The position numbers were made by a program, and so were the translations under genes. A stretch of DNA of 64,000 bases, taken from Owenia fusiformis (Eukaryota; Annelida; Polychaeta; Sabellida; Oweniidae). The DNA lies in assembly GCA_903813345.2 (NCBI GenBank), contig CAIIXF020000009.1, positions 37,815,759 through 37,879,758 on the forward strand, written 5' to 3'. The notes beneath the pieces are model-generated. The model was not told the origin of the DNA. It ran no database searches and saw only the letters and a list, made by a program, of their open reading frames with translations. Below are positions 1 through 64,000 of this stretch, in pieces (the stretch's first letter is position 1; the number at the start of each line of letters is the position of its first letter).

Positions 1-1
1 A

Positions 2-3000
2 TCTAAACCACGCAGAGAAAACGAAATTGCTGAGCAGATAGCTCCACCCATCAGGTATTGTCTATTGTTTGAAATACTCATTTGTTAAAGGTCCATCTAT
101 ATTCATTCCCCTTTAACTCAATTGAAAAGACAGACTATGTTGGAAATACTTATTTATGAATTAGCCTACCACGTTCTACTCGAACAAGTTGACAAAATAA
201 GAGATTGCCATAAACTTGATGCACCACTTAAAGCAAATAGCAACTTGGTTGTATTTCAGAGAGGCCCTCCATCGTGTTGATCAAGAGTCACATGTGGTAC
301 ACAGTCTGTCACAGTCATTGAATGTGCCTGACACAGATAAGGAAATATCCAGCAGAATAGACCAGGTTAGATACTTTTGAATTAATATTGACAAAAGAAG
401 TGTTAGAGTATATGTATATTAAGAAATGAACCTGGTTTCTACCAAAATGTAGTTCTTACTAAAGTGTCATTTTTTCAATATTCTTCAAATTTTATTTTTA
501 AAAATGTTGATGGCTTATGAATTTGGATCAGTAATATATAAAATGTGTCTATTAATAGTAAATGTGAATTTTTAATTTTCTATGTGGGCACCTATCATAT
601 TGTATGCTGAGATTACATTGACCCATCTCCCAATGAAATTAGTAATGCATTTCTCAAAACTGGTGATATATTCACATTTTTTCCGATAGGAGATCCAGGC
701 AAGAAAACCAAGTAGGAAAGTGTCATTCCTTACTGAGAGATCTTTCACTAAGACTGAGAAACCTGAGATAGATAGAATAAGGAGCCCCATTCATAGACCC
801 CGTAGAGAAGACTACATGAGGTGATAGACTTTTTTATAAAACATTTATTTATCAGAAACGAACCTGTTATATTCCATACAGAAGAGTAGCTGATTATGTT
901 CCAGAAACTTTTAGAATTTTTAAACGAGGAATTTACACACAAGAATAATCGAATTGAACTTATATTCATTCACCTGGCTCATTTGTCTGTTTTTTAATTG
1001 GGAGTATTAGTCTTTCTGATCAAGTAAAAAAAACTTAAAAACAAAGACAATAAATGTTAAACTGTGCTTTCAAGGTTGTACTATAAGAATTCTAAATAAA
1101 CTTATTAGTGTTTTGCTTCAATTAACAAGACTGTTGCCAATTCCTTTTATCTTGTAGAAGTTGCAATATTCATAAAATAATTTTTTTTTCAGTCTCTCAA
1201 ACAAGATACATTTTAGAACTTAATTTTTAATGAGATTTTTTTAATGGATCAAAGTGAACGTTGATTAACTAGTTGATTATTGAAAATTGAAATATACAAT
1301 ATTTATACATTATATATTTATTTAGTGATCTACCACTTCGAAACAGTCTTAAGAAATACTACGAGAAGCGCTATCCCAAACCTCACATAGATTCAACTCG
1401 GCAGTCTGTCCACGAGAGGCCTTCAACATCATTGGGGGTCCACTCAAGGAGGGATAGTTGGAGGAGAGAAAGGGAACAGGACCAGGCCCACAGTGATAGC
1501 GAGTTGTCCCAACACAGTGATAGCATGATAGACTATGGAGACCAAGATTTGCAGGAAAGGTGAGAATGGATTGTTTTTATTTGTTCAATTTATTTGGAGA
1601 AAAGTCACATATACTCAGATGCTTTGATGGTGTTTTTTGATGCAGTGCCTTTTTAGTGAACTGTAGTCTTGAGTCTGTGTTTGTAAAATACAGCAACAGA
1701 ACAGATTCCCTCTTGAGAAGACTCAAGTTGTTATGATTGTTGAATTGATGTACCTCCTTTGTTTAGGCTTGGAGAGCTCATTGATGAATAGAAATCAAAT
1801 GTTGATTTTGGGATTGATGTTCCTCTTGTGTTTAGGCTGGAAGACCTCAGTGATGAAGACAAGGAACAGCTTCAGCGGTCAAAACATGTCAAATTCCGGG
1901 AGACAATAACAGCTCTTTCAGGGGAATATGGAACACAGCAAGCCTGTAGTGGTAGATTTAGTTGTTGTTTATCAAATTACCACCAGTAGCGCTAGCATAG
2001 CTCAGCATGTACATTTAACTCTCAGTAGGCATTCGCTGTAATTAATACCTACACACAAGTCAATTAACCTTAAAGTGCCCCATTACCCTATCAGATTAAA
2101 ATGTTAGTGGAAGAGATGTATGAAATATGTTAAGATATGTGTTGTTTTGCTTGAAAGAGGATTGATGCAGTCTTTGAATAATAAGTGTATGACTGATTAA
2201 TATGGGAATATAGTACTAAACTATTCATGCTCTACAGCTTCAATTAAAATATACTCACATCAGAAGCAGAGTAGTGGTGTCATACTTTAATCTTAGAAGG
2301 GTTGCGCTTTTTTATTATTGGATTTGAAGTTATCAATTCGGGTTGGCAGGTTACCAGGTGCTCTGTCACAATAGATGTTAATTTATTTAGGGGGTGACGT
2401 ATTCCATTCATTTTACGGTCCAAGTCATTGAATATCTTATGGACACTTTCAATTCCCTGTTCACCTTGAAGACCCATCCCACAGTTATATCTTTCTATCC
2501 ATTCCGATATGTGATCTTCAAGGAGATGTTGTTTCAAGGTGATATTTGTCCTTTTAAAGTAGTGTCTATATGCTTCCATGTAGCTGTCAATCTTTGCTTG
2601 AATCATTGGTACTTGCTCAGCCTCGATTTTTTTGTCGTGAGAAACTGCGTTGTGAACAATTGAAAGTTCTTTATTTACATCCTTAAAAATATTACTAATG
2701 CGATGTGCTGCTTTTACTAATTTGTTTTCAATTTTTAGTCCTTTTGAAATTGACGTTGTAGCCTGAACAACTGCATCACAAAGATCATTGTACACCTCTG
2801 GCTTTAAATACTTGTGGCAGTGGTTGCCAACAAAAGATTTTCCATGGTATGGTGCCCTTTGTATGTTATGCTTTTATAGAACCTGGTCAAGTGTGGCAGC
2901 TACAGTTCCAGATTCTAAGTGAAGTTGGTTTTTTGTTTCTCTGTCTTCGATTTCTTTTTTAATCTTTTCCCGTTTTTGTTCATTTGGAATACTTTCAAGT

Positions 3001-5842
3001 TCTTTTTTCAGGTTGGAAATTTTCTCAAGTTGAGTAATATATTTCCCATAAGGCGTATCTCGCTTGCTTTCACTCAATGATTCATCGCTGGCAATTTGGT
3101 GTGCAATTCTCAGATCAATTTTGTTGCAAAGTGACAATAAGAGATCATGGTGTTTTTTCACAAGTCCCAATAATATATGCAAGTAAGGGGGACATACATG
3201 ATCAATTTCAATGGGAATCAAAGATGGGTTGATAGCGTTTTGAAAGTATTTGGCATTTGATAATTTTGCATTGCCCTTTTCAAGAAAGTCTTTGTGTGCT
3301 TTTTTAAGCGATTTAAGAGTTCTTTCAGGTAGCTTTGACCTTGATGACTTTGGTGTGTTCATGTCAGATGAGCGAATTTCACAATATATACAGGGAAATG
3401 TTCCATTTGCTCCTGATATCCCAAGTGTCTTTGACAGATACTCATAGTCACCACAGCCAAACAGGTTCACTCTCTTTCCATTCCACACCATATTTTTTAA
3501 CTTCTCAATCTGTGGAGAGTATCTTTTCAACAACATTTCCATATTTTCCCTACTGTCTTTTGCACAGAATGCGGCAAAAACTAGAGTGTTCTTTGGGGCA
3601 TTTGGATTCCTTGTGTTCAATATTTGGAAACATATTTTAAAAGACCCACCCCCGTGATCTGCTCCTATTTTTATCCAAATCTCATCATTGGGAATAACAT
3701 GAGATTGCTCTATCATATTGAATTTTTCCATTTTATCGAGGTGTGATTTTACATGTACTTCCAAATTGTTAATATACACCATAGGCAGTTTCTTGTATAC
3801 CTTTCCATTCCATTTTTACTCTCGGGGGAAATATTGTCTTTTTTGGTAAACAATTTCAGCTTTTGTTTTAGATTAATATCATTGAGTAAATTTTTCCGAT
3901 ATTCCCTCTGTTTATTTCTGCTCTCTATTGTTATGTTTTCCCGCAAATGCCTCGTTATAACATCCATTTGGCCCCATGACAACCTGGCATCAGACTTCAT
4001 TGCGAGGGCTTGTTTTCTGGTTACCCTTGCTGCTTTTATTTTTGTCAAATGTTCCAGCTGATTCCTGTTCTTTTTCTTTCTATATGCTATTCGCCACTCT
4101 TTTGCTATCTGCTGATTGATGGAATTATCATTTTTTCCCCCTGTTGCTCTCCAGAACTTATTTATTTGTTTTGCTCTGCGCTGTTTAAGAGGTGAAGATG
4201 CTTCTTCACTCTGGACTTGGACCTTTTCTACTTTCATCAAGATCAAAGGCTGGAACATTAATTTGAATTACTTGATGATTTCATGGTATATTTAAGATAA
4301 CACTTAATGATATGTTGAAGATACTTGAATTTTATGGTGATTATCACATGATAAGAGGTTCTTTATGATAGCTTCTTAATGATTTGACATCTAGCTCTTG
4401 ATTAGACAAGTTATACTAGATTGCACTTGATTCAATAGACATTTGACAAAACTTAATACCCAAAAATGCAGTGAACACGCCTTTATCCCCCCCCCATTAC
4501 TTGCACATCTTGCATTTAATAAATTAAACCAAATAAATACTCACTTTTCCACCCGTTTTGCAGATTAATGTATCCTTATCTGTTGAATGTTTCAACTTCC
4601 TTCTGACTAGCTGTGTCAATAATTTATTTTCTAAAATACTTAAAGGTGCAGCTAACGGTTTTTGTAATAATTCTTTGATAGTAGATTCACGGCCACGGCC
4701 AGGTGTCATTGATGTAGATGCGGATGATACATCTTTAATGCATACCTTTTTAGGCGTACTCGTGCATTGAAAACTTATATCATTTGTGTCAATGTCACTG
4801 ATGTTTAAACTTTTATCCATGTCTTTATAGCTACTCTCAAATGTTCTTTTTCTTGCAATAGCACTGTGAGAGTTCTTAGAATTTGACTTTTCACAAATTG
4901 TACAGGAGTTCCCATCAAAGGCATTTGTCCACAGGTTATTGATTTTGTTATAGAGATCCATTGTGTTATTATCTATTTTTGCTTTCTTATTCTTCAGTCT
5001 ATTATAACATGATTGACAAATCTTCTTTGGGTGAAGATCCTGATTGTCCATATCCAAGTTTATTTCTGGGCATATATTTAATAATTCCTTTTGAATTGAC
5101 ACACATGGTTGAGGTTTGTATTTTTTCCTAAAAACTGAATTTTTCTCACCACACAATCTACATAAACTATCCAATACTTTTTTGTGATCTTCTGTGACAT
5201 GCATTTTTGCTTTGTGTTGATAGCAGTGTTGAACATGTGTAAAGTGAATTCTCATGTATTGGAATAGTATATAGACCTTTGGGGGAGGGGATGTTTAGAT
5301 AAACATTTCTCAAAACCTTGCGCTTCAAATGCTTTCAAACCTTTTTCATCTCATAGGAGATATAACATACTAAAAGAAGGTTTAAATTTTAGTTCATTTG
5401 AAACGCACACTCAATGTATTATTCAGGTTTAAAGTTAATGTACATTAAGATAATCACAAGAATTTCCAGAAACAAGTTGGTAAGGATCAGATGGTTCTAA
5501 TGAGGGTTAATCTAATTCCCATCCAAGAAATGAGTCAAGGGTGTTAAGTAGGGGATCATTATCAATGTTTTCATTTCAAATTCTTTATTTATAATACCTT
5601 CCAAGGGACTTAATTAAACATTTGAAGAATTAGTTGGTTAATTGGTTACTTCTGGATTGCCATTGAAAAATCCAAATTGAGGCTACTGAACCCAGAGCGA
5701 GGCTATTGAATATTAATTAGGTATATTGGGTTTCAAGTGCCTACTGAACTAAATGCTATGCCTAGAGCTCTACAGGCTTGCTGTGGGAAAGATACGACAA
5801 AAACTCATTGAAGAAAAAAGACAGAAAGAAAGAAATACGAAG
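2..5842 (+). CDS. CEP95: CEP95-like, first six visible exons
   Basis: Exons 2-54, 260-365, 690-820, 1326-1559, 1836-1951 and 5766-5842. They encode a charged, serine-rich linker: ...[90 protein letters not shown], and [20 protein letters not shown]. Phases run 2/2, 0, 2, 2, 1, 0 and close without a stop. The 690-820 exon is needed to keep frame between 365 and 1326. The acceptor for the sixth exon is the AG at 5764-5765, not the AG seven bases later, because only the former restores the coiled-coil frame. The intron 1951-5766 is occupied by a DNA transposon. Confidence 0.72.
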
Positions 5843-8800
5843 GTTAGTAAATTGAAATCTGTATAATATTTTATTGTATTAAAGTCTTTTTTAGCAAAGT
5901 GTATGAGACTGCTCTTTACTCTTTAGCCTAACACATGCATCTGTTTAAATCCTAAGAAATTAGCCACAATCCAACATATGACTGAAATCTGTTGGGGTAT
6001 CTTCTGTGGTCCTTTAGCTAAAAGTAGAACCCCACTTGTAAAATCCAGGCCGAGGGCCTATATTTAAAAAGAGATTGGGGAGAGGGACGGTATTGTTCAT
6101 TTTCTTTTAAAACATTTTGGCTGAAAATTTGCCTGGCCTAAAGTTTGATCCTTGCTGTGTCCATGTTAGGTGAATATTGATGAACAATTTAAAGTAGGTT
6201 TGCAAACTATTGCAATTTGTCCAAGGTTGGGCTGTTTTCTTCACCAATTGACTGGTAAAGAAACATAGATCATATTATGTCAAAGCAAACACAACCACTA
6301 CAATTTAGATCGCAATGTTTAATAAGTGAAAAGTTAAGATTTTTTTATTTGCTAGGTCAAAATAGACAATAAAAATAAAGTTTGAGAAGGTTAACAACAA
6401 TGATTTTGATCCTTGGCAGACAGTCAAAACTGGTAGATTCACTAGAAGAACTGGCTGAATTTAGATATAGATACTTTGCATGGCCAACTTGACCACCACA
6501 ATGATCTCCCCAGAATCTTCTTTCAAACTTTCAGTCCATCAACTTCACTCAATATCGACTGAAAAGTGATAAAATGTCAGAAAAAACTTTTCATGGCTCT
6601 CATCCTTTGAGTTAACACATAGAAGTAAGTAAAAGAGATCAGCTGTACATATCCCGAAACAAAATATAACTACGATTCATTTATCATTTATGTCTTCACA
6701 TAAGTCTTAGATCCATATATGGCAAAGGGGCTGACATTTGTGAGGATGATTGACATGAGCCCCTTATGCATAAGAAATATGAATGATTTCCTCATTTGTA
6801 AATAAACATGAATTGTTTGAAAATTCACAATTATTACTTAAGTTCAACAAAGTAACAGGGACACTGTCCTTTTTTCATAGTGATGCAAATAAGTAATTTA
6901 TGATTTATATAATAGCAAACAAGTGATTTACAGTACAATAGGTATTCTCCATAAAATACAAACATCAACACTTTTAATTGGTCATAATTTTCACACATAA
7001 TAACTACAATGACAGTAAATGGTCCTATGTAGAGCTTATTTGGTGAGTTCAAGCTGCCCCAGAGGCTGTGCAATCCAAAATTTGTATGATCCTACATAGG
7101 TGGATCATTTTTCTGATAATTTTTTTCTGATTTCTAATGTAATTCGGATGAATCAGGGTGATTTCTCTCAAAAATCAGAGTATTGTATTAAATTCACCAA
7201 ATATTTACGCTAAAGTAAAAGTACATGTTTGTAAACAAACATCAACATTTACAGCCCATATAAGCCATTACGTATTATCAAGAACATCAGTACAAATATG
7301 ATTGCCATAATCAATATATGTTCTAAAGCATTCCTAACAGCTGCAACGGCATCAGTAACAATGCAAATGATCAAAGCAATTATTGCGATTATTAATCCAC
7401 CTTTGATTCCCAACATGGCAGTTCCAATAAATACAGCTACAAGGCCAATAGCTGCATATTTTTCGTATGGCATTTTTCACAAAATAATCTGAAAAGGAAG
7501 ATCGAAAGTTTTTATGATATACAGCAAAATGAAATATTTCTATTTTATATTTCCCACTTTATCAGTAAAATATCCACGACTCTACAATTCTAGATCTAAC
7601 ATATTAACAACAATTCTAATATGATACTTGACGTCACAATAGCTAGAACAATTGATTTACTGGTCTATATTGGAGTATGTATGACCACTAAAATTCATAA
7701 ATGCAAATAGTTATGTTTCTTGTCTGTTTATCATATTAGAATCGTAACAAAGACCTTGATTTTATGTTTTATGTCGAATATATGATCTCAAATTATATTC
7801 TGGCCATTGCCAAAGAACAATGAACAGAACAAAATTTTCTGTCATATATTACGCCATAAATCATAAAATCTCGGTCTTTATTCCTTAAATATAACCACCT
7901 TTCTCGAATAAATCCACACCATCAGATTCAAAATCCGTCCAAGATTGACTGCACAGGACAGATTTTATAGACGCATGTGAAATCTGATTCGCGCCAAATT
8001 CTCAGTGGTTGGACATGTGGTGATCAATTCTTTTTTGGTGTGAATGCTGTGGACAGCGATATCTTGATATGATCAATGGTCCAGTTGTTTCTTTCCTGAA
8101 TAGAAATACAAGATTTCATTGTCAGAGTGTTCAATTTTGTTACCTATGATGGCAACAGGATGGTGCAAAAAGCCTTTGGCAGACCGTTTGGTAGAACTCT
8201 TTGGAAATCAGGAGATAGCATTGAATTACCCAAACGGATTGGCCCCCGGGGTCATCCCACTTTACTCCCTTGCTTTTTTAAAGGGCCTCTGAAAGCGCTT
8301 TACGGCATCATAAACTGACCTAAATGAACTTCTGCAAAAATAATTGATGGAATCAGAGTGATATTACAATGCATGTGCGCATGGGTAAGGGTACCTCAGA
8401 TTTGCTTTGGAGAACATGTTGAGGGGACCACATGTATATGTGGATAGACCCAATGATCATATGTAAGACAAATAGGAAATGACAGAATGACTCAGTTAAA
8501 GGTCAAGCTACAACTCAGGAGAAATTTAAATATTTAAGAAACTGTTCCTCTTTTGTCATTTGGTCCATCCAATCACTTAGAAGTTGGCGCAAGTCAGATT
8601 TTACCATGGGACACTAAAAGCTGTCCTTTGGAGCCAATCAATGACAGATTTTGAATTTGATGGTGTCAAATTATTCCAGAAAGATTTGTCTTTTGGTATC
8701 CAAAGTATTTTAGGAGAAAAGTCAAAATTATGAAAAATATTGAACTTTTTGTAAGTGTAACATTTTTTGAGGAACACTGTAGATTTCAAATCTTGCTAAA

Positions 8801-11800
8801 ATCTCATTTTTAATTAGACTTTAAAAGATTTGCATACTAAGAATTTGCATTTATGCTCTTTGTTGACATTTTAAAAATATGTAATGTGTGACGTCATATT
8901 GTCAGGCTGTAGTTATGTACAGGGTGTCCCGAAAGTATGGGGCCCCCCTAGGTAGACATACAACAGTGTCCCCATAGTATGTATCATATATCATTTGAAA
9001 GCTTGTCCAAAGTTACATTGATGTGCCAAGTATCATGGTTCAACTCACAAATGGGAAAAAGTTACATACATTTCAAAATGTACTGTTTTACCAAAATTAA
9101 AGTTTAGTTTTAGACAAAATTAATAGTCGCCGCGTCTCCCTTGGCCATGTTAACAGTAGCAATTCTTTCCAGATATGACCTTAAATACACTGCAAATAGG
9201 GGTATGGCATTTAATAATCCTAATAAAACCTTTTTAATTCATTTTAGAAGTTTTCCTTGGAGTATCTGCCCTTACCGACTTCTTTTTACAACTCAATATC
9301 CATCCTCTCTTTAATGATATCACCCATATTTTTGGTCACATTCAGGTTAGCGGTGTTTCCAGGATACTGATTTTAACTTTAATTTTGGCCAAACACGAAG
9401 TTTTGAAATGCCTGTAACTTTTTCCCATTTGTAAATTGAACGATGATACTTGGCAAATCAATGTAACTTTGGATGAGCTTTAAAATGATATATGACACAT
9501 ACTATGGGGTCATTGGTGTATGTCTGCCTAGGGGGGGGGCCCATACTTTCGGGACACCTTGTAGTAGTTCCGTTGTTCGGGTTACAGAAAAAGTTTGTGA
9601 CTATCCCTGCAGGTTTATTCATCAATATAACACCTGATCTTCGGTCTATATTTCTGATACATGTAGTGTATTGAGCATTCTTCTGTACTTTGAGATGATG
9701 TTATTTCAACATGTTATCAACATTGCTCCATGTGCCATTGTGTGGTGATGGTTGTAGCTTGTCTATATCCTGTAACCATGTTTGCAAACCTACTGTTTTA
9801 ATATGGTCCTTAATAAAACCATGAAATTGTTCAAAATCTATGTACAGCATGTGATGATGTTATTTCAACATGCTATTAACATTGCTCCATGTGCCATTGT
9901 GTGGTGATGGTTGTAGCTCCAGTACATGACACATAAGTTGGTAGAGATCTACTGCACTCACAGGTCCATGCTTAAACCTCCTCTTAAAACCTAGAGATAT
10001 ATAAATCGTTTAAAGTAAACAGTTTTTTTTAAATTTTCACTTCATGAATTATTTCTTACTGCTATGTTTTAAAATGTTATTATGACTCTCAAAGATCAAT
10101 AGATAAATGTTTTGTATTGTAAAGATAATTGATCAAATCCACGTGGTTGGTTGTGATTATCAGTAATCTCTCAATACTGCAATATAGGCTTATGTATGAA
10201 GTTATCATAATCTGTAAAGATGGCGCAACCTCAATTTTATAATTACAGGTGCCCACAGGTTTTATATAATACACCCTTACTTGGGCCTTCAGCATAGAAC
10301 ATGCCTCTCATTTCCACACTCTCTGGAACATAACCATGCGTCCCTAGGTAGTCACGTGCGTTACCTTGAAGTTGCAGTTGGTTAAGCCACTAAATTGAAA
10401 TTTTATTAATTTTCTAAATATCATGTTGTTTATTACTTTATTCTATAACTGAAAAAATGTTCTATGGCAAGGAATACCTCAATAATCCATCCACTATGGG
10501 CCTGGACAATCAATGGTGCAATTCTGTAGTGGTTCTGATAGTGCCATCTCTCAGGTATCTCTTCCTTCCAGTAAATGTCAAAATGACCTTGCTTATTCCT
10601 GGCCTCTTGTAGAATTTGATAAACCTGAATATAATATAAATGTTCATCAAAAATTAATTTTGTCCCTAATAGTCTGAATATATATTCCAGTAAATGTCAA
10701 AATGACCTTGCTTATTCTTGGCCTCTTGTAGAATTTGATAAACCTATATTTAGCAGTTATGTCCCTATCATTGAATATATGCCTGAGGTCTGTCACCAAT
10801 ATATTACGACAGACCGAAGTCATATATTTAATGATACGGACATAACTGTTGTATTACATACTTTTATATCATGGCTACGTTATATCAATGACGCCACGTG
10901 TCTGTGTGCGAGTGAAATTAGGAAGAAATGAAACATGACGTCCCGATGACGTCATAAGATTGTCATGGTAAAAAGTTTGACGGCCATACAGGTATAGCCG
11001 ACCTTCAGCTCCATTGACTTCAATACAAATGCTTCGCTGGGTATGTAATACATATATAATATTAATGTTCATCAAAAATTAATTTTGTATATATAGGAGG
11101 GGTCCAAATGTTTGGGTTATTTTGAATGAATAGTGTAAGACTTTCTAGAGATGAACTAAATGAAATAATTACCTCCATTGCGTGTTCCATTTTAGGTAGA
11201 ACTGATGTCATAAATCCAGGAACCATTAGAAATATAAGGTCATTATCCAGCTCAATGGAGACCACCTTCTTATTATCACCATGAGGATATACCTGTGTAA
11301 AGCCATGATCAGAGAATATCATGATGTCAGTTGTTTTGTGTAGCTTGTGCTCTTTCAATTGCTTAAAGAGCAGCACGAGAAGTTCATCCACCTGTTGTAT
11401 CCCCTCTATGATCTTTGTATGATTTAAGCCATATTTATGTCCAGTAATATCCAATGTTTCTACATATATTCCTACAATGACATATTTTGACAGGTTTGGA
11501 AACTTTGCATTTGCTAATTGTTGACCCATAGTCACATCATTTGAAACTGAATGCTTTACATTGCATAAGAACTAGTTAGTACATACACTTTTTGTGTCAA
11601 CATTTTGGAAATATATTTTAGTTTGTCCTTCAACAGTCATGTGTTGTATGACTTTAGTCTGAATAAGATGTTCCCTGATCTCGTGGTTTTGGATTGTTAT
11701 ATTGATTCCTGAATTGGGAGTTCTGTTGTGTTGTGTGAGGCATTGTTTCTTTGTGTGATTGACCATGTTTTGGAGAAAAACAATTTTTATTATGATTGGT

Positions 11801-14800
11801 TTTAGTCTTAGGTTTATTTTGGTGTCGTGAAATGCTTTTTGGTCTTCTCATTTTTTTGACACTTGTTTTTGATTGCATGCTGTCATCAATATTATAATAT
11901 TTAACAAAAAGTCCAGTGTAAAGATCATTACTATCCTTGTATGTTCTGAAAATTATATTCCATTGCCCAGATGACGGAGATATTTATTGCAATGGTGTTA
12001 CTGATTGTTGAATTATTTTGTGCAAATCAAGACTTAGACAGGTTCCAATTTCAGAATATCTCAAGGGAAAGACTTTTTGAGGCATTTTTTAGAAAAAGCA
12101 ACAGACCTATTTTTTCTGGATCAGTTTTTCATGCTGATAAAGATATTAAAAGATGACAGCTCAACAGGGTGGTCACGACACTGCATTTTAGCGTTTTTAC
12201 CCCCTGGGATTTGTAGCTTCAAGCAAAATATGATAACTTTAATAGTTCAAAGTAGTATTCTAACAACATTCCCAAGCTATGTTTGATATTGTAATACATC
12301 TATTATAGTGATGAAGTACTATTTTGTAATTTTAATATGACTTTATAATGCCCTACCCCTGGTAAATAGAATAAAGTTGGTGTGGTTTTCTTCTGGTTTT
12401 AACATTTTATTGACTTCTTAGTTGAAGATACAATCAATTCTGTCAGTTAACCCTGAGTAGCTCTACAATGGTTAACTATTCCAATGAATAGAGGGTTGGG
12501 ACCTCAAAAATACCAGAACTGTTAAGTGGCATCCTTGGGCATCCCTCTTCAGAGCATTTTCCTTATACTCCGATGAAATCTGCAGGGGATACTATAAGAA
12601 ACCTATATATCTAAGATACTAATGAAGATACTGAATTCAAATTTTCAGGATTTGTCCTGGCATGATAGGTAATCTGTATGACAAAAATGACAAAAAGAAA
12701 AAACTATGTTGCCATAGTAACAAGAATACCACACTATTTGTTTCCTAAGAAAGGTGTTTTGTCATTCTAAATATGTCTACAATGTGGGATGATTAGAATT
12801 ATGGTAAAGTAATCTTTTCTATTGTTTTATTATTCTCTAAAACAGAAGTTGCTAAGGCACATAGATATATAGATCATAGAAAAAATGCTGGGATGATCGC
12901 TCTATTTGTCAGGAAATTAAAATGGAAACTGAAAAATGAGTTTCTTTCCACTGAATAGCAATTAATTTGGTAGACCATGGCTGACACGCACAAGAGAAAA
13001 CGTTTATCAGTTCTATGTCATTGTGTTGTTATTTTTTATTTATCGTGGTCTGGGACTTATAACACCTAATGCCGAGTCTTCTCCAACTGCAAAGGAAGGC
13101 AAGATTTTAATAATGAACATTCATATATCTCAACAAATATGGCCTAAGACAATGATGAGGAAACTCTGAGGGAAAATTAGACGAAACATTAATGTGAGTG
13201 GTCTAAAAATAACACTAACATGTTTTGGAAAAGTTATGCTCTCGGGTGAATCAGTGCTCATTTAAGGATAATCTGAATCAGGTGAATTTTTTATTTTATA
13301 CTATTTCTTGTTTCAGACCATACAAATAGTGTAGTATACATGATCACTATACAGTATATAAGATGTACAAAATTATACATTCTTTTCCTGATAATATGGC
13401 TATCAAGGGGGGCTTTGTATTTTTAGAAATTACTATATCCTCATAATATGTTTTATACCTGCATGATCCACACCATCTTTTATCTGCTCAACTGCTTCAA
13501 TGATGCTATCTTTCATCTCCTCATGACTTGGTACAGTGTTAGGAGTACAGTGCTCAGGTCTCAGACCATGGATCTCAACATCACACCCAAACCAGTAATA
13601 TAAAGCTGATCTTTTTCCCTGATAGTAGGATGTACTTTTTGTAATGGCCAATATGGTTTCCTTGTTTTATTTCTTTTCTCTATTCAATTTTGCCATTTGA
13701 ATGCTATGACCAGAATGCCTATTATCTTTGGTTAATCACAAATAATCTTAAATTGGTTCTGAATACATGTTCCTTTGTCTTCAATCTATTCTACTCACTT
13801 ATTTATTGGGCTACTACTACAGAAATGTTATTTCATAACCTTAAATTGATTGTTTATAAAGTCAGAAATCAACACCAAATTCTATAATCAGATTGCTACA
13901 TCAAATCAATGATGTTTGAATGAAATTTACAGTGACTTCTTAATCAAGATAAGACAGCGTTTATTCGACTAACATTTTCCTGGATTCCACAAAAAAACTA
14001 AACAAGTAAAATTGGATAAATCTAGAAATGAATCTTTCCCCCATAGTGTATTTATTTTCATACAGCCAATCGGAGCATTGGAAATATAACTTTGATCAAA
14101 TTATTTCAAGATGGAACAGGTCTGAGTTTGTTTGTTTTTTGATGTAGTTTCATGATAAAATCAGGACATTAGAGAGGTTAAGCTTGCACTGTTTTTTACA
14201 ACATTAACATGACTGGAAAGATTTAAGCATATACATGAATCATCATAGGAATGTGTAGTGCTCATTATACTCATGTCTATTGAATACTATGCTGGCAATT
14301 TTGATTGGACAGTAGAATTCTCTCTAAAGAAGATGATGTATGTCATGTATGTTTTAGCTCCAAATATCTTGCCAAATGAGCTTGTTTAAAATATCATACT
14401 GTGGTGTAGTTGAGATATATTTCTTTGAATAAATCTTGTACATGCAGAACATATAGTATGTTTTGACATTTTGTGATGAATAAGTGCATTAAAACAAATA
14501 CAACTAGTATATTCAGAAAACACGAGAAAAATCATTTCCGTTCACACTCCCATTCAGAGCATAAACACTGAAGCTGAATGTTCATTCAAGCGAGACAACT
14601 TTATGCAATTGTATGCGCACTCGATACGTTAGTTACAAGTTTTCCTTTCAATTTTAGATGCCATTTTAACCTCCGTAATGTGTTTGTCAATATAAATTCT
14701 ACAATCCATTGTTTGCATAATTATTACCATTGTTCTTTTTCATGAAGTTCTCTGTAGAATGGGATAGAACATTCAGCAATGACTGATTTGAGTACCTGTC

Positions 14801-17800
14801 TAATAATAGGGTTAATAAATAAAAAGTACTTGTCTTTGAGCTGTGATCCATAGGGGGTCTCCCCCCTCCCACCAGTAAGGTTCTTTAGATTCAGGGTTAG
14901 CTGCTAGGAGAAAGGTCGTCCCATATATTGGGTCAAACATCCAATTCTCAACCATACCATGTGACTCACTATAGAGACCTTAAAAAATATTAGACATTTA
15001 AAGTGGTAATCATATGAGATCAAGGTTGGAGGTCATGAATGAGAACATAATACTCACTATAAAGACCTTAAAGGATATTAGACATTTAAAGTGGTAATCA
15101 TATGAGATCAAGATTGGAGGTCATGAATGAGAACATAATACTCACTATAGAGACCTTAAAGGATATTAGACATTTAAAGTAGTAATCATATGAGATCAAG
15201 ATTGGAGGTCATGAATGAGAACATAATACTCACTATAGAGACCTTAAAGGATATTAGACATTTAAAGTGGTAATCATATGAGATCAAGGTTGGAGGTCAT
15301 GAATGAGAACATAATACTCACTATAGAGACCTTAAAGGATATTAGACATTTAAAGTGGTAATCATATGAGATCAAGGTTGGAGGTCATGAATGAGAACAT
15401 AATACTCACTATAGAGACCTTAAAGGATATTAGACATTTAAAGTGGTAATCATATGAGATCAAGATTGGAGGTCATGAATGAGAACATAATACTCACTAT
15501 AGAGACCTTAAAGGATATTAGACATTTAAAGTGGTAATCATATGAGATCAAGGTTGGAGGTCATGAATGAGAACATAATACTCACTATAGAGACCTTAAA
15601 GGATCTTAGACATTTAAAATGGTAATCATATGAGATCAAGATTGGAGGTCATGAATGAGAACATAATACTCACTATAAAGACCTTAAAGGATCTTAGACA
15701 TTTAAAGTGGTAATCATATGAGATCAAGGTTGGAGGTCATGAATGAGAACATAATACTCACTATAGAGACCTTAAAGGATCGTAGACATTTAAAATGGTA
15801 ATCATATGAGATCAAGATTGGAGGTCATGAATGAGAACATAATACTCACTATAGAGACCTTAAAGGATCTTAGACATTTAAAGTGGTAATCATATGAGAT
15901 CATGATTGGAGGTCATGAATGAGAACATAATACTCACAATAAAGACCTTAAAGGATATTAGACATTTAAAGTGGTAATCATATGAGATCATGATTGGAGG
16001 TCATGAATGAGAACATAATACTCACTATAGAGACCTTAAAGGATATTAGACATTTAAAGTGGTAATCATATGAGATCAAGATTGGAGGTCATGAATGAGA
16101 ACATAATACTCACTATAAAGACCTAAAAGGATATTAGACATTTAAAGTGGTAATCATATAAGATCACAATTGGAGGTCATGAATGAGAACATAATACTCA
16201 CTATAAAGACCTTAAAGGATCTTAGACATTTAAAGTGGTAATCATATGAGATCACGATTGGAGGTCATGAATGAGAACATAATACTCACTATAGAGACCT
16301 TAAAGGATATTAGACATTTAAAGTGGTAATCATATGAGTTCACGATTGGAGGTCATGAATGAGAACATAATACTCACTATAGAGACCTTAAAGGATATTA
16401 GACATTTAAAGTGGTAATCATATAAGATCAGGATTGGAGGTCATGAATGAGAATATAATACTCACTATAGAGACCTTAAAGGATATTAGACATTTAAAGT
16501 GGTAATCATATGAGATCATGATTGAGGTCATGAATGAGAACATAATACTCACTATAGAGACCTTAAAGGATATTAGACATTTAAAGTGGTAATCATATGA
16601 GATCAAGGTTGGAGGTAATGAATGAGAACATAATACTCACTATAGAGACCTTAAAGGATCTTAGACATTTAAAATGGTAATCATATGAGATCAAGGTTGG
16701 AGGTCATGAATGAGAACATAATACTCACTATAGAGACCTTAAAGGATATTAGACATTTAAAGTGGTAATCATATGAGATCAAGATTGGAGGTCATGAATG
16801 AGAATATAATACTCACTATAGAGACCTTAAAGGATCCTAGACATTTAAAGTGGTAATCATATGAGATCAAGATTGGAGGTCATGAATGAGAATATAATAC
16901 TCACTATAGAGACCTTAAAGGATCCTAGACATTTAAAGTGGTAATCATATGAGATCACGATTGGAGGTCATGAATGAGAACATAATACTCACTATAGAGA
17001 CCTTAAAGGATATTCAACATTTAAAGTGGTAATCATATGAGATCAGGATTGGAGGTCATGAATGAGAACATAATACTCACTATAGAGACCTTAAAGGATA
17101 TTAGACATTTAAAGTGGAAATCATATGAGATCAAGATTTGAGGTCATGAATGAGAACATAATACTCACTATAGCGACCTTAAAGGATATTAGACATTTAA
17201 AGTGGTAATCATATGAGATCACGATTGGAGGTCATGAATGAGAATATAATACTCACTATAGAGACCTTAAAGGATATTAGACATTTAAAGTGGTAATCAT
17301 ATGAGATCAAGGTTGGAGGTCATGAATGAGAACATAATACTCACTATAGAGACCCTAAAGGATATTTGACATTTAAAGTGGTAATCATATAAGATCACGA
17401 TTGGAGGTCATGAATGAGAACATAATACTCACTATAAAGACCTTAATGGATCTTAGACATTTATAGTGGTAATCATATGAGATCACGATTGGAGGTCATG
17501 AATGAGAACATAATACTCACTATAAAGACCTTAAAGGATATTAGACATTTAAAGTGGTAATCATATGAGATCACGATTGGAGGTCATGAATGAGAACATA
17601 ATAATGAAGAAGGTCGTAGTCAAGAAGGAAATCAAGATTATAAATGAGACAAATAGTCTTGATCATTTTCTTTTATGCTCTTACTGTTTTAGACACATTT
17701 GTTGGTGAAGATCACTGTCAATGCTTTTAGAATTCCTTCAAAATAGCTGTCACTTTTATAGTGGAAATCTCTCATGATCTACTGAAATCTCTGCACTTGT

Positions 17801-20800
17801 TTTTATTATAAGGCCCCATCAATCAAAATTAAGTACAGTATAAAAACAAAAAATTCACATACCTGTCATAAGGCTGTAGTGATTTGGAATTGAGTTTGTT
17901 GGGTAAACTGGTTGAAGATAATCTGTCTCTACTCCATTTTTCAATATATGTTTAAAACCTTTAAGATCTCTTAGCCTTATTCCATTCTTTCTGGCCAATT
18001 CCAAATAATCGTTTCTGAACCCATCCACAAGTATAGTAATAAGAGCATGTTTGTGTTTCTTTGCTTGTTTTCCAAAAGCAAATTTTAGTTGAAACAAAAG
18101 AAGTGAGAAAAATATGCAACCTGAAAACTTCATAGTGATCACACTAGTGATTTGATTGGTAGTGGAATTTAGAATAAATGAGTAATAATATTTTATATTT
18201 TGAAATTATCATTATGATTTGGATCGTTAACCATGAACAATATGACTATTGATATTTGTTTATAAATTGATTATGTTAAATGTGAAAGTGTTAGTCAATT
18301 TTATTGAATAACATACATTAAAATCAGGTTAACTGTATGTAATAAGTGTGTGTGTGAGACATTTTGCTTTCCATATTTTCTTTGGAAAATTTTACGAACA
18401 ACAAATAGAAAAAAGTCCTATAATGTTAAAAAGAATTTCCTCAGTGCTGACACCTATATGTTACAATGGAGCATAAATATTCCAAATAGATTTGAATACA
18501 TGTTATGTACTGTATATGTATTAATCATTCTTCTGTACTTTGAGATGATGTTACTTCAACATGTTATTAACATTGCTCCATGTGCCATTGTGTGGTGATG
18601 GTTGTAGCTTGTCTATATCCTGTAGCCATGTTTACAATACTGCTGTTTTAACCATGAAATTGTTCAAAATCTATGTACAGCATGTGGTGATGTTATATCT
18701 CAACATGCTATTAACATTGCTCCATGTGCCATTGTGTGGTGATGGTTGTAGCTCCAGTACATGACACATAAGTTGGTAGAGATCTACTGCACTCACAGGT
18801 CCATGCTTAAACCTCCTCTTGAAACCTGCAAGTGAATAAATTCTGGTATTTTTCATTGTATAATGGCTTAAATGTAAAATCATCATACATTGTTCAGATA
18901 TTTTGGAATCTAATATCTGTCGAAATAAGAAGCTTTACTTGGTCCTACAGCATAGAAGATTCCTCTCATCTCCTTCTCCTCAGGAACATAGCCATGTGCC
19001 CCCTGAAACTTTGTTGACGAGGAGGATTGGTTAAGAAACTGAAATTGATGTGGAGTAGACTGTTAGGATACAGATACAATTTTAAATGAATATTTCATCA
19101 GTATTTTAATTGATTTGCTTCATTTTTGTTTCATTTCCAGCATCTCACCAACAAGCATTAAAAACGACTGTCTTGAGGTATATACATGTATATCATTTAT
19201 CATAGATTGTATAGATATTTTCTAGTCTAATATCTGTCAAAAAAAAAATTTAAATCTGTAAATTACATCAAGTATCCATCCACTATGGGCTTGGACAATC
19301 AATGGTGCGATTCTGTGGTGATTCTGATAATGCCATCTCTCAGGTATTTCTTCCTTCCGGTAAATGTCAAAATGATCTTGCTTAATCTTGACCTCTTGTA
19401 GAATTTGATAAACCTGAATTTGAAGTTAGTTTAAAATATTAATACTTTTTTATTTTGTTAGTATATATATATATAGCAGTGAAGGATTGCTTAATGATTG
19501 TTTTCTATGGTCCAGTGTGATTTAGCGGATTTTCACAGTATACATTTTTTCATGCTTATTTTTAAAAAAATTCTGATATTTTGTAGTTTATCATGAATTG
19601 GTGGAATTGTGACACAATACCTAAAAACAGAAGTTATCATTATACCTGCATTGTGTGTCCCGGTTTCGGCCAAATCGATGTCATCAAATCAGGAAACATT
19701 GTAACTGTAAGATTATGATCCAAATCAATGGAGACCACCTTCTTATTATCACCATGAGGATATACCTGTGTAAAGCCATGATCAGAGAATATCATGATGT
19801 CAGTTGTTTTGTGTAGCTTGTGCTGTTTTAATTGCTTAAAGAGCAGTGTGAGAAGTTCATCCACTTGTTGTATCCCCTTAATAAGGTTTGTAGAATTTGG
19901 GCCAAATATATGTCCAATACTATCTATTAGCTGGATATATATTCCTACAATTTAGATAGGATACATGTTATTGTTCCATCAATGAAATGAATGCCTCCAT
20001 TAGTCCGTCTGTCCAGGCAACAACTCTAATAGTAATAGCATTGACCCAGTATTATTTGTATTTTATACTATGTATGTTATACATATGTTATGTGTGTTAT
20101 TTTACATTTCATGCTGAAACTGAAAAAGTAATTGAGTGTTGAAATTTTATTATATGGCTGTTCGGTGGAATTTGCTATGCCTTCAGTTGCTGTTGTCTAG
20201 TTTTGGTTGACCTTCCCTTCCTAACACATGTAGCCTAATGTATGAACAGACAGTAAAACAAAGTTGACTGGTTATAAGTTTCAGTTTTTTATACGCCTAC
20301 CAATCGATCAATGAATCTGATGTTTGTGCACTTCAGTGATTGAGATGTATCCTCAAAAATGTATTTCTGCTGGGTGCAAGATTCTGCATGATGAACTGAG
20401 CACCCAGTCCATATATTATTGATCTTATCCATAATTTGACACTTATAGAACTTTACCTGTATGATCTGTACCATTTTTTATCTGCTGAACAGCCTCACTG
20501 ATAGTATCTTTCATCTCTTTGTGACTTGGTAGGATAAAGTTGGTAGGAAAAGGGATACAATACTCAGGTTTAAGCCCATTGATTTCAACATCACATCCTA
20601 CCCAGCGAAACAAACTTGATCTCTTTCCCTAATATATTTGTAAAATAATAAATGTTACCAATAGAATGTTCTGTTTATCCAACTGTTTAGTATGTTCCTT
20701 CTTTGGGAATATAGAGAAAATATAATCCATCTGTCAATTCCTTCTTTCATTCATTTGTTCTTTCATTTGTGTGTTGGTGATAACTCAAATACCCGAGTGC

Positions 20801-23800
20801 TCAATCAAGAAGGCATTTTCAATATGGCCACTCATTTCAAATGGCCACCACCAAAAAATATAATCCTTGATAACTCAAATACCAGTAGACAGATTTGGTT
20901 GAAATTTTATATGCTGATGAAGGAATTTTCAACTGACTGATCAATTCAAAATGGGTCTAAATTTCAAAGGCTATTATCAGATGGGAAACTCGGAAAGGAT
21001 TTCATGTGCCAATGCCTTTTTGGCATAGGGCTCAAGAAGAAATGATGAATTCAAAATAACCATCATTCCTCAGGAAAAAATGATTTTTCAAGACACAATC
21101 ACCAATATCTGATTTGGTCCAGATTTTCTAGGCCTTATGGTCATAAAACCTCTAATCGAGAAGGATTTTTGATATTGTATCACATCATGGGTTTAAACTT
21201 AACAATACTACTCTTCTACTGTACTTATTTAATGGTCAAAATAATGAGGTATTTGATTAACATGTTAATTCAGTTCATATCTGTTATTTGGATGTATTTA
21301 CACAGTCCTAACAAAACAGTTGTATTTTTGGATTTTTTTTTTATTTATTTATTTCTTATTTCCTTCATATAACAATAAATCAAAATACAAATTACTTACA
21401 GTGGACACCTAAAATAGGTGTATATACTGCTTGATAAACATAAATTGAATATAATAATAGCGCAAATACATAAATAAGTATAAATAAGAGCACATCAATA
21501 ATTGTTGGGTAGGAGCAGGGGGAGTGACAGTAAAATGAAGTAGAGTATGATAGCATGATGATAATATTAGGACAAATACTGCTGGAAATGATTAATTGTA
21601 ATTAAATGCCTTTAAGACCCAGAATGATATATTTGGTGATATAGAGTCTAATCTAAAGAAATTTTATCTATCAAATACTTTTTGTATCTTATCTTAAAAA
21701 TATTCAAAGAAGAACTTTCTCTTATTGGCCTTTCAATACTGTTCCATATCCATTGACCTTGAATCTTAATAGAAAAAAATCCTACTTTGGTGTAATATCC
21801 AAAAGCATGTAGATCCTGACAATGGCAAGTATGATAATTGTGAATGTTAACATTTATTTGGAAAAAGTCACCAAAAAGTTGTTGAAACACTGTTAATCGG
21901 TTGTACTATTTGTATACAAATTGGGCGACGTTAAAAAGGTGGATATTGTTAATATCCAAAACTTTGAATTGTTTAAAAAGTGGAGCTGTATGGGCTCTTC
22001 TATCTTTGAAAGCAAGCAATCTCAAAAAGCTTTTTTGAATTTTAAAAAATTTTTCAAGTGCAGTTTTATAATTGCTGCCCCATATTATAATACAATAGTT
22101 GAGATAAGAGTATATCAATGAGTTGTAGATTACCAACATACTTGGTACATTTAATAGATATCTGCATTTGTATAGAATTCCAATTGTACAAGATAATTTT
22201 GTTTCAAGATTTTTAATATGTTGTTTCCAGTCAAGATATTCATCAATTTGAACACCAAGAAAGTTAATTGATTTTACCCTTTCAATATTGATATTATTAA
22301 TTTTTATATTCACATTTTTATTAATTTGCTTTTTCTTCTTTGTGAAAATTATGTATTTGGTTTTATCATAGTTGAGTGATAGTTTATTTGATCTAAACCA
22401 ATCATCCAGGGATAAAAGTTCTCGATTAAGGTTATTGACAAGTTGGTCTATATTAGAATTATGCGCAAGAATGTTGGTATCATCAGCAAATAAAACTGAT
22501 TTCAAAGTAGGAGATGCCAAATACATATCATTTATATATAAGATAAATAAGAGTGGCCCTAGAACCGATCCTTGGGGTATTCCATGAGATATTGATTTAA
22601 CTTCAGATGAGGTTCGATTATAAAAGACTACTTGTTTTCGATTGGCTAAATATGATTTAAAAAAATTGAAGGACTTATCTCGTATCCCATAAAATTCTAA
22701 TTTTTTAAGCAATATTTCATGATTTAACGTGTCAAACGCTTTTGAAAGATCAAGAAAAAGTCCAATTGAATACTCGTCATTTTCTAAGGCTGTTCTAATA
22801 TTTTCAACAAAAGTTAAGATTGCCATATATGTAGAGAAGTCTTTTCTAAATCCAAATTGTTGTAAGTAAAGGATTTGATTATTTTCGATAAATTGATAAA
22901 GACGTTTATGAACTAGTTTTTCAAGAAGTTTAGAAAAAACGGACAAAATAGATACAGGTCTATAATTCGTGAAGACATTTCTATTACCCTTCTTAAATAA
23001 AGGTATAACTTTTGCAAGCTTAAGAAGGTCAGGAAACAGCCATCAGTTAAAGATTTGTTGTAAATAAATAATAATATAATAGGTATCTTTTAAATTTGAC
23101 ATCTCTTGAAGAAGTTCATCTTGATTAATGTTTGAAAAGGTAAAATTGTTGTTATTTCTAAGTTGTTGATTCATATATTCAGACCAAAATTTCTTACTTT
23201 GTAAAATTTTATCATTAAGTTTTCTCCCTACATTTGAAAAGAAATCATTAAACATATTAGCAATCTCCTTTGGATCATGGATAATTTGTCCATCTGGGTC
23301 AAAATCTAACTAGGGCTTGGTGTTTGTTCTATTCTTTTTCAGTATTTCATTGATAACATTCCAAGTATTTTTGATATTACCATTAGTAGCTTGGAGTTTT
23401 TCCCTATAAAATGACTTCTCAGATGTTCTCAATATTGATCTTAATTTAGCTTTATTGGAGTCAAGGATGAACTTGCAGAGATATACTGGGCTCATATTCT
23501 TATGTTTCTTTTCTCACAAATATACTTAAAGGCTATTGACTGGTGGAAATCATCTTTGATGTTCGACACCGTATTGTTTTTTTTTTTATTTAGAATTGTC
23601 AATTTTTTACAGTTGTGAATCCTTTTTGAATAAATTTTTGAACAAATTTTCATTGAGAATTGAAATAAACTTTTCAAATGGGGCGAAAAAGTCTCTATTG
23701 GAAAATAAAATTGATTTTTAAAAGATTATGGTAAAACTATACTCTATAAGCCAAACTAGTTTAAACTTTTCCTGAGGCCTTTAAAATGATCATACCTGTC

Positions 23801-26800
23801 TTTGAGCTGTGATCCATAATGGGTCTCCCCCATTCCACCAATACGATTCCCTTGATTCAAGGTTTTTTAAAAGCAGAAAGGATGTTTCATGTTTTGGATC
23901 GAACATATAGTTCCCAACCATGCCATGCGACTCACTATAGAGACCTACAATTACCATGAGAGACTAATAATGGATGTATTATTACTATTTATGATAAAAA
24001 TGTAATAATAACATACTTGCAGAAAGCTCATGTTATATTGCAATGATGTTATCTATTTTTTGCCTCACACAGCTTCTTCCCTTTATCCATTTTACTTTAG
24101 TCATTAGTCATTAATAAGATATAAATTCACATACCTGTCATGAGGGTGTAGTGATTTGGAATTGAGAATGTTGGGTAGATTGGTTGAAGATAATCTGCTT
24201 CTACTCCATTTTTCAAAACATGCTTAAAACCTTTAAGATCTTTCATTGTTACCCCATGCTCACTAGCAACTTTCAAATAATCGCTACGGAAACCATCCAG
24301 AAGTATAGTAATAAGAGCATGTTTTGGTTTCTTTGCAGGTTTTCCAGAAACAAAATTTAGTTGGAAAAAAACAAATGCGAAAAATATGCAACTTGAAAGC
24401 TTCATACTGCTAGTGAATATTGAAATACTCTAGAATTATTACATTTAAGTTATGGAGCTTAATTCATTTGTGTAAATATTTTTAACAGTTGTGTTTAAGT
24501 TGTAGTGATTCATGTAATCACTTATCTCGTAGTTACAATATAGCAATAAAAAGTATATTAACACTTGATTTACCACACTGATTTCCTGTATTTTACCTGT
24601 AAAAGGCACTTATTGTTTCTTCAAACTACCTGTATACCTCTACATGACCACTCATTCAAAATGGCAGCTATATTCAATAGAAATGTAATTTTTGATACCT
24701 TGGAGACAAGAGGAGGGCAATCCCTTAAGTTCAAAGATGACCATAACTTGAATGGAAATTTATTTAGTGATGACGATCATCACTCATTGGTTAAATGAAA
24801 TGAAAATGAAACGGCAGATTCAAATTTTTGTAAAAATGTTTCAAATATTATAATCTTAATTTCTGGCATACTAACTTATATTATAAGTAGTGATTTCATG
24901 TAAGGAATATGTTTACATCGATTAAAACATCACATCAATGCACAGTATTCAGAAACTTAAGATGGTGGAAATCAAACAAAGGTGGTTAGCAAGAGAGGCA
25001 ATTTTGAGGTCATTTCTGAGCCCTGGTCAAGAAAATGGCGCATCAGATTTTCTTCAAATTCGTACACATGTTACAGCTTACTAAGTTCTTCAGCTAATTA
25101 ACCTTTTGGTGCCAATCTTGTTTTCTGGCAGATATTGTGACGTTTTTCGATAAATATTAATGATTGCCTTTCCAGATTTGAACACATGTTAGAGTATACT
25201 AGTTTCAATAATTCATTAACACTTTTTGTTACTTGGTGGAGTGATTCTGTTTATGTCATGTACCTTGTTTACCCAGTATTGGCCAGTAATGTGTCTCAGT
25301 CATGTTATGTGTGCTAAATTCCACGATCTGTTACCATACATAATAGGCACTGTTTATATCGCTATTAACCACAAACAGAATTAAATTGATAAAAATTCAA
25401 TCTATCAAAATTAAACAAGATACCGGAGACATTTTTGCACATTTGTAAAATACCTCCCAAGAAGTGATATTTTAGTATGTCCTTCATAGCGGTTGGCATT
25501 TAATCCTCTGTAAAAATTATTTTGTTTCACACTGTTTGCAATAACCTAAGAACTTTTATTTGGTTGATGCTATTTACTGTAAATATACACATGTCATAAC
25601 TATCAACAGTAGCATTAATATAAGGAGTAGTATTAGTTATAACTAAAGCAGTTTAGGTAACATCAGCTTGGCTTGAATGAATGACTATGGAATGGATTTC
25701 AAATAGCTACTCCAGCTGTCATTTTTACTTGAAGAAGTTTTTTATGTTCTGTGACAGACATGGATATTATCATTTTATCTAACATATTCATTTTTTCTTC
25801 TGATCCCTGTCATCTTACTGTTCAGTTTTTGCCTTCAGTCTTTTTTAGGTTCTGTTTTCATCACTACCGCCTCATGTTGTTTTGATCATATATCTTTGTC
25901 TATATCATCCTATTAGTATCTATTTTAGGTTCTGTTTTCATCACTTCTGCCTCATGTTGTTTTGATCATATATCTTTGTCTATATCATTCTATTAGTATA
26001 GTTAGTATCTTCTGATCCCTGTCATCTTACTGTTCAGTTTTGCCTTCAGTCTAATTTAGGTTCTGTTTTCATCACTTCTGCCTCATGTTGTTTTGATCAT
26101 ATATCTTTGTCTATATCATTCTATTAGTATAGTAAGTATCTTCTGATCCCTGTCATCTTACTGTTCAGTTTTGCCTTCAGTCTAATTTAGGTTCTGTTTT
26201 CATCACTTCTGCCTCATGTTGTTTTGATCATATATCTTTGTGTATATCATTCTATTAGTATAGTTAGTATCTTCTGATCCCTGTCATCTTACTGTTCAGT
26301 TTTGCCTTCAGTCTAATTTAGGTTCTGTTTTCATCACTTCTGCCTCATGTTGTTTTGATCATATATCTTTGTGTATATCATTCTATTAGTATAGTTAGTA
26401 TCTTCTAATCCCTGTCTTCTTACTGTTCAGTTTTTCCTTTCAGTCTAGAGTCTATATGATCATATATCACATTGATGCTCTGGGGCAAGGTAAAAGCATA
26501 TTTTTGAAAACAGGCCCAAGTACAAAACACCAGTACCAAAATCCCAATCAAGCCTATATTGTAAACAACATTCCTTGCAGCTGTCGCATTATCAATTACA
26601 ATGAAAAAGATCGTGGCTGTTATTAAAGATGCTAATCCACCGTAGATTCCCCACATCACAAATCCTAAGAATACAGCTATCATGCCAATGACCGCATGTT
26701 TTATGCTTGGCGTTTTCACGAATTAATCTGTAAAGGAAGATGGAATGTTCATAATTGAAATGTGTTAAAGGGAAATGGGGGTCTTAACTATCATGTTTAA

Positions 26801-29800
26801 CTTTCCCTACTCCAAGAAGAAGTAATAAACAAGATGAACTAGCCCTCTGCTTAATTATAATAATAACCAGCGTAACCACTCAAATTATCCCATTCAGTGA
26901 ATACTTGTTCACATGAGCATTGTCAACTGCTTTTGGTGCTAGGTCCTATTAATTACAATAAACCATATATCTTTGTGTAGTTTGATCAATCATTTAATTA
27001 TCTAATCAATAATTATCATTGAACATTCAGAACACAATATTAATTAACACGAAGTTTGTATAACTTTGTGATAATATTTTCATGCCATTGAAAGAATTAG
27101 ATATTACCTGATTAAAACACTCCTTTTAGTTGATTTAAATATACATTTACATAGGATGTAGAGTTTGTTTCATATGTATGCACCCTCTCCCCTCTAAACT
27201 CATATATGTAGCATTACCACCATATCTTTTTGTTCCTTATGAAAAGTTACATAAGATTGCAAAGTTTCAAAATCAAGAGGCATCCCTGAAAAATACAATG
27301 TATCAAAGTATGCAGGTACATGGTAATTTATATGCATTTTTGGGGGCCCAGTCCGGTGATCTGTTCACTTTGTCCTTTACCCATTTCTAGTGATAAAGGT
27401 GTGGTACCATGGCCCTTGGCGTCCCTATATGTAATTGCAAATAACTGTCACAGACATGTGGACTGAACTCTTTCATGATGACAACTGCTAGTAATGTGCA
27501 ATATGGGAACTAAATTTACCCTTTAAATTGCCTTCAAAATGACCAGAAATTGACCCTAAATTACCCTGTACCCACAAAGTTTGATACAGGATATTTTTTT
27601 AAGGACACCCCTGGATTCTGAAACTCTGCAATCTTATGTAAAGGAACAAAATTATATATAACATGATATGGTTGCAATGCTACATATATGATTTTAGAGG
27701 GGGTGCATACATATGAAACATCCTGTATACTATTATAAGAACTGGAAATATGTAATGCAATGTCCAGAATGTATGATGAAAAGTTACTTTTACTTCTTCA
27801 TTTCTAAAAGCAACCATTAATGTTAACAGTTGAAGCCCAGTTTCAATACACATATATTACCTACCTAATCAAAGCTCCTTTTAGTTGATTAAGATATATA
27901 TTTTTACGTAGTTTACAATAATAAGAATCGAAATAATGTTATACAATGTCCAGAATGTATGATGCAGTTACTTCCACTTCTTCGAAGTTACCTACTTGAA
28001 CCTTTAGGTCTACCTAATAATCGTCTTTGTTCATTGTACTTGTGAACTTAGCTATCCGAAACATTCTATTGTTTGAAGAGGGAGTAAATAAAAAAAGTCT
28101 ATGTAAAATCACTTTAATTTCTTTAAAGTTGCCTAGATGTACCCTTTTCTCATATTAAAAGAGAAAATATTTTCAACCATTAAGAAAACAATGATAGGTT
28201 TAAATATATAGCAATTCAATTAAAGTTTCTTTTCTCATGATTGGTATTGATGAGATGTTCCATTAAATGCAATACAACTTGCTGTATATGTAGTTAAGAT
28301 AACCCTAAGACTTAACAAATAAAATATAATTTGCCGAGTTAGAGCAGAAAAAGACTAAGGGATCTGATAAAGGTACACCTTGACTTCACTTTTAATCATT
28401 ATCAATGTAAGACAGGTCAGCATATATAGTAAGTTTCGTGATAAACAATCTTGATATATTGAATTGTCATTTTAACCCAGCATATTAAGATTTCAAATTC
28501 CAGTTAATATTAGATGTTGAAGAGCATGCTCAAAATATTTAGATTTTAAATAAACCCTATAATTATTTCGATGACATAACTACAGGGTGTGCCAAAAAAT
28601 CTTGCAACTTTTTTAAAGGTCTAGAAAAGTATCATAACATCAAGGTATAGCCATAAAAGATTATTTACAGAAACTTAAGGATAGGCATATTTTACCATTT
28701 AAATACTAAAGCTAAACTGGACTTCACATTTTTTTGTCAGATCTTTGAATATCATTGGTCAATAAGGCAGATGCGAGTAGGTAGTTACCAGATTCACCAC
28801 CAGGTGGCTCGTTCGGGTCAGATAGCATGGCGGGTATGGTAGAAAGTTCCCTTTAACTTAAATTACATCTATTTGCGTTGTTCAATTTTCATATAACCCT
28901 TATGTATCTAATAGTTGTGCAAATTAAAATGTGTCCAGTATAAGAAAATGTTATCTGTTCAATACAAGAAAAGATAATTCACTTTTTGTGACTTTGTAAC
29001 ATTGGGTCTATGAGGAATCAACCCGAACAAGAAGTCGCATTTTCAAAAAAAATTAAATTTTCAAAGTTGATAATCAATTTTCGAAACCATATTTCTAGAT
29101 GTACTTTTACATGCAGATTTCAAATATGACATCACTTTGACTGAATTTTGAATATTTAATGACGTAAATCAAGATTATTTCTACTCGCATCTAGTGTATT
29201 GTTCATGTGTCCGAGATTCACCACTTTTCCTAGAAAATGTGACATTATATGATTTTATGTGATCAACAATAACACATTCATTATACCATTCATGGTTCTA
29301 TAACAGTTTATTGAGAAATGTAAATCATTATATTCTATTAGCTTTTAATTGTCTCAAGTTTTACCACTTGACATCCTTAAGAATGTTAAGTTGGAGTTAA
29401 ATAATATTTGCAGTATAATCACAATTTTTTCACTTTGCACCTTTAAGGTATAGCATTAATGGTGGAAAAATAGGGATTCAAACATGACCGTGCTCTATTC
29501 GAATTTCTCAACCAATCAGAATGCAGCATAGCCAATATAGAACGTTCTCTAATTCTCCATAGATGCACGACCATGCTCTATTCAATCTGCAATTTGCATT
29601 GTTTTGGGTGACGTCACATCTCAGCTGCACATCTGGGGCTCTGTCCGGGGATAGCTGTTCTTTTTTACTCCCTATTTATTTTTATTTTATCAACACCCCA
29701 TGTTTGCATACACCGTATAAAATCTAAAACGGGGAGTAAAATAGAACAGCCCAAACAAATTCTAAAATTTTTCAGGCCGACTTCAGAATCTTGACAGCAT

Positions 29801-32800
29801 GCGTATTCTTCCTTCATGCCCGTTCCACAGACACGGCTTTTACTAATTTTTATGTTTGAATCGGAATAAATAATGATAGGCCATTCAATATGGTGAAATT
29901 CAGTACTCGGTTCGTGCTTTGTACAACATTCTGTCCAACTCGTGCTGAATTTCACCATATTGAATGGCCTATCATTATTTATTCCTTAATCAAAACCTGG
30001 TATAGTTTTCTCCTGATTACGGTTGTAGATTATTATTGTGCTTTATGAAAAATGGTGTCAGCTTTGCACATTGGATATTGTCCCTTTGATACTCAAATGG
30101 ACTTTTAGACTGGTTTTTTTCTGTCCCACATCATTTGTTCTTCAACATGTATTACTGCAAATTTAATTTTAGATACTGGGTTGCATGTATTGAATTATGA
30201 TGTAACATGCAGCAAAAAGCATGTGCCTATATAAAAATAAATTATTTGATAAAGGTGTATATATTTCATCTCAATCCTGCAACCATATAATATATGCAAC
30301 ACTGCTGTTTTAATATGACCCTTAATAATCCAATTAAAGTGTACAAAATCTTTTACCCTTTGCATTCGTTTGACTTCACTTCTTAAAAGAGAGCTTCGTC
30401 TTCACTCTTTCAAACTAAAATAAACCTGTGAACTCACCGCGCCTTCTGGCGTCATCGTTGAGCCCGGAATTGACCAATGACATGCACATATTTAATTTGA
30501 ACGCAATTGGCGTATGTTTCTTCAAACTCGCTGATTGGTAGAAGAAAGGTCAGCGCGTAGGTCAGAAGTGATTACCTGCGTGGGGGTGGGGCTACTTAAC
30601 TGTAATATGGTCTCTACTAGGCAGAGTGTAGTTTAACTAGACTCTGCACGCAGGCTAAAAATCTTTACATGAACATGTAATGATGTTATTTCAAAATGCT
30701 ATCAACATTGCTCCATGTGCCATTGTGTGGTGATGGTTGTAGCTCCAGTACATGACACATAAGTTGGTAAAGATCTACTGCACTCACAGGTCCATGCTTA
30801 AACCTCCTCTTGAAACCTGGAAGTGGACATTGGGTTTTTGTTTTATCAGAGGTCCTATTATGAGGTCCTATTGGGTTATCATTGATTTCCCATTTGCTTC
30901 AACATAAAACATGACATAGTTGCATATCATATAATGTATGGATAGTGTGTCTATTATTGTCAGAGGCCAATGTCACCTAATATAGCATACAGCTCGAAAG
31001 CTTCATAGTGATCAACTGAACACCTTTTTAGCTCACATATGTGAGGCTCTAGTTATTCCCCACTAGTTGATATTTAGTTTTGAATTTTGGAAATAATTCA
31101 TATAATTCTGATTTTATCTTTAAAAATTTTAAATGTCATGTGGATTTAAATCATACTCTCATCACATGTAATTAAAAATATTGCATTATGTTGTCTGAAT
31201 TTGTGACATAATCTATATAATTCTGATACAAATCTTTTAAAATTTTAAACGTCATGTGCATTTACGACCTTGCTCTTGACATGTTTTTATATATTGTTTT
31301 ATGTTGTGTTAGTAATAGTATTTTTTAGATCACAAGTATGAGCTATTATTATTGTTTACTTGTCTGTCTGTCCATCCGTCTGTCTGTCTTTTTAGTAGTA
31401 CATTTTAATCCTTCAAGACAATGCCAATGTTAATTCTTTGCCATATATCTATCTCTTCTCCTTGGTGTATTCATATCATTGATTTGCACTAGCGGTAACA
31501 TCCTCCCAGTTGTTGATTTTGTTACTCATGTGAATGTGAACATTTTTACCATTTCCCATCACAAAAACAAATGTCCACAAGTCTATTGCATGATTTTAGG
31601 AAATTGGTAAGATTTATTATGATTACATTAATTAATTTCCAGGTGCTTGGGAAGCTCTTTAAGATAGACTACGACAATATACATGAAGATGAGATGGATG
31701 ATTTGAGGCAACAAAGAAAAACTGCTAATAAAAAGGTATTCTATCTAGTACACCTTAACTTTTTCTCAACATTTTTGTCTTATACCTATTCTGTTAAAGT
31801 CTCTTGCAAACTATGTATAGTGATTTGCCATCTATCAGAGAGTTTTGTAAAAGCGCTTCAATCAAACTTCTTTGATTTTCATAATAAAAACCTCATCACA
31901 CACAAATGTACCTAGAAACCAAGATGTCAGTCCATTGCCTATTCCATCTGACATCTATTTAACAATAATCATCTAAGAAAATTCAAATTGAGTAACAAAC
32001 AAGATGTTGAAGATGTGGCCTATTAATACTTAATTTAATACTACGTTTAGCTACGTTTAGCACTGTTGATTGAGGAGATAATTTTTATTATGAGTTTTAA
32101 AATAGTGAGAAAACGAGAGAGGATTGCTAAACATTTATTTATTTAACCTAGTCTTGTCTAATGTTTTTCCTGCACTTCAAAAATGCTATATTTGTCCTTA
32201 TCGCTCATGAGCAGGTGGGTGGGTGGATGCCATTTATGCACATTTTGTTTGCTGTAGCAAGAAGACTTCATCCTCTTAAATTCTTAATGTGCCATTTTGC
32301 TGTATGCTGTACTATGTGCAATATTTATCACTTGATTGATACCTTCATTGAACATTTTAATAAATACATGTGCATACACCACTAATGAGATATAATTGTC
32401 ATGATGGTGGATTGCCAGACTTACTTGAAATTAGTACACATATTAGAAGGCACCAAAGTTTATTTTGGGATTTGGGTGTAACCTTTTTGAGTGGTTTCAT
32501 AGCAGCCATCATAGAAAATGGATAAATCTTGTCATCTCCATTTCTGGAAAACTGCTCATTTGACTTTCTTCAAATTTTACCAAGTTCTACAGCTGATTAA
32601 ATTTTAGGTGGGCATCTTGTTTTCTGTTAGGCTGTATTGAATTTTTGTATTTTGCTTATTTATGTTGTCTTTCTTTTTGCAGGATAAAGAATACAAGAAA
32701 AGTGTGCTTTTACCTACAAAACCACCCATCCCAAGAAGTGGAAGAAAACCTCAAGGTGAGTGAGCTTTGGATAATTATTTTATGGTGTCAGGTGTGGCAT

Positions 32801-35800
32801 ATAAACACAATGGTGTCAGGTGTGGCAAATAAAGTCAATGGTGTCAGGTGTGGCAAATATACTCAATTGTGTCAGGTGTGGCAAATAGACTCAATGGTGT
32901 CAGGTTTGGCAAATAGACTCAATGGTGTCAGGTATGGCAAATAGACTCAATGGTGTCAGGTATGGCGAATAGACTCAATTGTGTCAGGTATGGCAAATGG
33001 ACTCAATGGTGTCAGGTGTAGCAAATAGACTCAGTGGTGTCAGGTGTAGCAAAAAGACTCAATAACGCAGATGCGAGTAAGTAGTTACCAGTTTCACCAC
33101 CAGGTGGCTCGTTCGGGTCAGATAGCATGGCGGGTATAGTAGAATGTTCCCTTTAACTTAAATTACATCTGTTTTAGTGGTTCAATTTTCATATAACCCT
33201 TCTGTATCTAATTGTTATGTAAATCAAAATATGTCCAGTAAAAGAAAATGTTATCTGTTCAATACAAGAAAAGATATTTCACTTTTTGTGATTTTGTAAC
33301 ATGGGGTCTATGGGGAATCAACCCGAGCTAGAAGTCACATTTTCAAAAAAAAATTAATTTTCAAAGTTGATCAACAATTTTCGAAACCATATTTCTAGAC
33401 GTACTTTTACATGTAGATTTCAAATATGACATCACTTTGACTGAATTTTGAATAGTTAATGACGTAAATCAAGATTTTTTCTACTCGCATCTAGTTTATT
33501 GTGTCAGATGTGGCAAATAGACTCAATGGTGTCAGGTGTGGCAAATAGACTCAATGGTGTCAGGTGTAACAAGTAGACTCAATGGTGTCAGGTGTAGCAA
33601 ATAGACCCAATGGGGTCAGGTGTACAAATAGACTCAATGGTGGTCAAAGGTTTGGCAAATAGACTCAATAGAGGCCCAAGCTGAGGATCTGAGAGTGAGC
33701 TCATCAAAATGGCATAATAGATCAGTTGTAATTTAAAATTTCCTATTCCTAGTGAAAAAATCAGCTGGTCTCTATCAAAAGCAACCAGCGGACCAGCCTT
33801 CAAAGAACCCATGCAATTACCCAGGGTGCATTCACCAACATTCTTTGCTGCCAGAATTCTTAAATCCATTGTTGTAACCATGGAAATAATGACATAATTG
33901 AGTAAGCATTCTTTAAGAACTCATCTGGTGGTGCACCCATGAGATAAATAAGTTCTAAGATCTTTTATATAGGCTCGGGTGGAAATGACCCAAGTCTCAT
34001 CTTTATCCAATCATATATTTATATGCATAGAGGCTAAACGTTACACATATTTCAATTTAAAAGATGCATAAATACATATGATTGGGATGGAATCATGTAT
34101 TGTAGGATTAAACGATTGATGCATTCAATACCTGTTAGATTAAGCTAAATCTAATCAGATTAATGAATAACAGCCCAGTCACATTTGTCGTACGGCGGCC
34201 ATACGTCGACCGCAGATCAATTAAATCAGTGTATTTCTGCGGCAAGCGTAGGAAAACTACGCTCGCCTTGTGGTCTCCGTACGGCGTATCCAGTTTTTTA
34301 CAGGCCGCAGGGTCGCCATAGAAATTATAACTCGGAGTGATAATATTTGTTCATTTCTGCGGTGCCCGTAGAAATCAACTGGCTCATCAAGATTAAATCA
34401 TTATTTCTCAATGTTTCATGAACACTTTTAATTTGATATTACATCCTAGCACGATAGAATAACTTTTATAAATTGTCCCGATGTGAATAAAATGAAAATA
34501 AGCATTATTTATCAACAGAAATTTAAAATTAGCTGTGCGGCTGCCGTGGGAAATGTGACTGCAAAAGTATGAGAGCGTAGAAATTCTACGGCGAGCGTAA
34601 AAAAGCTACTGACCGCAGAAATGATAGACCGCACGGCGGCTGTAGGAAATGTGGCTGGGGTGTAAAATACTGTAAAATAAATAATGGTCAGCTGATTTAC
34701 TCCCCAGAGCTAACTATATAAAAACTGAACAATAATTGTAAGATTTTGCTGAGTGTGAAACTATATTTATGTTTATTATGTATATGTTATAGGAATAGCG
34801 TAAAGTTTTGAATATAATGTCAGTGTATACTTATTTCTGCTGCTTTATGCCTAATTGGACCATTGCACAGTATTGATTGGTCTAAAGTATATTTATCAAG
34901 CATTATTTATTGTTTCTCTGAATGCGACAGAATGTTACGTCATATTTTGGTAGGATACACTATGTGTTTAACTTTGACGGAGAGCAATAATAAGAATGTT
35001 TATGTTCAATCCTAAACCCTTTGCAATCTTGTAATGTTGTCATAGTTGAAAGAATAGATGACTCAATGATGAAATAACTCCCTTATTTCAAAATAAGAGG
35101 ATTTGTCTCATTCATTACTCATTTAACTTATCTCAATGCAACTTTGAACACAAGTCATGAACGGAAAGGTCTAATACAACGATTCTGTGTACACAAAACA
35201 CTGTTTAATTTTGGCATAAAGTAAATTGGCAATCAGGCTCAGACTGTACTGTAGATATTGTGATTTTTCAAGTAGATAGATTTTCAATTAATGAAATTGT
35301 AGTGTTCCCCAATCCAAATTAAGTTATAGATGATACATGATTTGAGTAAATTAATTGTATTAATTATTTTCAGTAAATGAGTACTGTACTTCTAATATTT
35401 GTAAGTAGAATCATTGCATCTGATTCATTATCTTTTGATAGCGAGACTATAGCTCAGAGTTGGAATATCATATGACTGTTATAGTCTGTTCTTTCAATAG
35501 AATCAGTCTCTTTTACTTACGGAATCATAAAACATCTTGTCCCTTTTATCAATAACACCTCTTTGGAGGTGCATTGTTTCATCAGCTCCAATATTCTCAT
35601 TTATGGGCTGAATTGGCTCAATAGCTCCTGGACCGTCGTCATATTTTGGCGTACTGCTCACACTCGATCTATCTATATTTTCATCAGGACTTTCCGATTT
35701 ACAGCTAGGTGAGAATTCCTTCAGCAAGCCATACTGCGCATTTATGTCCATATCTCTCGCAAGCAAGAGCATGATGATGAAAAGAATAAAATAGAAAGCA

Positions 35801-38800
35801 GCATCTAATAGGAATGCAAAACCGGGATAGATGTTCACAGTGGCTACATAGATGTTGTTGATAATTATCGAACCAAATAAATTCGAAAGAGTTTCACCAC
35901 ATGAAAGTAACGAAAATGTTTTTCCAATTTCATCTTCGTGAACAGTTTTACTAAGAATAGACTTTACGCCTGCGACGATCAGACTAGTGGGGCCACCTAT
36001 AACCATCGAAAGGTACACCATCCAGGATTTATCAGCAAATGATATCATCATCAAGCGGGTGAATTTGAATGTAATTCCTGTCATGATGATGGTAGAATCT
36101 TTCAGCTTAAGGACATTGGTCAATATAGGAAGCATGAAGAACTGGGCGAGGCCAGACGCAGCATATTCAATTGCAAGCAGGTAGCCATACCAGGATCTAG
36201 GCCAGTCCAATGGTGATCTCTTGACATACAGCATTGAAATATCTTGTTCTCCAGACTTACATGTCTGATGTGCCACAATGATGAAAAACAACATGCAGAT
36301 ATAGCAGCGTGCATTATTTTCACGGCGTTTAAATACAACGAGCAAAGAGTCTCGCATGTTGGTGAGTTTAAACAGGAAAGTTGGTTTCTGATCACCTGAA
36401 GGGAATGCAGTTTGAGGGTTTTGAACACTCTCCTCCATGCAGCAAAGGGTGACCATTACTGCTATCCCGTTGATCAGTGTTACAATGGTGAATATAACAT
36501 TGAAGTTAACCACCTCTAACAATGCTCCAGCAAGGAGTGATCCGCAACAGTAACCAAAAAAGTTCATACCAAGAAGTTTTCCGAGTCGTCGTGTACGGTT
36601 TGCTTTATCTGTGACATCAGCCACGTAGCTATGGAGTGCCATTGTGATGACAGCACTTTTCCCAAAAATTCCACTCAGGCCAGAACCAATCATAATCAGC
36701 ACCATTGTTGGCATGCGGGGCGCAGATCCTAGCATGTATAACAATACAGAGAAAATATTACCTAGACACGGTAGCATGATGGGTAATTTACGTCCAACTT
36801 TATCGCTCCAGGCACCACAGAATAACGAAAGAATAATCACAGGGACATTCAACAGTACCTTGTAGGCCATAAGATACTCCGCGGAAAGTTCCTGAACCAT
36901 GTTTTCATATTCCGGAAATTCTTTTAAATGGCCACAAACAGTTTTATTAACTGTATCAGTAAATCCTTGTTTACATGTGGTCTCATAGATAAATAAGCGG
37001 GCCGTTGGTTCTAGCATACTCTGCGCCATTTTATAGAGAAAGAAGATCAACTCTGCGACAAAGTTTGTACACATGCATTTCTTTAATTGTTCAAACCCCA
37101 TTGTTTCATGCAATAAAGTCCTAGCAAATGTTTCAACGCACTTTTCTGTTACGGCAATCTTATGTATCAAACTATAGAGACAAGAATTTTCGTATTCTGT
37201 TTTATTCCAAATCGAGATATTCTGTTTTGATAAAGTTAAATACCCTTTCTTGCTAATCTTCTTTTCTAAGTGAGAAATTAATTAATTTCTCTGACACCTC
37301 ATTTCCCCAAAGTTCCGTCCAATATTGCCTGCAATCCTATCCTTTAATTGTCCCACTTGATCTTTTCTTTCATATATCTTCAAAGAATTCCCGAATGACA
37401 AAACCTTTTTTTCGCCACCTGAAATATTACGAGTCCAGCTGATCTAAACGTGACGGCTTGAATCTGAGTGCCTTTAGTGTCAAATTAAGTCTTGCAAGAG
37501 TGCTGGCAACTTCTGCGCTGAATCTATTGATCAGTTATTACTGAAATGTTCAGAATTGGAATTATTATTTGATCTGTGGTGGGTGTTTAAAATGCTTTAT
37601 CTAAATGGATTATATTGCTAGTAGCATACCTTGTTAATTAATGCTTCATTCCATTGTAGTCGTCATAATTGCTACTTGAGGAGAACTCTTATTGTTTCTT
37701 TGCATTATTTACTGTTCTACTATGACATTTATTTTACTGCTTTTGACAAAGAGTTATAAATAATGCTAAACGTCATAATGAAATACAATTATGGCTCTTT
37801 TCATGCTCTCTAAATCACAGTCAATATGACCATGGACCTCATTCTGTAAGTTGTCAGGATATTATGTCATTAGAGTTTTTTGTAAGACATCAAGCATGTG
37901 TTTTGTAACACTGTGGTTACCCACATCCACTGTTACTTAGTGTGTGTAGATAAAACATATATGACATATATTGAGTAGAGGCATGCTTTGTTAAAGTCTC
38001 ATTAGAATTAGAAAAAATTGTATATATTAATGGATTCTAAAATATTGCTATTTAGCCTATTATCTAGTAGCCCCTGAGATACAGTAATGTCTTATATTTT
38101 CTCTGTTCTATCGCGATCACAATCCCATTGCTAATCAGAAATTGACTGAGTAATCCGAAACTGATCTAACATTTTGATGAATAGGATTTCTAATTCTCTG
38201 AGTTGATTTGTAGATCCCAGTAAACGCCTACTTATTCGTTTTCTGGTTCTGTTTAATGAACAGAACTAGAACGTTGTAATCCTACTTTGTACATTTGACC
38301 TCAGGAAATTACAATTTTTTTAGACTTCGGTGTGTGTAGATTTATTATGTTTTACTATTATGTGGTAGGTGGTATTTTTGATCTATGATTGTGTCAATAA
38401 ACTTTGGTCATTTCAATTAAGACTTAACCAGAATTTTTTCCTATTCCGCATAACCGATCTTAGGATGCTGATTATTCTATATCATCTTTTATCAAATGGA
38501 TACTTAATATATACGGGGATAATGACACAAGATAATTTCGGTATGCGCCACTAAAATCGTTCTGACGGATATGAAGTGATATCCAATTGTATCTGACATA
38601 TACTATTTTTATTTCTTTAGTTTTGATGAAAATTGTTTGACAAATAGCAGCCTTGGCTAATTGAACTTCCATAATATAGTTCCAAACATTGCTCATTAAA
38701 ATGATTTAAATGTTCTCAATGCAATCACTTTATTCGGTTTAGGACCTGAACACAATGAAAAAAACTAGAATTGAATTGATTTCTAATAACCAAGGTGAAA

Positions 38801-41800
38801 AACTAAATGTGATGGCCATTGTCCCAAAAGGCTATTATTTTTATCCACTCATGGATATTGCCCATCTCCACTCATTGGCTGCGCTCACTTGTGGATATGG
38901 GTGATATCCACTCATGGATAAAATGATATCCCTCAAAAATCATAGGGTATCCTATATTTATTATATTATTGTTAAGATATAACAACATAATATAATATTA
39001 TTTCTTTGATTCAAAATCAAGTCAGAAATATGAAGCTAATCAAATAATAAGTTCTATAGAAACATGAATAAATATGAATTGCTCATTGAAACAATAACGG
39101 GTGTTTGTCCATTTGACTTTGTAATCATGTTTACCGAATCCCTGTTCTGTCGTCAACTTTTTTTCATCTGAAATCCCCATTCATTGATCTCTGTAATTGC
39201 AGACTAAGCTGATGCGATTATTTAATGCAAATTCAGCATTTGCATAATTCTCTTCTGATTCTTGATTAATACTGACTTATCAGACTCCCTTTTGTCAGAC
39301 TTCAAAAGTGTTTTGTCTGTCGCATAAAAAAACATGGAAAACATACAAAAGAGATGTTACACATTGACATAAATGTAAAACATATGATGCATGAGGTTTT
39401 TAGTGTTTTTCAAAGGAGATTGTTCAGTATTTAGAAAATATTGAATTCAGCTGAAAGGACCCACGATGTGCCACGTTGACTAATTCATCTGGCTGCCTAA
39501 TCTAGATCCTGAATGTCAAGGTCATTTCAAGTAGAAATCGTATTATTGAATTTTCAATAGGCCTAGGAAAGGCCAGTCTGAAGACTTCAAGTTATGTTTA
39601 ACATGTATGATCCTTTTAAAGCTTGATTATAGCATTTCTGCATCTTATATCTTCAATAACTTCAAGGCTTTATTTAATCAGATGCAATTCTTTTTAAGAA
39701 AGTAAAATTAGAGTTGCAATGGAAACAGTGTCACGACTTGATATATTTATGAAATATTTTACAATCTATCCCTTGTAATTCTGGAGAACTTTTTGACCTC
39801 TTTGCTGATTAGTATGCAAGCTTACATGTGAAAGCTCTACATTATTAGCAGTATTGATAACTCAGATGATAGTAGGTAGTTACCAGTTTCACCACCAGGT
39901 GGCTCGTTCGGGTCAGATAGCATGGCGGGTAAAGTAGAAAGTTCCCTTTAACTTAAATATTTATCTGTTTTAGTTGTTCAATTTTCAGAGCATGCTTATG
40001 TATATGTAATAGTAATGCAAATTAAAATATCTCCAGTAAAAGAAAATCTTACCTGTCCAATACAAGAAGAAATATATCACTTTTTGTGATTTTATAACAT
40101 GGGGTCTATGGGGAATCTCCCCAAACTAGGAGTCACATTTTCAAAAAAAATTAAATTTTCATTAGTTGATAAACAATTTTTGAAACCATATTTCAAATAT
40201 GACATCACTTACTTTGACTGAATTTTGAATATTTAATGACGTAAATCAAGATTATTTTTACTCGCATCTAGTCTATTCATCTTGGCCCACCTTAAATCAA
40301 TTGTCATGGGGTCATTAATAGAGCCTTTCTGAACTGATTGCATAATTGAGTTAATCACAGAAATAACATCCATCTGCTTGCCTTGTGTTTGTCTGATTTG
40401 TCTTTGGATGTCCATTGTCCACAGAGCAAGGCTTCTAAGAGGTCAGAAAATTAGGCTAAATATTGAAGAGAGATGTACAGTGGGATGTGCAATATCAATG
40501 TGCAATATGTGCATGTCAAATATGAGCCAATTTAAGTTTTTGAATATTTAAATGTATGACAGGGGATGAAGTGTTTGGGGTTCTTTAATCACGGTGATAT
40601 GAGAATATTAGAATTAATTTTTTAAAGATCACTTAATTTGAAGTTATTCAATGATTCGAGGTAATACAAAGTATTAAATAATGTTTTTATTCAATGATAT
40701 TTAATTGGAAATATAGGTAAATGATATTTTCAGAGTCTGATTATTTTTCTCATGTGTTGTGTTTTCTCAGGGTTGTGTGTTAATGTCACATTGGCAAATG
40801 ACACCTTTAAACATTTTCTAATTTCATTGAATGAGTTCATCACACCATTATGTTTAGAATTCTCAACTTGTGGTGCTGTCATATTGTTATAGTCTCAAAC
40901 TTTTTTTGTGGACAAGTTTTGGAGTTCAGCAGTTGGTGTTTGGAGTTCAGCAGTTGGTGTTTGGTGTTTGGAGTTCAGTGTTTGTAACAAATGTCAGTTG
41001 GTGAAATTTTCCATGTAATACATGTTATGTTATAATGCTTTAAGGCTAACAGGACTAATTGCCATGATCAGGACTAAGTATCATGATTATTCCTTTATAA
41101 TGATGATGTAAGTCGTCGTGTTTTGTGACATCAAATGTCATACAAACGCCAATCACATCACGTTGATCATGATCGCTTCAAAAGGAATGTATTCCCGATT
41201 GTATATAGATTGCTCAGTGGCTAGCCAAATACTTTAATTAATCAAAATCCCTTTTCATTTTCTCATGACATTCATCACTCCCACATCTAGGTATGATTTT
41301 GGAATGCAGGATATTGGTGAAATCTAAGCAATGTGCTTTGGAGCATTTGCAATATTGTCAAATCTAATTGATGTTCCCTATGCAGTACTATAATGGCATT
41401 TTTGTATAATCAGAAACCCTTGTATGTTATAATTCTGTTATAATTGTAAATACATGTAATTCATGTATGAGTATATAAATAAATGTATTGGGATTGAGCT
41501 ATTTTCTCATTTTTGGAATAATTTGTTTTTGTAAGATGAAATATCAATGATTTCTTATATGATCTTGTCAACTTTTCTGTGTCATTTATTTTCATATTAA
41601 TACCTGTCTGTGGAGATGTCATAGTGCATTATGACCTGCTATTTAAACGCTTTCATATCTCTTAACCCATTTTCTGATATTTTGGGCCCTTTTTGAAAAG
41701 TTACACTTTTTTTTGGTTTAAAAATGATGCAAAATAATTTTCTCTAAGTTTGATCAGATTTTTGTTTTTGTTTCTGTTATGTTGTCATATTAAAAATCCG

Positions 41801-44800
41801 TATAAATAGAGTTACATCAATAATGAAAATATAATTACACATGATAAAATCTAACTTCTGAATATTAGATAAATCAGTTTTTTGATTGTTTGCTTTGATT
41901 CTTTAAAGAACAATATACCTATAAGTTACTTGGGAGGATATATTTATTTGCCACCTGCATATGCCCCGTATCTAATAAAACAACACTGCCATATATTGAG
42001 TATCAATGATTTTGAAGGTTATTTTAACACATGAAAATACTGATTCTTTAATGAGATATAACAGCAATTGATTTACAGAACAACATTTGCATTCTTTAAC
42101 TGGCAAACTCCAAGTTGTCACTCTCAAGCAATTATATTGGGATTAGTTTTACAGAACACGGATAAGTGTTATATTTATTTGACAGTTCCATTAGTTTCCC
42201 AATAATAAATGGCCACGTTTTAATTCCTTTCCTGTTAGGCATATTTTTGTTTATCCATAACTGCTCTCTGATTAGTTTTTCATGTTCTCTACTTCTGCGT
42301 ATTCTTCTCGTTATTTTATTCAGTTGTTACATTTGATCTGATTTCTATTAATGCAGCATGGTATTTGATAGCCTATGAATGGCCTCACGTTTCAATGACA
42401 TTACTATTTCTTATGTAATTCAGAATTGTATTATTGTTGTTGATTTTTTATGAATGTGTTATTGTGGCCTTCTGATTGAAACGATCATAATGCTTTCAGG
42501 TCGTATTAACCTCAAGATAAATCAGAATGAGTCATATTGATCCTTAATCAACTCAATTCAGAGTCATCTCATGGTCTGCAACTTAATTGCAACTATGGTC
42601 TGCAACTTAATTGCAACTGTGGTCTGCAACTTAATTGCAACTATGGTCTGCAACTTAATTGCAACTATGGTCTTTAACTTAATTGAAACTATGGTCTGCA
42701 ACTTAATTGCAACTATGGTCTCCAACTTAATTACAACTATGGTCTGCAACTTAATTGCAACTATCGTCTGCAACTTAATTGCAACTATGGTCTGCAACTT
42801 AATTGCAACTATGGTCTCCAACTTAATTGCAACTATGGTCTGCAACTTAATTGCAATTATGGTCTGCAACTTAATTGCAACTATGGTCTCCAACTTAATT
42901 GCAATTATGGTCTGCAACTTAATTGCAACTATGGTCTTTAACTTAATTGCAATTATGGTCTGCAACGTAATTGCAACTATGGTCTGCAACTTAATTGCAA
43001 CTATGGTCTCCAACTTAATTGCAACTATGGTCTGCAACTTAATTGCAACTATGGTCTCCAACTTAATTGAAACTATGGTCTGCAACGTAATTGCAACTAT
43101 GGTCTGCAACTTAATTGCAACTATGGTCTCCAACTTAATTGCAATTATGGTCTGCAACTTTATTGCAACTATGGTCTTTAACTTAATTGAAACTATGGTC
43201 TGCAACGTAATTGCAACTATGGTCTGCAACTTAATTGCAACTAAGGTCTGCAACTTAATTGCAACTATGGTCTGCAACTTAATTGCAACTATGGTCTGCA
43301 ACTTAATTGCAACTATGGTCTCCAACTTAATTGCAACTATGGTCTGCAACTTAATTGCAACTATGGTCTCCAACTTAATTGCAACTATGGTCTGCAACTT
43401 AATTGCAACTATGGTCTGCAACTTAATTGCAACTATGGTCTCCAACTTAATTGCAATTATGGTCTGCAACTTAATTGCAACTATGGTCTGTAACTTGATT
43501 GCAACTAAGGTCTGCAACTAAGGTCTGCAACTTAATTGCAACTATGGTCTGCAACTTAATTGCAACTATGGTCTCCAACTTAATTTCAACAATGGTCTGC
43601 AACTTAATTGCAACTATGGTCTCCAACTTAATTGCAACTATGGTCTCCAACTTAATTGCAATTATGGTCTGCAACTTAATTGCAATTATGGTCTGCAACT
43701 TAATTGCAACTATGGTCTCCAACTTAATTGCAATTATGGTCTGCAACTTAATTGCAACTATGGTCTCCAACTTAATTGCAATTATGGTCTGCAACTTAAT
43801 TGCAACTATGGTCTCCAACTTAATTGCAATTATGGTCTGCAACTTAATTGCAACTATGGTCTGCAACTTAATTGCAACTATGGTCTGCAACTTAATTGCA
43901 ACTATGGTCTCCAATTTATTTGCAATTATGGTCTTCAACTTAATCGCAATTATGGTCTGCAACTTAATTGCAACTATGGTCTTCAACTTAATTGCAATGA
44001 TGGTCTGCAACTTAATTGCAACTATGGTCTGCAACTTAATTGCAACTATGGTCTTCAACTTAATTGCAACTATGGTCTGCAACTTAATTGCAACTATGGT
44101 CTCCAACTTAATTGCAATTATGGTCTGCAACTTAATTGCAACTATGGTCTGCAACTTAATTGCAACCATGGTCTGAAACTTAATTGCAACTATGGTCTGC
44201 AACTTAATTGATTAACCAATTTGCAACTAAGGTCTGCAACTTAGTTTTAACCAACTTAATTGCAACTATGATCTGCTACTTAGTTTTAACCAACTTAATT
44301 GCAACTATGGTCTGCAACTGAACTGGGACTATGGTCTGCAACTTAATTGCAACCATTGTCTGCAACTTAACTGCGACTATGGTCTGCAATTTCTTTCAAT
44401 CTAATTGCTGTAATATATTGAGTAGTAAAATTGTTGTTCAGTAAAGTTGGAAAACACTTGCCACTGACACTCCCACTTCATAATCTGTTGGTGCATAAAG
44501 TCCCTGCTTCACAAAGCCTTATTAAATGTATTACCCCTAAGAGTAAAGTTGTGGGGATTAAGAAAAACCATCTGTAGCACAAGAACTCAATGACTGCTCA
44601 ATTCCAAATGGATGCTGTTTTTGTAAAAAATACAATTTTGGAAAAAAATATGCCACTTTACCAACTTTGATAATATTTTTAAGAATGTTTCAGAAATGCA
44701 CAGATGCATCCCTGATTATCTCAAAACTTCCATGGTCTTTCGATATTTTATGATCTTTCTTTTTCATTTTGAGTAGAAAGTCTTGTCACTTGTTACTTTG

Positions 44801-47800
44801 AAAGAATCCTACTTAACAAATAAATAAGGGGTCATGGTTTGTTGGTTTGTTGGTTTGTTTCTATTCATGACAGAAGTCAACAGTCAATGCCCACACGGTC
44901 ATAAATTGCCTTTTGTCAAGTAACTCATATAAAGTGGAGTTCTCCACTTATTACAAGTTATTGGGATATAAAATCTTGTTGGAAATATTGACTTAATCCT
45001 CTTGTTCTCTTTATTGAATCAATATGAAGTATTTTATGATATTTGATAAGAAAGGGTCACAAGATCCTCCCTCAGAAATTTCCAGTCTGCTAGCTTTATT
45101 ATTTCCCTTAATTAGATTGATTGCTTTGTACCTGGTTGTTAAGATATTCTTCAATGTGTTTTTACAATACAGTCTAAGGCACAGTTCTCAAAAATGTGAA
45201 TTGGCTCAATGTACAACAGAATTTAGTGCCATCTTATTTTTGTGGCTTTGTGTTAGACTGTATAACATAACACCAATTTGATGACTTAACACGAAACATG
45301 ACATTTATTTACTCCTAGTGTGACTCAGATCAATAAAACTGTTTTTTCTCTTTATTTTTTTCACCAAAAGAATCTACATTTCAAATATACAACATTTTAT
45401 AATAATCTATTATGTATGATATTTATTCCAGATTAATTGCATTGCATTACATCACCTTAACAAACAAAACAACCACCAATTTGAAAGTTTGCATTTATCT
45501 CTTTTTTCACATCTACAAATTTTTATGTAAATGTGTTTTAGGCCCCAGAGCAAGACCAACAAGCAGATTAACCACAGCTGGCAAAACACGAAAACGCAGT
45601 GCATCAAGTAGTCCTATAGGAGGCAGACGCAAACCAACAGGCCCATGTAAGTAGGAAAATCTAAAAAAGAATGGTCTTGTGACTTGTTAATTTTGCAATT
45701 AAACACCAACGGAAAGCTTAACCAATCAGATTGTTGTTCACTAGTGGAAATGTATTAATTAACCAATCAGAATACATTAATATTAATTAATTAACCAATC
45801 AGAATACTGAGAATTGATTAAAATCATGAAATAAACCATCTGCATCAGTAATGCTTAAATCAGATATCCATGTTTATATAACCAAGATTCAATTTTCATG
45901 AAATACAATTTAATTTAGATCCTCTCCATTTTATAGATGTCATATTATTGTGGTGTATACGTTTGGCAATACCCTACAGAGAAATAGTTGAAATAAATAT
46001 ATGATTCGATGCAGATAGGAGCTTCCATGGCCTTAATGAGAGTTTCAATACAAGATAAATGCCAAGTTCTTATTAACACATAATATTCAGTGAATGCTAT
46101 TTTGATTGGGAGCTAGATTTTTGTGACCATATTCTAATAGACTAGATGCGAGTAGAAATAATCTTGATTTACGTCATTCAAAATTCAGTCAAAGTGATGT
46201 CATATTTGAAATCTGCATGTAAAAGTACATCTAGAAATATAGTTTCGAAACTTGACTATTAACTTTGAAAATTTAATTTTTTTGAAAATGTGACTTCTTG
46301 TACGGGTTGATTCCCCATAGACCCCATGTTACAAAATCACAAAAAGTAAATTATCTTATCTTGTATTGGACAAATAACATTTTCTTTTACTGGACATATT
46401 TTAATTTGCATAACTATTAGATACATAAGGGTTATATGAAAATTGAACCACGCAAATAGATCTAATTTAAGTTAAAGGGAACTTTCTACTATACCCGCCA
46501 TGCTATCTCACCCGAACGAGCCATCTGGTGGTGAATCTGGTAACTACCTACTCGCATCTGCGTTATTGGGTAAGGCTAGATCAAAAGGATTAAAAAGTAT
46601 CTTTAACTTTAAGAGTGTTGAAGAATCTCTTAAAATATTCAAAACAATGAAAGATGAAGTTTTTCAATATTAATATATGTCATCATCCCTGCAGCCTGAT
46701 TATTTGCTAGCTAACTACACTGCCCTCGGACTGTTGAAGAATCTTTAAAGTAAAATGAAACCATTGTAAAGTGAAGTTTTCCATATCAGTATATGACATC
46801 ATCCCACCTTGAGTATTCATTGGCTAACTACACTGCCCTCTGACTCTTGTAAATGATTTTACTAATTTTGATAAGATCTTATATTAAATTTAGCTTTTAT
46901 GGCCTTTTATGACTTTCATTGTGGAAGAAAATAAGTTCTTTATATAGCCAGAAAATGACGTGTCAGTGTGATTGGATAAAGGCAACATCAAAAAATCACC
47001 TCCCATTCGAATAGAGTGAAAATGACATCAAGCTCTTGTTAAGGATAGATTTATCCCAATTTGATCTTTTTTTACATCAACCAATCTTCTTCATATTAAA
47101 GACAACTCAAGAAATTTCAAATCAATAAATAAAATGATTAAAATTTTTTTTTTAAATCACTAGACTAGGCTTTGAAATATTATTAGGCATTGTCACATTT
47201 TTTGTCATGATACCAATGTATCGAAGAAAAGTTGTATGATCCTAATGAAAAAGTCTTTCTTGTAATGTATACCATCAACATTTAAATCTGGAACACCATG
47301 ACTTATATCTTCTAAACTATAAAATGGTACAAATCTTCCAGAATTATCATCAAAATATTTTGTCAGTACTTCTTTCACATTTTCATAGAGTTCAGAGTTT
47401 CTTGTTTGCGATATCATGTTGTGATATTCGATTGGTTGATTTGTTTGGAGAATATAAGTTGGCTGAAACCATATGATCTTCGTGTCAGGATGTTCTTTTG
47501 TACTTTGGTTTACTATATCCATAAACCATGTCAGTGTTCGCTTAAAGCTATTCACATTGTGCCTTTTAATGTCATGGAAGTTTGCAACAAGGATGATGAG
47601 TTGAGGGTACTGGGAGGATGTTTTTGTCGCAAGGTACTCATTAAATATGAACTCCTGAGTTGTTAGGGATGATCCACAGCCAACACCCCATGATTCAAAC
47701 TGTGTTAAGTTTGGTTTACAAGTCTTGGTTCTTGTTTCCCTACGTGTTGTAACTGACGTATCCATGAAGTAGTCCATTGAAAGGAATTCGGTTGTAATTT

Positions 47801-50800
47801 TGGGGGATGCCCTTGATGTATTACAACTATATGTAATTGAATGACAACCTCCACAGCCGCGCTCTCGTGTCACTACATCAGGAATTTCAGCGAAATACTC
47901 CCGATCTGGAAGAAATGGTTTTGCATCAGTTAAGCCCTCCAATTTTTCAGCTTTACAATTTCTGCGTCCATAGATTCCATCAAGCTGTATCTGAATAGCA
48001 TCATGATAGCGATATGCTGTCGAGTCACCTAGAACTAAAATACTGGTCAATTTGTTTCTTTCAATGAACCTCATTTGGTCAGACTTATCTGATTTGGGTA
48101 AAATACAACCATCAGGTTGCCAAGCATTCTCTGACCATTTCCCTTTCGAGTGATATTTCCCAGTCTTTGCAAAGTAGCCTCTCAGATAATCAAAACTACA
48201 TTTGGGTGTTATTATTTGTTGATCGTTGAAGATCTTGTAGAAAGTAATCACAAAAATCATTACTAATATTCCTGGAAATATTCTCCTCAGTATTGTACTT
48301 GTACAGTGTATATTCTCCATTGTAACGTCAAGTTTTAACACTTTTAACATCCTGGTTCTGGTGCATTCTTTTATCATATAGCTATATATTGAAATTGGTT
48401 AAAACACCTGCCATTCATCAGATCAAATATTAAGTTATTAAAATGTGTGTAGTGACCTAATTTGTTTAATATCTAAATTCTTATAGTAATACTCATTTTA
48501 TAATGCTACCATTAATATCAGAATGCTGCTGTATGCCATTATGCCTAAATAATAGATAAAGAAATATATGCTTGGCTTGACTCCATTAAATTTATAAGGT
48601 AATTAACAATCTCAACTTGACATTTAGAGTACAATGTTTTGTTTTTACAGGTGTAAAAGATGCAACTAAAACTTAAATTGCAGCTGAGTCTCCAGATTCT
48701 TCAAATGGTTAATTGGGTTAAACTGTTAATTAAGCAAATAAAGAAAGTCATGTTGAAGATCATTTCACTTCTTAAATCAGACACATTAGTTGCTGCTATA
48801 TCTATGTCAATAATCTACAAAAGGCTAATAAGCCCATATTAAGCAGATATATGATTTAACAGCGATAGAATTTGAATAGAATATAATTTAAAACCTTAAC
48901 ATTTAAAAATAGATCCATGGTTTGCAATGAATTTTAAAATTGAAAGGAACCTTCCTGGTTGGCCCCTGTACCCCCTTAGGAGGTCCCTTCATGTTGAAAT
49001 ACCCTGGGGCGACTGTCAGGCTACAGCATTGACATCTCCCCTCCTTACCAGTAGTGCAGGCTTGTTGCTGTGCACTGGGGACCTTAAAACATAGATCTAT
49101 ATTAAAAACACACCTATTTAATTGCAGTTATTGACATAGGCATAGTATGATGATTTAAAACTACTTAGACTGTCACAGTCTAAGATGTCACCAGGTAGAG
49201 TGTTCCATTTAGCTATTGTCCTAGGGAAATAGCTAAATTTGTATATATCCATTCTAGTTGATGGTTGTATGAACTTAGAAGGATGATACAACCTAGTGTT
49301 GGTATTTATCTGTTGGCGGAAGTATGGAGGCACGTCGATGGCTGCTAAATTCTGCTTTCCTTTGTAAAAAAGGAAAACTCTAGCAGCCTCTCGACGCTCC
49401 TTCAGTGGCTCCCACTGTAGGTCTTGAAGAGCTTTGGTGACGCAGCCTGGTTTCCTTGAGTGACATTTGGTCACAAACATGGCTGCTCTTCTCTGTACCT
49501 GTTCCAACATATCAATATATTTTTGTCGGTATGGAATGGATCCCATGCCGAACTGGCATATTCTAAATTAGGCCGGACTAGTGACTTATACGCCTGAGCC
49601 TTCACTTTTTCAGGGCATTGATGGAGGTTGCGCCTGAGGAATCCAAGCACCTTATTGGCTTTGGATACAACAGTTTGAATATGTGTAGTCCAGCGTAAGT
49701 TATTTGTGATGTCAATACCTAGGTATGGGATGTGTGTTACCGACTTAAGGTTTTCCCCTAGCATGGTGTAATTGTGAATGGGATTAACCTTTGTGAATAT
49801 TTAGCACATAGCATTTTGATGGATGGAATTTCATTTGCCATATTGAACCCAGGAGACCAGTTTATCAAGATTCTCCTGTAGTGTTAATGCATCTTGCTTG
49901 CTTTCGACTGTCATGAATAAAAGGCTGTGTTAGCTAAAAGGCTGTCGTCAGTTGGTGCTATATACAGGTTAGACCCCTTCCATGTGCTTGAAAGCCCATG
50001 TGGCATGATTATTTTCAAGTGTTTTTGAAAGAGCAATATTTTTCGTCAGTAATGCGTGAGACAAACTGCCGTTTCGCATTTTGATGGGATATGATTAGTT
50101 TGATCTTCCAAAGGAAGTCATGTGATTTCCACAACGAACAAGCTGCCTGTGAAATTGTTTTGAATTTTTTTTCAAATTTTATTAAAAAAATTAGAAGAAA
50201 GTTTGATAACTTTTGAAACTTACCATTTTAGATTTAAAACTCACACAATTATTAGCTGTTACATTGATCTCTATCTGTGTATACTCGATTTGATAATTCA
50301 CTGCACGTATAGGCTTCAAATCAGCTATAAATGTGTAAGTGTGATTGGATAAAGGCAACATCAAAGAATCACCTCCCATTCGAAGAGTAAAAATGAAATC
50401 AAGCTCTTGCAAAGGATAGATTTATCCCAATTTGATCTTTTTTACATCAACCAATCTTCTTCATATTCAAGACAACTTTCAAGAAATTTCAAATCAATGA
50501 CCAGTCATATTGAATTTCAAAATAGGCTTTGAAATATTTGAAATATTAGGCATAGTCACATTTTTGTAATGATATCAATGTATCGAAGAAAAGTTGTATG
50601 ATCCTAATGTAAAAGTCTTTCTTGTAATGTATACCATCAACATTTAAATCTGGAACACCATGACTTATATCTTCTAAACTATAAAATGGTAGAAATCTTC
50701 CAGAATTATCTTCAAAATATTTTGTCAATACTTCTTTCACATTTTCATAGAGTTCAGAGTTTCTTGCTTGCGACGTCATGTTATGATATTCGATTGGTTG

Positions 50801-53800
50801 ATTTTTTTTTAGAATATAAGTCGGCTGAAACCAGATGATCTTCGTGTCAGGATATTCTTTTGTACTTTGGTTAACTATATCCATAAACCATGTCAGTGTT
50901 CGCTTAAAGCTATCCACATTGTGCCTTTTAATGTCATGGAAGTTTGCAACAAGGATGATGAGTTGAGGGTACTGGGAGGATGTCTTTGTTGCAAGGTACT
51001 CATTAAATATAAACTCCTGAGTTGTTAAGGATGATCCACAGCCAACACCCCATGATTCAAACTGTGTTAAGTTTGGTTTACAAGTCTTGGTTCTCGTCTC
51101 CCTACGTGTTGTAACTGATGTATCCATGAAGTAGTCCATTGAAAGGAATTCTGTTGTAATTTTGGGGAATGCCCTTGATGTATTACAACTATATGTAATT
51201 GAATGACAACCTCCACAGCCGCGCTCTCGTGTCACTACATCAGGAATTTCATCAAAATACTCCCGATCTGGAAAAAATTGTTTTGCATCAGTTAAGCCCT
51301 CCAATTTTTCAGCTTTACAATTTCTGCGTCCATAGATTCCATCAAGCTGTATTTGAATAGCATCATGATAGCGATATGCTGTCGAGTCACCTAGAACTAA
51401 AATACTGGTCAATTTGTTTCTTTCGATGAACTTCATTTGGTCAGACTTATCTGATTTGGGTAAAATGCAACCATCAGGTTGCCAAGCATTTTCTGACCAT
51501 TTCCCTTTCGAGGGATATTTCCCAGTCTTTGCAAAGTAGCCTCTCAAATAATCAAAATTACATTTGGGTGTTATTTTTTGTTGATCATTGAAGATCTTGT
51601 AGAAAGTCATCATAAAAATCACTATTAATATTCCTGGAAATATTCTCCTCACTATTGTACTTGTACAGTGTATATTCTCCATTCTAATGTTAAGTTTTAA
51701 CACTTTTAACATCCTGCTTCTCAAACATTCTTATATCATATAGGCTCTTCATACCAATTAGGTTAAATTTAATTTAAATTGGTTAAAACATCTGCCATTA
51801 ATCAGATCAAATATTAAGTTATTAAAATGTGTTTAGTGACCTAATTTATTTGATATCTAAATACTTATATTATTACTAATTTTATAATGCTATCGTTAAT
51901 ATTAGAATGCTGCTGTATGCAATTATGCCTAAATAATAGATAAAGAAAAAACTGCTTGGCTTGACACCATTAAATTTATAAGGTAATCTTACAATCTCAA
52001 CTTGACATTTAGAGTACAATGTTTTGTTTTTACAGGTGTAAAGAGTCTTCAGATTTTTCAAACTGTTAATTGGGTTAAACTGTTAATTAAGCAAACAAAG
52101 AAAGTCATGTTGAAGATCATTTCACTTCTTAAATCAGATACATTAGTAGCTGCTGTCAGTATTATTATAGAAATGGTGTATCAGCCAAATCCAATAGCAC
52201 CACCAAATTAACAGAAGTTACAACATTTACATGCCTTGAAAACCACAATATGTGTATTACCTTTTCTTTCAGTTCATGTTGGAACTGATGAGTTTCTCCC
52301 TGAATTACTAGAAGAGTTCCCATTCTTGTACCTCTCTCCTGAGACCCTGCATGAACTGTGGAAACAGCATGCTGGCCAGGTGAAGACCATCAGCAAAGTA
52401 CAGCAGGAGGTTAGACGGAGGAAAAGTAAAGCTCAAATTGAGGTAGGTACTAACCATGAAAAGTAAAGCTCAAATTGAGGAAGGCACTAACCACTGTGGT
52501 TTTACCATGAAAAGTAAAGCTCAAATTGAGGTAGGCACTAACCACTGTGGTCATACCATGAAAAGTAAAGCTCAAATTGAGGTAGGTACTAACCACTGTG
52601 GTTTTACCATGAAAAGTAAAGCTCAAATTGAGGTAGGCACTAATCACTGTGGTTTTACCATGAAAAGTAAAGCTCAAATTGAGGTAGGCACTAACCACTG
52701 TGGTTTTACATGAAAAGTAAAGCTCAAATTTAGGTAGGCACTAACCACTGTGGTGATACCATGAAAACTAAAGCTCAAATTGAGGTAGGCACTAATCACT
52801 GTGGTTTTACCATGAAAAGTAAAGCTCAAATTTAGGTAGGCACTAACCACTGTGGTCATACCATGAAAAGTAAAGCTCAAATTGAGGTAGGCACTAACCA
52901 TGAAAAGTAAAGCTCTAATTGAGGTAGGCACTAACCATGAAAAGAAAAGCTCAAATTGAGGTAGGCACTAACCACTGTGGTCATACCATGAAAAGTAAAG
53001 CTCAAATTGAGGTAGGCACTAACCATGAAAAGTAAAGCTCAAATTTAGGTAGGCACTAACCACTGTGGTTTTACCATGAAAAGTAAAGCTCAAATTGAGG
53101 TAGGCACTAACCACTGTGGTCATACCATGAAAAGTAAAGCTCAAATTGAGGTAGGCACTAACCATGAAAAGTAAAGCACAAAGGAGGAGGGAAATTAGCG
53201 CAACAGATTTTGTACAGTCATATGTTGGATTTTGGCCATTTTCTGAGGATTTAAACAATTGCATATGTTAGGCCAATGCATTACCTCCAGGAAAATCACT
53301 TCTAGAGATGATGAAATAATTTCGACTTTGAGACAGGTTAGAGCAAACAACCCACCCACATGATTTTTTCTGAAATGTTTTCCTATTTTTCGACCCCTTC
53401 CATCCCTGCTTTTTTAATTTTTCTTGCATCAATATGTTGTATTTTGACACATAGTTAACCACTTTAAAGGAACAAGTGATTCCTTCAGGGGTTTTAAAGA
53501 TACCCATTATGGGTGACCAAACTTAGCTGAAAGCAATGATTTTTCCTATGGGGAAATAACATGGGAAATATTGTTTTCCACTTTATCTAAATGGAATCAT
53601 TAATTCCTTTTAAGGGATCAACTGTGTGTCAAAACGCAACATATTGATGCAAGAAAAATTAAAAAAGAAAGGATGGAAGGGGTTGAAAATCAGGAAAACA
53701 TTTCAGAAAAAACATGTGGGTGGGTTGTTTGCATCTACCCTGTCTCAAAGTCAAAATTATTTGATCATCTCTAGAAGTGATTTTCCTGGAGGTAAAACAT

Positions 53801-56800
53801 TCGCCTAACTTATGCACCTGTTTAAATCCCCAAGAAATGGCCGAAATCCAACATATGACTGTCCAAAATCTGTTGCGCTAACTTCCCTCCTCCTTTAGGT
53901 AGGTACTAACCACTGTGGTTTTACCATGAAAAGTAAAGCTCAAATTGAGGTAGGCACTAACCACTGTGGTCATACCATGAAAAGTAAAGCTCAAATTGAG
54001 GTAGGCACTAATCATGAAAAGTAAAGCTCAAATTGAGGTAGGCACTAACCATGAAAAGTAAAGCTCAAATTGAGGTAGGCACTAACCACTGTGGTTTTAC
54101 CATGAAAAGTAAAGCTCAAATTTAGGTAGGCACTAACCACTGTGGTTTTTACCATGAAAAGTAAAGCTCACATTGAGGTAGGCACTTACCACTGTGGTCA
54201 TACCATGAAAAGTAAAGCTCAAATCGAGGTAGGCACTAACCACTGTGGTCATACCATGAAAAGTAATGCTCAAATTGAGGTAGGCACTAACCACTGTGGT
54301 TTTACCATGAAAAGTAAAGCTCAAATTGAGGTAGGCACTAACCACTGTGGTCATACCATGAAAAGAAAAGCTCAAATTGAGGTAGGCACTAACCACTGTG
54401 GTCATACCATGAAAAGTAAAGCTCAAATTGAGGTAGGCACTAACCACTGTGGTCATACCATTAAAAGTAAAGCTCAAATTGAGGTAGGCACTAACCACTG
54501 TGGTCATACCATGAAAAGTAAAGCTCAAATTGAGGTAGGCACTAACCACTGTGGTCATACCATTAAAAGTAAAGCTCAAATTGAGGTAGGCACTTACCAC
54601 TGTGGTCATACCATGAAAAGAAAAGCTCAAATTGAGGTAGGCACTAACCACTGTGGTCATACCATGAAAAGAAAAGCTCAAATTGAGGTAGGCACTAACC
54701 ACTGTGGTCATACCATTAAAAGTAAAGCTCATATTGAGGTAGGCACTAACCACTGTGGTCATACCATTAAAAGTAAAGCTCAAATTGAGGTAGGCACTAA
54801 CCACTGTGGTCATACCATGAAAAGTAAAGCTCAAATTGAGGTAGGCACTAACCACTGTGGTCATACCATTAAAAGTAAAGCTCAAATTGAGGTAGGCACT
54901 TACCACTGTGGTCATACCATGAAAAGAAAAGCTCAAATTGAGGTAGGCACTAACCACTGTGGTCATACCATTAAAAGTAAAGCTCAAATTGAGGTAGGCA
55001 CTAACCACTGTGGTCATACCATGAAAAGTAAAGCTCAAATTGAGGTAGGCACTAACCACTGTGGTCATACCATTAAAAGTAAAGCTCAAATTGAGGTAGG
55101 CACTTACCACTGTGGTCATACCATGAAAAGAAAAGCTCAAATTGAGGTAGGCACTAACCACTGTGGTCATACCATGAAAAGAAAAGCTCAAATTGAGGTA
55201 GGCACTAACCACTGTGGTCATACCATTAAAAGTAAAGCTCATATTGAGGTAGGCACTAACCACTGTGGTCATACCATTAAAAGTAAAGCTCAAATTGAGG
55301 TAGGCACTAACCACTGTGGTCATACCATGAAAAGTAAAGCTCAAATTGAGGTAGGCACTAACCACTGTGGTCATACCATTAAAAGTAAAGCTCAAATTGA
55401 GGTAGGCACTTACCACTGTGGTCATACCATGAAAAGAAAAGCTCAAATTGAGGTAGGCACTAACCACTGTGGTCATACCATGAAAAGAAAAGCTCAAATT
55501 GAGGTAGGCACTAACCACTGTGGTCATACCATTAAAAGTAAAGCTCATATTGAGGTAGGCACTAACCACTGTGGTCATACCATTAAAAGTAAAGCTCAAA
55601 TTGAGGTAGGCACTAACCACTGTGTAATGGAAATCATCAACAGAACAATGAAGTCAATCTGTGTTTTATTTTTGTTCAAAAGAGTGCTTGGCTTTAATGT
55701 TCTATTATATTACTGATAGATACTGTGTTGTCCATGTACTAGTACCTCTCTGTGTAGTGTGTATTGGCAGAGATACATGAAAGAACATGGTCTGTGGTAT
55801 CAGTTGAAAAGAGAAACTGCATATTTACATATGAAAGATCAGTCATTACATCTGGAATTTCAGGAAAGAATATAATCAGTCATACAATAGTTGAGTAAAT
55901 TTAAGTAGCATCACAATGGAACCACGCAATGTGTTGTTTAATATCCCAACTTCCAAATATGATTTTTTTTTTTAAATTATGAACTTTATTTATTTAGATA
56001 ACATTGATAACATTCACACTTTACCTGACTTATTGCTATTCTAGATAGAGGAGGCTGAGCAGAGGCAGAATATTCTCGCAGACATAATGAAGAAAGAGAT
56101 GGCTCACAACAACAGAATGGTTTGTTCATTCAGATTTGTTACTTTCCTGTTTTCTATATTTGTTATCCCACAGCACAGGATTCAGCGTGCATTCTTAGAT
56201 ACTATGTTTCACTTCATATTTGATATTTATGTGCTAGAATTAGAAAATGTTTAAAAGATATCCTGTCTGCACCTATTTGAATGTTGCTCAAATTAGATTC
56301 ATATGATAAATTGAATTGATTGGACAAATGAATTTGTGTGTTTGTTTTACAGCGTGAAGCCAAGGACCGCAAAGCCCAACATCTTTCTGTGCAATCTCAG
56401 GTTCGAGAAAAGCGTCAACAGACTGCAAAATCAAAACGGTATTATGAGGAGTACCAAGTTAGAATGAGGTCTAAAATGTTGAAGAAAAGAACTCGCGAGG
56501 AAATGGTGAGATAAGTGTATATATTTTCTTAACATGACACTGATCACCCTATTTAAACAACTGGGTGGAACACCCCATTTGAAATTGATTATAACATGAA
56601 ATAAAATTGAGATATTCAAAATTCATATAAATAGATCAAGCATTGGATAATTTCTAATAGTATTCTTTGTTTATTCTGTTTTTGATTACAGATATTCAAG
56701 AAACTTTTCAAAGATGGGATCGAGATCCAAAAAGAGAGAATCAGGGATCTAAGAAAATATGCCAATGATCAGAGGCAGAGAAGGAACAACAAACAGCAAA

Positions 56801-57791
56801 ATGAAATAGAGTCATTGGAAAATTAGTATCCTTTTAGAACATTATATTTGTTCTACATATTTAACCCTACCATATTTCATTTATAGGAAAATACAATATT
56901 CATATATTGGCAGGATATTTTCAATATAAGATTGAACTTCATAGTTAAATATTATTAGTTTTAAGAAAACAAAGTTTTTAGGTCACTGAGTTTTTTATTG
57001 CACTTTGAAAAACGATTTTTACGTAATCTAATGATCTTATTTCTCAAAAGTGTAAAATCATGAAATATTTTTGGACTTAAGAACACTGGATCATTGATCA
57101 AATATAGCTACAGTGTATATAGCATTGAGCCATCTTTTAGCAGTGTAACTACGTACTTGAGTGCTGTATTTCAAAGAAACAAATAGGCTACAACATTTGC
57201 AGGTAATTTTTAGTTTAAATGGATATATTCCTTAACATGCCTAGTTATCGGGACCAGTTTGCCTTGCTAGCAGAGTCAATGGCCAAGGAAAGGCAAGAAA
57301 TCCAGATTAGAGAAACTGCTCAAAATAAGGTTAGTCAACACATTCTGCTCAAATAAGGTAAAATATCAGTAAACCAATTCTGGGAGAACTTTGAAGGTCC
57401 TCTGCAAAGCTTTTGCCATTGGAGTTTCACACATTCAAAGCTGTTACTCGTAATAAATAATACTTGAGAAAAATGGATATATAATATGGAGATCTCATTT
57501 GATTAAATCTTCTGTTTTCAAACAACATGTTCTTGCATTTTAACAATAATCTACTAGCCATTGAATGAAATGTAAAAACAGATTAAATCGACAGTGATTC
57601 AAAATAAGTTTTGCAATTTGTTCCAGGTGTTGAACCAGATGAAACGTGAGCTACGTCGTAAAATGGAGGCAGACATTCATGATTTTCAAGATCAAATGCA
57701 AAGAGATGATGATGAGGCGTACTTCCGCCAACTTGATGCCGATAGAATCAGGAATGAACTCTATGCTGCAAAATATCAGCATAACATGTGA
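2..57791 (+). CDS. CEP95: CEP95 (CCDC45)-like centrosomal coiled-coil protein, 5' partial, 15 exons
   Basis: Coding exons read by eye: 2-54, 260-365, 690-820, 1326-1559, 1836-1951, 5766-5842, 31643-31735, 32683-32755, 45542-45646, 52273-52442, 56045-56119, 56353-56505, 56692-56825, 57245-57329, 57627-57791. Every junction has GT/AG and phase is kept throughout; the sum is 1770 nt (589 aa plus stop). The C-terminal third is highly charged coiled coil ([65 protein letters not shown]), which matches my memory of the C-terminus of vertebrate CEP95, a centrosome and spindle-pole protein. The middle is low-complexity and basic ([16 protein letters not shown]). The N-terminal CH-like region would lie left of the window. 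Unusual: introns of about 26, 13 and 7 kb contain minus-strand genes. An extra exon of length divisible by three could be missed between 5842 and 31643. Family name from recalled similarity; gene structure seen directly. Confidence 0.75.
2280..4249 (-). pseudogene. Transposon exon 2: transposase-like body, broken by a frameshift and a stop
   Basis: The acceptor ...TTCCAG precedes 4249 and joins exon 1 in phase 0. First comes a lysine/arginine-rich helical segment (about 4249-3815). A one-base frame change near 3800-3815 is needed to reach the frame with the HGGGSFK and GDYEYL motifs (3782-2877). That frame is interrupted by a single TAA at 2874-2876 and continues in the same frame ([15 protein letters not shown]...) to a natural stop at 2280. 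The Asp in IGADHG and the Asp in GDYEYL are candidate catalytic acids. Catalytic assignment is inferred, because I do not know a structure for this family. Confidence 0.65.
4545..5255 (-). CDS. Transposon exon 1: RAG1-N-terminal/ZAD-like zinc module
   Basis: ATG at 5253-5255; 237 codons to a consensus donor (GGAAAA|GTGAGT) at 4544. Residues about 31-85 show C-x2-C at 32/35 (LCRLCG), LHP at about 74-76, and C-x2-C at 80/83 (ICQSCYNRL). This is the spacing of ZAD domains and of the zinc-binding CRICG...IHP..CxxC segment in the N-terminal third of RAG1. A further CTIC follows at about residue 118. The remaining half is low-complexity and serine-rich, as expected for a linker. Reading through the donor gives only a few extra residues before a stop, which supports splicing to the exon starting at 4249. 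Likely role in the element: DNA or protein contacts by the transposase. Confidence 0.6.
5924..6016 (+). repeat. Solo end of the foldback element found whole at 53179-53896
   Basis: About 90 bp (ctttagcctaacacatgcat ... atccaacatatgactg ... aatctgttg ... cctttagc) matches the right terminal arm of the foldback element in the CEP95 51-bp array. No second arm is visible here, so this is a decayed or partial insertion. Confidence 0.6.
6020..7240. other. Intronic or intergenic stretch, nothing recognised
   Basis: AT-rich sequence with no convincing coding exon. A short open stretch near 6420-6475 ([13 protein letters not shown]) looks exon-like but lacks a matching donor and was not called. Confidence 0.4.
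7249..7473 (-). CDS. Small multi-spanning membrane protein, family member 1 (74 aa)
   Basis: ATG at 7471-7473, stop at 7249. The protein is almost entirely hydrophobic, with a short polar N-terminus (MPYEKYA) and probably three membrane helices separated by MLGIKGG and a [13 protein letters not shown] hinge. It is paralogous to the open frame at 26420-26719 along the whole hydrophobic part (AVF.G..M.GI.GGL...I......I.D...A.RN). Upstream, both copies share a pyrimidine-rich CTTCCTTTTCAG acceptor and about 15 nt of 5'UTR with an in-frame TGA, so the start is fixed and at least one upstream noncoding exon is likely. I do not recognise the family. The hydrophobic, Gly-rich two-to-three-helix layout suggests a small accessory or stress-type membrane protein, but this is a guess. 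Confidence 0.6.
   Translation of the reverse strand: MPYEKYAAIGLVAVFIGTAMLGIKGGLIIAIIALIICIVTDAVAAVRNALEHILIMAIIFVLMFLIIRNGLYGL
7500..8919. other. No gene recognised between the small membrane protein and the first MITE
   Basis: AT-rich sequence. Open stretches (for example 8127-8318) show no family resemblance and no paired splice sites. It may hold the promoter and first noncoding exon of the gene at 7249-7473. Confidence 0.35.
8920..9561. mobile_element. Mariner-like MITE with long inverted arms
   Basis: The ends are CAGGGTGTCCCGAAAGTATG and its reverse complement with CAAGGTGTCCC, flanked on both sides by TA (8918-8919, 9562-9563). The arms stay complementary for roughly 180 bp (GGGGCCCCCCTAGG..., ACATACTATGGGG..., ACATTGATG/CAATGTAACTTTGGA). 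The interior encodes nothing. CAGGGTGTCCC ends and a TA target are typical of Tc1/mariner-derived nonautonomous elements. Confidence 0.8.
9690..9755 (-). repeat. Duplicate of the 3' end of the ENPP6-A last exon
   Basis: Reverse complement reads ...CACAATGGCACATGGAGCAA... and repeats the end of exon 7 (9860-9925) about 160 bp downstream. The equivalent duplicate sits at 18541-18612 behind copy B, so the duplication predates the A/B split. It encodes a second HNGTWSNV tail but lacks a visible acceptor. Confidence 0.7.
9860..18133 (-). CDS. ENPP6-like glycerophosphodiesterase, copy A (421 aa, 7 exons)
   Basis: Exons (minus strand): 18133-17863, 14978-14830, 13618-13459, 11471-11173, 10624-10478, 10389-10281, 9990-9860; total 1266 nt, all with GT/AG and consistent phase. 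Signal peptide [20 protein letters not shown], then the alkaline-phosphatase-fold phosphodiesterase: metal Asp in [10 protein letters not shown], nucleophile in [34 protein letters not shown]-x2-G-H in [17 protein letters not shown], and the last metal His in GTHGYVPES. These segments match ENPP6 (choline-specific glycerophosphocholine phosphodiesterase) better than other ENPPs, including Ser instead of Thr as nucleophile. Length is close to human ENPP6 (440 aa), but the C-terminal GPI signal is missing, so a secreted enzyme is likely. Intron 1 is filled by the 88-bp array. Start is the ATG at 18131-18133; an upstream GTG was disregarded. Confidence 0.85.
10687..10747 (-). repeat. Partial duplicate of ENPP6-A exon 5
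   Basis: About 60 bp nearly identical to the 5' half of exon 5 (10564-10624), with its own AG acceptor (AAATATAG|GTTTATC). It encodes [19 protein letters not shown] and then runs into noncoding sequence without a clear donor. It lies inside a duplicated intron segment: the motif AATGTTCATCAAAAATTAAT occurs on both sides at about 10643 and 11063. Confidence 0.75.
10754..10848. repeat. Short palindromic (hairpin) element
   Basis: Arms of about 41 bp (CAGTTATGTCC.TATCATT... and its complement ...AATGATACGGACATAACTG) around a spacer of about 13 bp. No coding capacity; probably a tiny MITE in the exon 4-5 intron of ENPP6-A. Confidence 0.7.
11540..13450. other. ENPP6-A intron 3, no element recognised
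   Basis: About 2 kb between exons 3 and 4 of copy A. A minus-strand open stretch at 11970-11654 ([19 protein letters not shown], then Lys/Gln/Asn-rich) is unlike random intron but matches nothing I know. It could be a mobile-element remnant. Confidence 0.35.
14964..17603. repeat. 88-bp tandem array, 30 units, built on the ENPP6-A exon 2 splice acceptor
   Basis: Unit starts ACTCACTATAGAGACCTTAA and ends GGTCATGAATGAGAACATAAT. Unit starts at 14964, 15052 and so on to 17515 give 88 bp with one single-base deletion; units differ at only a few positions. On the minus strand each unit contains CCTTTAAG|GTCTCTATAGTGAGT, that is, the acceptor and first 15 nt of ENPP6-A exon 2. The first unit overlaps the real exon boundary (14978). 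Copy B has the same exon start but no array, so the expansion is specific to copy A. Confidence 0.95.
18541..18612 (-). repeat. Duplicate of the 3' end of the ENPP6-B last exon
   Basis: Reverse complement encodes [18 protein letters not shown] followed by a stop, copying the end of exon 7 (18671-18825). Same arrangement as 9690-9755 behind copy A. Confidence 0.7.
18671..24405 (-). CDS. ENPP6-like glycerophosphodiesterase, copy B (430 aa, 7 exons)
   Basis: Exons (minus strand): 24405-24135, 23944-23796, 20628-20457, 19944-19646, 19413-19267, 19038-18939, 18825-18671; total 1293 nt, intact. Exon lengths equal those of copy A except exons 3, 6 and 7. Signal peptide [31 protein letters not shown]; nucleophile in [15 protein letters not shown] (Ser, as in ENPP6); [42 protein letters not shown]-x2-G-H in [28 protein letters not shown]. 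All metal ligands are present. The C-terminus ends [11 protein letters not shown] plus ten residues without a hydrophobic GPI tail, so the product is probably secreted. It lies 540 bp upstream of copy A in the same orientation. Intron 2 contains a non-LTR retrotransposon. Confidence 0.87.
21330..23700 (-). mobile_element. Jockey/CR1-type non-LTR retrotransposon, 5'-truncated and broken
   Basis: The minus strand encodes reverse transcriptase: [70 protein letters not shown] and the catalytic [12 protein letters not shown], followed by a typical C-terminal tail ([20 protein letters not shown]). The RT frame runs from about 23036 to 21906. Upstream fragments (23677-23043) and the last part (21890-21648) need frameshifts, including one at about 23037. 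The 3' end is an AAATAAATAAATAAA-type tail at 21340-21355. It sits in intron 2 of ENPP6-B, antisense to CEP95 and sense to ENPP6-B. No endonuclease domain was recognised. Confidence 0.85.
24800..25790. other. No gene recognised
   Basis: AT-rich sequence upstream of ENPP6-B. Fragments such as CAAATTCGTACACATGTTA near 25060 resemble sequence around 32430-32620, so a diffuse old repeat is likely. The promoter of ENPP6-B should lie just above 24405, but no TATA or initiator was assigned. Confidence 0.35.
25790..26440. repeat. 131-bp tandem array overlapping the 3' end of small membrane protein 2
   Basis: Unit TCTGTTTTCATCACTTCTGC ... TTTGCCTTCAGTCTAATTTAGG recurs at 26062, 26193 and 26324 (131 bp spacing); the 25851 and 25931 copies are shortened (80 bp). 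About 4-5 units. On the minus strand each carries ACTGAACAGTAAGA, the same sequence that ends the open frame at 26420 (stop TAA) and that also looks like a splice donor (ACA|GTAAGA). Confidence 0.85.
26420..26719 (-). CDS. Small multi-spanning membrane protein, family member 2; ancestral ATG lost
   Basis: Paralogue of 7249-7473: [20 protein letters not shown], then [20 protein letters not shown] and [17 protein letters not shown], with three likely membrane helices and a longer polar tail. The codon matching the member-1 ATG is ACG here (GTGAAAACGCCAAGC versus GTGAAAAATGCCATAC). The flanking acceptor TTCCTTTACAG and UTR are conserved, and the same in-frame TGA lies upstream. Translation would have to begin at ATG 26681-26683 (88 codons), cutting off most of the first helix lead-in, or at a non-ATG codon. 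The 3' end lies in the 131-bp array. Either a pseudogene in early decay or a gene with shifted start. Confidence 0.5.
   Translation of the reverse strand: MKTPSIKHAVIGMIAVFLGFVMWGIYGGLASLITATIFFIVIDNATAARNVVYNIGLIGILVLVFCTWACFQKYAFTLPQSINVIYDHIDSRLKGKTEQ
27152..27728. mobile_element. MITE with long inverted arms
   Basis: Left arm contains GTTTCATATGTATGCACCC, CTCTAAA and ATATGTAGCATT.C..CCATAT. The right arm carries the complements in order (ATATGGTTGCAATGCTACATATAT, TTTAGAGGGGGTGCATAC, ATATGAAACATCCTGTA). Arms are about 120 bp or more with mismatches. The right end CATCCTG|TA resembles mariner-type ends. No coding capacity. Confidence 0.7.
28583..28760. mobile_element. Single end of a mariner-like element
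   Basis: TA followed by CAGGGTGTGCCAAAAAATCT looks like a Tc1/mariner-type left end. No matching right end was found before the next MITE starts at 28769, so this is a truncated fragment. Confidence 0.4.
28769..29192 (+). mobile_element. MITE family with AGATGCGAGTA ends, copy 1
   Basis: Ends AGATGCGAGTA ... TACTCGCATCT; about 424 bp; flanked by AATA/TATT on both sides. The interior shares CACCACCAGGTGGCTCGTTC, GGTCAGATAGCATGGCGGG and GACATCACTTTGACTGAATT with copies 2-4. No coding capacity. Confidence 0.88.
29654..29750. repeat. Hairpin, 19-bp arms
   Basis: GCTGTTCTTTTTTACTCCC (29654-29672) pairs with GGGAGTAAAATAGAACAGC (29732-29750), one mismatch. Just upstream of a second, stronger palindrome. 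Confidence 0.65.
29863..29985. repeat. Near-perfect 44-bp-arm palindrome
   Basis: GGAATAAATAATGATAGGCC... (29863-29906) is repeated inverted at 29942-29985 with one mismatch around a 35-bp spacer. Transcribed from either strand it would form a long stable hairpin. Confidence 0.85.
30240..31006 (-). pseudogene. ENPP6-like copy C: collapsed relic (start of exon 1 plus last exon)
   Basis: A last exon equal in length to that of copy A (131 nt, 30816-30686) keeps its acceptor (CTTCCAG|GTTTCAAG) and stop. Downstream, 30240-30355 matches the sequence between the duplicated last-exon ends of copy A (9760-9845), interrupted by unrelated sequence to about 30660. At 31004-31006 an ATG followed by AAGCTTTCGAGCTGT encodes MKLSSC exactly as in copy B, then stops after nine codons. 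Exons 2-6 are missing within about 190 bp. This is therefore a third tandem ENPP6-like gene deleted internally. Confidence 0.75.
31643..32755 (+). CDS. CEP95: CEP95-like, two middle exons
   Basis: Exon 31643-31735 (93 nt, phase 0 both sides) encodes [20 protein letters not shown] and then [11 protein letters not shown]. Exon 32683-32755 (73 nt, ends phase 1) encodes [20 protein letters not shown] and then RKPQ. Acceptors are TTTCCAG and TTTGCAG; donors are AAG|GTATTC and CAAG|GTGAGT. Assignment to the same gene as the exons before 5842 and after 45542 rests on matching phase and similar charged composition, not on unique homology. A tandem array of 28-bp units begins about 30 bp after the second donor. 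Confidence 0.65.
32784..33068. repeat. 28-bp tandem array, left part
   Basis: About ten units of GGTGTCAGGTGTGGCAAATA + GACTCAAT, diverging at a few positions, starting 30 bp after a CEP95 splice donor. Interrupted at 33069 by a MITE and continued at 33493. Confidence 0.9.
33069..33492 (+). mobile_element. MITE family with AGATGCGAGTA ends, copy 2, nested in the 28-bp array
   Basis: Same ends and interior as copy 1 (28769-29192), about 424 bp. The array reads ...GACTCAATAACGC before it and AGTTTATTGTGTCAG... after it, so it inserted into a pre-existing array unit. Confidence 0.9.
33493..33680. repeat. 28-bp tandem array, right part
   Basis: About six further units of the array, the last ones degenerate (TACAAATAGACTCAATGG, TTTGGCAAATAGACTCAATA). 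Confidence 0.85.
33690..34170. other. No gene recognised
   Basis: A minus-strand open stretch (33881-33588) runs back into the 28-bp array and shows no family resemblance. Otherwise plain intron of the CEP95-like gene. Confidence 0.3.
34173..34660. mobile_element. GC-richer MITE with CCCAGYCACATTT ends
   Basis: Left end CCCAGTCACATTTGTCGTAC and right end, reversed, CCCAGCCACATTTCCTACAG, followed on both sides by CGGC-rich sequence (ACGGCGGCC, GCCGCCGTGCGG) and several internal TTTCTGCGGTC-like repeats. About 490 bp; much richer in CG dinucleotides than its surroundings. Confidence 0.8.
34661..35500. other. No feature recognised downstream of the transporter gene
   Basis: AT-rich intron; may contain the 3'UTR or a last exon of the minus-strand SLC46-like gene (see its donor-like 3' end). 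Confidence 0.3.
35503..37101 (-). CDS. SLC46-family proton-coupled transporter (PCFT/TSCOT/SLC46A3-like), 532 aa
   Basis: Single open frame with first ATG at 37099-37101 ([13 protein letters not shown]); the frame stays open upstream but without an ATG. Major facilitator fold with about 12 membrane helices. Family marks: N-terminal helix then [13 protein letters not shown], an extracellular loop with Cys ([18 protein letters not shown]), the MFS motif A in [20 protein letters not shown] between helices 2 and 3, [19 protein letters not shown], and a long central cytosolic loop. These match SLC46 proteins, which move folates, muropeptides or related anions across plasma or lysosomal membranes with protons; substrate here is unknown. 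The cytosolic tail is Ser/Asp/Pro-rich. Its last codons include TCC|GTAAGT, a strong donor, so a spliced alternative C-terminus is possible. It lies antisense in a CEP95 intron. Confidence 0.85.
   Translation of the reverse strand: MGFEQLKKCMCTNFVAELIFFLYKMAQSMLEPTARLFIYETTCKQGFTDTVNKTVCGHLKEFPEYENMVQELSAEYLMAYKVLLNVPVIILSLFCGAWSDKVGRKLPIMLPCLGNIFSVLLYMLGSAPRMPTMVLIMIGSGLSGIFGKSAVITMALHSYVADVTDKANRTRRLGKLLGMNFFGYCCGSLLAGALLEVVNFNVIFTIVTLINGIAVMVTLCCMEESVQNPQTAFPSGDQKPTFLFKLTNMRDSLLVVFKRRENNARCYICMLFFIIVAHQTCKSGEQDISMLYVKRSPLDWPRSWYGYLLAIEYAASGLAQFFMLPILTNVLKLKDSTIIMTGITFKFTRLMMISFADKSWMVYLSMVIGGPTSLIVAGVKSILSKTVHEDEIGKTFSLLSCGETLSNLFGSIIINNIYVATVNIYPGFAFLLDAAFYFILFIIMLLLARDMDINAQYGLLKEFSPSCKSESPDENIDRSSVSSTPKYDDGPGAIEPIQPINENIGADETMHLQRGVIDKRDKMFYDSVSKRD
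37200..39860. other. No gene recognised upstream of the transporter
   Basis: AT-rich; presumably holds the SLC46-like promoter. At 38840-38930 a short inverted motif (ATATCCACTCATGGATAAA / TTTATCCACTCATGGATATT) is visible. Nothing else supportable. Confidence 0.35.
39864..40269 (+). mobile_element. MITE family with AGATGCGAGTA ends, copy 3
   Basis: Left end mutated (AGATGATAGTA), right end intact (TACTCGCATCT). The interior matches the other copies but lacks part of the region before GACATCACTT. Oldest-looking of the four. Confidence 0.85.
40270..42560. other. No gene recognised; short tandem repeat near 40920-40985
   Basis: At 40920-40985 TTTGGAGTTCAGCAGTTGGTG is repeated about three times. 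The rest is AT-rich intron of the CEP95-like gene. Confidence 0.4.
42571..44230. repeat. 24-bp tandem array, about 68 units, open on both strands
   Basis: Unit CTATGGTCTGCAACTTAATT + GCAA, with common GTCTCC and GCAATTATG variants; decaying copies continue to about 44400. Because the unit is 24 bp with no stop in several frames, it yields long artificial open frames on both strands (repeats of MVCNLIAT and of TIVAIKLQ). These are not called genes: there is no flanking start context, splice site or nonrepetitive coding part. Confidence 0.93.
44400..45540. other. No gene recognised
   Basis: An 85-codon open stretch at 45024-45281 has a hydrophobic run but no resemblance, no splice sites and ordinary AT-driven composition; not called. 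Confidence 0.35.
45542..45646 (+). CDS. CEP95: CEP95-like, basic serine-rich exon
   Basis: This 105-nt exon has acceptor GTTTTAG and donor CCCAT|GTAAGT. It enters in phase 1 and leaves in phase 1, as the flanking exons require. It encodes [20 protein letters not shown] followed by [15 protein letters not shown], a basic, serine-rich and probably disordered stretch that could be a phosphorylation target or microtubule-binding segment. That role is inferred from composition only. Confidence 0.65.
46144..46559 (-). mobile_element. MITE family with AGATGCGAGTA ends, copy 4 (inverted)
   Basis: Inverted relative to copies 1-3: AGATGCGAGTAGAAATAATC at the left and GGTAACTACCTACTCGCATCT at the right, with the same interior. 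The Gly-rich box reads CACCACCAGATGGCTCG here. Confidence 0.88.
46965..48805. repeat. Segmental duplication, unit 1 (SGNH protein gene)
   Basis: Matches 50338-52160 in the same orientation, from GTGTGATTGGATAAAGGCAA to TCAGACACATTAGTTGCTGCT, including the whole SGNH-protein gene and both flanks. Coding parts are about 95 percent alike by eye; flanks differ by small indels. Confidence 0.9.
47205..48377 (-). CDS. SGNH/PC-esterase-like type II membrane protein, copy 1 (390 aa)
   Basis: ATG at 48375-48377, intronless, stop at 47205. Short cytosolic N-terminus, one membrane anchor ([18 protein letters not shown], about residues 34-51), then a lumenal or extracellular Cys-containing domain: [33 protein letters not shown] (GDS block), [42 protein letters not shown] and a C-terminal [11 protein letters not shown] (D-x2-H). 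GDS plus DxxH near the C-terminus is the catalytic pattern of the SGNH superfamily as used by PC-esterase, CAS1 and NXPE-type Golgi proteins that add or remove O-acyl groups on glycans. The activity is inferred; the exact family is not certain. Absence of introns suggests a retrogene or a family of single-exon genes. Confidence 0.75.
   Translation of the reverse strand: MIKECTRTRMLKVLKLDVTMENIHCTSTILRRIFPGILVMIFVITFYKIFNDQQIITPKCSFDYLRGYFAKTGKYHSKGKWSENAWQPDGCILPKSDKSDQMRFIERNKLTSILVLGDSTAYRYHDAIQIQLDGIYGRRNCKAEKLEGLTDAKPFLPDREYFAEIPDVVTRERGCGGCHSITYSCNTSRASPKITTEFLSMDYFMDTSVTTRRETRTKTCKPNLTQFESWGVGCGSSLTTQEFIFNEYLATKTSSQYPQLIILVANFHDIKRHNVNSFKRTLTWFMDIVNQSTKEHPDTKIIWFQPTYILQTNQPIEYHNMISQTRNSELYENVKEVLTKYFDDNSGRFVPFYSLEDISHGVPDLNVDGIHYKKDFFIRIIQLFFDTLVS
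48803..48872 (+). repeat. Fragment similar to 59926-59994 (near the XPO6 promoter)
   Basis: TATGTCAATAATCTACAAAA ... AAGCAGATATAT ... ACAGCGATAGAAT matches AATGTCAATAATCTGAAAAA ... AAGCAGATATAT ... ACAGCGGTAGAAT at 59926-59994. It begins where the SGNH duplication ends. Confidence 0.7.
48945..49985 (-). mobile_element. CR1-type non-LTR retrotransposon 3' fragment
   Basis: The minus strand encodes the end of a reverse transcriptase and its C-terminal tail: [13 protein letters not shown] (degenerate YADD region), SWVQYGK, then [74 protein letters not shown] and [19 protein letters not shown]-like tail, ending at 49118. A frameshift near 49530 and stops near 49830 make it inactive. The 3'UTR continues to about 48945. 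Confidence 0.8.
49985..50328 (-). pseudogene. Inverted orphan duplicate of the XPO6 first exon and 5' region
   Basis: The reverse complement matches 60229-60672: GCTGATTTGAAGCCT, GTGAATTATCAAATCGA, GAGATCAATGTAA, TCTAAAATGGTAAGTTTCAA, CATATCCCATCAAAATGCGA. It retains the start codon and donor (ATG|GTAAGT) of the XPO6 first exon. It lacks the 77-bp hAT-like insertion present in the XPO6 copy. No XPO6 second exon follows, so it is an orphan exon, possibly still with promoter activity. Confidence 0.75.
50338..52160. repeat. Segmental duplication, unit 2 (SGNH protein gene)
   Basis: Partner of 46965-48805. The left edge abuts the orphan XPO6 exon; the right edge ends about 110 bp before the CEP95 exon at 52273. 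Confidence 0.9.
50546..51712 (-). CDS. SGNH/PC-esterase-like type II membrane protein, copy 2 (388 aa)
   Basis: Start taken as ATG 51710-51712, which aligns with Met10 of copy 1. The ATG used by copy 1 is present but is followed by an in-frame TAA at codon 3 here. The protein otherwise matches copy 1 closely: membrane anchor [71 protein letters not shown]. The C-terminus is extended ([13 protein letters not shown]). No inactivating change is visible, so both copies are probably functional. Family and activity as for copy 1, inferred. Confidence 0.75.
   Translation of the reverse strand: MLKVLKLNIRMENIHCTSTIVRRIFPGILIVIFMMTFYKIFNDQQKITPKCNFDYLRGYFAKTGKYPSKGKWSENAWQPDGCILPKSDKSDQMKFIERNKLTSILVLGDSTAYRYHDAIQIQLDGIYGRRNCKAEKLEGLTDAKQFFPDREYFDEIPDVVTRERGCGGCHSITYSCNTSRAFPKITTEFLSMDYFMDTSVTTRRETRTKTCKPNLTQFESWGVGCGSSLTTQEFIFNEYLATKTSSQYPQLIILVANFHDIKRHNVDSFKRTLTWFMDIVNQSTKEYPDTKIIWFQPTYILKKNQPIEYHNMTSQARNSELYENVKEVLTKYFEDNSGRFLPFYSLEDISHGVPDLNVDGIHYKKDFYIRIIQLFFDTLISLQKCDYA
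52273..52442 (+). CDS. CEP95: CEP95-like exon whose donor site seeded a minisatellite
   Basis: This 170-nt exon has acceptor CTTTCAG and donor ATTGAG|GTAGGT. It encodes [20 protein letters not shown], then [20 protein letters not shown] and [16 protein letters not shown]. The pattern [21 protein letters not shown] is what I recall for the start of the conserved C-terminal half of CEP95. The last 21 nt of the exon plus the donor are repeated about 45-50 times in the following intron as the 51-bp array. Confidence 0.75.
52426..53178. repeat. 51-bp tandem array built on a CEP95 splice donor, left part
   Basis: Unit ATGAAAAGTAAAGCTCAAATT + GAG|GTAGGCACTAACCACTGTGGT + CATACC. The first 21 nt after ATG are the end of the CEP95 exon at 52273-52442 and GTAGGC is its donor. 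About 15 units, several shortened by 24 bp (missing CACTGTGGTTTTACC). The first copy and some later ones carry stops (TAG in CAAATTTAGG). Confidence 0.93.
53179..53896. mobile_element. Foldback element nested in the 51-bp array
   Basis: Long inverted arms (about 300 bp each, 53180-53480 and 53592-53896): AAAGGAGGAGGGAAATTAGC ... CCTCCAGGAAAATCACTTCT ... CAACCCACCCACATG, mirrored at the right with few mismatches, ending CCCTCCTCCTTT. No coding capacity. Open stretches on both strands are just the two arms read in opposite directions. Confidence 0.9.
53897..55624. repeat. 51-bp tandem array, right part, with higher-order structure
   Basis: About 34 units of the same 51-bp repeat, more uniform than the left part. 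The marker variant CACTTACC occurs at 54591, 54897, 55101 and 55407 and the CATATTGAGG variant at 54731, 55241 and about 55547, giving periods of 306 and 510 bp (6 and 10 units). This explains the 500-codon open frames on both strands, which are artefacts of a 51-bp unit without stops. Confidence 0.93.
55640..56040. other. CEP95 intron remainder, nothing recognised
   Basis: Unique AT-rich sequence leading to the acceptor ATTCTAG before 56045. Confidence 0.4.
56045..57791 (+). CDS. CEP95: CEP95-like, last five exons with stop codon
   Basis: Exons 56045-56119, 56353-56505, 56692-56825, 57245-57329 and 57627-57791 end at TGA 57789-57791. They encode an uninterrupted charged coiled coil, the best-conserved part of the family. 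The last residues are ...[10 protein letters not shown]. The 3'UTR is not resolved; an AATAAA lies at about 59126, with no strong nearer signal noticed, so the untranslated tail could run for up to about 1.3 kb and include the TIR element at 58638-58998. Confidence 0.78.
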
Positions 57792-58637
57792 TATATTTTC
57801 CCATAATGCCTCAATTAAAGTGCAGACAAGCAAAGATGACAATCATTCATAATCTGACAGCTCAATGCTGATATTACCCATAATGCATCAGTTGTGGAGC
57901 AGACAATATCCTGTTTAACTCTATCAAGCTGTATGTACAGCACAGAAGTGTTTTGAGCATTTGTGTTATCCCCACACTCATATTCTGAAAAAGTAACTGT
58001 AATTTTGTTCCTAGACCTTATTTCTTATGGTTTCCTTCCAAAATCAGAAATGTAGCCAAACATAGCTTCCATATGTTTTGTGCTAAAATTCATGTGATTC
58101 TTTTGGAATATCATGTATGAAATACAACTGAATGTAACATCTTCTGTATGGAGTCTTATTGCAATAAGTCTTTTAAAAACAATAACTGATAAACAAAACT
58201 CTTAATGCTTGATTTGAAGCCAGATATTCTAGCTTGTAGGCCTACATGAGATTCAACTTTCATAATCATACCGTCAATGTCAAGGTGATACACTCATACT
58301 GGTAAACATTGTAGACAATGTTCTAATGTATACTTGATTATAAAATTGTCGTCTAATTTTGAAGGTAGTTTTGAACAGCAAAAGCATTATGCATTCTTAA
58401 CACTTAAAGATGTACCGTAATCATCTGTCTCTGATTCATAAATATACACAAATTCAATAACTTATGATGTAGAGATTTAGGCCAATTTATCTTGTCAATA
58501 ATTCTGATTTACCTTATACTTGAATAGTAATTTCAATTGCATGGGAGTTACATAAGATTGTAGCCCATTTGGATTTTGCAGTCCAATTTACTGATTCTCT
58601 ACAAGATTGCATGCCAGTTTAAATCTTTCTTACATTA
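57792..58637. other. Probable CEP95 3'UTR
   Basis: Follows the TGA at 57789-57791; no further exon seen. ATTAAAG at about 57815 and ATAAA-type motifs later are possible but weak polyadenylation signals. Confidence 0.4.
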
Positions 58638-58998
58638 CCGGATTTTCTCGCATATACGCCCCCCTAAAAATAGGCCCATGGGCCAAAAATCGAATATAGT
58701 ACGCTTATACGCCCATGGGCCTATAAAAAATGACTATTTATTGATTTTTTCAATAAATTCAAGAGTATTTTGTCACTGGCAGATCGTTCTGTCGTACTTT
58801 GTTTCATTGTATTAACATTCATTAACAACTTAACATTCCATTGTATTCATCAGCTCTTCTCACCTTTACGCCCACTGGGCCAAAAATCGAAAGTAGTACA
58901 CTTATACGCCCATGGGCGAAAAATAAGAGGTAAAATAACAGACGAAATTGCCCCTTCTTTCAGTTATACGCCCAGGGCTTATATGCGAGAAAATCCGG
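58638..58998. mobile_element. MITE with CCGGATTTTCTCGCATATA ends, TA target
   Basis: TA|CCGGATTTTCTCGCATATAC at the left and GCTTATATGCGAGAAAATCCGG|TA at the right. Inside, TTATACGCCCATGGGC and CCAAAAATCGAA are each repeated. About 361 bp, no coding capacity. Confidence 0.85.
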
Positions 58999-58999
58999 T

Positions 59000-60228
59000 A
59001 CATGTAATTGCAAGTGTACCATCTTCTACTTTGACATTTGAATATATATTTGTTAATGCAAATGAATTCATGGTTTTTTCTCATTATTTTGTTACTCTTC
59101 ATCTGTTCATTGAGAATTATATTTAAATAAAGTATTTATTAACAATAAAATCAGTGTTGGTTTTGATTATACATTGTCACATTTTATAGGTAACTCAAAT
59201 ATACTCTCCAAAAAGACATGGTGCCAACTCGTTATCCTATTTTTCAAACCTCAGATTTCCTTTTTAAACTGCTTCTTCCTGTTTATTCTTCAGGATTTTC
59301 TTCCAATTTTAATCCAGTTTTCTAAAGTTCCTGGTTTTTCAGTACTCATTTATAAAATCAACATGAACTAGATATTGCAGTTGGATATGCTGTATGTTTT
59401 TTTCTATTTTGAGATAATATATATTTAACTGAAAACAATGGATAATTTCAGGATTTTTATGAGAGTTCCTGTTTTCATTAATTTTTATTTCATATTACAA
59501 ATAAGTTTGATATTATAGCCTCATATGATAAAATAAAAATATCTTTGGTTAGTAATCCTCATAAAAATGAATCTTCCATTTCTAAAAGACACTCCAGAAC
59601 AGTCATTACAGGCCCGTAGCCAGGATTTGCCAAGGGGTTCACTTTTTGAAAAATTCCAGGGGTTCACTTTTTACAACTCCAGCACTACCTTCCACTTTAA
59701 TCTCGGATATGGAATAACCCAAATTTGATTGTGTCATGATTAGATTATAAACTTTACTGAACATGCAGCTACATACTCTGTAGGTTTAGCATGTATTTGT
59801 CAACAGCAAAGTTACGGCTTCTGTGTTTTGGTGAAGCACTGGGACTTTATTTGACAGTTGACTTTATAATATTTCTTGGTATTGAACAATTCCTGTCAAT
59901 TCCTATTATTGACATTGAACAAGTCAATGTCAATAATCTGAAAAAGGCTAAAAAGGCCCATTTCAAGCAGATATATAATTTTACAGCGGTAGAATCGCCA
60001 CTGTGAAGCCCTTTGACGTACACCGGTAATGCAGGCTTTGCTAAAAAAACTAATCAAGGACTAGAAATAAAGAATACTTCTAATAAGAGGGATCAATAGA
60101 TGGCGTTCAGTATGCTAGAAATATATATTTAAATTACGATTTCGTTTAGTCTCATCTGTCAAAGTTTGACATTTAGCGAAGTTTCAAAATGGCGTCCAGT
60201 ATTCCACGCGAATGCATATTTTGAGGGA
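59000..60228. other. Intergenic region between CEP95 and XPO6
   Basis: Contains AATAAA at about 59126, a possible end of a hAT-type element near 59610 (CCCGTAGCCAGGATTTG followed by two GGGGTTCACTTTTT repeats), and the 59926-59994 fragment shared with 48803-48872. The XPO6 promoter should lie in its last few hundred bases: GTTTCAAAATGGCGTCC at 60179-60195 carries an AAAATGGCG element resembling a YY1 site. Confidence 0.4.
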
Positions 60229-60334
60229 ATTGAAGCTGATTTGAAGCCTCTACGTACAGTGAATTATCAAATCGAATATACACAGAGAGAGATCAATGTA
60301 ATATCTAACAGCTGTGTGGTTTTTGAAATCTAAA

Positions 60335-63064
60335 ATGGTAAGTTTCAAAAGTTATCGAACTTTCTTCTAGGCCTAATTTTTTAATAAAATTTGAAAAAAA
60401 AATTCAAATCAATTTTGAACTGGACAGTCGGCCCAGGCAGCTTGTTCGATGTGGAAATCACATGGAATTCTTTGGAAGATCAAATTAATCATATCCCATC
60501 AAAATGCGAAACAGAAGTTAGCTGCACGCACTACTGACGAAAAATATTGGTCTTTGAAAAACACTTGGAAGCATAGCCCAAGGGTAAAGTAATAGTAAGC
60601 TGTATATAGAAGAGATACAGCTTACTATTACTTTTCACTTGGCCTATGCTTGGAAGTAATCATGGGCTTCCAAGAATAGACTAGCAGATGGAGGGTCGGA
60701 CTTGATTCAACATTATTCAGAAACTAATTACAGTGCTGTATATAATAATAGAGTCAGTACGTCTATTTCCAAACACCCCCATCAAAAAATGTAGTTAGCC
60801 TGGCTGTACTGCACATCTATGCTATGATTCTTTATATACTATGTGTATTATCCACTGTAGAATGCATTTGCAGAAAAAATTACGAAAAATTGTAAAAAAT
60901 GTCTGGGTTATTCCATTTTTACTACAAGGTATTTCAGGGGGGTAATTCCGAACAGGAGTTTTTTTTGGGGGTAAATTCGAACACTTGCATGGGGGTAATT
61001 CCAAACACTTAACTTAAACTTAATTGTTTTAATTATTAGATTGATGGTATATCATTATATGATACCCATAACTTATGATACTGGATCCTGTCACCCCCGC
61101 ATATCAAGAAACCCAAATTTAAATCATTTATTACTGATATCTATTTATTTAAACGCACAGAGTTTGTGGGGGTAATTCCAAACACTAGCATGGGGGTAAT
61201 TCCGAACACCTAAATCATCATAATTGATTATTTTATTGTAAGATTGTTGGTATACGTCATTATATTGTATCTTTCAGGCTATAAATATTATGTAGAGGTA
61301 GTAGAGGTACTATTATTCAATTCAATGATCTGCTTGCCATTATTTGGAACCCGTTCGTGTTTACCCCCCTGTTTGGATTTGGACGTATTGACTCTAAAGG
61401 GTGCGTTTTCAAACTAAACAGAGTGCTCCTACCAAAATGAATTCGCCTACATACCCCTGAAACTCTTATCTGATAGATAGAATGCACAAAAAGAACAAAA
61501 GTTTTGCTATTATAGGTAAAAAGTTCTCTTGAAATTTCGAAGTGATTTTACCTGTTAATTCTGTCCATGGTCCGCCATTTTTGCGGAAGTTACACTGAAA
61601 CGCAAACTCCATAAAACGAAACGAAATCACTAGAAAAAACATGGCACACATTGTGCGCATGTGCAGCAAAGTTTAAACCAATCAGATTATTTGATTATTT
61701 TGCGCACATGAATTATTTGCTTCTGAGCACTTACAAGCTTACCACAATAAACAAACCTGGCAGAGACTACTCTTAGCCTACTTCATTTTGGCGAAATTTC
61801 AGCTCAAACTCGTGACAAATGCATTATGCATACGCTGGTGTGAAGCCTTGGAGACACTCATTTTGGTAAATATGATTTATGGGGTTAACTTTTCTGCAGT
61901 TTGTGGGAGTTTGGGACATTAAATCTTAAAATTCAAGAAAATATGCGAATTAAACGACTAATCAATTAATGTATACCAGCACTGTATATGTATACCAGGA
62001 ATAGAAACAGAAATTCAAAAAATGAAGTTACCCCTTTTATTTCTCGATTTTCACCTTACTGCCTTATTTCCTGACTGGAACTTGCACATCTGTATTACCA
62101 GAGTCGTATAGTGTCCCATCACACGAAATTATACAGAACAAGTATATTTTCAGCCTCCCTTCACTCAGAGTTTTGGCAGATGGATGACGTTATCAGGATT
62201 ATACACATCAGTCTATCCGAGTGATGTCCAGTCAAATAGATCTCTGAGGTGTGATAAAAAACATGTAGTGTTTCAGGGCCAGGCTCATGATCTTGAATAC
62301 AGAGAGGTATATGAACAGTCACTGCCCTCATGGCTTAGATGAATATATCTTTACGTTTCAGTTCTGATTATAAAAATATATTTATGTTTAACTTTTTAGG
62401 CTTCAGATGAGGCATCACTTCGTGCTCTCGAGGGCCTTATGACAGAATTCTTTCATGTGCAAACAACCAATGAAAGAAAACGACAGATAGGTAAGTTGCC
62501 AAGCAATGTACCTAAATCTTACCTTACATAAAAAGTTACCCTAAGCGCATAGTTTAGTTCTAAAGGAACTTCTGGACAATTTAAACTGCCCAACAGTAAA
62601 TTCAATCAGATGTCACAGTCCAGGTCATAAATCAATTGAAACCAACCAAATTGACATTTTCTCAACCAATCAGAGAGCAAAAAGAAACATGCTGAATAAT
62701 GTTTATGTTGGTTGATACTTGGTAAACAATGGCCTAGAAAAAATGACCATGTATAGAAAGTCGTCCTTCTGGCAATGGCAAGCACTGATTGGCTTCAAAA
62801 ATATAAAACTGAAAGAGTGAAGACGAAGGTATCTAATAGGGACTTATTTAGTCAAACAAATGCGAATGATATTAAAAGAAATATGCAAAGTTTGTTTATT
62901 CATTTGCTAGGAATATTGGTTTTGATGAATGATTTCTTTCTTTTATTTTAGAGGAGTTACTGAACAACTTTAGTCAACAGAAAGATGCATGGAGGCACTG
63001 CTTGTTTTACATGGCTAATACTGGCAATGAGTACGTCATGATGTACTGTATGACTGTATTAGAG
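60335..63064 (+). CDS. XPO6: Exportin-6 5' end (3' partial; first three exons)
   Basis: Exon 1 ends in TCTAAAATG|GTAAGT, so its only coding triplet is the ATG at 60335-60337. Exon 2 is 62400-62490 (acceptor CTTTTTAG) and encodes ASDEASLRALEGLMTEFFHV + QTTNERKRQI. Exon 3 is 62952-63064 and encodes EELLNNFSQQKDAWRHCLFY + MANTGNEYVMMYCMTVLE. With exon 1 this reads M-ASDEASLRALE, which matches the start of vertebrate exportin-6 almost residue for residue, including the importin-beta N-terminal domain. Exportin-6 is the importin-beta-family receptor that carries profilin-actin out of the nucleus with RanGTP. Exon 4 lies beyond the window. Intron 1 (60338-62399) contains a 77-bp hAT-like insertion and a 650-bp MITE. 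The assignment of exon 1 rests on the perfect phase-0 fit and the expected Met-Ala start. Confidence 0.85.
60572..60648. mobile_element. 77-bp hAT-like mini-MITE with 8-bp target duplication and an empty-site paralogue
   Basis: A near-perfect palindrome (CATAGCCCAAGGGTAAAGTA ... TACTTTTCACTTGGCCTATG) flanked by CTTGGAAG at 60564-60571 and 60649-60656. The inverted paralogue at 49985-50328 reads AACACTTGAAAATAATCATG across this site, with no insertion. An 8-bp duplication is typical of hAT transposition. Confidence 0.8.
60749..61396. mobile_element. MITE with TAGAGTCARTACGTC ends in XPO6 intron 1
   Basis: TAGAGTCAGTACGTC at the left and GACGTATTGACTCTA at the right. The interior carries four or more copies of GGGGGTAATTCCGAACAC and a repeated AGATTG.TGGTATA..TCATTATAT segment. 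About 648 bp, noncoding. Confidence 0.8.
61400..62399. other. XPO6 intron 1 remainder, nothing recognised
   Basis: Unique sequence with no convincing exon. The open stretch at 61466-61669 (minus) shows no family match. Confidence 0.35.
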
Positions 63065-63800
63065 GTAAGTCTTCACATTTATACAGAATCAGGCTGAGTT
63101 GAAATATCAGCTTTTTATGTAACCTCCAAGGAGTGTTTATTGTTAATGCAACCATTTTGGCAGAAACCATTTTGTGACTAGTATTTAGTGTTTGGCATTC
63201 AGGGTTGACAAACGAAGGTTTACACTTTTGAAATTGTAACCAAATGGTGACATTTTGTTGTAATGATGTCTTGATTTCTTGATGTCTAGCAGGTTAAATA
63301 AGAGAGCATGTAAAGACCAACTTTGTTAAGGAAGGAATAATGGATCTGCATTAACCCTCTTAGGGGGTCTTATCCTTAGTAGCCTTAGTTAAGATTGCTT
63401 TTGCCAAAATTGATAACTTGACTCGGCCTCTTAAAACAAGTAAAGGCCTTGTAAATATAAATCAGTGTTCTTACTTGGGTTTGCAATGTTTTTTTCATCA
63501 TGAAATATATGTATGTATGTATATTTATTTATTTAAGTGCCTCGTATAGAATACCAATCCTATTTTAGGCTTATGGGGCACATTATATTTATTACACATG
63601 GTTGGTGAAAACATGAACACATTGCTGTGTTGTGTGGTCAGGAAATGGTAACTATATTAAACTGTTTTGCTATCAGGAAAGTTCATGGAAATACAAATGT
63701 AGTTTCAATTTGCCACATCTTTTATATACAAACATAAAAGGATTTCTTTGCAACACATAATTTTATGCTAACATTTTTAGCAATACACACAAATCTGTGC
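63065..63800. other. XPO6 intron 3, nothing recognised
   Basis: Contains a GTATGTATGTATATTTATTT microsatellite at about 63510-63540. No fourth XPO6 exon was found. Confidence 0.4.
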
Positions 63801-63995
63801 TCAAATGTTGAAGAGTTCTTGAAAGGTTTTGTCTGTTTTAACATGGAATTCTTCTCGTCTGTCTTTGTTTGCCATAGTCCCTATCCAATTAGTAAGCGAC
63901 CATGCAAGAAAGTGCATAGCACCTTTGATATCATATTGATATTCATCATACATTGCTTGTGGAGTATAAGCTTGAACAATACAACCCCACTCCAC
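63801..63995 (-). CDS. Possible coding exon of an unknown minus-strand gene, cut by the window edge
   Basis: About 64 codons open from the right edge to a TGA at 63801: CIVQAYTPQAMYDEYQYDIK, then GAMHFLAWSLTNWIGTMANK and DRREEFHVKTDKTFQELFNI. Amino-acid composition (several Trp, Tyr, Met, balanced charges) looks like a real soluble protein rather than AT-rich noise, but I recognise no family. It could be the last exon of a gene lying mostly outside the window, a further nested antisense gene in XPO6, or a mobile-element fragment. Confidence 0.35.
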   Translation of the reverse strand: MEWGCIVQAYTPQAMYDEYQYDIKGAMHFLAWSLTNWIGTMANKDRREEFHVKTDKTFQELFNI

Positions 63996-64000
63996 ATCAC

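Follow-up and report, generated by a model that had tools for sequence, protein, structure and literature searches.

The closest described counterparts of the array analysed here are boundary minisatellites of lancelet genes, named "mirages" and known from Adh3, the globin genes BflGb6 and BflGb9, TnC and PGBD5 (PMC3087553, PMC3902484). As described there, mirages are tandem repeats with units of 10-160 bp that lie over exon-intron boundaries, at donors or acceptors; splice signals are kept in many copies, the boundary copy is excluded from homogenisation, and normal mRNAs are reported for the genes concerned (PMC3087553, PMC3902484). In human duplicated genes, variable internal tandem repeats are described, about half of them in coding sequence, which change the transcripts of recent paralogues; some lie at exon-intron boundaries, and new introns have been proposed in this connection (PMC2812944). 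Annelids are represented by the ordinary intronic minisatellites in intron 1 of earthworm metallothionein genes (PMC12783039). Finally, an idea of Rogers, cited in PMC3087553, is that introns can be gained by duplication of AG/GT proto-splice sites.

In the annelid genome studied here, within an analysed stretch of 64 kb that we call the window, an array shares with mirages a unit spanning the boundary, copies on the intron side and an intact exon at one end. The exon (52273-52442, forward strand, as are all features of this locus) is an open frame, with the peptide VHVGTDEF..., between the acceptor TTTCAG and GAG/GTAGGT, the donor GT lying at 52443. We take the gene to be CEP95-like, as did the original prediction; a Pfam search gave no match. 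Copy 1 of the array is the real exon end with its donor, and its exon part corresponds to the terminal 22 nt of that exon. The donor of this copy, predicted as GTAGGC, reads GTAGGT (52443-52448) and, judging from coding continuity, is probably the one used in the mRNA. An in-frame TAA had been expected about 25 bases into the intron, where it would block read-through; it begins at intron base 22 (52464-52466), and the open frame ends there. The start of the next exon occupies 56045-56119, its exact acceptor being uncertain by about 6 nt.

Between 52421 and 55618, parsing resolved 50 whole copies, in good agreement with the predicted 45-50 copies of a 51-bp exon-edge minisatellite, and one additional copy split by an inserted element. 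The repeats are present in the span predicted for them (52273-55624), but they are not continuous. The first block (52421-53179) holds 16 whole copies and the left part of the interrupted copy, with 51- and 37-bp units mixed and one unit of 50 bp; the second (53897-55623) holds the right half and 34 whole copies. Most units are 51 bp long, and the 37-bp kind lacks a 14-bp piece. Between the blocks lies a 717-bp near-palindromic, MITE-like (transposon-like) element (53180-53896) with inverted arms (163 nt at 91%, 120 nt at 88%). It belongs to a dispersed family: the 40 places that were scored out of 2062 first-look candidates, its own site included, have 95-100% identity.

As in mirages, many but not all copies keep the splice signal: GT is retained in 48 of the 49 whole copies that are intronic (all but copy 1). 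The donor 9-mer of the 50 whole copies is GAGGTAGGC in 43 cases, TAGGTAGGC in four and GAGGTAGGT in two, the real donor being one of the latter; the decoy nearest to the real donor has lost its GT and is the only one with GAGGAAGGC. All GT-keeping decoys except one (47 of 48) read GAG/GTAGGC or TAG/GTAGGC. The copies fall into 24 unit types arranged in ordered blocks, and a higher-order repeat, UCVLLW UCVL UCVLLW UCVLLW (6, 4, 6 and 6 units; 54462-55583), is read as a recent block expansion. Such expansions, as seen in one assembly, would fit the instability of mirages, whose length differs between alleles and varies somatically. The prediction that most copies of the 51-bp unit carry no stop in the exon frame holds over 54130-55716, where the open frame is continuous; upstream, the frame is broken by 37-, 50- and 52-bp units and by the inserted element. 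The array is not a product of chance, since its main block has a TRF score of 2879 and a two-unit query of the genome matched 48 places, every one inside the array. This search skips very common words, so that it argues against copies elsewhere without strictly excluding them; within that scope, the same satellite apart from CEP95-like sequence, which would have spoken against an origin at the exon edge, was not found.

The window contains a second exon-edge array on the reverse strand (14964-17603), presumably the one counted as the first in the original prediction. It comprises 30 copies of an 88-bp unit made of an acceptor AAG and the first 14 nt or so of an exon, and the approximate exon at its 3' end (14830-14980, reverse strand), whose acceptor is taken as real, belongs to an ENPP-like (phosphodiesterase) gene with a joined peptide matching PF01663 at 5.7e-10. 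The claim that both arrays grew from exon edges is supported. A third long-unit array (25839-26447, reverse strand; 131 bp and 80 bp) has the end of an open frame in its unit: the frame runs to ...RLKGKTEQ and then meets TAA within ACAGTAAGA, which represents either a stop codon or a donor. Overall, a coding edge lies under all three long-unit arrays among the five in the window that score at least 100, and under neither of the two short-unit ones. Arrays of 28 bp (32782-33063 and 33501-33669) and 24 bp (42571-44389) were rejected as edge-derived, their units having no visible exon sequence; the 28-bp array begins at base 27 of an intron, counted from the donor.

We surveyed exon edges in 200 regions around exons of three gene families: kinases (100 regions from 144 matches, with full-length matches and near-duplicates left out, and some regions containing more than one match), kinesins (60 from 144) and myosins (40 from 92). 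Arrays were found with TRF and assigned to exon edges by visual inspection. Overlaps of 100-375 bases occur between some adjacent kinesin or myosin regions, and no counted edge array was noticed in them. One region (L162) was chosen after its repeats had been seen and was left out of the prevalence, but kept in the edge-enrichment test and the terminal-copy count. Edge arrays are present in 10 of the remaining 199 regions, at 11 edges (kinases 4/100, kinesins 5/59, myosins 1/40). At four loci (L023, L027, L109, L178) the array sits at an adjacent exon in the flanking sequence and not at the sampled one, and three of these four cases rest on short frames recognised by eye, with no Pfam hit.

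Arrays with long units are in excess at exon edges in these regions. Among arrays scoring at least 100, those with units of at least 45 bp contain an exon edge in 15 of 16 cases (14 of 15 once the two TRF pieces of L053, which are one array, are merged), versus 2 of 27 for shorter units (Fisher p 1.3e-8); the other 25 short-unit arrays lie inside introns. Chance would account for 1.6 of the 16 with two edges per locus (p 2e-15) or 3.2 with four (p 6e-11). The excess anticipated by the original prediction is therefore found, within 200 sampled regions assessed by visual inspection and not across the whole genome. Long-unit arrays with no recognisable exon also exist: that of L068 (47-52 bp) lies close to an exon, and that of L004 (112-268 bp) comes from a locus picked without regard to exons. 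In all 14 edge arrays examined, the copy running into the exon is terminal, being the 5'-most in six donor arrays and the 3'-most in eight acceptor arrays. GT or AG is kept in 134 of the 139 other copies (sums over rows), a count limited to copies within the substitution limit, so that eroded ones are under-counted (6 of about 13 copies are matched in L130, and the eroded third copy of L136 is unmatched). Three candidates were set aside: L154, whose match had run into the intron; L155, which begins at the donor and holds no exon bases; and L087, an apparent repeated kinase exon that on visual inspection proves to be a pair of complete exons that have diverged. A search with a DEAD helicase (52 matches), which sees only arrays with long exon parts, revealed no regularly spaced exon pieces.

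Taken together, the CEP95-like array is very probably a tolerated, mirage-type exon-edge minisatellite, grown by tandem duplication favoured at edges. A segment made up of the final 22 nt of the exon, its donor and some 29 nt of the intron would have been duplicated in tandem, and further copies would then have accumulated towards the intron, in blocks such as unequal exchange would produce. Selection would preserve the copy adjoining the exon as its true end, everything beyond it being intron. Under exon definition, in which the splicing machinery recognises the whole exon, splicing is expected at the exon-proximal site; if so, the 48 whole GT-bearing copies would be tolerated decoys and the array probably near neutral. 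In the worm genome such arrays probably originate or survive more readily at exon edges than elsewhere, at donors and acceptors alike. Seeding was probably by tandem duplication favouring exon-intron boundaries, although no clear microhomology was made out at the seed, which counts against this scenario; R-loop or spliceosome-associated breaks, put forward in the original prediction, would be one conceivable cause.

The array could instead be at work, its downstream donors adding in-frame segments of 17 aa or generating a regulated, unproductive (NMD) transcript. The near-complete retention of GT and the single open frame of 54130-55716 would suit such a role, and boundary tandem repeats are described as altering splicing in human segmental duplications (PMC2812944). 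However, any donor beyond copy 1 takes in the TAA at 52464, units of 37 and 51 bp are mixed in the first block, the 717-bp element separates this block from the rest, and lancelet repeats of such kind are reported without aberrant mRNAs (PMC3902484). This makes the coding option very unlikely, and the extra in-frame protein segments once suggested are rejected as the main function; an NMD switch is possible, while a working array of either sort is, on the whole, quite improbable. It is also unlikely that tandem duplications land anywhere and edge arrays are merely noticed more. Intronic short-unit arrays are indeed common, and L004 and L068 exemplify long units with no recognisable exon, but the 15 edge arrays among 16 far exceed expectation, and the first sample alone gave 5 long-unit edge arrays versus 0.4-0.7 expected.

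The dispersed element within the array might suggest that a mobile or satellite repeat had landed at the edge of the exon. Yet this element interrupts the array and differs from its unit, which is the exon end of the gene itself with its donor and is matched in the genome search (very common words skipped) only within the array itself; a mobile satellite is accordingly rejected as extremely improbable. Tandem arrays are hard to assemble, and the count of copies may not be exact, but it is hardly conceivable that the array as such is an assembly artefact, given that its copies differ in type and are ordered in blocks, that it contains an insertion and that 13 further exon-edge arrays have matching anatomy.

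That tandem duplication has a mutational hot spot at exon-intron boundaries, with about 1 exon in 20 bearing a mirage array, stands at even odds. If it does, the worm genome would contain natural arrays by the thousand, each a set of competing splice sites of which the copy next to the exon survives, a duplication process linked to transcription or splicing would be indicated, and mirages would be a recurrent genome-wide feature and not a lancelet oddity. The excess at exon edges needs a cause, be it duplication bias or selection, which can be examined genome-wide and bears on the origin of introns. Since near-identical splice sites within an array differ mainly by position, worm cDNA would test exon against intron definition.

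Compared with the known systems, the locus resembles Rogers-type intron gain in that duplication across splice-like sequence yields extra splice-site pairs; here the extra sites lie in the intron that follows the exon. The earthworm metallothionein repeats likewise have tandem units and block structure; they are placed within the intron, and the description of their unit mentions no exon or splice-site sequence (PMC12783039). The human variable repeats, as described, are also of minisatellite type and in genes, whereas the worm copies are intronic and leave the exon intact. The closest likeness is to the described mirages, with which the CEP95-like array shares the boundary-spanning unit and the kept splice signals. 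It differs from them in its annelid lineage, in the transposon-like element that it holds, in copy number (50 and 30 for the two window arrays versus 3-6 reported for BflGb6) and in having a frequency drawn from 200 regions instead of single genes. A match of the genome to an annelid erythrocruorin linker domain fits this lineage, and a COX1 search gave no match. The kind itself is already named in lancelets; the new part is the frequency of mirages in another lineage, an annelid.

The exon of the CEP95-like gene at 52273-52442, whose donor GT lies at 52443, runs into a minisatellite that starts at 52421 and ends at about 55618. The unit of this array is the gene's own exon edge, the copies lie on the intron side and the exon is intact. 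Each unit consists of the donor, about 29 nt of intron and the final 22 exonic nt, amounting to 51 bp or sometimes 37 bp, the shorter form being without a 14-bp piece. Parsing gives 50 whole copies plus one split by an insertion, and only copy 1 is continuous upstream with the exon. The donor of copy 1 is GAG/GTAGGT; 43 copies have GAGGTAGGC, four have TAGGTAGGC, and GAGGTAGGT is found in one whole copy besides copy 1. Copy 2 (52458-52508), the decoy closest to the real donor, has GAGGAAGGC and no GT; it is the only one of the 49 whole decoys to have lost it, a single case possibly due to chance. The first in-frame stop beyond the donor is TAA at 52464-52466. The 3' part of the array is built of six-unit blocks (UCVLLW, three times) plus one four-unit block, a structure that we read as recent block-wise expansion. 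A two-unit query against 498 Mb returned 48 places, every one within the CEP95-like array, which is strong but not absolute support given that the search skips very common words.

A near-palindrome of 717 bp, separate from the array unit, is inserted in the CEP95-like array (53180-53896). It belongs to a dispersed family with 2062 first-look candidates, and the 40 places scored, this one included, show 95-100% identity and are nearly all full length. In four copies read by eye (53180-53896 and L002-L004, from other regions of the genome), the ends are AAAGGAGG-like and CCTCCTTT, with one end of the L003 copy off by one base. The neighbouring repeat units, read in the CEP95-like array and in L004, suggest insertion at AAATT(T/G) with no obvious target duplication. 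Another element, at 33068-33500, interrupts a 28-bp array of the CEP95-like gene and has the ends CAGATGCG...CGCATCTAG; an element similar to it by eye adjoins the donor array of kinase, kinesin or myosin survey region L028 (L028 1040-1440). Two open frames on the minus strand (47205-48398 and 50546-51730) resemble each other; each is a single exon encoding about 395 aa, which we take to be NXPE-like, and both are apparently nested within an intron of the CEP95-like gene. The second has a GDSL-lipase match of 28.1 bits, over its cut-off, and a duplicated stretch lies beside the frames (48657, 51987), as if some 3.3 kb had undergone segmental duplication.

A second exon-edge array, of 88 bp x 30, lies on the minus strand in the ENPP-like gene (14964-17603) and runs up to an exon beginning GTCTCTATAGTGAGTCACATGG. 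Every unit takes in the acceptor together with some 14 nt of exon sequence. The peptide of this exon, joined to MTG of the upstream exon, matches PF01663 (5.7e-10). Near 23944 lies a paralogous exon with the identical start and no array detected by the tandem repeat search (TRF), so the 88-bp array would most simply be younger than the paralogues. The unit of a 131/80-bp array (25839-26447, minus strand) includes the open-frame end KGKTEQ, then TAA within ACAGTAAGA, and we therefore assign this array to a coding edge (stop codon or donor). No exon sequence was seen in the 28-bp and 24-bp arrays of the window. Among the five window arrays with a TRF score of at least 100, all three with long units (45 bp or longer) and neither of the two with short units lie on coding edges.

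Exon-by-exon matches to protein kinase (144), kinesin (144) and myosin head (92) supplied 200 regions for a survey, with flanks of 600 bp for the 100 kinase regions and of 400 bp for the 60 kinesin and 40 myosin regions. Every region went through TRF, and arrays near exons were judged by eye. An array containing sequence of the matched exon is present in 10/199 regions (kinase 4/100, kinesin 5/59, myosin 1/40), at 11 edges. Donor arrays are found in L028 (71 bp), L053 (54 bp), L099 (80 bp), L133 (57 bp) and L158 (67 bp), and acceptor arrays in L028 again (86 bp), L071 (51 bp), L130 (33 bp), L136 (110 bp), L138 (154 bp) and L203 (32 bp). An eleventh region, kinesin L162 with an acceptor array of 159 bp x 18, was excluded from this count because its repeats had been noticed before the region was picked. 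Four more arrays occupy neighbouring exons (L023, L027, L109, L178). The L178 peptide has a Pfam myosin match, a Pfam search with the L027 and L109 peptides gave no match and the L023 peptide is too short; the exons of these last three were assigned by frame reading. The survey also contains a 31-bp array (L170 1-322) whose unit, by eye, resembles an internal stretch of the myosin exon downstream of it (TATGCCAAYGARAGC) and is perhaps a decayed older exon duplication; a 23-bp array directly past a kinase donor (L009 1-553), with a unit like the intron side of that donor (GTAAGTAATGAT) and no exon bases; and a tandem pair of diverged complete kinase exons (L087), possibly mutually exclusive.

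An excess of arrays over exon edges, as originally predicted, is evident in this sample. The first sample held five exon-overlapping arrays versus 0.4-0.7 expected from array density and unit length in the flanks. In both samples together, with membership judged by eye and L162 included, an exon edge lies within 15/16 long-unit arrays of TRF score at least 100 versus 2/27 with shorter units (Fisher p 1.3e-8), or within 14/15 long-unit arrays if two L053 pieces are merged. With random placement of a unit-sized seed, 1.6 of the 16 would be expected to contain an edge if each locus has two edges, or 3.2 if it has four. Long-unit arrays with no recognisable exon are L068, which is near an exon, and L004, a locus picked for another reason. 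A DEAD helicase search (52 matches) revealed no regularly spaced exon pieces. There is good sampled evidence that such arrays, called mirages in lancelets where they span an exon-intron boundary, are common in this genome and cluster at exon edges.

The real edge copy, defined as that joined to the coding frame, is terminal in all 14 edge arrays checked (CEP95-like, ENPP-like, both of L028, L053, L071, L099, L130, L133, L136, L138, L158, L162 and L203), being first in six donor arrays and last in eight acceptor arrays. Summed over these arrays, GT or AG is retained in 134/139 of the remaining matched copies, a figure that leans to intact copies, as matching stopped at a substitution limit. The real copy is identified by position alone in L138 and L158, whose copies do not differ within the stretch tested, and in the CEP95-like array and L099, in which another copy matches it exactly. 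Such arrays most likely arise by tandem duplication across an exon edge and gain copies through unequal exchange; exon definition would pick the exon-side splice site, and the array would therefore be tolerated. The edge preference may reflect a bias in duplication tied to transcription, to splicing or to the chromatin of exons, or may come from some advantage of the arrays themselves; no decisive microhomology was found for the duplications.

In lancelets, RT-PCR suggested that mirages leave regular splicing undisturbed, and they were proposed as a path to new introns (PMC3087553). Mirages are also reported in PGBD5 and TnC, and those of Adh and TnC do not generate aberrant mRNAs (PMC3902484). 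Human duplicated genes carry variable minisatellite-type repeats, some at exon-intron boundaries, again with new introns proposed (PMC2812944). Earthworm metallothionein genes have minisatellites within intron 1, and exon sequence is not mentioned for their units (PMC12783039). The genome studied here has three matches to PF16915, the annelid erythrocruorin linker family, whose name points to annelids; the best scores 38.1 bits for a cut-off of 27. Titles and abstract openings, a range with subscription journals largely outside it, yielded no account of exon-edge minisatellites genome-wide or in annelids. The mirage kind of array is already known, and the lineage described here is probably new to it.
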